A stretch of 40,048 bases of DNA from assembly GCA_029572555.1 (NCBI GenBank), contig JAKPVM010000135.1, forward strand, positions 1 through 40,048. The letters run 5' to 3'. This document shows positions 1-40,048 of the stretch, in pieces; the first letter of the stretch is position 1; each line of letters starts with the position of its first letter. The notes under the pieces are model-generated. The model was not told where the DNA came from, searched no databases, and saw only the letters and a program-made list of their open reading frames with translations. Made by a program: the position numbers and the translations under genes. This DNA is from Verrucomicrobiota bacterium (GTDB lineage: Bacteria; Verrucomicrobiota; Verrucomicrobiia; Limisphaerales; JAKPVM01).

Positions 1-3000
1 ATCAATTGAAGTTGAACCATCAGCATTTGTTATAGATACCGAAATAAATTCAACCCAGTTAATTAAATTGCTTGATGTCTCTATTTTATATTGCTTATTT
101 GGTTCACCTATAAATTTTAAGCAGGTTTTGTTATTTGGTAATCTCTCTATAAGACTAAAATATCCCGGGTTATCCTTAATTAGCGGGTTTTTGCCTAATT
201 GATATTCCTGCCAATTATTTAATCCATCACCATCAGAATCAATATAGTCCGCAGAACCATCTGTCGACAGACCATATTTTTGCAACCAATCAATAAATTG
301 ACCAGGGACTGCTGACTGAAACTCATAAGCCCCCATATCTACAGTTCCACCGTAGATTCTGGGACGCCCATCAAAATCAACATCTCCGGAGGCATAATAA
401 TTAGTAACTGCATTGATACAGGGCGAATTGGATTGTAACCGTAAGTTGCCATTAGATAAATCCACAAACAGCGGTTCATCACTTATATTGCCTTCACCAT
501 CAGGTAAAGGAGTAGTGCAAGAATAATAGAAGGTTGAGATATAATAATTTGGATAATTAGAAGCAACGTTATAATAAACGATACAATTATAATTCGTGGA
601 ACGAGATACTCCTGCGCCGTATCTGGCATAATTCAAAGTAAGTGAACAGTTGTAAAGCGCAGAACCATAATCACCACCGCCGCCAGTTTTAGCTGAATTA
701 TCGGTCAGAACACAATTATACAGAGTGGAATTATACGAACCGCCACCATAGACATTAGCCAAATTACCTCTCAGTATGCAGTTGTAAAGCACGCCTCTAC
801 TTGCGCCACCGCCATAATTGCCTGAATTTCCAACCAACGTGCAATTATAAAGCACAGAATCAGATGTGCCACCACCAAACTCTTGGGCAGAATTACCAGT
901 GATAGTGCAATTGTACATAATGGATTTATGAACAGAGCCACCCTGATGCGCAGAATTATTAGTTAGACTGCAATTATAGAGAGTTCCACCATACACGCTA
1001 CCACCATAAACAGCAGAATTACCAGTAAAAGCGCAGTAATAAAACATTCCCCCAGACGCGCTCCCCCCTGAGTAAGCAGAATTGCCAATCAACACACAAT
1101 TACTAACAATACCGCTTGTCTCACAGAATACACCGCCACCACTGTTATTTTGGGAACCTAATTCGTTGAAATATCCACTTGACGAAGAATGTCCATTGGT
1201 CAATGTGAAACCACTTAAAACAGAACTAGACCCCACATAAGCACAACGGGTTGCGCCCGAGCCAACGATAAAAGTCTCGGTGGGACCATTCATACTTTTT
1301 ACTATCACGCGGTTAGTCAACATTACCCGATTTGTTATTTGGCCATAAACAATCCGACCACCTAAATCATAAATCCCATCATTCACAATAACTAACCTTC
1401 CTGATGATTCACTGGCATCGATTGCGTCCTGAATATTATTAGCAGCAGTCTCCCAACTTGAATACGGATACGTTGGAGATTTGCTTTCGCAATCCACATA
1501 AAACACCGGTTGGTTTACAACATTTATCTGCACTGTATCACTTACCCCTGATGGCAAACTATCATTGTATCCAGTGAGTCTCACCGTATAAACACCGGCA
1601 CTGCTCCAACTATGACTTATATAAGCTTGATTACTAACCGTTATTCCGTCGCCAAAATCCCAAACGCTGGAAGAAATTAGCCCTTGCGCTTGCGCTACAA
1701 ATGAGACTTTAAATCCGGTTGGGATATTTGTATCTCTAACATCAATTGAGACTGCAAGTGGTCCTTTGGCGTTGTCGGGCACATATTGGTCAGCGCCCAT
1801 AGCTGGAGGTTCTAACCACGGTTCGCCATCAATATCAACACCTCTTGCGTAAATTGAGTTGCCTTTGCCAAGACAAGGAGAGTTTGCCGATAGGTGTGTT
1901 GCAGAAGCAAACAATGGTTCATCACTAATGTTTCCTACTCCGTCAGGTAAAGGCACTACGCAAGAGTATCTAAACGTTGATTCATAATAATTGGTGCTCC
2001 GCGTTGATAAGTTATAATAAACAATGCAGTTATAAAGCGCAGAACTGCATACACCTCCACCATTGCCTTTTGCAGAATTACCCGTCAGTGTGCAGTTATA
2101 TAATGTTGAATAATAAGTTCCACCACCATTACCTCTTACTGAATTGCTAATCACTATGCAGTTATAAAGTGTAGAACCATACGCGCCGCCACCATTATTT
2201 TGGGCTGAATTACCAATTAGCACGCAATTGCTTACAATACCGCCGACATCACACCATACCCCGCCCCCACTCTGCTCTTTATCAGAATCTCCGCTTGCCC
2301 GTGTATGACCATTGGTTAAAGTAAATCCGCTTAATATTGCGTTTGTCCCTATATAAGCGCAACGAATTGCGCCATCTCCATTTCCACCGCCTATTCCCGC
2401 CGAACCAACAATAAAAGTCTCTGCTGGACCGTTTACACTTTTAACTATCACCTCTTTATCTAACACAACCCGATTGGTCATTTGCCCATAAATAGCCACA
2501 CCGCCAATGTTGTATACGCCATTTGTAACGAGCACGACATCGCCCGATTGCGCTGCATCCACAGCCTCTTGAATAGTTCGCGCAGCAGTCTCCCAGCTTG
2601 AATATGGATATGATGGAGATGCGCTTTTGGCATTTACATAATGCACTGGCTGGCTAACAACTTTTACTACCGCTGTAGCGCTTACGCCTGACGGGAAACT
2701 GTCATTATATCCAGTAAGCCGAACGATATAATCGCCCGGTGTATTCCAGCTATAACTTATGCAAGGCTGGTTACTTATTATGAAATCATTGCCAAAATCC
2801 CAAACAATTGCGGAAATTGGTCCCTGGTTTTGCGCAACAAACAAAACTGAAAATCCAGTTGGAACATTGGTGCGGCTGGCATCAATTGAGACAATTAGTG
2901 TTCCTTTGATATTGTCGGATACATATTCATCAGCTCCCATAGAAGGAGGATTAAGCCACGGTTCACCATCTATATCAACACCGCTGGCATATTGCGAACT

Positions 3001-6000
3001 CCCTTTGCCAATACAAGGCGAGCTTGCAGAAATGTGCGTGGCTGAAATAAGTAATGGCTCATCACTTATATTGCCTTCACCCGCAGGTAAAGGAGCTGCG
3101 CAGGAATAATTGAGTATTGAATTGTAATAATTGGGATTACCGGGAGATTTATTATAATAAACAATACAGTTATATAACTTTGAACCATACACACCGCCAC
3201 CGTCGTATCTGGCTGAATTACCAGTCAATGTGCAGTTATAGAACTCGCCAAGATATGCGCCGCCACCGTTAAAAGCCGAATTGCAAGTCAATGCAGAGTT
3301 GTAGTTTGTGGAATTATATGCACCACCGCCTTCGTTCGCTGAATTTCTATTTAAGCTACAATTATAAAGTGCCCCTAAATATGCGCCGCCGCCATAAGAT
3401 TTCGCCGAATTATAATTCAGTTTACAATTATAAAGTGTACAACCAAAGGCGCCGCCACCCAAATCAGCTGAATTTTCGGTAAATGTACAATCGTAGTTTG
3501 TGGAAGAATACGCGCCACCGCCGCAATATGCTGAATTCTTTGTTAATATACAATCGTATAACATTCCAAAATATGCGCCGCCACCATAAGATTTCGCCGA
3601 ATTATTAATTAACGCACAGTTGTAGACAATGGAATTAAAAGCACCGCCGCCACAATTTCCCGCAAAATTGTTTGTCAATCCACAATTATTCAGTGTACAC
3701 CAATACACACCTCCGCCATTCATATTAGCCAAATTATTGGTTAAAGTACAATTGTAGAGAGTAGAATTGCAAGCGGCACCACCAGAATTTCCAGATGTAT
3801 TGCCTGCCAATATGCAATCGTATAGTGTAACATTCTCAGCACCGCCACCATTCCAAGAAGCCGAATTATTAATTAGCGCACAATTATATAAAGCTGAATA
3901 AAAAAATGTGTCACATTGCAAGCCATAATAGTCGCTAAATACATAGTTATACAATGTTCCAAAGTATGCACCACCACCAATACCGGCTGAATTTCCAACT
4001 AACACACAATTACTTACAACGCCACCTGTCTCTAACAATACTCCTCCACCAAATTGGGCGCTTCCATTAGTCAGTGTAAACCCGCTTAACACTGCGTCTC
4101 TTACAATGTAAGCGCAACGAATTGCACCTCCACTTGCAGAAGATCCAACAATAAAAGTCTCTGTTGGACCATTTGCACTCTTTACAATTGCTGCATTTGT
4201 TAAAATTACTCTGCCGTAATCGGCGCTGCCGCCTGTATCATAAATCCCATTTGTTACCAATATCAACCGACCCGGTAAAGTACCAGCATCAATCGCATCT
4301 TGAATAGTTTGCGCAGCAGTTTCCCAACTTGAATAAGGAAACGATGGGGAAGAATTTTCGGCATTCACATAAAATACTGATTGACTCACTGTTATAATCA
4401 CAGTGGCGTTGCTGCCTGACGGAAAACTATCGTTATATCCAGTAAGCCGAACAATATAATCGCCGGGTGTAGTCCAACTATGATTGACAAAAGCCCGATT
4501 ACTTACTGTCGTTCCATCGCCAAAATCCCAAACCGTGGCAGAAATTGCTCCTTGATTTTGCGCTATAAACGAGATTGCGAAACCAGTTGCTATATTTGTG
4601 TAGTTTACATCAATCGAAACAAAAATTTCTCCTGAGGCATTGCCGAGTATATATTCATCTGCGCCCATAGCAGGAGGATCAAGCCACTGTTCACCATCAA
4701 TATCAACACCAATTGCATATTTTGAACTGCCCTTGCCTAAACAAGGAGAGTTTGCTGGTATATGAGTAGATGTAATGAGTAATGGGTCATCGTTAATATT
4801 GCCTTCACCATAAGGCAAAGGAGTGGTGCAAGAATAGTTGATAATTGAATCAAGATAATTCGCTCCTACGAAAGCGGTATTATAATACAAAATGCAATTA
4901 TATAATGTAGATGAAATTACGCCTCCTCCAGAATTTTCTGATGAATTGCCAGTTAAAGTGCAGTTGTAAAGTGTAGAATAATAACTTCCACCGCCCTCAA
5001 AAAAAACCGAATTTGCAGTTAATATACAGTTATAAAGCGTACACTCGTTGACGCCGCCACCTCTGTTACGAGCATAATTGCGCGTTAATGTGCAATTGTA
5101 AAGAGTGCCTTCATCTGTGCCACCGCCCTCATCATAAGCATAATTATTACTTACTGTGCAATTGTAAAGAATGCAACCCGATGCGCCGCCACCATCATCA
5201 TTAGCCGAATTACCAGTCAGTGTGCAATTGTAAATAATGCCTCCCCACACACCACCAGCATCATTTATAGCTGAATTACCAATTAGCACACAGTTGCTGA
5301 TAACTCCACTTAACTCGCACGATGCGCCACCACCGTTTCCATCATAATTCCAAATTGCTGAAGTATGCCCATTAGTTAAAGTAAACCCACTTAAAAATGA
5401 ATTGGTTCCAACATAAGCGCAACGAACAGCATCATCGCCATTGCCACCAGCCGACGCCTCAGCGCCTACAATGAATGTCTTCGTTGGTCCGTTAACACTT
5501 TGAACGATAACAGGCTTGTCAATCGCCACGCGATTTGTGATTAAGCCATAAACAACCTTCCCGCCCGTGTTATATATCCCGTTGGTAACAAGCACAATAC
5601 CACCGGGTATAGCTATATCTACAGCATCCTGAATGGTTTGCGCCGCAGTTTCCCAACTTGAATAAGGATACGTAGAAAATGAACTTTCGGCATTAACATA
5701 ATACACAGGTCTATTTACAACCTTTATTATCACTGTGTTACTTACTCCTGACGGATAACTGTCGTTATATCCTGTGAGTCGAACAGTATATTCACCCGGT
5801 GTGTTCCAGATATGGCTGATATAGGCTTTATTGCTAACTACCACCCCATCGCCAAAGTCCCAAACAATAGCAGAGATTGGTCCCCTATTTTGCGCTATAA
5901 ACAAGATTGCGAAACCAGTTGCTATATTTGTGTAGTTTACATCAATCGAAACAACAATTTCTCCTGTGGCATTACCTAATATATATTCATCTGCGCCCAT

Positions 6001-7170
6001 AGCAGGAGGGTCAAGCCACTGTTCACCATCAATATCAACACCAATTGCATAGTTTGAACTGCCCTTGCCTAAACAAGGAGAATTTGAGGATATGTGACTT
6101 GATGTAATAAATAATGGATCATCGCTAATATTTCCTTCACCTTCAGGTAATGGAACAGTACAAGAATAATTGAATGTTGAATTATAATAATTGGGATAAT
6201 TAGGCGATGTATTATAATAAACAATACAATTGTAGTTAGTGGAATTTGCCACACCACCACCAAATTCCTTAGCAGAATTGCCATTCAATGTGCAGTTATA
6301 AAGCATACAATCATTTGCGCCACCACCATCATATCTTGTTGAATTGTCTGTCAACGTGGAATTATAGAGAGCGCCTTTATCCGCACCACCACCGCATTTT
6401 CCAGCAGAATTACCTGATAATGTGCAGTTGTGGAAAATGCTTCTATGCGTGCCGCCGCCATTTTTTACAGCAATATTGCCACTCACTGTACAGTTATAAA
6501 GTGTTCCCTCATCTGCTCCACCACCATCATCTTTGGCATAATTGTTAGTCAACGTACAGTTGTAGAATTTGCACTCGTTTGCGCCACCGCCATCAGATTC
6601 GGCACTATTGCCGCTCAGAATACAATCGTAAAGAGTGCCTTCATCTGCGCCGCCGCCATCATTTCCAGCGGAATTGCCTGTCAATGTACAGTTGAAGAGG
6701 GTGCCTCCATGCGCGCCACCACCATCATAATATGCTGAATTGCCAACAATCACACAATTGCTTACGATGCCACTTATCTCACTCCATACGCCACCGCCGT
6801 ACTCATTATAATAATCATTTCCCGCAAATGCTAAAGTGTGTCCATTAGTTAAAGTAAATCCGCTTAATAGTGCGTTCGTACCAACATAAACACAACGAAT
6901 TGCGCCGTCACCGTTGCCACCACCTGGTGCTTCTGAACCTACAATAAAGGTTACTGTTGGTCCGTTAACACTTTGAACGATAATTGGCTTGTCAATAGCA
7001 ACTCGGTTCGTCATTAAACCATAAACCGCCTTGCCGCCCGCGTTATATGTCCGTTTGTAACAACCACAGTATCGCCTGATTGCGCAGCATCAATGGCATC
7101 TTGAATGGTTTTTGCAGCGATTTCCCAGGTGGTGTAGGGGGATGTCGGATTTGTACTATTGATATCCACA
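1..7170 (-). repeat. Coding tandem modules (1.1-1.7 kb) with inner 63-66 bp periodicity
   Basis: Two scales of repetition are visible inside the giant gene. The long scale is a module of about 1.1-1.7 kb, seen as recurring plus-strand signatures such as 'gcagcagtctcccaacttga' near 1450, 2585, 4315 and 5645. The short scale is a 63-66 bp unit with a conserved 'gtgcagttataaagtg' and 'ccaccacc' core, encoding one beta-helix rung; for example, successive units sit at 3167, 3233 and 3296. Module 3 (about 4370-2660) carries the most rungs and modules 2 and 4 fewer, as expected from unequal recombination between units. Confidence 0.8.
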
Positions 7171-7367
7171 TAGAGCGTAGCCGCAGTCCCAACATAAGTT
7201 GAAGCAAAAAATAAGATTGCCACAAGAAATGCAACAGCCTTGAACCAAACAGCCCAACTTCGCTGTAATAAGAAATTACTTTGACACAGGTTATTGTTAT
7301 GTTGTGTTAGAGAAGTATTTGGTCCACCGGTTACGGTGTCCTGCCGATTAATTAAGTTCTTTTGCAT
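1..7367 (-). CDS. Giant exported beta-helix/PKD repeat protein, C-terminus beyond window, apparent frameshift
   Basis: Likely a secreted or surface protein; no enzymatic function can be assigned. The N-terminus (ATG at 7365-7367) has a ~37-residue polar stretch, then a hydrophobic signal segment (AVAFLVAILFFAS). Five modules follow, beginning near 7170, 5700, 4370, 2640 and 1500. Each starts with a motif like YPYSSWETAAQTIQDA and VLVTNGIYN, continues as parallel beta-helix rungs of 21-22 residues (GGG...TLYNCTLTGNSA), and ends with a 'DGEPWL.PPAMGADEY' choice-of-anchor-Q-like segment. PKD domains (VWDFGDG...SHSW...GDYTVRLTGYNDS) separate the modules at about 5880-5730, 4560-4400, 2860-2660 and 1720-1530. 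Near the left edge there is a calcium-loop-like DSDGDGLNNWQEY, as in type-3 thrombospondin repeats. The reading frame is open to base 1 apart from one frameshift near 7048-7052, where comparison with the sister modules shows one base missing, so that a stop appears at 7014. The gene is either frame-disrupted or carries an assembly error. Confidence 0.8.
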
Positions 7368-7720
7368 ATTACTTTCTTTGTATTTCTGTATTGAACTTGA
7401 TTTATAATGTTAAGCCATCCGCAAACGAACATAGTATAAACAGAACACCGTCAACCCCCACAACCCTTTAGGTCAAAAGAACACATCTCTCGGCGCCTAC
7501 TCTCTCTTGTCTCTGGTTGTGCTGCCACCCATCCCACTATGTTCAATCAACAGAACAACAGATCAACAAAACCAATCAGTTCAACTGAGGATAATAAAAG
7601 TATGTATTGGGCTTCTTAAAAAATCAAGAATATTTTTAGATTTTAGGATTTTAGAAAATGGGGGGAATATCCAATGTAATGGGAGCATCCCTGCTGCCGA
7701 TAGTATAGACATTCTTGTTT

Positions 7721-8020
7721 GTGAATAGAAAGGAATGGAACGCAGATTACACAGATGAAACAGATTTACACAGATGATAAGGAAAAGATAATTTAACAAG
7801 GATAGAAAGGATATACAGGATAAAAAATTGTATTCTTGTATCTTGTATCTTGTATCCTTGTATCTTATAAAACATCCTGTCCATCCTGTCTATCCGTGTT
7901 AAAAATAAAAAATCCCTGTAAATCTCCTGTCTCCGTTTTGTCTATCAAGGCAAGTATACCAATGGTATCTCTGCGTTTATCTGCGTTTCTCCTATATCTC
8001 TGCGACATCTACGAGAATAC
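7721..8020. repeat. Long imperfect direct repeat, copy A
   Basis: Begins 'gtgaatagaaaggaatggaa' and ends 'gacatctacgagaatac'. It matches copy B (8093-8376) over nearly its whole length, including the shared core 'aaaaagataatttaacaagg', 'cttataaaacatcctgtcc' and 'aagtataccaatggtatctc'. It consists of short phrases such as 'aacgcagattacacagat' and 'acaggat'. Phrases of this kind occur in dispersed intergenic repeats of many environmental bacterial genomes, often next to GxxExxY-family genes (from memory). No such gene is visible in the window. Confidence 0.85.
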
Positions 8021-8092
8021 TTAGTTATTAGTGTGGTAGAAGAAATAGGTCATACATAAATTTATTGTTATCAGTTGGGTTGGCATTACATA

Positions 8093-8376
8093 GTGAATGA
8101 AAATGGAACGCTGATTACGCAGATGAAACAGATTTACAGGATTGAAGGAAAAGATAATTTAACAAGGATACACAGGACATACAGGATAAAAAATCGTATT
8201 CTTGTATCTTGTATCCTTGGATCTTATAAAACATCCTGTCCATCCTGTCCATCCGTGTTAAAAATAAAAAATCCCTGTAAATCTCCTGTCTCCGTTTTGT
8301 CTATCAAGGCAAGTATACCAATGGTATCTCTGCATTTATCTGCGTTCTTATATCTCTGCGACATCTGCGAGAACGC
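8093..8376. repeat. Long imperfect direct repeat, copy B
   Basis: Second copy of the 7721-8020 repeat, in the same orientation. It differs by scattered substitutions and by small indels, for example one fewer 'cttgtat' unit. The 72 bp between the copies contains 'attagtgtggtagaag' (8027-8042) and 'acataaatttattgttatc', which recur at 23525 as part of a third, truncated copy. A related 'tttagtgcggtaaaa' follows copy B at 8395. The repeat unit therefore includes this linker. Confidence 0.85.
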
Positions 8377-8553
8377 TTTCCATTAGTTTTGACGTTTAGT
8401 GCGGTAAAATCAATTTTCGAATAAATCCCTGTTTTTCAATGTGTTATGAATTTGTATTTCCTAATTTATGAGGCGCGTCAAAAGTCGGGATACAATCTCT
8501 TATTCGCCCTATTTGTTTTATGTATCCAATTACCCCTATTGATCCCACCCTTC

Positions 8554-9768
8554 TTAACTTCCTGCTCGTCTATTTATTTCTTTATCCAACCAATCCAATC
8601 GTTTTTTTAGCCATGACTTCATTAGTTGGATGTCTTGTTCAAAGGTTGTGTGGTCGCGGTAATGATTGCGAGCCTCAGGCCATCGTTTTCTGTTCCTCTC
8701 TATTGCATTGCCGAGCGTCTGGACATTATCATCAATCAATCCGACAATAAATTCTTCGGAAAATTGGGCTTGCCGCAATTCATTCCAGCGGTTTGCAAAC
8801 CTGGTCCGATATTCTTTATTCTCCATAAGTCGGTCAAAAAGATGGTTCGAGAGCCAGATATTGTGAGGGTAATGGCTTGAGTCCCAGTTTCTACCAAACG
8901 AACCGTCATAATCCCACGGGATAAAAAAGAACTTTTCTGTCAACGGCGGTTTTTCTTGTCCATTGCGAACCAGATAATAATTTTTTGTTATGCCATCGCT
9001 ATTGCTTGTTAAAAGGACAAGAAGATGAAAATCAATTGCGTTCTCAATGTCAACTTTCGAGGCGATGCCGGTTTGCGGATTAAAGAAATCTTCATTTTTT
9101 GCGCTTGATACAAACTTGTTCAATTCATCAAGCGGTTGCCAGTATTGTTTTTTAGAAAGGTCGGGTTCTTGTTGTTCATAACCATTGTGTCCGGATTGCG
9201 CAAAATTTGCAGCGTGGTCAACGGCTTTGTAAATTACCGAGTGGGCAAAGTTATTTGAATCAAATTTGCGGAGGTTTAACAACTGTCGGTTAATCCGTTC
9301 CATAAACAGATAAACGCCGATGTATTCGCGGTTTAGGATAACTTCAACAAAACGGCTTGCGGCAGCGTAGCGCGGTGATTGCGGAGTGGATAAACTTAGA
9401 AAAAGGTCATAAGATAGTTTATGCCTCATAAGAGACGGGTCGATAAAAGCGGCGTTAAGGACAAACTGATGAGTCTTTTTTAGACCAAAAAATTCCACAG
9501 GCAAGTTAAAAACAATTCTATACGACTTTTTAGGGTAGCCTTGAGATGTTGCGCCGTGAATGCGGATAAGGCTGCCATATTGGTTTGTGTTTTCAGGTTT
9601 ATTGAGAATCTGAACTGAACAAGGTATTGGTTTGCCTGTGATTGTCTTGTCCTGTGTATTAAACAATAAAACAGGCAGGTTGGAATTTGTGAAATTGACC
9701 CGGTTTTCTGCGGCAACAATATTCCACTGACAAAATAACAACAAAAATATATAAGTGATCCTCTTCAC
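8554..9768 (-). CDS. CotH-like kinase-fold protein, exported
   Basis: A 404-residue protein with a clear signal peptide (MKRITYIFLLLFCQ... ending near VAAEN). The CotH fold (a secreted protein-kinase-like family first known from spore coats) is supported by several motifs: an N-terminal IRIHGATSQGYPKKSYRI segment, a ...GVYLFMERINR strand around residue 150, and the signature IPWDYDGSFGRNW near residues 280-292, whose DYD corresponds to the metal-binding/catalytic Asp of the family. Bacterial relatives outside Bacillus are often secreted and linked to extracellular polysaccharide or surface-protein processing; the substrate cannot be told here. The gene lies downstream of lon on the same strand with a 129 bp gap, so it may have its own promoter. 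The protein is slightly shorter than many multi-domain CotH proteins and contains only the kinase-like domain. Confidence 0.85.
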   Translation of the reverse strand: MKRITYIFLLLFCQWNIVAAENRVNFTNSNLPVLLFNTQDKTITGKPIPCSVQILNKPENTNQYGSLIRIHGATSQGYPKKSYRIVFNLPVEFFGLKKTHQFVLNAAFIDPSLMRHKLSYDLFLSLSTPQSPRYAAASRFVEVILNREYIGVYLFMERINRQLLNLRKFDSNNFAHSVIYKAVDHAANFAQSGHNGYEQQEPDLSKKQYWQPLDELNKFVSSAKNEDFFNPQTGIASKVDIENAIDFHLLVLLTSNSDGITKNYYLVRNGQEKPPLTEKFFFIPWDYDGSFGRNWDSSHYPHNIWLSNHLFDRLMENKEYRTRFANRWNELRQAQFSEEFIVGLIDDNVQTLGNAIERNRKRWPEARNHYRDHTTFEQDIQLMKSWLKKRLDWLDKEINRRAGS

Positions 9769-9897
9769 TTATAATTTAAGACGAAGCCGTTCAATCTAAT
9801 ATTTAACAAAGGTAATAATAAAAACATTTGCGCCAGAAAGAAATCATCAAAAGCGGGTAGAATTAATTGTAATGCAGTATTTAAGAAACAGGCTAAA

Positions 9898-12300
9898 TCA
9901 CTTCTTCTTTTCCTTTGTTAACACAATAGGGAAGATTTCCTCAATTTGTTTTATGAAATGCGGTTTAGTCTTTTCTTTAACTTCGTTGGGAATTTCAGAC
10001 CAGTCGCCTCGATTATCCTCTGGCAGGACGACTTCTTTTATCCCATAGCGGGTGGCTGCAAGGACTTTTTCTTTTATGCCGCCAACTTTTAGAACACGAC
10101 CGCGCAAACTAATTTCGCCAGTCATTGAGACATTGGAACGAATCGGGCGCTTTGTTAATAACGAAACAAGGGCGGTTATGATTGTAATACCTGCGCTTGG
10201 ACCGTCTTTTGGAGTTGCGCCAGATGGAACATGGATGTGGATGTCTGTTTTGTCGTAATCTGAAAAATCGATTTTTAGTTTTTCAGCCTGGCTCCGCAGA
10301 TAATTTACCGCTATCTGAGCGCTTTCTTTCATTACATCGCCGAGAGAACCGGTCAAGATTAGTTTGCCTGAACCCGGCATTCGTGTGACTTCAACAAATA
10401 GGACTTCGCCACCAACAGGCGTCCATGCCATTCCAATGGCTATGCCGCAATCAACAATTTTTTCTGCGCTTTCGGTTTTATATTCCGGTTGACCGAGCAA
10501 AGATTCCAATTCTTCTGGTTTTAAAATTACTTTTTTATTTCCGTTTCTTGAGATTCCAAAAGCTGCTTTTCTCATCAAAGCTGCAAGTTCTCTTTCAAGT
10601 TGTCTTACGCCTGCCTCACGGGTGTACTCGGTTATTACAGTTTTTATGGTCGATGGATAAATTTTAACTTGCGAAGGCTTTAATCCGTGTTCATCTAAAA
10701 GTCTTGGGATAAGATGTCTTTGGGCGATATGATATTTTTCTGTGGCGGTATAGCTTGGTATGTTTATTATTTCGAGTCTGTCTCGCAAGGCTGGATGAAC
10801 TGGTTCAATCCAATTTGCGGTTGTAATGAATAATACCCGCGAAAGGTCAAACGGTATATCGAGATAATGGTCAACAAACGAATTATTTTGTTGAGGGTCG
10901 AGGACTTCAAGCAAGGCTGAGGCAGGGTCGCCACGGAAATCCGAACCAATTTTATCAAGTTCATCCAGCATAAATACTGGATTTTTAGATTCTACCCGTC
11001 TGATGTTTTGAATGATTCTACCCGGCAACGCTCCAACATAAGTCCTGCGATGTCCGCGGATTTCCGCCTCGTCTCTTAATCCGCCAAGAGACATTCTGAT
11101 GAATTTTCTGCCAAGCGCCTCCGCAACGCTTTTTCCCAGCGATGTCTTGCCGACGCCCGGCGGTCCAACAAGACAAAGGATTGGTCCTTTTAACTCCTGT
11201 TTTAATTTTAATACGGCAAGGAATTCCAACAGTCTGTCTTTTACTTTTTTTAGTCCATAATGTTGTTCATCTAAGATTTTTGCAGCTTTATCAAGGTCGT
11301 AATTATCTTGTGTTATCTTATTCCAGGGAAGGCTTAAAATCCAGTCGAGATAGTTTTTAATGACGGCGTATTCAGCCATTGCGGAGTTTAACATTTGGAG
11401 ACGTTCTAATTCTTTAAGGGCAACCGTTTTTGCCTCTTCGCTCAGTTCCATTTTTTCAATCTGTTCGCGAATCTGGTTTACTTCTACTGCAACGGGGTCG
11501 CTTTCGCCGAGTTCCTTTTGAATTGCCCGCAATTGCTCACGCAAATAGTAATCCCGCTGGGTCTTTGACATTGCATTTGCCACCTCAGACTGAATCTTGG
11601 AACCTATATTAAGGAGTTCAATTTCCTTTGCAAGCAGTGGAATCAGTATTGAAAGCCTTTGTTTAACATCTATGGTCTCAAGAAGGGTTTGCCGTTCTTC
11701 AAGATTAATATTTAGGTTAGAAGCAATTAGGTCAGCAAGATGTCCGGGATTTGATGTGGTTAAATGTGCGACTTTAATTTGTTCAGCAAGCGCCGGGGTC
11801 ATTTTTATAATTTGTTGAAACATTTCTAATGCCTTGCGCGCCATCGCTTCGATTTCTATGGACTTTTCAATCTTTTCTTCAATATATTGGACTTTTGCTT
11901 TTAGATAAGGGGATTTTTCTTCAAATGAAATTATCTTAAATCTCCGTGTGCCTTCAATGAGGATTCTGACAATGTTCTCCGGATACTTTAACATTTTCAG
12001 AATTTTTCCTGCGCAACCGATAGTATAAATGTCTTCGGGATTTGGTGATTTTAGTTCTGTTCTTTTTTGGAGGGTAAGTCCGACCCATCTGTCGCCGGCG
12101 ACTGCGTCATCAATAAGCTGAACACTTTGAGCCGATTCAACAATCAACGGGGCAATCATTCCGGGGTATATGACGATGTCTTCAAGGCTTAAAATCGGAA
12201 GAACCTCCGGCATCGGCTTTGCAGAAGACCTTTGCTGGGGCATTTTATCGCCACCGCCCTGAGTAAGTATCTTTATAAATTCTGTATCCGGTTCGGTCAT
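9898..12300 (-). CDS. lon: ATP-dependent protease Lon
   Basis: An 800-residue protein of normal Lon length that degrades misfolded and regulatory proteins in the cytoplasm as a hexamer. It shows the full bacterial LonA order. The N-terminal substrate-binding domain begins near residue 32 (LPILSLEDIVIYPGMIAPL). The AAA+ module has Walker A GPPGVGKTS near residue 380 and a Walker B VFMLDELDKIG. The C-terminal peptidase carries catalytic Ser in KDGPSAGIT (about residue 699) and catalytic Lys in GGIKEKVLAA (about 741). The first ~30 residues before the conserved domain are not typical, so an internal start (for example the Met in GGDKMPQQ) is possible. The gene follows an Hsp20 gene on the same strand, but a terminator at 12339-12366 separates them. 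The pair makes sense as stress-response functions, but I see no CIRCE or other heat-shock operator. Confidence 0.97.
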   Translation of the reverse strand: MTEPDTEFIKILTQGGGDKMPQQRSSAKPMPEVLPILSLEDIVIYPGMIAPLIVESAQSVQLIDDAVAGDRWVGLTLQKRTELKSPNPEDIYTIGCAGKILKMLKYPENIVRILIEGTRRFKIISFEEKSPYLKAKVQYIEEKIEKSIEIEAMARKALEMFQQIIKMTPALAEQIKVAHLTTSNPGHLADLIASNLNINLEERQTLLETIDVKQRLSILIPLLAKEIELLNIGSKIQSEVANAMSKTQRDYYLREQLRAIQKELGESDPVAVEVNQIREQIEKMELSEEAKTVALKELERLQMLNSAMAEYAVIKNYLDWILSLPWNKITQDNYDLDKAAKILDEQHYGLKKVKDRLLEFLAVLKLKQELKGPILCLVGPPGVGKTSLGKSVAEALGRKFIRMSLGGLRDEAEIRGHRRTYVGALPGRIIQNIRRVESKNPVFMLDELDKIGSDFRGDPASALLEVLDPQQNNSFVDHYLDIPFDLSRVLFITTANWIEPVHPALRDRLEIINIPSYTATEKYHIAQRHLIPRLLDEHGLKPSQVKIYPSTIKTVITEYTREAGVRQLERELAALMRKAAFGISRNGNKKVILKPEELESLLGQPEYKTESAEKIVDCGIAIGMAWTPVGGEVLFVEVTRMPGSGKLILTGSLGDVMKESAQIAVNYLRSQAEKLKIDFSDYDKTDIHIHVPSGATPKDGPSAGITIITALVSLLTKRPIRSNVSMTGEISLRGRVLKVGGIKEKVLAATRYGIKEVVLPEDNRGDWSEIPNEVKEKTKPHFIKQIEEIFPIVLTKEKKK

Positions 12301-12338
12301 TTTTCCCTTTTCCTATCCTCATTATCTAAAAAATAAAA

Positions 12339-12366
12339 AACCCCGTCAATTAATTTGACAGAGTTT
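12339..12366 (-). terminator. Intrinsic terminator after the Hsp20 gene
   Basis: Read on the minus strand, the sequence is AACTCTGTCAA, a 6-base loop, then TTGACGGGGTT followed by a run of T. The arms pair with minor mismatches and the T-tract is long. It lies between the stop of the Hsp20 gene (12388) and the start of lon (12300), so Hsp20 transcription probably ends here and lon uses its own promoter or is reached by read-through. Confidence 0.75.
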
Positions 12367-12387
12367 GAACTAATAATGTTTTAAAAA

Positions 12388-12804
12388 CTATTCTCCGTTT
12401 CTGATTTGGATTTTCGAGGAATGGATGTCAATGGGCGGAATATCAATTCGTAAGAACCCATTTTGATAGACTGCCTTTGCTTTTGTAACATCATATCCAG
12501 CAGGGACTTCAATAATGGTTTCAAATGGTCCGTAATTAATCTCCATTATCAAAAAAGAACATTTATGTCCGGCGCGGCATCCATCAATTCTTTGTCCACA
12601 TATACGGAGATGATTGCCTTCGACTGTAAGTTCAAGGTCTTCGCGGTGCATCCCCGCCAATTCAACCTTTATTACGAGGCCGCCTTCCGCAACCCAGACA
12701 TCAGTGTTGGGCGCCCAGTGTGTCTCACTCACGTTCCCAGTTTTGCCCGGCAACGTTTTGACGAAGTTCAACGTTGAATTGGTTTTAATCATCTTACACA
12801 GCAA
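12388..12804 (-). CDS. Small heat-shock protein, Hsp20/alpha-crystallin family
   Basis: A 138-residue ATP-independent holdase chaperone. The alpha-crystallin domain is visible from about residue 30 (APNTDVWVAEGGLVIKVELAG) through HREDLELTVEGNHLRICGQR to the C-terminal strand NGFLRIDIPPI, matching the family's NGxLxIxxP motif. The C-terminal tail IQIRNGE carries an I-x-I element, as used for oligomer assembly. Two starts are possible: Met1 (MLCKM) or Met5 (MIKTNS). The domain is somewhat Cys-rich (two Cys in the ICGQRIDGCRAGHKC region, plus one more), which is unusual but not disqualifying. The gene is monocistronic, judging by the terminator just downstream, and sits with lon in a protein-quality-control pair. 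Confidence 0.9.
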   Translation of the reverse strand: MLCKMIKTNSTLNFVKTLPGKTGNVSETHWAPNTDVWVAEGGLVIKVELAGMHREDLELTVEGNHLRICGQRIDGCRAGHKCSFLIMEINYGPFETIIEVPAGYDVTKAKAVYQNGFLRIDIPPIDIHSSKIQIRNGE

Positions 12805-12868
12805 TTAAAATATTAACTTATTTTTTTAATTATTCAATAGTCTTTGTTAAATCACCATCGTGTCAGTA

Positions 12869-13027
12869 TTATTGTTTTTTCGCTTTTTTAATACTAAATA
12901 CCATTGAGCCGATTCTTTTTCCAGTGCATTGGCAACAGCTAAATCTTCGTTTTCTAAAAAGTTTATATCCCATTATGGCTGCTGTTAGAACCACAATTGA
13001 AAGCGCTACTATTTCCTGCAAATCCAT
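12869..13027 (-). CDS. 52-residue single-span membrane protein with a CCxC motif (FeoB-associated Cys-rich-like)
   Basis: A short open frame from ATG at 13025-13027 to a stop at 12869-12871. Its translation has one hydrophobic span (residues 5-20, EIVALSIVVLTAAIMG), a basic stretch (YKLFRKRRF), a cysteine cluster CCQC, and a lysine-rich tail ending KKAKKQ. This architecture (short N-terminus, one TM helix, basic loop, Cys cluster) is that of FeoB-associated Cys-rich membrane proteins; no feoA or feoB is in the window. The ribosome-binding site is weak. It is divergently arranged with the etf-hdr-mvh operon, so it could share an intergenic control region. The family call is tentative; the coding potential is supported by the ordered composition. 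Confidence 0.5.
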   Translation of the reverse strand: MDLQEIVALSIVVLTAAIMGYKLFRKRRFSCCQCTGKRIGSMVFSIKKAKKQ

Positions 13028-13093
13028 AATTCAAGATATATTGTTGTTTAGGTTTCGCAAATTAAATCTGATTTGATTTAATATAATCTAAAA

Positions 13094-13118
13094 TTGCAGA
13101 ATCGTAAAGATTCAGCAA
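13094..13118. promoter_or_regulatory. Hairpin/dyad upstream of the etf-hdr-mvh operon
   Basis: Two 10-base arms, TTGCAGAATC at 13094-13103 and GATTCAGCAA at 13109-13118, form an inverted repeat with one mismatch and a 5-base loop. There is no T-tract on the plus side, so it is more like an operator dyad or an mRNA leader hairpin than a terminator. It sits 120 bp ahead of etfB and about 70 bp upstream of the divergent small gene. Function is unknown. Confidence 0.35.
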
Positions 13119-13237
13119 TGGATGACAAAAAAAGTGTATAGATTGGCAATTTATGTTTAGCAATCAAAAATTAGATATGGTAATTTTTTCCGAGAAGCGA
13201 GATAAATATTAATTAAATCCAATTTTCTCCTGGTAAT

Positions 13238-14014
13238 ATGAATGCATACGTTCTAATAAAGATGGCGCCTGACCCGGTGGAGGAGCTCGATATTGCAAAT
13301 GACGGCAAATCGCTTAATGCAGAATTCATTAGGTTTAAATCCGGAGACCCTGATGAACATTCCATCGAACAAGCCTTGTTGTTAAAAGAAAAAAATGGAG
13401 GAAAGGTTACCGTTGTTGCCCTTGATGCTCCTGAAGTTGACGATGTTTTGTACACTGCTTTAGCGAAGGGAGTGGATAGAGCCGTAAAAATTTCACTTGA
13501 CCAAACTCAATTAGGTTCGGTTGCTACTGCGCAGGCGTTCGCATCATTTTTTCAGAAAGAAGGTATTTCAAGCGACACATTGATAATGCCCGGCACTCAG
13601 GCGATTGACGATATTGAAGGCGAAACCGGAGCGTTGCTGGCTGAAATGTTAGCGTTGCCTTACATTGGCGTCGTAAGTGGAATAACGCTCACGAATGGAG
13701 GTGCGAAAGCGGTTGTTGTAAAGGAATTCAGCAGCGGCTTACGTGGGGAATATGAAGTTGAACTTCCTGCCGTGCTTGGCATTCAATCAGCAGAGAAACC
13801 GCCTCGCTATGTCCCGGTTGCAAAAATTCGGGCTGTAATGAAAACAGCAAAGATTGAGACGGTTGACCTTTCTGAACCTGACAAAGCGAAAATTCTTGAA
13901 ATTGAACGGATGTATAAGCCGGAGGTTGCTGGTAGGGCTCAAATTTTAGAAGGCGATGTGAAAGAAATTGCTGCTAAGTTAGCAGAAATTTTTGCCGAAC
14001 GCGGAATTATTTAA
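13238..14014 (+). CDS. etfB: Electron transfer flavoprotein, beta subunit
   Basis: A 258-residue protein, the usual EtfB length. It begins with the family's N-terminal strand (MNAYVLIKMAPDPVEELDI), has the region after DEHSIEQALLLKE that corresponds to the conserved 'D..AIEeAl.lKe' helix, the ALAKGVDRAVKI segment, and the EGETGALLAEMLALPYIGVVSG domain-III core. Together with EtfA it binds FAD (and AMP or a second FAD) and passes electrons between a dehydrogenase and an acceptor. It is the first gene of the operon; etfA starts 20 bp after its stop. The start codon ATG at 13238 is preceded only by a weak Shine-Dalgarno. No acyl-CoA, lactate or other dehydrogenase gene is adjacent, so its redox partner has to be one of the downstream proteins or a gene elsewhere. 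Confidence 0.95.
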   Translation: MNAYVLIKMAPDPVEELDIANDGKSLNAEFIRFKSGDPDEHSIEQALLLKEKNGGKVTVVALDAPEVDDVLYTALAKGVDRAVKISLDQTQLGSVATAQAFASFFQKEGISSDTLIMPGTQAIDDIEGETGALLAEMLALPYIGVVSGITLTNGGAKAVVVKEFSSGLRGEYEVELPAVLGIQSAEKPPRYVPVAKIRAVMKTAKIETVDLSEPDKAKILEIERMYKPEVAGRAQILEGDVKEIAAKLAEIFAERGII

Positions 14015-14034
14015 TCAAAAACTGAACAATTATT

Positions 14035-15012
14035 ATGAGCGCTTCAATAATAGTATTGGTTGAACATCTAAAAGGTAATATCCCTGAAATTTCTTACGAG
14101 ATGCTCGGCGTTGCGAGAAAGATTGCCGATGCCTCTGGTGGAAAAGTTTATGCATTAATTGCAGGAAAGGGCAGTAGTGCCCTTGCAACTGGTCTGGGTG
14201 CCGCCGATGTTGCACTTGTTCTGGAAGATTCGTCGGCTGATGTGATGAACGACGATGTTTTAATTGAGGCATTGAAACAAGCCATAAATGAAAAACAGGC
14301 AACGCTTGTTCTCGTAGGTTGCACCAACATTTCCTTTGGAATCGGGACAAGATTGGCATTGAGGAGCGGAATGCCGTTTATAAACTGGGTGAAGGATATT
14401 AAAACTACCGAAGGTGAGATGGTCGTAACCAGCGCTCTTTTTGGAGGTAAGGTTTTAAGCGACATTGTGCTTAAAGACAAGAAGGGAATTCTTGGTATCC
14501 TGTCAGGGGTATTTCCGCCTGATGCTGGCAAAATAGCGAAACAGCCATCGATTGAACATATTGCGAAACCTGAAATTAAGTCAAAGATTACATTTCGTTC
14601 ATTGATGGAACCAAAGGCTGGCGACATAGATATATCTCGTATGGATGTCCTTGTGTCAGTCGGTAGAGGAATTCAGTCGCCGGATAATATTCCGCTTGCG
14701 GAAGAACTTGCGAACGCCCTTGGCGGCGCCGTCAGTTCATCTCGTCCAGTCGTTGACCAGGGTTGGTTGCCATTAACACGGCAAGTTGGCAAATCCGGTA
14801 TGAACGTTTCACCCGAACTATATTTAGCGCTTGGGATAAGTGGGGCGCCAGAACACTATGAAGGTATGAAAGGTGCTAAACTTGTTGTAGCAATTAATAC
14901 AGACCCTAAAGCCCCAATATTTGATTTTGCTCACTATGGCGCAGTGGTTGATTGTCTTGAAATAATTGAACTGCTAAAAGAAGAGATACAGAAGCGGAAA
15001 GGGACGCAATAA
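14035..15012 (+). CDS. etfA: Electron transfer flavoprotein, alpha subunit
   Basis: A 325-residue EtfA. The N-terminal domain (SASIIVLVEHLKGNI) is followed by the FAD-binding C-terminal domain from about residue 200: VGRGIQSPDN, SSSRPVVDQGW, QVGKSG, ISGAPEH and AINTDPKAPIFDFAHYG. In common EtfA proteins the equivalent flavin-contacting motifs read QVGQTG and ISGAIQH. Here they are QVGKSG and ISGAPEH, which suggests the subclass that works with FeS/Hdr-type partners rather than the ordinary beta-oxidation Etf (inference). The stop lies 5 bp before the next gene, so the etfBA and membrane oxidoreductase genes are tightly coupled. Confidence 0.95.
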   Translation: MSASIIVLVEHLKGNIPEISYEMLGVARKIADASGGKVYALIAGKGSSALATGLGAADVALVLEDSSADVMNDDVLIEALKQAINEKQATLVLVGCTNISFGIGTRLALRSGMPFINWVKDIKTTEGEMVVTSALFGGKVLSDIVLKDKKGILGILSGVFPPDAGKIAKQPSIEHIAKPEIKSKITFRSLMEPKAGDIDISRMDVLVSVGRGIQSPDNIPLAEELANALGGAVSSSRPVVDQGWLPLTRQVGKSGMNVSPELYLALGISGAPEHYEGMKGAKLVVAINTDPKAPIFDFAHYGAVVDCLEIIELLKEEIQKRKGTQ

Positions 15013-15017
15013 TTTTT

Positions 15018-17084
15018 ATGACTCCGGTTAGACCGCTTTTTTACAATATACATACTAATTATAAGTGGGCTGAACCTTTAACATATATTTTAGGTGCAGT
15101 AGCCGCTTTAATTTTCCTAATCGGGGTCTACAAGCATATAAAAAAGTGGCGAACAGGGCGAAATGAAAAGTTCCCGTTATTCACAAAAGATAGGCTAATA
15201 TCGTTTGTAAAATTTGCCTTATTTCAAGGACGACTCGTATGCGATAAATACGCATTGGTAATGCACCTAGGGATATTTTTAGGTATGTGCGTCCTTTTTA
15301 TAGGCACAGCGCTTGCCACAATAGACCAGGATGTAGCACACCTTGTTTTTAAGAACCAGTTTTTAAAAGGAAGTTTTTATTTAGGGTATAAACTTTTTTT
15401 AGATGTGTTCGGCTTCTTTCTAATAATCGGTCTAATCCTTGCAATTTATCGTCGGTATATCCTCAAACCTGAACGGCTTAAAAATTTTGTTTATCCGACG
15501 TTTCCGTATGATTCATTTTATCTTTTGATAATTTTGCTCTTTATAGCTGTGAGCGGATTTTTTGTAGAGGCTGTCCGACTTGCGGCAACGAAAGTTCCGT
15601 GGTCTCATTATTCGCCTGTCGGCAATTTGTTGGCAGGGCTATTTACTTCAATGAGCGAACATACCTTGCAATCGCTGCATTTTACTTTATGGACGCTTCA
15701 CGGACTTGCGGCATTGGCCTTTATTTCTTTGATTCCGCAGTCAAAGGCTTTCCATATTTTTTCTTCGGCTGCCAATGTTTATCTTAGAAACCTTGAACCA
15801 GCTGGCCGTCTACCATCTGGCGAACTATCAGGCGCAAGCAAAATAGCGGATTTCACATGGCGACAACTACTGCAATTTGATGCCTGTACCTGGTGTGGAC
15901 GTTGTCAAGAGGTATGTCCTGCTTATATTAGCGGGTCAAAACTCTCTCCGAAGAACGTCATTTTAAAACTTGACAATGAACTTTTAAGATTCAGTTCGGT
16001 TAAATCAAACGGTGTTTCAAATCCAAACGGTGAGACTAATGTTTCAGAAAAAAAAGAGGGTGATAAGACATTGCAGGAGACAATCTTTGAACCATCTGAA
16101 ATCTGGGCTTGTACGACCTGCCGGGAGTGTGAGGAGGTTTGCCCGGTTTTCATTGAACAGCCACGGGCAATAATTGATATGCGCCGTTATCTTGTCGCTC
16201 AGGGCATAATGGATAAAATACTCCAGGATGCGCTTAATAGTTTGAACAGATACGGCAATTCCTTTGCAAAATCAGACAGGATGCGGGCAAGATGGACGCA
16301 GGGGCTTCCGGTAAAGGTAAAAGACGCTCGAAAAGAACAGGTTGATTGCGTATGGTTTCTTGGAGATTACGCAAGCTTTGACCCGCGACTGCTTACCATC
16401 ACACAATCCACAGCAAAAATATTAAGCCAGGCCGGTGTTGATTTCGGGATACTTTATGAAGGAGAGAGAAATTCAGGCAACGACGTCAGGCGAATCGGAG
16501 AAGAGGGATTATATGAAGTTTTAAGGGATAAGAATCTTGACGCATTTACTAAAGTCCAATGGAAAAATGGTTCAAAATTAATAATTACAACAGACCCGCA
16601 CTCATATAATACATTGAAGAATGAATATACCATTGATGGCGTTGTGGTTAAGCACTACACTGAATTTTTCAACGATTTAATCAAGAATGGAAAGTTGGTC
16701 ATCAAGAAGAAGTTGAATGGAAAAGTAACCTACCATGACCCTTGTTATTTAGGGCGATACAATGGCATTTATGAAGAACCGAGGGAACTGATAAAATCGC
16801 TCGGGCTTGAACTTGTAGAAATGCCAAGAAATCGTTCGCGCAGTCATTGCTGTGGTGCAGGTGGCGGCAGGATGTGGATGGAAGATACGGCTGAAATCAA
16901 AGAGCGTCCAGCGGAAAACAGAGTTAAAGAGGCTGCTTTGCTTGAAGACGTTGCAACGTTTGTTGTTGCCTGTCCAAAAGATTTAGCAATGTTTAAAGAC
17001 GCAATTAAAACCACAGGTAACGAAGGTAAATTGGTCGTGAAAGATATTTCCGATCTAATTGCTGAGGCTATGGAAATTCAATGA
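15018..17084 (+). CDS. Membrane FeS oxidoreductase, Etf:(mena)quinone oxidoreductase (EMO)-like
   Basis: A 688-residue fusion. About five hydrophobic helices fill residues 16-240 (for example YILGAVAALIFLIGVY, LGIFLGMCVLFIGTAL, LIIGLILAIY). Several histidines (MHLG, SEH, LHFTLWTLHG) suit a NarI-like cytochrome b that binds heme. Two [4Fe-4S] motifs follow, CTWCGRCQEVCP near 288 and CTTCRECEEVCP near 363, with an extra ~30-residue polar linker between them. Two CCG (Cysteine-rich) domains come last. The first has lost its cysteines (RNSGND near 486, DPHSYN near 526). The second keeps HDPCYLGR (573), CCGAGGG (611) and ACPKD (652), where the usual CPxC is CPKD. Its place directly after etfBA points to a role in moving electrons between Etf and menaquinone in the cytoplasmic membrane. 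Confidence 0.85.
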   Translation: MTPVRPLFYNIHTNYKWAEPLTYILGAVAALIFLIGVYKHIKKWRTGRNEKFPLFTKDRLISFVKFALFQGRLVCDKYALVMHLGIFLGMCVLFIGTALATIDQDVAHLVFKNQFLKGSFYLGYKLFLDVFGFFLIIGLILAIYRRYILKPERLKNFVYPTFPYDSFYLLIILLFIAVSGFFVEAVRLAATKVPWSHYSPVGNLLAGLFTSMSEHTLQSLHFTLWTLHGLAALAFISLIPQSKAFHIFSSAANVYLRNLEPAGRLPSGELSGASKIADFTWRQLLQFDACTWCGRCQEVCPAYISGSKLSPKNVILKLDNELLRFSSVKSNGVSNPNGETNVSEKKEGDKTLQETIFEPSEIWACTTCRECEEVCPVFIEQPRAIIDMRRYLVAQGIMDKILQDALNSLNRYGNSFAKSDRMRARWTQGLPVKVKDARKEQVDCVWFLGDYASFDPRLLTITQSTAKILSQAGVDFGILYEGERNSGNDVRRIGEEGLYEVLRDKNLDAFTKVQWKNGSKLIITTDPHSYNTLKNEYTIDGVVVKHYTEFFNDLIKNGKLVIKKKLNGKVTYHDPCYLGRYNGIYEEPRELIKSLGLELVEMPRNRSRSHCCGAGGGRMWMEDTAEIKERPAENRVKEAALLEDVATFVVACPKDLAMFKDAIKTTGNEGKLVVKDISDLIAEAMEIQ

Positions 17085-17131
17085 AAAGATTTCGGTTAGA
17101 GCAGTAATAAAAATTAAAAAAAGACTCGTTT

Positions 17132-18349
17132 ATGATAAGCACAGTTGAACATCCGGAGTTGACAGTTTGTAAGTTGGGAACAAACCTCGATAACTTGTTA
17201 GAGCAGCCAGAAGGACAAAGGATATTGAGCTGTATCCAGTGTGGAACTTGCGCCGGTACCTGTCCTTATGGCGACTATATGGAATATTCACCGCGAAAAA
17301 TAATTGCGATGTTGCGACGCGGTATGATTGACGAGGTGCTTCAAAGCGACAGTATGCTCAAATGTGTTGCTTGTTATTCCTGTATGATAAAATGTCCGCG
17401 CGGTATAAAACTATCCGATGTTCTGCTTCCACTCGTCAAGGAGCAAACGTTAATTAGAGCAAAAGAAATGCCGGCTGAACTTCAACATTCATTGCAGAAC
17501 ACCCTACGGTATGGAAATCCAATGGGCGAAAGTTCCAGAAAACGAGCGGCGTGGACGGCGAAATCAAAGGCGCCAGTGCCAATAATGTCTGAAATAAAAC
17601 GTCCCGTAGATGTTCTCTGGTTTGTGGAATGTTATACTTCCTTTTATAACCGTGGTCAGGACAATAGCTGCGCAGTAGCAAGATTATTTAATGCGTTGGG
17701 GATTGATTTTGCGATCCTTGGAAATGAAGAAAAGTGCGCTGGCGACTGCGGTCAATTAACCTGGGAATCGGGTTTGTTTGAGACACTGACCGACTACAAT
17801 ATGGTAATATTTAAAAAATATAAATTTAATAAAATCGTAACTGGCGACCCGCACGCCTTCAACGCATTTAGAATCAGATATCCAATGTATGGTTTTGATT
17901 ATGAAGTCTGGCATACTACCCCATTCCTTGCCGAATATGTTGATAAGTTAAAGCCGAAGTTGAAAAAACCACTTAACCTTACGGTAACTTATCACGATTC
18001 TTGCTGTATCGGTAGAAGGGCTGGTTTTTATGATGAGGGCAGGACGCTATTGAAAGCAATCCCGGGGGTGAAGATTGTTGAGATGGTTCATAATCGTATG
18101 AATTCAATCTGCTGTGGTGGAGGTGGCGGCGGTATGTGGCTGGACACTTATTTTAAACAAAAAGATATGGAACGACTTTCAGAACGACGGGTCAAAGAGG
18201 CTATTGCCACTGGTGCAGACGTTCTTGCTGTTTCCTGTCCGTATGAAATTTACCGATTTGAAGATGCACTTAAGACAATTCCGCACGAAAAACCGATGGT
18301 AGTGCGTGATGTTGTTGAACTATTAGCAGAATCTTTAGTGGAGGAATAA
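17132..18349 (+). CDS. HdrD-like FeS protein (HdrC-HdrB fusion type)
   Basis: A 405-residue soluble protein. The N-terminal HdrC-like part carries two [4Fe-4S] motifs: CIQCGTCAGTCP near residue 34 and CVACYSCMIKCP near 78. The C-terminal HdrB-like part has two CCG domains. The first is degenerate (KCAGDCG near 203, GDPHAF where CPHC is expected); the second is kept in part (HDSCCIGRR near 288, ICCGGGGGG near 327, SCPYE near 368, again lacking the last Cys of CPxC). It resembles the membrane EMO-like protein upstream without its TM domain, so the two probably share ancestry. It sits 3 bp before hdrA, and I infer that it replaces HdrB/HdrC as electron-accepting partner of HdrA. A true CoM-S-S-CoB reductase role is not expected in a bacterium. 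Confidence 0.85.
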   Translation: MISTVEHPELTVCKLGTNLDNLLEQPEGQRILSCIQCGTCAGTCPYGDYMEYSPRKIIAMLRRGMIDEVLQSDSMLKCVACYSCMIKCPRGIKLSDVLLPLVKEQTLIRAKEMPAELQHSLQNTLRYGNPMGESSRKRAAWTAKSKAPVPIMSEIKRPVDVLWFVECYTSFYNRGQDNSCAVARLFNALGIDFAILGNEEKCAGDCGQLTWESGLFETLTDYNMVIFKKYKFNKIVTGDPHAFNAFRIRYPMYGFDYEVWHTTPFLAEYVDKLKPKLKKPLNLTVTYHDSCCIGRRAGFYDEGRTLLKAIPGVKIVEMVHNRMNSICCGGGGGGMWLDTYFKQKDMERLSERRVKEAIATGADVLAVSCPYEIYRFEDALKTIPHEKPMVVRDVVELLAESLVEE

Positions 18350-18352
18350 TAT

Positions 18353-20362
18353 ATGCCAACTACTCCTATAAAAAATGAACCGGTTAAAATCGGTTATTAT
18401 ATTTGCCATTGTGGGACGAATATAGCAAGTGTCATTGATGTTGATGCTGTTGCCAAATATATATCAAAGCTGCCCAATGTTGTGGTATCCCGAAACTACA
18501 AATATATGTGTTCTGACCCCGGTCAAAAACTTATAGAAGATGATATTGCGAAATATCAATTGAACCGGATTGTGGTTGCAGCTTGTTCTCCATTACTACA
18601 CGAAACCACATTTAGAAATGCTACAAGAAAGGGCGGGCTTAATCCTTTTTATTTTCAGATGGTAAATGTTCGCGAACACAATGCGTGGGTTCATTCTGAT
18701 CGCGAGCAAGCCACTCGTAAGGCGATTGAACTTTCCCGCGCTGCTGTTGAACGAGTCTCATTGCACAAGCCGCTTGAGATTAGAAAGTTGCCAATCAATC
18801 CGAATGTGTTGATTGTGGGTGGCGGTATAGCAGGTATTCACGCTGCGCTTGTCCTTGCCAATGCAGGAAAACACGTATATTTAGTTGAGCGTGAACCAAC
18901 CATAGGTGGGCACATGGCAAAATTTGATAAAACCTTTCCAACGCTTGATTGTGCCGCCTGTGTCTTGACTCCAAAGATGGCTGCTGTTGGTAAACACCCT
19001 AACATAACACTATGGACTTATTCGGATGTGGTTAAGGTGGATGGATATGTCGGAAACTATAAGGTTACGGTGCGTCGTCGTCCCCGTTATGTCATCGAAG
19101 AGTTATGCACAGGTTGTCTTGAATGCATTGATGCCTGTATTTATAAAGAACCTAAATTTTCTGATGAATTCAATCTCGGTTTAGGAAAACGAAAGCCTGT
19201 TTATATTCCATTTGCTCAGGCAATACCATCTATAGCAACAATTGATGCCAATACCTGTATTGAATTAAAGACAGGCAAATGCAAAAAGACCTGCGTTGAT
19301 GCTTGTGGCGACAGAAAGGCAATTGATTTTAAACAAAAGGAGGAATTAAAAGAAATTACCGTCGGTGCAGTAATTATTACTACCGGATTTAAGACGTTTG
19401 ACGCCCGAAGAATTTTATATTATGGATACGGTGTCTATCCAAATGTTATAACTTCTTTGGAGGCTGAACGGTTGCTCAATGCCGCAGGTCCAACCAGCGG
19501 GGAATTTTTAACGCGAGACGGCAGAAAACCCAAGCAGATCGCAATCATTCATTGTGTCGGTTCGCGAGATGAAAACACCAATAAATGGTGTTCACGAGTA
19601 TGCTGTCTCTATTCGTTAAAACTTGCCCATTTAATTCACGAACGGACAGAAGCCGAAGTGTTCAACTTTTATATTGATATGCGAACACCGGGCAAGAGTA
19701 TGGAAGAATTTTATAACCGGGTGGCGGAAGAAGGTGTCAATTTTGTGCGCGGAAGGGTAGCAGATATTTATCCCGATCCATCAGACGGTTCAACCGGTCA
19801 TCTGGTAGTTCAGGCAGAGGATACACTGCTTGGAAAGATATTAAAAGTCCCTGTGGATATGGTTGTGTTATCCGTTGGGCTTGAACCTGACCCCGCATCG
19901 GAAAACATTCGCAAGATGTTTAATTTAAGTTGCGGTTCAGAAGGATGGTTTCTTGAACGGCATCCGAAACTTGCGCCTGTCAGTTCTTTCAATGAAGGGA
20001 TATTTATTGCCGGCTGTTGTCAGGGTCCTAAAGATATTCCGGATACAGTTGCGCAAGCTGGCGCTGCCGCTGCTGAAGCTTTCAGTATAATTGACCTTGG
20101 CAACATAGAGATAGAACCAAACACTGCTTATATAATTGAATCAGAGTGTTCGGGGTGCAAATCTTGCATACCGCTGTGCCCATATTCAGCAATCTCGTTT
20201 GATACTGAAAAACATAAATCTGTCATTAACGAGGCGCTGTGTAAAGGTTGTGGGACCTGCGTTGCTGCTTGCCCATCCGGTTCGATTGTGCAAAACTTAT
20301 TTGAAGATGAGGAGATTATTAGCGAAATTAATGGACTTTTAGAACCGATTGAAGTAAAATAA
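18353..20362 (+). CDS. hdrA: Heterodisulfide reductase subunit A-like, FAD/FeS bifurcation subunit
   Basis: A 669-residue HdrA. An N-terminal cysteine-containing domain (YICHCGTNI) precedes the FAD-binding Rossmann motif GGGIAGIHAALVLANAG near 155. The HdrA-specific cluster segment FPTLDCAACVLTPKM is near 199, and an inserted ferredoxin-like region (CTGCLECIDAC near 252, then GKCKKTCVDAC) is present. A flavin-domain end IAGCCQGPKDIPDTVAQAGAAA and two C-terminal [4Fe-4S] motifs (CSGCKSCIPLCP near 599, CKGCGTCVAACP near 630) complete it. In HdrA-Mvh complexes this subunit holds the bifurcating flavin, which splits hydrogenase electrons between ferredoxin and a higher-potential acceptor. A good ribosome-binding site (ggagg) lies 9 bp upstream of the ATG. 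Confidence 0.95.
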   Translation: MPTTPIKNEPVKIGYYICHCGTNIASVIDVDAVAKYISKLPNVVVSRNYKYMCSDPGQKLIEDDIAKYQLNRIVVAACSPLLHETTFRNATRKGGLNPFYFQMVNVREHNAWVHSDREQATRKAIELSRAAVERVSLHKPLEIRKLPINPNVLIVGGGIAGIHAALVLANAGKHVYLVEREPTIGGHMAKFDKTFPTLDCAACVLTPKMAAVGKHPNITLWTYSDVVKVDGYVGNYKVTVRRRPRYVIEELCTGCLECIDACIYKEPKFSDEFNLGLGKRKPVYIPFAQAIPSIATIDANTCIELKTGKCKKTCVDACGDRKAIDFKQKEELKEITVGAVIITTGFKTFDARRILYYGYGVYPNVITSLEAERLLNAAGPTSGEFLTRDGRKPKQIAIIHCVGSRDENTNKWCSRVCCLYSLKLAHLIHERTEAEVFNFYIDMRTPGKSMEEFYNRVAEEGVNFVRGRVADIYPDPSDGSTGHLVVQAEDTLLGKILKVPVDMVVLSVGLEPDPASENIRKMFNLSCGSEGWFLERHPKLAPVSSFNEGIFIAGCCQGPKDIPDTVAQAGAAAAEAFSIIDLGNIEIEPNTAYIIESECSGCKSCIPLCPYSAISFDTEKHKSVINEALCKGCGTCVAACPSGSIVQNLFEDEEIISEINGLLEPIEVK

Positions 20363-20395
20363 AGTTTTATAGCATTTTAATAATGAGGAAACACG

Positions 20396-20917
20396 ATGGA
20401 AAACGAGAATAAAAATAAGTCTGGGAATGGGAATTGGTCGCCGAGAATAGTAGCCTTTTTTTGTAATTGGTGCACCTACACTGCGGCTGACCTTGCAGGC
20501 GTTTCACGAATGAAGTATGCCCCGAATACAAGGATTATCAGGTTAATGTGTTCGGGACGTGTTGACCCACAGTTTATCCTTGAAGCTCTGGCTCGCGGTG
20601 CTGATGGTGTCTTGATAGGCGGCTGTCATCCCGGAGATTGCCATTACGTGGAGGGTAATTACAAATGTCTACGCAGGTTCCGAATGTTAAAACGAATGCT
20701 CGTTGATATGGGCATTGAAGATAAGCGAGTTCGCCTGGAGTGGATAAGCGCGGCAGAAGGTGAAAAGGTCAAACGGGTTGTCAATGAGATGGTCGCTGAA
20801 ATTCAAGAATTAGGTCCTCTCGGTATTCCAAAGAAATTTGAAGAGTGGGATAAAGAAATTGAAGATTTAAAACACGAGATTGAAAATAAAGAAAAAGAAG
20901 AAGTAGCAAAACAATAG
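20396..20917 (+). CDS. mvhD: Hydrogenase iron-sulfur subunit, MvhD/FrhD-like
   Basis: A 173-residue protein; the conserved MvhD domain covers residues ~15-140, with a Lys/Glu-rich C-terminal tail (KEWDKEIEDLKHEIENKEKEE) that looks like a short coiled coil. The cysteines that bind its [2Fe-2S] cluster are visible in FFCNWCTY, LMCSGRV and GGCHPGDCHY. MvhD links the hydrogenase MvhAG to HdrA and carries electrons between them. A GAGGAAA Shine-Dalgarno lies 5-10 bases ahead of the ATG at 20396. The gene lies between hdrA and mvhG, as expected for this complex. Confidence 0.93.
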   Translation: MENENKNKSGNGNWSPRIVAFFCNWCTYTAADLAGVSRMKYAPNTRIIRLMCSGRVDPQFILEALARGADGVLIGGCHPGDCHYVEGNYKCLRRFRMLKRMLVDMGIEDKRVRLEWISAAEGEKVKRVVNEMVAEIQELGPLGIPKKFEEWDKEIEDLKHEIENKEKEEVAKQ

Positions 20918-20928
20918 GGTACTAAAAT

Positions 20929-21909
20929 ATGGCTAAACCAAAGATTGCAATTTACTGGTGTTCTTCCTGTGGAGGCTGCGAAGAGGCGGTTGTTGACCTT
21001 GCCGAAGATATTCTCGACCTGGTTCAAAAAATTGATATTGTCCTATGGCCAGTGGCGATGGATTTTAAGAAAAAAGATGTTGAATCAATGTCTGATAAAT
21101 CCATCGTTGCCACACTGCTCAACGGCGCAATCCGAACAAGCGAACAGGAAGAAATGGTTCATATGTTAAGGCGAAAGAGCGTTTATATGATTGCTTACGG
21201 CGCCTGTTCGCATTTAGGCGGAATACCATCATTAGCAAATCAGTTCTCACGCGAACAGATTTTAAAATTTGTCTATGAAGATGGTCCGTCTGACGTTAAT
21301 CCGGAAAAGACAAGACCGTTGCCCTCTTATGTAGATAACGGCAGGGATTTGACATTGCCGAAATTTAGAAATGTTGTCAGGTCTCTTGACCAGGTTGTAG
21401 ATGTTGATTACTACATACCGGGTTGTCCTCCAACACCTGAAATAACTAAAAATGCGATTGGCGCATTGCTTGAAGGAAAGTTGCCGCCAAAAGGAACTGT
21501 CCTTGCGCCTGATATTGCCTTATGCGATGAATGCCCGAGAAAAGAAAGCAAGCCAACAGATTTGAGTTTTACGGAATTCTGGCGTCCACATCAGAAAGAA
21601 ATTGACACTGAAAAATGCCTGCTTGCACAGGGAATTATTTGTATGGGACCGGCTACAAGGGCAGGTTGCGGCGCCCTTTGCACAAAAGGGAATATGCCTT
21701 GCAGTGGTTGTTTTGGTCCGACATCGCGAGTTCGCGACCAGGGCGCAAAGATTTTATCTTCAATTTGTTCAAACATTGCGCCAAAAGAAGATGAACAGAT
21801 TGATAAAGTTCTCGCAAAGATACCCGACCCTGTCGGGACATTTTATCGGTATGGTCTTGCCCATAGCATCTTGCGACGTAAGGTCTCTTTACCAACCAAT
21901 GGAGAATAA
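20929..21909 (+). CDS. mvhG: [NiFe]-hydrogenase small subunit, group 3c (MvhG-like)
   Basis: A 326-residue small subunit. The proximal cluster cysteines lie in YWCSSCGGCEEAV (residues ~10-20), GACSHLGG and PGCPPTPE. The C-terminal part has the medial/distal cluster motifs LCDECP, CLLAQGIICMGPATRAGC and CTKGNMPCSGCFGP. These motifs, and the lack of a twin-arginine signal, fit the cytoplasmic F420-non-reducing (Mvh) type. It passes electrons from the NiFe site to MvhD. It begins 11 bp after the mvhD stop and is followed after 18 bp by mvhA. Confidence 0.95.
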   Translation: MAKPKIAIYWCSSCGGCEEAVVDLAEDILDLVQKIDIVLWPVAMDFKKKDVESMSDKSIVATLLNGAIRTSEQEEMVHMLRRKSVYMIAYGACSHLGGIPSLANQFSREQILKFVYEDGPSDVNPEKTRPLPSYVDNGRDLTLPKFRNVVRSLDQVVDVDYYIPGCPPTPEITKNAIGALLEGKLPPKGTVLAPDIALCDECPRKESKPTDLSFTEFWRPHQKEIDTEKCLLAQGIICMGPATRAGCGALCTKGNMPCSGCFGPTSRVRDQGAKILSSICSNIAPKEDEQIDKVLAKIPDPVGTFYRYGLAHSILRRKVSLPTNGE

Positions 21910-21927
21910 ATATAATCAGTAAATAAT

Positions 21928-23457
21928 ATGAATACGGAAACTCAAAAAGTCTGGAATGAAGCTAATCAAAAGGCAAATTCAGCATATATGGGAGCCCGCA
22001 GAAGGGCAGTTGTTGACCCGATTACCCGCCTTGAAGGGCACGGCAAGATCGACATTTTTTTAGATGATAAAGGCGATGTTGAACGGGCTTATTTGCAAAT
22101 TCCCGAACTACGCGGATTTGAGGTGTTTTCAATTGGTAGACCCGCGGAAGATATGCCGCAAATTACAAGTCGTATATGCGGTGTGTGTCCAACCGCGCAT
22201 CACATGGCTGCAACAAAAGCACTTGACGATTTATACAAGGTTGAGCCTACACCAACAGGCAGAAAACTTCGTGAACTCGTTTATAACGCCTTTATGTTTG
22301 AAGATCATACGCTTCACGTTTACATACTCGGCGGACCTGATTTTATCGTTGGACCAGAAGCACCTGCCGCAGAAAGAAATGTGGTTGGCGTGGTAAATAA
22401 AGTCGGGGTTGAAGTTGGCAAAAAAGTAATTGGCATTCGTCGCAGAGTGCGTCAAATGATTACCGACCTTGCCGGCAAGGTGATTCATCCAGTATTAGGT
22501 TTGCCCGGCGGCGTCGCAAAACCGATGGACCCTGCAAAATTGGAAGAATATAAACAATTGGCAAAAGATACCCTTGATTTTGCGCTATTCACATTGCAGG
22601 TGTTCAAAGATATTGTCCTTAAAAATAGCGATTATGTAAAATTGATTACCTCAGACGCATTCACGCATAAGACCTATTATATGGGGCTTGTTGATGATAA
22701 AAACAAAGTGAACTTTTACGATGGACAACTTCGCGTTGTTGACCCTACTGGCAAGGAATATTGCAAGTTCCCTGCGCAAAAGTATCGCGATTTCATTGCA
22801 GAACGCACTGAACCGTGGAGTTATATCAAATTCTGCTATTTGAAGCCGATAGGCTGGAAGGGATTTGAAGATGGCGCACAAAACGGAGTTTATGCCGTAG
22901 CGCCGCTTGCCCGACTCAATGCCTCAGATGGTATGGCAACCCCACAAGCACAAAAGGCTTACGAAGAGTATTTCAATACACTCGGCGGAAAGCCAGTCCA
23001 TCACACACTTGCAACACATTATGCTCGGGTTGTTGAAATAATTCAGGCAGCTGAGAGAATGGTTCAACTCGTCAATGACCCTGATATTGTTGGTAAGAAC
23101 ATCCGAAACATTCCTACGGAGAAACCATCCGTCGGTATTGGCGTAGTTGAAGCCCCGCGTGGAACACTGTTCCATCACTATGAAACTGATGAACGCGGAA
23201 TTATAAAAATGGCGAACTTGATTGTTGCAACTCAAAATAACGCTGCGCGTATTGCGATGAGCGTGGATAAAGCAGCAAAAGGGTTGATAAAAGGTGGAAA
23301 AGTCAGCGAAGGCTTGCTCAACAAGGTAGAGATGGCATTCCGCGCTTATGATCCTTGTTTTGGTTGTGCAACACACTCGCTGCCCGGCAGCACGCCACTT
23401 GTTGTTAGCATTTATAATAACAAACGCGAGTTAGTAGACCAATTGGTTCAAGGTTAA
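21928..23457 (+). CDS. mvhA: [NiFe]-hydrogenase large subunit, group 3c (MvhA-like)
   Basis: A 509-residue catalytic subunit that oxidises or produces H2. The N-terminal nickel-binding motif is RICGVCPTAHH (about residues 80-90) and the C-terminal one AYDPCFGCATH (near 475), so all four NiFe ligands are present. The chain continues 26 residues past the final His (SLPGSTPLVV...), the usual region removed by a maturation endopeptidase in related hydrogenases; whether it is cleaved here is not known. No hyp maturation genes are in the window. Last gene of the etf-hdr-mvh operon, followed after 14 bp by a terminator. Confidence 0.96.
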   Translation: MNTETQKVWNEANQKANSAYMGARRRAVVDPITRLEGHGKIDIFLDDKGDVERAYLQIPELRGFEVFSIGRPAEDMPQITSRICGVCPTAHHMAATKALDDLYKVEPTPTGRKLRELVYNAFMFEDHTLHVYILGGPDFIVGPEAPAAERNVVGVVNKVGVEVGKKVIGIRRRVRQMITDLAGKVIHPVLGLPGGVAKPMDPAKLEEYKQLAKDTLDFALFTLQVFKDIVLKNSDYVKLITSDAFTHKTYYMGLVDDKNKVNFYDGQLRVVDPTGKEYCKFPAQKYRDFIAERTEPWSYIKFCYLKPIGWKGFEDGAQNGVYAVAPLARLNASDGMATPQAQKAYEEYFNTLGGKPVHHTLATHYARVVEIIQAAERMVQLVNDPDIVGKNIRNIPTEKPSVGIGVVEAPRGTLFHHYETDERGIIKMANLIVATQNNAARIAMSVDKAAKGLIKGGKVSEGLLNKVEMAFRAYDPCFGCATHSLPGSTPLVVSIYNNKRELVDQLVQG

Positions 23458-23471
23458 TTGTACTGGTTATC

Positions 23472-23506
23472 ACCCGAGTCCTGTTTGCGCGGGATTCGGG
23501 TTTTTT
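23472..23506 (+). terminator. Intrinsic terminator of the etf-hdr-mvh operon
   Basis: ACCCGAGTCC at 23472-23481, a 9-base loop, then GGGATTCGGGT at 23491-23501, followed by six T. The GC-rich stem and T-tract directly after mvhA form a textbook rho-independent terminator and mark the end of the eight-gene unit. Confidence 0.9.
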
Positions 23507-23520
23507 ATTTCCTAAGTTTT

Positions 23521-23629
23521 GATAATTAGTGTGGTAGAAGAAGTTCATAGACAATACATAAATTTATTGTTATCAGTCAGCCAAAGGATGGCATTAGATA
23601 AGGATTGGAATAAATGGAACGCAGATTTA
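23521..23629. repeat. Truncated third copy of the dispersed repeat
   Basis: From 'attagtgtggtagaag' at 23525 through 'acataaatttattgttatc' and 'ggcattaga' to 'atggaacgcagattta', this stretch matches the linker plus start of the repeat at 8027-8120. The match stops abruptly where the inverted-repeat element at 23631 begins, so the rest of the copy appears to be lost or displaced. Confidence 0.7.
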
Positions 23630-23630
23630 C

Positions 23631-23703
23631 CCCAACTTCACGTAATAAATTTCGTAACTACTTGAATAACAATAGGTTATAAAATTTATTACATGAAGTT
23701 GGG
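23631..23703. mobile_element. Short inverted-repeat (hairpin) element
   Basis: Two 28-base arms, 23631-23658 (starting CCCAACTTCA) and 23676-23703 (ending TGAAGTTGGG), are inverted repeats matching at 25 of 28 positions around a 17-base loop. It has no coding capacity. Its left side abuts a truncated repeat copy and its right side the cut end of a fucosidase pseudogene. Its ends resemble those of the element at 29565-29711. A MITE-like or palindromic element is the most economical reading; a terminator is unlikely because it has no T-tract. Confidence 0.55.
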
Positions 23704-24116
23704 TTAGAGCGCTGTTTGCAAGTGTAAACCACGGGTGTCTTGCCGTTCCGTTTTAAATCTGAGTTGTAATAATGCGCAATTAATGAAAGCCCGTATTCAT
23801 TGCCAAAAGACACCGCGCCATCAGTATAAAACAGGTCGGGGTTATATTTATCCACAAGGTCTTTTATTCGCATAAACCAGGTCTGGTGTTTTACTATACC
23901 AACCTTTATCATCAGGGGGCTGCCTGAGGTCCCCAGTGCGCCCAGATACCAAATTTAGCGTCCCTGAACCACTCCGGACATTATAATTTGTCAATGACTC
24001 AGACGATGGTTTAAACGGTCATGGTGTAATTGATAAAAGGACATTGTTTGTTGTGCATTGACAGAAATAACCGCACCAATTGCGAACCCCGAAATAATTG
24101 GCAATAATCTTTTCAT
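23704..24116 (-). pseudogene. Decayed alpha-L-fucosidase (GH29) remnant
   Basis: The start ATG (24114-24116) opens a normal signal peptide (MKRLLPIISGFAIGAVIS). GH29 pieces then appear in three frames: PEWFRDAKFGIWAHWGPQA (23980-23921), then PDDKGWYSKTP, then WFMRIKDLVDKYNPDLFYTDG and AHYYNSDLKRN...VYTCKQ. The first two pieces are normally well over a hundred residues apart, so a large internal deletion joined them. At least two single-base frameshifts are also present. The PDLFYTDG segment contains the expected nucleophile Asp region. The C-terminal part is absent, ending exactly at the hairpin element at 23703. The gene sits next to xylanase genes and was probably part of the same polysaccharide locus. 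Confidence 0.8.
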
Positions 24117-24215
24117 AATCATTATGTTTGGTTGTTAAAGCTAATTTATTCCTTTAATAGATTGAAAATAAAACTTTTATTCATCATCCATAACCTTTAC
24201 AGAGTGAACTAATAT

Positions 24216-25337
24216 TTATTCAGGTATTTGATGAACAATGTCCACAACAGCATAAAATGCCGGTTTCGGTTGACAATTGCGGTCAAATAGCAATGGGTAA
24301 TTTGTTCGCCCTCGGATAGGGAAGTTGTTCAACCATGAACTGCGGTCACTCACACCCCAGAAAGTGACTCGCGTTACCGTCTGCTTATGTTTGAGGAAAA
24401 CGCCGAATAATTCCGCGTACCGTCGCGCAAGACGTTCTTCTACGTCCTTTGGTAGTCCGTTTGTGTATGGATTTAGTTTTGGATCTGCCCTGAAGCGCAT
24501 CGTAACATCAGCCCCACCGGGACCGGATGTCGGTAGCACATTAACATCAAGCTCAGTAATCATTACTTTAACACCCAATTTACTGAATGTCTCTATGGTT
24601 TCATCAATCTGTTTTGCGCTTGGTCTGTTAATATCATAATGTCCTTGCAATCCAACTCCGCTTATTTTTACGCCTGCAGATTGCAGTTTCTTTACAATTT
24701 CAACTGCCCCTTTTCGTTTCGGCTCGTATTCAAGCCCGTAATCATTGTAATACAATTCAGCTTCTGGATCTGACTCCTGGGCAAACTGAAAAGCCTTCAC
24801 GATATAATCTTCTCCGATTGACTTCAGCCATTGCGAATTCCGTAAAGTTCCATTTTCATTCAACGCCTCATTTACAACGTCCCAGCCCCGGATTTTTCCT
24901 TTGTACCTGCCAACAACTGTGTGAATATGTTCGCGCATTCGTTCCAGCACTGCCTCGCGCGTTAACGGTTTACCATCGTTATCCTGAAACACCCATCTTG
25001 GCGTCTGCGCATACCATATCAAGGTGTGTCCGATAATAACCATCTTGTGTTTTACTCCAAACTCAACAAACCGGTCCGCCTGCGAAAATACATACTGCCC
25101 CGGGTAAGGATGTAAGTTTCCCCATTTAAGAGAGTTCTCCGGTGTGATCGTATTGAAATGTTTAAGGATGATCTGTCCTTCGGCATTTGTGTTTCCCGAA
25201 AATTGCCACGGATTTAGTGCAGCTCCAATGAGAAACGTATCTTTGAAAACATCTTTCAACGCCGGTTCTGCGCAAAATGCAATTAGCGCATTTACAATGT
25301 AAAAGCCGGCAATAACACCGATTAACTTTATTTTCAT
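24216..25337 (-). CDS. Endo-beta-1,4-xylanase, GH10
   Basis: A 373-residue secreted xylanase that cleaves internal xylan bonds. It has a signal peptide (MKIKLIGVIAGFYIVNALIAFCAEP), then a single GH10 barrel. Visible motifs are NSLKWGNLHP, GHTLIWYAQTPRW, the acid/base Glu in WDVVNEAL (about residue 152) and the nucleophile Glu in MITELDVNV (about 260), followed by TFWGVSDRSSWLN. No carbohydrate-binding module is present. Its start codon lies one base from the stop of the upstream GH43 gene, so the two are translated from one transcript. Confidence 0.95.
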   Translation of the reverse strand: MKIKLIGVIAGFYIVNALIAFCAEPALKDVFKDTFLIGAALNPWQFSGNTNAEGQIILKHFNTITPENSLKWGNLHPYPGQYVFSQADRFVEFGVKHKMVIIGHTLIWYAQTPRWVFQDNDGKPLTREAVLERMREHIHTVVGRYKGKIRGWDVVNEALNENGTLRNSQWLKSIGEDYIVKAFQFAQESDPEAELYYNDYGLEYEPKRKGAVEIVKKLQSAGVKISGVGLQGHYDINRPSAKQIDETIETFSKLGVKVMITELDVNVLPTSGPGGADVTMRFRADPKLNPYTNGLPKDVEERLARRYAELFGVFLKHKQTVTRVTFWGVSDRSSWLNNFPIRGRTNYPLLFDRNCQPKPAFYAVVDIVHQIPE

Positions 25338-25338
25338 A

Positions 25339-26970
25339 TTATTTATTTATACCGGATATTTTGTCGCTTATGCGGAAAAAGTCAAAATCAGCAAAACCGC
25401 CCGGGGTTTTCGTGGCGTAATAAAACAGTCCGAATCGGTAGCCCATAAAATGCGGGAGTGTATAACTCATCTTCAACTCTTTGCCAATTGGATTCCATAT
25501 CTTTCCATCTATACTGTAATAGAAGCGGGCTATGTCCGCTCGGTTTTTGAAATCGCATTCTGCCTTTAAATAAATTATATTCTGGCGCAACTCGACTCTC
25601 TCCATTTCAACTGGTGGATTATTTTCTGCGCTAACCATCACCACAAAGTTAGTGTTGCCGTCCCGTTTAATCCCGACCAATCCATATCGTTTTTGCAATA
25701 GGGCAAGTCCCGCAAAGTCGCCATCCTTTATATTTGACACATCCACTGCGGTTATCCCGCTACATTCTGGTCCGAACGTCCGTTGAGTTAAGGTGTTTCT
25801 TGCGCTCAAGAAATCAGGATCCACCCTTCCGGCTGTTAATCTTAAATAACCCGGGCGCGTAGTGATAGACCAATACCTGTTATCAGGATTATGATTCCAT
25901 TGCCAGACAAGTGGAAGCGGTCGCTCTCCTTCGCGTCGCTCAAATTCATCCGAAGCCACTATGCCGGGAATAAGTCCTCTGGATGGGGGTAGATTCAATG
26001 TATCTGGCACCTTACCATCCACGCCGAGCACGGGCATATCATCTACCCAGTTTACCGGCACAAGATACGGAATACGTCCCACAGCCCCATAATCACGGAA
26101 CAAATAAGCGTACCACTTACCTTGAGGGGTATCAATTAGCCCGCCCTGCGCCACGCCTTTATCCTGCAAACCCACACGTCCCTCGTATGGACCGGTAATT
26201 TTATCGGCGCGATGAATTATCACAGTTCGCATACCCCCTCTGGGCCAGGTGATGTTAAATAGATAATACTTGCCGTTGACCTTAAACAATTGCGAGCCCT
26301 CTGTGAGACCGATATTTCTGCCCGCTACTGCCCCGGCATTGGTTATAATCACCTGATTAATACCATCCGGCTTAAGCCCGGTTAAATCTTCTTTTAACTC
26401 AACAAGCCGTAGATTGCCAGCCCCGTAAATCATATAGACCCGACCATCATCATCGAAAAACAGAGTATGGTCGTGGAGCATAGGTTTAAATGAAGTAACT
26501 TTCCAGGGACCCCTCTCAATGTCTTTCGTTGAATATATATAAGTCTTGCCTGTGGTTAACGAAAATGTCGTAACATAAAATGTCCCGTTATGATACCGAA
26601 TACTGCTTGCCCAGGAGCCGTTTCCGTATGCGCTTTTGCCTTTGTTGAGGTTTAACTCATCAACATCATCAAGTATATCGTAGGCGTAATTTATAATTTC
26701 CCAGTTCACCAGATCCTTTGACCTCATAATAGGCACACCCGGACTTAAATGCATCGTGGTGCTGCTCATATAATATGTGTCCCCTACGCGAATCATTGCC
26801 ATATCCGGCACATCTGCCCATATAATAGGGTTACGCGCTGATGAAGAACCTGTGTCCACCTGTCCAGATAGAGTCGACATCAGCGATATCACCTCAATCA
26901 GGTAGCCGCAATAACCAATAAGTCTTTTAATATCGCAATTAAGTTTCTTCATATTACCAAGTTTCCTCAT
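25339..26970 (-). CDS. Glycoside hydrolase family 43 (xylosidase/arabinofuranosidase type)
   Basis: A 543-residue protein: a five-bladed GH43 propeller (residues ~45-330) plus a C-terminal beta-sandwich (from about 345: ASDEFERREGERPLPLVWQWNH...) of the GH43 C2 type. The catalytic triad is seen as Asp in WADVPDMAMIR (about 52), Asp in HDHTLFFDDDG (about 167) and Glu in LTEGSQLF (about 224). The N-terminus (MRKLGNMKKLN...) contains a hydrophobic stretch (LIEVISLMSTLSGQV) that could be a signal peptide; Met7 is an alternative start. It is the first gene of a pair with the GH10 xylanase, so it most likely removes xylose or arabinose from the oligosaccharides that enzyme releases. Confidence 0.92.
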   Translation of the reverse strand: MRKLGNMKKLNCDIKRLIGYCGYLIEVISLMSTLSGQVDTGSSSARNPIIWADVPDMAMIRVGDTYYMSSTTMHLSPGVPIMRSKDLVNWEIINYAYDILDDVDELNLNKGKSAYGNGSWASSIRYHNGTFYVTTFSLTTGKTYIYSTKDIERGPWKVTSFKPMLHDHTLFFDDDGRVYMIYGAGNLRLVELKEDLTGLKPDGINQVIITNAGAVAGRNIGLTEGSQLFKVNGKYYLFNITWPRGGMRTVIIHRADKITGPYEGRVGLQDKGVAQGGLIDTPQGKWYAYLFRDYGAVGRIPYLVPVNWVDDMPVLGVDGKVPDTLNLPPSRGLIPGIVASDEFERREGERPLPLVWQWNHNPDNRYWSITTRPGYLRLTAGRVDPDFLSARNTLTQRTFGPECSGITAVDVSNIKDGDFAGLALLQKRYGLVGIKRDGNTNFVVMVSAENNPPVEMERVELRQNIIYLKAECDFKNRADIARFYYSIDGKIWNPIGKELKMSYTLPHFMGYRFGLFYYATKTPGGFADFDFFRISDKISGINK

Positions 26971-27052
26971 ATTACCACTATAACCAACAAGTTTGAACCT
27001 CCGCCAATGTCATTTGTTGTTATTTGCTCAATATATACTGAGAGTAGATGGT

Positions 27053-28129
<1,077 letters not shown>

Positions 28130-28201
28130 TTAATAATTTTAATTAATAAATGTCAAGTTGATATTCGAAATTTTTTTAAATTTGTTTAAATCAGGCAAAA
28201 T

Positions 28202-29257
28202 ATGTTTATTAGAAGCATTATAGCGTATTTAATGTTTGCGTTGCAATTAGGTTTAATTGCCGCGGATGTGAGTCAGACAAACAAATTGAAAAGGCTCGCT
28301 CCCGCGCCATTATACAGGGACCCTGTCCACGACGGTGCCGCAGACCCGACACTTATCTGGAACAGACAGGAAAAATGCTGGTGGATGCTATATACAAATC
28401 GCAGGGCAGATGCCGATGGTGAAAAAGGCGTCAAATGGGTGCACGGCACGGATATCGGAATTGCCTCGACACCTGATGGCGGAATTAGCTGGGTCTATCG
28501 CGGGATTGCGCGCGGGCTTGAGTTCGAAACAAATTTTCCAAGAAACACTTTTTGGGCGCCAGAAGTGGTTTATCACAATGGAATCTATCACGCCTACATT
28601 TCGTATGTACGCGGTGTGCCAGAAACATGGAAGGGAACACGAGACATAGTCCATTATACAAGCACAAACCTTATTGACTGGAAATTCGAAAGCATTATTG
28701 TTCCCGGCGCAATTGACGCTTGCGTTCATCGATTGCCAGATGGCAGATGGCGAATGTGGTTCAAGAATGAACAAAATAAAATACCCGGCACAGTCCTTGA
28801 TAGTGATGATTTATATGTATGGAAACCATCTAAATCTAAAATGCCAGATCCTGATCCTGGCAAAGGCGAAGGTCCAGAAGTATTTAAATGGAAAGGCTGG
28901 TTCTGGATGATCAAAGATATGTGGCGTGGGCTCGGCGTATATAGATCTCCAGATTTGGAACAATGGAAATTTATTGGAGTCATACTTGATAAACCCGGCA
29001 AGCGTCCGGGTGATGGCAGGATAGGACAACATTGCGGCGCCCTCGTGCAGGATGATGAAAATGCCTATTTAATTTATTTTGTGCATCAGGGCGAAAGTGG
29101 TCTTGAATATCGACGGAGCTGGTTGCAGATAGTGAAACTCGGTTTCGATGGGAATACACTTATTTGCGATCGCGATGCTGAATTTGAAATTAACCTTAAA
29201 GAACCTGTGCCTGAATTTACGCCTGAACATATCCCTACTGTGCGAAAAGAGGACTAA
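28202..29257 (+). CDS. Secreted five-bladed propeller glycosidase, GH43-like (clan GH-F type)
   Basis: A 351-residue protein with a signal peptide (MFIRSIIAYLMFALQLGLIAA). Propeller-type acidic residues are placed as in GH43: Asp in HDGAADPTLIW (about residue 45), Asp in GAIDACVHRLPDGRW (about 170) and Glu in GEGPEVFKWKG (about 222), with repeated W-rich blades such as RDIVHYTSTNLIDWKF and GVYRSPDLEQWKF. It is divergent from the upstream esterase and GH10/GH43 genes and shares their 100 bp control region, so it may be a second side of a xylan regulon. The family assignment is less certain than for the neighbouring GH43 gene; substrate unknown. Confidence 0.75.
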   Translation: MFIRSIIAYLMFALQLGLIAADVSQTNKLKRLAPAPLYRDPVHDGAADPTLIWNRQEKCWWMLYTNRRADADGEKGVKWVHGTDIGIASTPDGGISWVYRGIARGLEFETNFPRNTFWAPEVVYHNGIYHAYISYVRGVPETWKGTRDIVHYTSTNLIDWKFESIIVPGAIDACVHRLPDGRWRMWFKNEQNKIPGTVLDSDDLYVWKPSKSKMPDPDPGKGEGPEVFKWKGWFWMIKDMWRGLGVYRSPDLEQWKFIGVILDKPGKRPGDGRIGQHCGALVQDDENAYLIYFVHQGESGLEYRRSWLQIVKLGFDGNTLICDRDAEFEINLKEPVPEFTPEHIPTVRKED

Positions 29258-29310
29258 CCCGGTTCTTCAAGGTCATCCTCATTTATAATGCAGAAGTCAT
29301 ACACGGATAA

Positions 29311-29562
29311 TTAATCTGGCTTTGATATCCATAGCCACTTAAATGTGGATTCTTTATTTGTGAAAAATTCCGCCTTTTCACCGCGATTATGAATGACGGT
29401 CTTAAAAAACTCAGAGATATCATCCGGCTTATAATTATAGAAGTAATAGGCAAGTTTCAACCCGGAGATAGATGTAATGGCTTTTTTAGCGCTTAAAAAC
29501 GCATCCGGCGTGGATAATTGCCGTTGTTTGAAATGACCTTCCGCAAGCACCTTACGACAATT
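29311..29562 (-). pseudogene. C-terminal gene fragment cut at an inverted-repeat element
   Basis: An open frame (nominal GTG start at 29550) that reads as the end of a protein: CRKVLAEGHFKQRQL...AYYFYNYKPDDISEFF...FKWLWISKPD. Read upstream in frame, it meets a stop immediately inside the inverted-repeat element that begins at 29565. The composition is protein-like, but I cannot assign a family. The simplest reading is that the 5' part of the gene was removed or displaced where the element sits. It could also be a genuine short gene. Confidence 0.45.
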
Positions 29563-29564
29563 AT

Positions 29565-29711
29565 CCCGACTTCATACATAAATTTTCAAAAACCATAGAT
29601 TTTTCAGGGACATAACGTTTTGGTTGGGCACTACAAAGCACTTTGGAACTCGAACCCCTGATTTTTCAAGGGTTTTTGAAGCCAACCCCCTCCAAAATGT
29701 ATGAAGTCGGG
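29565..29711. mobile_element. 147-bp inverted-repeat element (MITE-like)
   Basis: Perfect 15-base terminal inverted repeats, CCCGACTTCATACAT at 29565-29579 and ATGTATGAAGTCGGG at 29697-29711. An inner imperfect dyad pairs 'ttcaaaaacc' with 'ggtttttgaa', and 'tttttcaggg' with 'cccctgatttttc' nearby, so the whole can fold on itself. No open frame is present. Its ends resemble those of the hairpin at 23631-23703 (CCCAACTTCA and a following TAAATTT), suggesting one family. No clear target-site duplication is seen. Confidence 0.55.
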
Positions 29712-29978
29712 TGGGTAACAAGCCTAACATCAGAGTTTTTATGCCTAATATAGTTTTCTTTAATTCTTATTATACCTTCGGGCTTTATAAAATAAGGTTA
29801 TCCACAATTACCAAATTATCAACAATAATTTTGACTGAATTATTAGGGTTTTGAAGATTATAATAAGACTTGAAAATAAAATTTTTCTGAGAGGGTAAAA
29901 ATTATTTTAGGGAAACTTGTTCGTTCTTGTTAAACCCGGTTTCTTGCTCTATTTTCATTTACGGTTAGATTTAAGAGA
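29712..29978. other. AT-rich leader of mqnC with DnaA-box-like words
   Basis: No gene is visible. The sequence is strongly AT-rich and contains TTATCCACA at 29798-29806 and TTATCAACA at 29816-29824, both in one orientation and 18 bp apart; the first matches the consensus DnaA box exactly. A TATAAT at 29859-29864 could be a -10 element, but the nearest TTGACT (29831) is 22 bp away, which is too far for a standard promoter. Confidence 0.4.
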
Positions 29979-31070
29979 ATGACGGTTGAAAGAAATCTTG
30001 ATGATTTGAAACAGAAGGTCTGGAACGGCGAAAGGATAAGTCGCAAAGAAGCCCGACTTTTGTTTGATTTGCCGCTTGAAGAGTTGGGGGTTCTGGCTGA
30101 TAAACGTCGCAAATTAGCAAAGGCTAATGCCTATAATGGAAACGGCAACAAGATTGTTACATACATAATCGATAGAAATATTAATTATACCAATGTTTGC
30201 AACGTTGGTTGCAAGTTTTGCGCATTCTGGAGGAGCGAAAAGGCGTCGGACGCTTACGAAATAAGTTTTGATGAGATAGATAAAAAAATTGAAGAAACAA
30301 TTGAACTTAAAGGGACGCAGATACTTCTTCAAGGAGGACATCACCCCGGCTTGCCACTGCAATGGTATCTTGATTTATTGTCCCATATTAAAACAAAATT
30401 TCCGCAAATTAATATTCACGGATTTAGCCCTCCTGAGTTTATCCATTTTGAAAAGATATTTAATCTGCCGCTTGAAGAGATATTGAAGCAGTTTATCAGG
30501 GCTGGTCTGGGTTCGCTCCCGGGTGGTGGAGCAGAGATTCTTGTTGATGCTGTTCGCCAAAAGACTTCGCCATCAAAGGCAAAGTCCGATGATTGGCTGC
30601 GGGTTATGGACACTGCGCATAAACTTGGATTAAGGACAACTGCTACAATGATGTTCGGTCATATTGAGACAGTTGAAGATAGGATTGAACACTTTGACCG
30701 CCTGCGGGTTCAACAGGACAAAACAAGAGGGTTTACAGCCTTTATATGCTGGACTTTTCAACCGGAAAATACACGACTTAAACTCGCTGGAACTGGCGCT
30801 TATGACTACTTAAAAACACAAGCCCTTGCAAGGATTTACCTTGATAATTTTGAAAATGTTCAAGCGTCTTGGGTAACGCAGGGACCGCAGATAGGGCAGA
30901 TTGCCTTAAAGTTTGGCGCAAACGACCTGGGTAGCATAATGATTGAAGAAAATGTTGTCCGTCAGGCTGGGGCTTGTTATAGAATGGCTGTTGAAGATAT
31001 GCACAGGCTTATAAGGGATATTGGCTATGAACCACGACAGCGGGACAACTGGTATAAACTTATAAATTAA
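29979..31070 (+). CDS. mqnC: Cyclic dehypoxanthinyl futalosine synthase (radical SAM), menaquinone pathway
   Basis: A 363-residue radical SAM enzyme that cyclises dehypoxanthine futalosine in the futalosine route to menaquinone. The CxxxCxxC cluster motif is CNVGCKFC (about residue 73), in the usual position of MqnC/CofH proteins. The MqnC-type motifs GGHHPGLPLQWY, PGGGAEILVD, TATMMFGHIET and FGANDLGSIMIEENVV are all present, the last two being typical of MqnC rather than MqnE. Other mqn genes are not in the window. It is followed after 7 bp by the prolyl oligopeptidase gene, so the two are probably cotranscribed. Its presence implies that the organism makes menaquinone, which fits the EMO-like protein in the Etf-Hdr operon. 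Confidence 0.93.
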   Translation: MTVERNLDDLKQKVWNGERISRKEARLLFDLPLEELGVLADKRRKLAKANAYNGNGNKIVTYIIDRNINYTNVCNVGCKFCAFWRSEKASDAYEISFDEIDKKIEETIELKGTQILLQGGHHPGLPLQWYLDLLSHIKTKFPQINIHGFSPPEFIHFEKIFNLPLEEILKQFIRAGLGSLPGGGAEILVDAVRQKTSPSKAKSDDWLRVMDTAHKLGLRTTATMMFGHIETVEDRIEHFDRLRVQQDKTRGFTAFICWTFQPENTRLKLAGTGAYDYLKTQALARIYLDNFENVQASWVTQGPQIGQIALKFGANDLGSIMIEENVVRQAGACYRMAVEDMHRLIRDIGYEPRQRDNWYKLIN

Positions 31071-31077
31071 TAGAGAT

Positions 31078-33249
31078 ATGAAATCTGATAAAACTACTTT
31101 TAAGGGCGGGATTTGCAAATTTATTTGGATTACCACAATAAGTATTAATATGTTATTAACCTCCTGCGTTCATACGAAATATGCAATTAATTATCCTAAT
31201 ACACCAAAAACAAACTGCGTAGAATATTTTCACGGTGTTGCTGTAATCGACCCTTATAGATGGCTTGAAGATTTGCAATCCCCACAAGTCAAAAAATGGA
31301 TTGAAGAGCAGAATAAAATTACATTTGGTTATCTTGAAAAGATTCCTTGCAGAGAAGCGATTAAACAACGGCTTACTGAACTCTGGAATTATGAGAGATA
31401 TGGCACCCCATCGAAAAAGGGAGACAGATATTTCTTTTCTCACAACAACGGTTTGCAAAATCAAAATGTAATTTACACAGTTGATAGGCTTGACGGAACA
31501 CCAAAGGTTTTAATTGACCCCAACCTGTTTTCCACCGACGGCAAAGTTGCATTAAGCGGTTTGGCGATAACAGATGACGGCAAACTTGCTGCTTATGGTG
31601 TTGCTACGGCTGGTTCAGACTGGCAGGAATGGTGCGTCCGGGATGTTGATTCCGGGAAAGACCTTTCCGATAAGATTGAGTGGGTAAAATTTTCTTCGCC
31701 TGCATTTACAATTGATGGCAAAGGCTTCTTTTATAGCAGATTTGACAAGCCTGATGACGTCGCAAAATTGACGCAGGTTAATTATTATCACAAACTTTAT
31801 TACCACAAAATTGGAACACCACAAGAAGAGGATGTTCTCATTTATCATAGACCTGACCAAAAGGAATGGAATTTTTATCCCGAAACTACCCGCGATGGGA
31901 GATACCTTGTAATTTCGTCTTCACAGGGAACAAGCCCAAAAAAGAGGATTTTTTATCAGGATTTAAAAGACCCGCAGGCTAAAGTAACGCCGTTGTTGAC
32001 CGATTTTGACGCTGCTTATGATTTTATTGATAACGAAGGGACCGTCTTCTGGTTCAGAACGGATTTAAATGCACCGCGAGGGAGAATCATCGCCATTGAT
32101 ATAACAAAACCGCAACGCGAAAACTGGCTTGAAATAATCCCAGAGGCAAAAGAAACATTGTCTGGCGTAACTATTGTGGGAAATCGTTTTATTGTTAATT
32201 ACCTAAAAGATGCACATAGTCAGGTAAAAATCTTTACGCTCGATGGCAAATTTGAATATGAACTTGAACTGCCGGGTATGGGAACAGTCTCAGGGTTCAC
32301 TGGGAAAAAAGAAGACACCGAGACATTCTTTATGTTCACAAGTTTTACAACGCCCGGGACGATTTATCGTTTTGATTTAACAAACAGGAAAATATCAGTT
32401 TTCAAAAAGCCGGATGTAAAGTTTAATCCTGATGATTATGAAACCAAACAGGTGTTTTATCGGAGTAAAGATGGCACAACTGTTCCAATGTTCATCACGG
32501 CGAAAAAGGGATTAAAATTGAACGGCAAAAATCCCACACTGCTATATGGATACGGTGGATTTAATATTTCAATAACACCTTCATTCTCCGTGGCAAATCT
32601 TGTTTGGATGGAAATGGGAGGGGTTTATGCCGTCGCAAATATTCGCGGTGGTGGAGAATATGGAGAAGAATGGCATCAGGCAGGGACAAAATTAAAGAAA
32701 CAAAATGTGTTTGATGACTTTATTTCTGCTGCGGAATATTTGATACAGAATTGCTATACGAGACCGAGTCGCCTTTCGATTTCTGGGGGAAGCAATGGCG
32801 GATTACTTGTTGGCGCCGTGTTAAACCAAAGACCGGATTTATTTGGCGCAGCGCTGCCAGCAGTTGGCGTTATGGATATGTTAAGATTCCATAAATTTAC
32901 AATTGGCTGGGCTTGGATATCAGATTATGGTTCGCCTGATAATCTGGAAGAATTTAAAGCCCTGTATCCGTATTCGCCTTATCACAATATAAAGCCGGGG
33001 ACAAAATATCCTGCAACATTGGTAACCACAGCAGACCACGATGACCGAGTTGTTCCTGCGCACAGTTTTAAATACACAGCGGCATTACAAGCAGCGCAAG
33101 GCGGCACTGCGCCAATTTTAATTAGAATAGAGACAAAGGCAGGACACGGCGCCGGTAAACCTACCTCCGTTTTAATTGAAGAATCAGCGGATAAACTGGC
33201 GTTTCTTGTCTCTTCATTAAAATTTAAGCCGCAAATCAAAACAGATTGA
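31078..33249 (+). CDS. Prolyl oligopeptidase (S9A), probable lipoprotein
   Basis: A 723-residue serine peptidase that cuts short peptides after proline. The N-terminus looks like a lipoprotein signal ending in LLTSC, so it may be anchored on the outer side of a membrane. The N-terminal domain (YFHGVAVIDPYRWLEDLQS) is followed by the seven-bladed propeller, and the C-terminal hydrolase domain has Ser in ISGGSNGGLL (about residue 571), Asp in TADHDDRVVPAHS (about 654) and His in KAGHGAGKP (about 690), the complete triad. The length is usual for the family. Start ATG 31078 lies 7 bp after mqnC. Confidence 0.94.
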   Translation: MKSDKTTFKGGICKFIWITTISINMLLTSCVHTKYAINYPNTPKTNCVEYFHGVAVIDPYRWLEDLQSPQVKKWIEEQNKITFGYLEKIPCREAIKQRLTELWNYERYGTPSKKGDRYFFSHNNGLQNQNVIYTVDRLDGTPKVLIDPNLFSTDGKVALSGLAITDDGKLAAYGVATAGSDWQEWCVRDVDSGKDLSDKIEWVKFSSPAFTIDGKGFFYSRFDKPDDVAKLTQVNYYHKLYYHKIGTPQEEDVLIYHRPDQKEWNFYPETTRDGRYLVISSSQGTSPKKRIFYQDLKDPQAKVTPLLTDFDAAYDFIDNEGTVFWFRTDLNAPRGRIIAIDITKPQRENWLEIIPEAKETLSGVTIVGNRFIVNYLKDAHSQVKIFTLDGKFEYELELPGMGTVSGFTGKKEDTETFFMFTSFTTPGTIYRFDLTNRKISVFKKPDVKFNPDDYETKQVFYRSKDGTTVPMFITAKKGLKLNGKNPTLLYGYGGFNISITPSFSVANLVWMEMGGVYAVANIRGGGEYGEEWHQAGTKLKKQNVFDDFISAAEYLIQNCYTRPSRLSISGGSNGGLLVGAVLNQRPDLFGAALPAVGVMDMLRFHKFTIGWAWISDYGSPDNLEEFKALYPYSPYHNIKPGTKYPATLVTTADHDDRVVPAHSFKYTAALQAAQGGTAPILIRIETKAGHGAGKPTSVLIEESADKLAFLVSSLKFKPQIKTD

Positions 33250-33359
33250 TTTTAAAACCAGCATTGCTGTCGTTTCTATCCAATTATATAAAATCCCGTA
33301 AATTCCTTTTATGGTTGAATTTATTTGCGCGACGGTCTGATTTTTATGATTATTGAATT

Positions 33360-34127
33360 ATGAATAAATCAGAGGCAGAGAATCTGCTGAGGGATTTCCG
33401 TGAAGGAAAGGTCTCCGTTGAGAGTGTTCTTTCCGCATTTCAACGGGCGCCGGTTGAGGACCTGGGTTTTGCGCAAATAGACACTCATCGGGCTTTAAGA
33501 AAAGGATTTCCAGAGGTCATTTACGGGGCTGGCAAATCTCCGTCTCAGGTGGTCGAAATAATCGGCAGGCTGATTAAACATAACAATAATGTCCTTGTTA
33601 CGCGTGTTGTTCCTGAACATATAAAGGCGGTTAAAAAGAGATACAAAAAGGCTATTGTTCACGAGATTGCAAGATGTATTACGATTGAGGTTGAACCTAT
33701 ATCAAAACGTCCGGGCAAGATTTGCGTTGTTTGCGCTGGCACAAGCGATATTCCGGTTGCCGAAGAGTCGGTAGTTACCGCAGAAATAATGGGAAATGTT
33801 GTTGAACGAATTTACGATGTTGGGATTGCCGGGATTCACAGGCTATTTCGCAAATTAGAAATAATTCAGCAGGCTAATGTAATTATAGTGGTTGCAGGGA
33901 TGGAAGGGGCATTAGCAAGCGTTGTGGCTGGGCTTATTTCAAAACCGGTGATTGCAGTGCCTACAAGCGTCGGGTATGGGGCTAACCTTGGTGGATTAAC
34001 CACATTGTTCGCAATGCTCAATAGTTGCGCCGCCGGTGTTACGGTGGTCAATATTGATAACGGCTTTGGCGCCGGCTACGCCGCCAGTCAGATTAACGAA
34101 CTTTGTAATCCTCATAATCCTGACTAA
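33360..34127 (+). CDS. larB: LarB, nickel-pincer cofactor biosynthesis (NaAD carboxylase/hydrolase)
   Basis: A 255-residue protein with a C-terminal PurE-like (AIRC) domain. LarB carboxylates and cleaves nicotinic acid adenine dinucleotide in the first step of making the nickel-pincer nucleotide of lactate racemase. Visible signatures are the N-terminal LLRDFREGKVSVESVL and RKGFPEVIYGAGKS, then CAGTSDIPVAEES, VVAGMEGALASVVAGL and IAVPTSVGYGANLGG. No larA, larC or larE is present in the window. The 3' end overlaps the stop of the oppositely oriented outer-membrane protein by 4 bp. Confidence 0.92.
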   Translation: MNKSEAENLLRDFREGKVSVESVLSAFQRAPVEDLGFAQIDTHRALRKGFPEVIYGAGKSPSQVVEIIGRLIKHNNNVLVTRVVPEHIKAVKKRYKKAIVHEIARCITIEVEPISKRPGKICVVCAGTSDIPVAEESVVTAEIMGNVVERIYDVGIAGIHRLFRKLEIIQQANVIIVVAGMEGALASVVAGLISKPVIAVPTSVGYGANLGGLTTLFAMLNSCAAGVTVVNIDNGFGAGYAASQINELCNPHNPD

Positions 34128-35500
34128 AATTGATAGTAGAGTTGTGTTCTGAAAAATGTTGCCATTTCCCTTCTGTCCAGAGAATAATAATCGCCCGGAA
34201 AGAAAAATTCAGCCCAAAGATGCCCTGTTAAATTTTTCGTAATATTGAACTTTAAGATGGAACTAATAAGATGTCCGCGAAACTTGCCATCATCGCTGTA
34301 GCCGGCTTTATTTTTGAACGTGTTTTCATTTGCAAAGATAGGGCTATAAGTTGCTAAAAATTCGATCTTTTTTAAAGGAGATATACTCCAGCCTGCCTCG
34401 AGTCGTTGAAGGTTTGACCATTCCGCGGTTCGTCCATTGCTTTCAGTGGCAAATGTGGAAACTAATAACTCACTCCATATAGCGCGTCTGCTCCAGAGCG
34501 GGTCCCACGCTTCCACTTTTTGCGTATCAGGATCATCGCCCGAAAGATACTCATAGCCAAGATGAATCTTGTTCTGGAATTGGTCGTTGAACAAATATTG
34601 AATCTGTCCGTGTCCGCCGTAAGCCAAGAGGTCGTCCCCATTTTTCGTGCCGGATTGGACTGCAAATTCAACTGTGTTTTTCCAATGTTCCGTTGGTCTG
34701 AACACGGCGCGAGCGCCTTCAATATATCTGTCCCCGGAGTTTCCATTAACAAGAACTTTACTGTCGTGTTTATAAATGAAATAGCCGTCAATTTGTGTAT
34801 TTTTGATTGATTTGTTTTCCAAATAAAGAATTGCGCCGCGAGTATCTTCTTCGGTTACGGGGCTGTTGCGGCTATTTATCGGATGCAACCACCGCTCTGA
34901 ATCAGAGGCGATGTCAAAATAAATCATATTTAGCGTGGTTTTGTGTTCAGGAAGATTCCAGATAAGTCTTGCGGCATCAAAAAATTCAGAACGGCTTCCA
35001 TCAGTTGTTGATCCATCAAAAATAAGCCATTTATCTCCAAAGGATATATCTTGCCGTCCAAGAATAAGCGTAAGAGGACGATCTTTCTGGTTGCCGAGCT
35101 TTAAGTTAAAATTATCAAAGATGATTTCATCCCAATTCATACCTGATTTTGAATCGGGTTTAAAATATTCGCGACCTTCCCAGGTGAGACGGGTGTTTAA
35201 GGACAAATCTTCCGACGCAATAAAAGAAAAATTTACCCGGGTGCGGTATCGCTGATAATTATATTCGTGCGAAGGTTTATGACCGCTTAAAGTAGAGGCG
35301 TTGTTGTGATATTCGTGTCTGAATCGGAAATCAAATCCCCATTCAAACCATTTCGTCGGGTTCTTAATATTTGAGATACTGGTTGCAGTAACGTTTGTTT
35401 TATTAGACGAGATAGATTTCTCAATATCTGCGCCTGATAAAGAGCCAAGATAAGATAGGATAAAATAGACAAAAAATATTTGTATATTAGAAATTCTCAT
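34124..35500 (-). CDS. Outer-membrane beta-barrel, alginate-export-like
   Basis: A 458-residue protein with a signal peptide (IFFVYFILSYLGSLSG) and long alternating aromatic/polar strands: FEWGFDFRFRHEYHNN, RTRVNFSFIASEDLSL, LNTRLTWEGREYF, LTLILGRQDISFGDKW. It ends in FFRTQLYYQF, with the C-terminal aromatic expected for BAM-dependent barrels. The LGRQ(D/E)...G...F.G....SR...FDA pattern is that of the alginate_exp porin family, common in PVC bacteria. It probably forms a pore for oligosaccharide or another anionic solute; alginate itself is not implied. Presence of a barrel shows a Gram-negative-type envelope. Confidence 0.85.
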   Translation of the reverse strand: MRISNIQIFFVYFILSYLGSLSGADIEKSISSNKTNVTATSISNIKNPTKWFEWGFDFRFRHEYHNNASTLSGHKPSHEYNYQRYRTRVNFSFIASEDLSLNTRLTWEGREYFKPDSKSGMNWDEIIFDNFNLKLGNQKDRPLTLILGRQDISFGDKWLIFDGSTTDGSRSEFFDAARLIWNLPEHKTTLNMIYFDIASDSERWLHPINSRNSPVTEEDTRGAILYLENKSIKNTQIDGYFIYKHDSKVLVNGNSGDRYIEGARAVFRPTEHWKNTVEFAVQSGTKNGDDLLAYGGHGQIQYLFNDQFQNKIHLGYEYLSGDDPDTQKVEAWDPLWSRRAIWSELLVSTFATESNGRTAEWSNLQRLEAGWSISPLKKIEFLATYSPIFANENTFKNKAGYSDDGKFRGHLISSILKFNITKNLTGHLWAEFFFPGDYYSLDRREMATFFRTQLYYQF

Positions 35501-35531
35501 TTCATTTTTTATTTTGGTATTAAAATATTAC

Positions 35532-35912
35532 TTATAAATTGGCTATCAACTCTATTTCTATTTTTGCACCGCGCGGTAGCGCCGAGACTTGAACTGTTGA
35601 ACGAGCAGGATATGGCGACATAAAATATTTTCCATACACCTCGTTCATCTCTGCAAATTCGGAAATGTCTGTTAAAAAGACCGTTGTCTTAACCACATTT
35701 GAAAATCCCAGTCGCTCTGCTTTAAGTATTGCATCAAGGTTCTTTAAAACCTGTTCGGTTTGCGTTTTAATATCTTCGCCAACAATTTTCCCACTTTGCG
35801 GATCAAGTGGAATTTGCCCGGAGCAAAAAAGAAAATCACCCACTTTGATTGCCTGACTGTAAGGTCCTAGAGCGGCGGGGGCGTTTCGTGTGCTTATATC
35901 GATTTTTCCCAT
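35532..35912 (-). CDS. ridA: RidA family imine/enamine deaminase
   Basis: A 126-residue protein of the exact family length. RidA hydrolyses reactive 2-aminoacrylate and other enamines to protect PLP enzymes. The N-terminal APAALGPYSQAIKVGDFLFCSGQIPLDP, the TVFLTDISEFAEMNEVYGKYF segment and the substrate-binding Arg in PARSTVQVSALPRGAKIEIELIA (near residue 104) are intact. The gene lies upstream of the outer-membrane gene on the same strand with a 31 bp gap, which suggests cotranscription without an obvious functional link. Confidence 0.95.
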   Translation of the reverse strand: MGKIDISTRNAPAALGPYSQAIKVGDFLFCSGQIPLDPQSGKIVGEDIKTQTEQVLKNLDAILKAERLGFSNVVKTTVFLTDISEFAEMNEVYGKYFMSPYPARSTVQVSALPRGAKIEIELIANL

Positions 35913-36017
35913 TTTTAAAATGTTAATTTTTTAAACTCAAGACAGAATAGATATTACGCAAACTTATATAAAATAAACAAATTAAATTTTCCGTTTTTGT
36001 GAATTTTTGATATAATT

Positions 36018-36404
36018 ATGAAAATAATGAGTTGGAAAAATAAGATAAAGGGCAGTGTTATTGGGGTTATCGGGTTTTTGTTATCGCCGTTATCGTGGTG
36101 GAATGACCTTGTTGTGAATATACCACTGGCGATAATGATAGGGTGGATTTTTAGTTTGATTTATAAACCGTTGTTTTTACCTGCTGCAATTTTTGGATAT
36201 TGGTTTACAAATGTGCTTGGTTTGATTTTATTACGTCGGGGAGGTCAAACCGCTCTAAAAGAAGAAGATGCACCGAATCCATTTTCTAAAAAAGAATTAG
36301 TCAAGGATATTATTATTTCAGTTGCTTACACTGGCGTTATAATTCTTTTAGCTAAACTTAAGGTTATTGAACCGTTAAATAATTATTTTTCAACCGTTAA
36401 ATAA
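36018..36404 (+). CDS. Small multi-span membrane protein of unknown function
   Basis: A 128-residue protein with about three to four hydrophobic segments (VIGVIGFLLSPLSWW, IPLAIMIGWIFSLIY, PLFLPAAIFGYWFTNVLGLILL and IIISVAYTGVIILLA). I do not recognise a family. Notable features are the SPLSWWNDLVVNIPLA segment and a cytoplasm-like charged loop (RRGGQTALKEEDAPNPFSKKE). An alternative start is Met4. The next gene begins 4 bp after its stop, so it is almost certainly translated together with the PVC-type cytochrome and may help place it in the membrane (inference). Confidence 0.7.
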   Translation: MKIMSWKNKIKGSVIGVIGFLLSPLSWWNDLVVNIPLAIMIGWIFSLIYKPLFLPAAIFGYWFTNVLGLILLRRGGQTALKEEDAPNPFSKKELVKDIIISVAYTGVIILLAKLKVIEPLNNYFSTVK

Positions 36405-36408
36405 GTAG

Positions 36409-39400
36409 ATGAATGGCGGAGTAAAAAATAGGTCAATCTTACTGATTGTTTTAGGGTTGGTAATGTTCTTTATTTGGAAGGTTGATGGGGCTATAAGGTT
36501 AATAGATGTGCCGGGGACGGCTTTCAAAATAGCACAAGGGTTCAAGATGATTGAGGTGGCGCCACCTGAAATTTGTGAAAATATTCAAGCAATTGCATTT
36601 GATACGCACGGGCGATTGTTTGTTTCAACTGGAAATGATATAAGAATTTTAACTGATTCCAACAGAGACGGTCTTTTTGACGGTTTTACTATTTTTTCGG
36701 ATATTTCAGCCTCCGGCGGCATACTTTTTGACCACACAGGGCTTTTTGTATTTTCTCAAAATAGTCTTTACAGACTTGTAGATGCAAATGGAGATGGATT
36801 AATTGATTCCCAGCCAATAAATCTAATTGAACTTGGCGGCGACGAACCGCTATTTCAAACAATTAAACGTGGACCCGATGGCTGGTGGTACCTCGCAGCT
36901 GGATATGGTATAAACATCAATAATTTGCAAATCGCCGGTTTTCCTTTGATTTACCGAAAAGATGGCGGTGTGATTTTACGATTTACACCCGATTTCTCCG
37001 GGGCACAAATTTTTGCGCACGGCTTTTTCATCCCTTCGGGCTTTGATTTTAGTAAGGATGGAGAATTGTTTGTTTGTGATAACGCTGGTTCTGATTCTCA
37101 ATTGTTGCCATTTAAACACCAAACGCGGTTGTTGAAGGTAAAGAACGGTTCGCATTGCGGGTGGCTTGAACAGGTTAATAATGAACCAATTGCCAGACCG
37201 GATTATTATTTTGACACTGAATCTCCAATAGAAAATCTCGGTGTATCAATCCCTTCAAGGCTTGTTATTTACAAACATAGACAATTCCCAGACTATTTTC
37301 ATAACGGGATTTTTTTACCGCTCTGGAGTTCAGGCAAAATCCTATTTTTTCCAGAACTGAAAAAAGAGGGTTCAATTGGAAGTTCTGAATTATTTTTTGA
37401 AGCTATAGGGAACAACGATTTTGCGCCAATTGACATTACAGTTGCGCCTGATGGTTCTCTCTTTGTTGCAACGGGCGGTGCGAAAACAAAATCCGCTATA
37501 TACAAAATTCAATTCATTGCCCCTCAAAAGACACCAGTAGAAGTGGCGGAGAGTGTTTCTCCTGTTTTAAAGGTGTTAAACTACCCGCAACCATTTGAAG
37601 CCTGGTCAAGGATGAACTGGGTGCCGTTAGCTGAAAAGATTGGTTTCAACACCTTCGGTATGGTAATCGGGAGCGAAATTTATTCACCCGAACAACGAGC
37701 GCGCGCAGTGGAAGTTAAAATGGAACTGTTTGATGGATTAACTTTTAGAGAAGCGCGCGCAGCCACAAGGGCAATTTCACCTATTGTTCGCCGCAAAATT
37801 GCATGGGCTTTGCAATTAAGCGCTGTTAGTGAAATGCAGGAAATTGTTGGACAGATTGCATTAGACCCAGTTCCTATTGTACGAGAAAGCGCCCTTTATG
37901 CAGCAAGTGCTCACCTGAGAGATTTTAAAAATATCCCGTTATTGCCAATAATTACACCAAATATTGAACACGCCGATAGGCAAGTTAGAATTGCTGCTGC
38001 TAAACTCGCTTCACCTTTAGATGATTATGAATGGAGAAAATATATTGCCATAGCAACAAACGGTACCCCAATTTCGCAATTGAGTGGTGCTATCAGTATG
38101 GCAATGAGAAAAAGAGGGTTTAATCCAGATTTGATAAATCTATCGCTGAATATTGTTTCAAAAGTTCCGGATAAACAGATGCAATTGGACGCATTGCGGT
38201 TGATTATTATCGGTATGGGCGATTATCCACCGTTAGAACCATCGTCGCCAATAACCGCAGCAATTGAACCTAATGTTGATAGAGTTGAACTTGCCTCGAT
38301 TTCAAACCGAGTATTCACCGTTTTGAATCCGCTTTTTCCAAATACCGACCTACCGATAAATTTTGAAATCGCCCGAATATTTGCAATGTTGCAGGTTGAA
38401 GACCGTCGCCTGGGCAGTATTTTTACCTCACTCATTGACCGGAAGAGCTTGATTAGTTCGGATTTTTATTTTTTGAGCGCACTCTCTATTTTACCTCCGC
38501 CACGTACAGCATATACCCCGCCGCAGACAGCAAAGGCGTTGTTCACAATGTTAGAAAAGTTTAATCAATTACCTGAATTAACTGTGCAGAAAAGTGGTGA
38601 TTATATAAATTATTTAGTTTCTGGCTTACTTAAAAATGACCCATATCTGAACGGTAATATAGTGAAAGACCCTGCATTTATAAAAACCGGCTTAAACCAT
38701 CTTATACCATTGCTTGATATTCCAAAACAGCAACAAACGTTAAGATTATTTTTTGAATCAATAAACCGCAGACAAAAGATTAAATTGTCTCCGCAATTAA
38801 TAAACTGGCTCGGCAGTTTTACTAATGATTATGTATGGATGTTCCTTCATACTCAATGGACGAGCTCAATCTTTCAAGATGAAATCTTACTCAGTTTAGC
38901 CAATAATCCAAAACCTGCTGACAGAGAAATATTTTTACAGGGGCTTGGTTCAAGACGGTCTGATGTAGTGATGGCTTGCCTTGATTCACTGTTGAAAATT
39001 CCGCCTGACACCACGTCTGCGGCGCAGTTTCAGATAATTAAATTACTGAGGCGACTTGTTCGCGAACCGGAACAAAAGCCTTTGAGAGAAAAGGCGCTCC
39101 AACTGTTATCTTATATGACAAATACGCCAATTCTGATTCAAGAATCTTCGGTAGAACATGAGTATCTTTTAAGAATTTATGACCCGATTTTTATAAGATT
39201 TGCAAATTTATATCCACAAGTCGCTATGCGCCTTGATGGCGAAGCCAATGCCGAATCTTTTCGTATTTTAAATTTATCAAGGGTTAGAAATTTTCCGATA
39301 GGCAATCCTGAACGCGGTTCACAGATTTTTACAAAAAGACGTTGCATAAATTGCCACAATGCTGTTTCAGAGTTTGCACCGCCATTGAATAATTTTGAAC

Positions 39401-39702
39401 AAAAAATACCTGTTCAATTTCTCGTACAGGAAATAATTTATCCCGACCAACGGTTAAGCAAAGACTATCAAATTCAAATATTGACACTGAAAAACAAACA
39501 AAAGATTACTGGGATACCGAGATTTATCGGAGAGGATTATTTGTTTGTCCAGACAACACCTACTAACACAGTTAGAATTCCCTCTATTGCAGTAGAATAT
39601 ATGCAAAAAAACAATCAAACAATTATGCCACAAGGTCTGTTAAATGGAATAACATTGCAAGAACTTGCCGACCTTTGCTCATTCATTAGACAGGCAAGAT
39701 AA
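36409..39702 (+). CDS. PVC-type propeller/HEAT/cytochrome c protein
   Basis: A 1097-residue exported protein. An N-terminal hydrophobic segment (ILLIVLGLVMFFIWKVDGA) acts as signal or anchor. Residues ~40-370 form a beta-propeller like PVC membrane-bound dehydrogenases (ICENIQAIAFDTHGRLFV, TDSNRDGLFDG, VDANGDGLIDSQ, GLAP-type GPDGWWYLAAGYG). Residues ~390-900 are helical repeats of HEAT type, and residues ~950-1090 a cytochrome c domain with heme motif CINCH (about 978), then EFAPPLNN and LSKDYQIQILTLKNKQKITG. The final domain is the Planctomycete/Verrucomicrobia heme-binding type. The distal axial Met is probably in the NNQTIMPQGLL segment. Electron acceptor and substrate unknown. This gene is the best single marker of the host phylum. 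Confidence 0.88.
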   Translation: MNGGVKNRSILLIVLGLVMFFIWKVDGAIRLIDVPGTAFKIAQGFKMIEVAPPEICENIQAIAFDTHGRLFVSTGNDIRILTDSNRDGLFDGFTIFSDISASGGILFDHTGLFVFSQNSLYRLVDANGDGLIDSQPINLIELGGDEPLFQTIKRGPDGWWYLAAGYGININNLQIAGFPLIYRKDGGVILRFTPDFSGAQIFAHGFFIPSGFDFSKDGELFVCDNAGSDSQLLPFKHQTRLLKVKNGSHCGWLEQVNNEPIARPDYYFDTESPIENLGVSIPSRLVIYKHRQFPDYFHNGIFLPLWSSGKILFFPELKKEGSIGSSELFFEAIGNNDFAPIDITVAPDGSLFVATGGAKTKSAIYKIQFIAPQKTPVEVAESVSPVLKVLNYPQPFEAWSRMNWVPLAEKIGFNTFGMVIGSEIYSPEQRARAVEVKMELFDGLTFREARAATRAISPIVRRKIAWALQLSAVSEMQEIVGQIALDPVPIVRESALYAASAHLRDFKNIPLLPIITPNIEHADRQVRIAAAKLASPLDDYEWRKYIAIATNGTPISQLSGAISMAMRKRGFNPDLINLSLNIVSKVPDKQMQLDALRLIIIGMGDYPPLEPSSPITAAIEPNVDRVELASISNRVFTVLNPLFPNTDLPINFEIARIFAMLQVEDRRLGSIFTSLIDRKSLISSDFYFLSALSILPPPRTAYTPPQTAKALFTMLEKFNQLPELTVQKSGDYINYLVSGLLKNDPYLNGNIVKDPAFIKTGLNHLIPLLDIPKQQQTLRLFFESINRRQKIKLSPQLINWLGSFTNDYVWMFLHTQWTSSIFQDEILLSLANNPKPADREIFLQGLGSRRSDVVMACLDSLLKIPPDTTSAAQFQIIKLLRRLVREPEQKPLREKALQLLSYMTNTPILIQESSVEHEYLLRIYDPIFIRFANLYPQVAMRLDGEANAESFRILNLSRVRNFPIGNPERGSQIFTKRRCINCHNAVSEFAPPLNNFEQKIPVQFLVQEIIYPDQRLSKDYQIQILTLKNKQKITGIPRFIGEDYLFVQTTPTNTVRIPSIAVEYMQKNNQTIMPQGLLNGITLQELADLCSFIRQAR

Positions 39703-39803
39703 AAGCTACCTGTTCATCAATCGGGGTAAATTTTTTACACTACGCATGGGTCTGCATAATCATTTGAGAATCTATGCGAGTTGGATATTATATTTTTGTT
39801 GAG

Positions 39804-40048
39804 ATGATAAATAGATTTGAATATCGTTTGTTATGCCGTAAGTTAAAAAGACTATATAAGCGAACTAAAGCGGAATTCGAAGCTGCGTTAAGCAAATTTG
39901 CAGATAAATTAACAAGGTATGTGAGTACAGATGATGGTCAATGGTCGATAAAAGGATTCATAGACATCTTTAAGAACGTTTATACTATTTCCTCTGATAC
40001 AAAGATTGTCTCAAAGATATTAGAAATCCACATTTTCCCAAAAATTTT
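39804..40048 (+). CDS. N-terminal part of an EcoRV-like type II restriction endonuclease (runs off window)
   Basis: An open frame from ATG at 39804 to the right edge (an in-frame ATG at 39774 is a longer alternative). The visible 81 residues start MINRFEYRLLCRKLKRLYK and contain VSTDDGQWSIKGFIDIFKNVY followed by TISSDTKIVSKILEI. The last part lines up with the EcoRV region Y-x-L-G-SDTK-x-x-S-x-I-x-E, seen before the catalytic residues. The active-site Asp-Asp-Lys would lie past the edge. A cognate methyltransferase, if present, is also outside. Confidence 0.5.
   Translation, partial: MINRFEYRLLCRKLKRLYKRTKAEFEAALSKFADKLTRYVSTDDGQWSIKGFIDIFKNVYTISSDTKIVSKILEIHIFPKI

Follow-up and report, generated by a model that had tools for sequence, protein, structure and literature searches.

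A genome-specific terminal-repeat miniature element with nested inverted word arms in a Verrucomicrobiota bacterium

Repeat copies in the window

The window analysed here, a stretch of 40,048 nucleotides from a Verrucomicrobiota bacterium (assembly GCA_029572555.1, contig JAKPVM010000135.1), contains two long copies of a dispersed repeat at about 7734-8022 and 8103-8376, which are about 90% identical and were recovered as the direct-repeat families D12-D15, as well as a shorter piece located about 23.5 kb into the window. Both long copies had been described in an initial annotation and are real, as is the linker that they have in common with the third piece (family D16; nhmmer E value of 1.8e-7 at 23526-23629). 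The boundaries drawn at that time had to be corrected, as the element to which the second copy belongs extends to position 8490: it includes a second S motif (8384-8409), and its 3′ terminal inverted repeat falls within 8461-8490. What had been called the linker forms the 5′ part of the element. All features of the repeat given in the following for the window lie on the plus strand.

The first copy (7734-8022; repeat families, alignment, nhmmer and flank alignment) comprises the word region only; its 5′ end and 3′ core are missing and it is fused in tandem to the second copy. It consists of an outer left word arm at 7739-7775 (AACGCAGAT TACACAGAT GAAACAGAT TTACACAGAT), an inner left word arm at 7792-7822 (TTTAACAAGGAT AGAAAGGAT ATACAGGAT), which pairs in the predicted fold with the inner right word arm at 7874-7903 (ATCCTGTCC ATCCTGTCT ATCCGTGTTAAA), and an outer right word arm at 7967-8016 (ATCTCTGCG TTTATCTGCG ... 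CTACGAGAA), the arms being assigned from sequence and fold. The second copy starts at 8027-8100 with a 5′ S motif, of which part is lost at the tandem junction, and the linker (nhmmer and flank alignment). These are followed by its four word arms, likewise assigned from sequence and fold: outer left at 8107-8134, inner left at 8158-8187 (TTTAACAAGGAT ACACAGGAC ATACAGGAT), inner right at 8233-8262 (ATCCTGTCC ATCCTGTCC ATCCGTGTTAAA) and outer right at 8327-8373. The second S motif (TAGTTTTGACGTTTAGTGCGGTAAAA; 8384-8409, motif scan) marks the start of the part homologous to the minimal element described below, and the 3′ end with its terminal inverted repeat (GCGCGTCAAAAGTCGGGA) lies at 8461-8490 (flank alignment and 3′-end scan).

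The third piece represents the 5′ end of a further copy (23510-23629; sequence, nhmmer, motif scan and flank comparison), in which the terminal repeat TCCTAAGTTTTGATA, an S motif at 23514-23539, the linker and the first word are present before the copy is broken off at 23629 by a different inverted repeat. The latter (CCCCAACTTCACGTAATAAATTT...AAATTTATTACATGAAGTTGGG, 23630-23706) directly truncates the copy and itself resembles another small mobile element. Upstream of the two long copies, positions 470-7190 are made up of repeats about 66 bp (22 codons) long that are embedded in larger ones, and a surface protein of repetitive sequence is probably encoded there on the minus strand.

Copy number, ends and anatomy of the dispersed element

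When the 656-bp unit was used as query, 61 matches were obtained in the source genome (83% complete), by which both a chance resemblance and a repeat occurring only at this locus, the counter-case named in the initial annotation, are excluded. Many of these matches start at the linker and stop at ...CTGCGAGAA. Many are also located at contig ends, so that the copy number is probably underestimated.

Flank alignment revealed a sharp 5′ end, TCCYGAGTTTTGACG followed by the S motif ATTAGTGCGGTA, and a sharp 3′ end, TTAATTTATGAGGCGCGTCAAAAGTCGGGA, with the 3′ terminal repeat CGTCAAAASTCGGGA; TCCYGAGTTTTGACG and CGTCAAAASTCGGGA form imperfect terminal inverted repeats. Genome-wide, 43 sites of the S motif (3 mismatches allowed) and 19 sites of the 3′ end were detected, and the reversed-pattern controls gave 0 in both cases. 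Among the 40 distinct S sites in the extracted stretches, distinguished by their upstream 20 nt, 12 were internal with word arms immediately upstream and 28 had other, non-word flanks. T precedes the terminus in 21 of the 23 flanks counted. Two of the 28 sites, L025 (minus strand) and L104, have a common left extension and may represent a longer subfamily.

Copies with both ends occur in several sizes. The minimal copies of 115-116 bp (contigs C329, C170 and C260) lack words, and the outer element therefore does not need them; an intermediate copy of 196 bp contains the linker (C292), and large copies have lengths of 459, 477 and 521 bp (C182, C177 and C144, respectively). The order in the large copies is terminal repeat, S, linker, outer words, inner words, loop, inner words, outer words, second S, core and terminal repeat, and the words form two nested pairs of inverted arms, the outer of ACGCAGAT/ATCTGCG and the inner of ACAGGAT/ATCCTGT, the words recurring about every 9 nt. 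Tandem arrays are present in the window and on C148, C198 and C183, and in some copies other hairpin modules join or replace the words. A further hairpin module, CCCGCAAAAGCGGG...CCAGCCTTCGGCTGG, recurs in or beside the copies at L061, L063, L093, L100 and L103, and the modules GGGAGCATCCTTGCTCCC and CACAGGCAGGAATGCCTGTG likewise recur in or beside other copies. The minimal copy at L065 (G000:C144:10887) is interrupted by a nested insert that has the ends GAGACCTCT/AGAGGTCTC and seems to be accompanied by a short duplication.

The S motif was found in only 1 of the 288 genomes of the phylum sample, namely the source genome. A DNA search with the unit in 39 genomes gave matches in four, the source genome and its relatives G001, G021 and G037, and the relatives share short words only. 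In genomes of the same order (L044, L046, L048, L049, L052 and L053), GGATGGACAGGATGGACAGGAT or CACGGATGGACACGGATGG words adjoin genes, and those stretches contain no S motif. The repeat is a new, genome-specific terminal-repeat miniature element, its S motif being confined to the source genome among the 288; as its anatomy shows, it has imperfect terminal inverted repeats and occupies many unrelated sites next to T-rich DNA, with long border duplications at some of them.

Border duplications and candidate transposases

At the copy on C182 the two flanks share a 50-nt alignment with 96% identity, and at the copy on C177 a direct duplication of about 17 bp was found. Additionally, a 5′ flank on C350 can be aligned with a 3′ flank on C198 over 56 nt at 96% identity, which would be the case if a single insertion had been split by the assembler into these two sides. 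The remaining five two-ended copies (C144, C329, C170, C260 and C292) had no border duplication. Published cases of long, variable target duplications (8-514 bp) are IS1549 and IS1634 (PMC2266710), and an end consensus of C-----YT is also given there. The duplications found here resemble those reported there for the two members; the end letters of the element, however, differ from that consensus.

The absence of a transposase nearby, stated in the initial annotation, holds for the 23 open reading frames of the window scanned with Pfam. Moreover, when matches to PF01609 (DDE_Tnp_1) and Y1_Tnp were considered, no transposase was identified for the element in the source genome (83% complete): PF01609 had 0 matches, and the single Y1_Tnp match was a 40-aa fragment (C42:511-627, profile positions 82-121 of 121). 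Among the S or 3′-end loci that were read from this genome, no parent element was noticed that combines these ends with a transposase. From the borders it may be inferred that the element moves, or moved, by means of a trans-acting transposase that makes long target duplications of variable length.

One explanation for these features is a plain MITE that arose by deletion from an insertion sequence, perhaps one of the IS1634 type, and in which the words are meaningless filler caught by chance. The element is indeed short and ORF-less, with terminal inverted repeats, many dispersed copies and duplications at some borders; word-less minimal copies, T-rich targets and the duplication lengths known for IS1549 and IS1634 (PMC2266710) agree with such an origin. 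It differs from a MITE in that no parent transposase was found, and in the long variable duplications, the two nested word arms and the internal tandem and modular growth. The lack of DDE_Tnp_1 matches in the source genome (83% complete) speaks against this explanation, and chance filler leaves unexplained why the inner words and the arms found with a single GxxExxY clade are the same (see below). The explanation is held to be less probable than the one proposed below.

Repeats of the REP/REPIN type, spread by a TnpA-REP (RAYT, HUH) transposase, are likewise palindromic and of high copy number, and the Y1_Tnp fragment is in favour of such an origin. The match is just 40 aa long, however, and no intact TnpA-REP was seen in the source genome (83% complete). 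The element is also much longer than a REP, with terminal inverted repeats and some border duplications, and terminal inverted repeats and border duplications are not expected of HUH copies. A REP/REPIN origin is therefore considered very unlikely.

Predicted folding and RNA features

The initial annotation had proposed a structured, possibly transcribed unit. The first part stands, as the unit is hairpin-forming (fold z of -4.8 and -5.3), and this strong predicted folding is what speaks for a regulatory or structured RNA, with the hairpin formed in a transcript of the unit. Transcription found no support: Rfam gave 0 matches to the unit, compensatory changes were present in 0 of 29 predicted pairs with an unfavourable covariation term in an alignment of ten of the 11 extracted copies, promoter-like sites numbered 2 as compared with 4.9 in shuffles, and no terminator was found. 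The RNA reading was dropped after these scans and is the least probable of the explanations considered here; the strong fold fits inverted repeats in DNA.

GxxExxY genes and their flanking arms

GxxExxY genes (TIGR04256 / PF13366 PDDEXK_3), which the initial annotation had suggested looking for beside the copies, do not accompany them in the source genome: in repeated searches of this genome (83% complete), TIGR04256 gave 0 matches, and no GxxExxY nuclease gene was found between arms, nor was a remnant of one seen in the loops of the copies. In other genomes the association of gene and words proved to be real. TIGR04256 was detected in 162 of the 288 genomes of the phylum sample, with up to 13 copies per genome, and nearly all genes at the 30 loci read were located between inverted arms of iterated words, e.g., TTAACCACAGAGGACACAGAG...CTCTGTGTCCTCTGTGGT. 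A scan of a species-genome collection added 80 loci from many phyla, the best of 590. Among the resulting 110 loci, 102 had enough flank for scoring, and an inverted-arm score of at least 14, the cut-off used, was reached by 68 of the 102 GxxExxY genes (34 fell below it) as compared with 17 of 2353 control positions taken from these loci. A word class or arms were present at 133 of 137 GxxExxY genes. A loose count of words of the source genome's own type near the first 110 genes gave 6 versus 3 loci.

At the junction of gatA and gatB, a GxxExxY cassette was present in 4 of 16 genomes read by sequence, and in 6 of 18 when the coordinates of G160 and G193 were added, these genomes having been chosen partly because some held the cassette. 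The genera g47, g52, g63 and g100 each show both presence and absence. Several junctions without the gene contain ORF-less hairpins of other dialects (G210, G266, G312, G113 and G086, read by eye). Since such other hairpins often fill the site, the comparison of empty and occupied gatA-gatB sites revealed presence and absence and no clean duplication. ORF-less inverted word hairpins of other dialects, e.g., CTCCAAGCTCCAAGCTC and AACCGCGAAT...ATTCGCGGTT, were also observed between gatA and gatB at L289, L292, L294, L296 and L297.

On viral contigs two GxxExxY relatives were found, and a second profile (A2) found none. With one query protein, GxxExxY was present in 0 of 50,697 phage records and in 8 of 72,556 plasmid records. 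Two of the plasmid genes, the GxGL genes at L311 and L313, have ACAGAG-type arms; the other six of the 8 plasmid loci scored below 14, among them L314, which has GCGAAG words upstream only. The genes at L311, L313 and L314 are co-directional with their neighbours (after ade, after radA, and between fabD and fabG).

GxxExxY is a PD-(D/E)XK protein according to its Pfam match and a structural model. All 12 members of A1 match PDDEXK_3, and D67, E77 and K79 are conserved without exception across 46 sequences. The best structural match of the model (pLDDT 95) was SSO0001 (4ic1; Z 9.6, rmsd 3.0, 97 aligned), a Cas4 protein, followed by Hjc-type Holliday junction resolvases at Z values of about 6-7. 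A sequence search of solved structures gave no match, Foldseek gave nothing at E values of 0.001 or below, and PADLOC reported weak matches to Cas4 in 2 of 12 and to Cas4b in 1 of 12. As judged from the model, it is plausible that GxxExxY is a nuclease acting on hairpins, cruciforms or ends. In the literature found on GxxExxY the gene flanks are not treated and no role is described, and no description of word arms beside these genes was found in the literature searched, including searches with the word strings.

Word dialects and protein clades

Two further searches with GxGF queries yielded loci at which many genes are bracketed by GACAGGATNNACAGGATNNACAGGAT...ATCCTGT arms. The dialect set comprised 169 loci (L119-L287) with 149 different genes, which were classified, partly by eye, as AGAG (70), GAAG (29), GGAT (28), CAGAT (5) or none (17); the class none holds mostly other dialects and did not contribute support to the dialect tests. 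At least two GGAT words were present near 28 of the 149 genes and far from 0, AGAG words near 72 versus far from 5, and GAAG words near 34 versus far from 2, and CAGAT words were not enriched (near 9, far 9). The three dialects that were counted have a main word period of 8-10 nt, and for the ACAGGAT words of the source genome it is 9.

In a protein tree of 145 sequences, 128 of them labelled, the four dialect labels needed 16 changes as compared with 53.4 after shuffling, and a number as low was seen in 0 of 200 shuffles. The tree is based on few columns and leaves many forks open, and a test of this kind is inflated by near-copies. Tandem ACAGGAT pairs were located near 21 of 40 GxGF/Y genes (missing at the other 19) versus 0 of 101 GxGL genes, and tandem ACRGAG/ACRAAG near 0 of 40 GxGF/Y genes versus 69 of 101 GxGL genes, with 8 further genes (I, M or unclear) excluded from these tables. 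Within GxGL, ACRAAG pairs accompany 19 of 24 proteins with an N-terminal F[DE]xLS versus 5 of 77 others. The word dialect follows the GxxExxY protein clade.

The inner arms of the second copy in the window, TTTAACAAGGATACACAGGACATACAGGAT...ATCCTGTCCATCCTGTCCATCCGTG, have the same letters, period and inverted layout as the GxGF/Y arms. In the stretches extracted from the source genome (162,620 bp) there were 45 tandem ACAGGAT pairs versus a mean of 0.0 in shuffles, a count that describes a pattern and not a genome rate, as these stretches were chosen for holding copies. On the basis of letters and layout, the inner arms in the window can firmly be read as the GxGF/Y dialect without its gene. 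The outer words (ACGCAGAT) obey the same grammar as the dialect words, and outer tandem words were found near 3 of 149 GxxExxY genes versus far from 0 of 149; L253 (GFLEKVY) is the only gene found to have them clearly on both sides, so that their link to GxxExxY is a weak one. For the outer ACAGAT words no link is claimed, given the unenriched CAGAT words and a stricter tandem test of 3 versus 0 of 149.

Proposed interpretation and implications

Taken together, the repeat is best read as a terminal-repeat miniature element carrying ORF-less word-arm cassettes of the GxGF/Y type, a reading that we hold to be moderately probable. It shares with GxxExxY loci the inner ACAGGAT/ATCCTGT arms and the period of about 9 nt found at GxGF/Y-clade genes; in contrast to these loci, it lacks a nuclease gene, and its arms are nested in a terminal-repeat element present in 1 of 288 genomes. 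The arms would be arrays of putative binding sites for GxxExxY nucleases, as their letters and layout suggest, and the copies in the window would be ORF-less word cassettes inside the outer element, travelling with it. Both the mobility of the element and the recognition of its arms are deduced from sequence, and its movement by a transposase making long duplications is likewise put forward as a probable route.

A broader reading, offered tentatively and as possible rather than probable, would make word-arm cassettes (ACAGAG, ACGAAG, ACGGAG, ACAGGAT and other dialects, period 8-10 nt, two inverted arms) a pan-bacterial form of mobile DNA in which nuclease clades recognise their own dialects and ORF-less cassettes spread in trans; the element in the window would then be a nested derivative with two dialects that a host-specific terminal-repeat element has captured.

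Of broader interest than the element itself is the finding that its inner words are the arms of one nuclease clade. If the arms are the substrate of GxxExxY, many unexplained intergenic repeats of uncultured bacteria would gain an enzyme, and the pairing of clade and dialect would allow a letter-level prediction of a DNA-recognition code. If the pan-bacterial reading is true, the letters of the nuclease would predict the DNA words.
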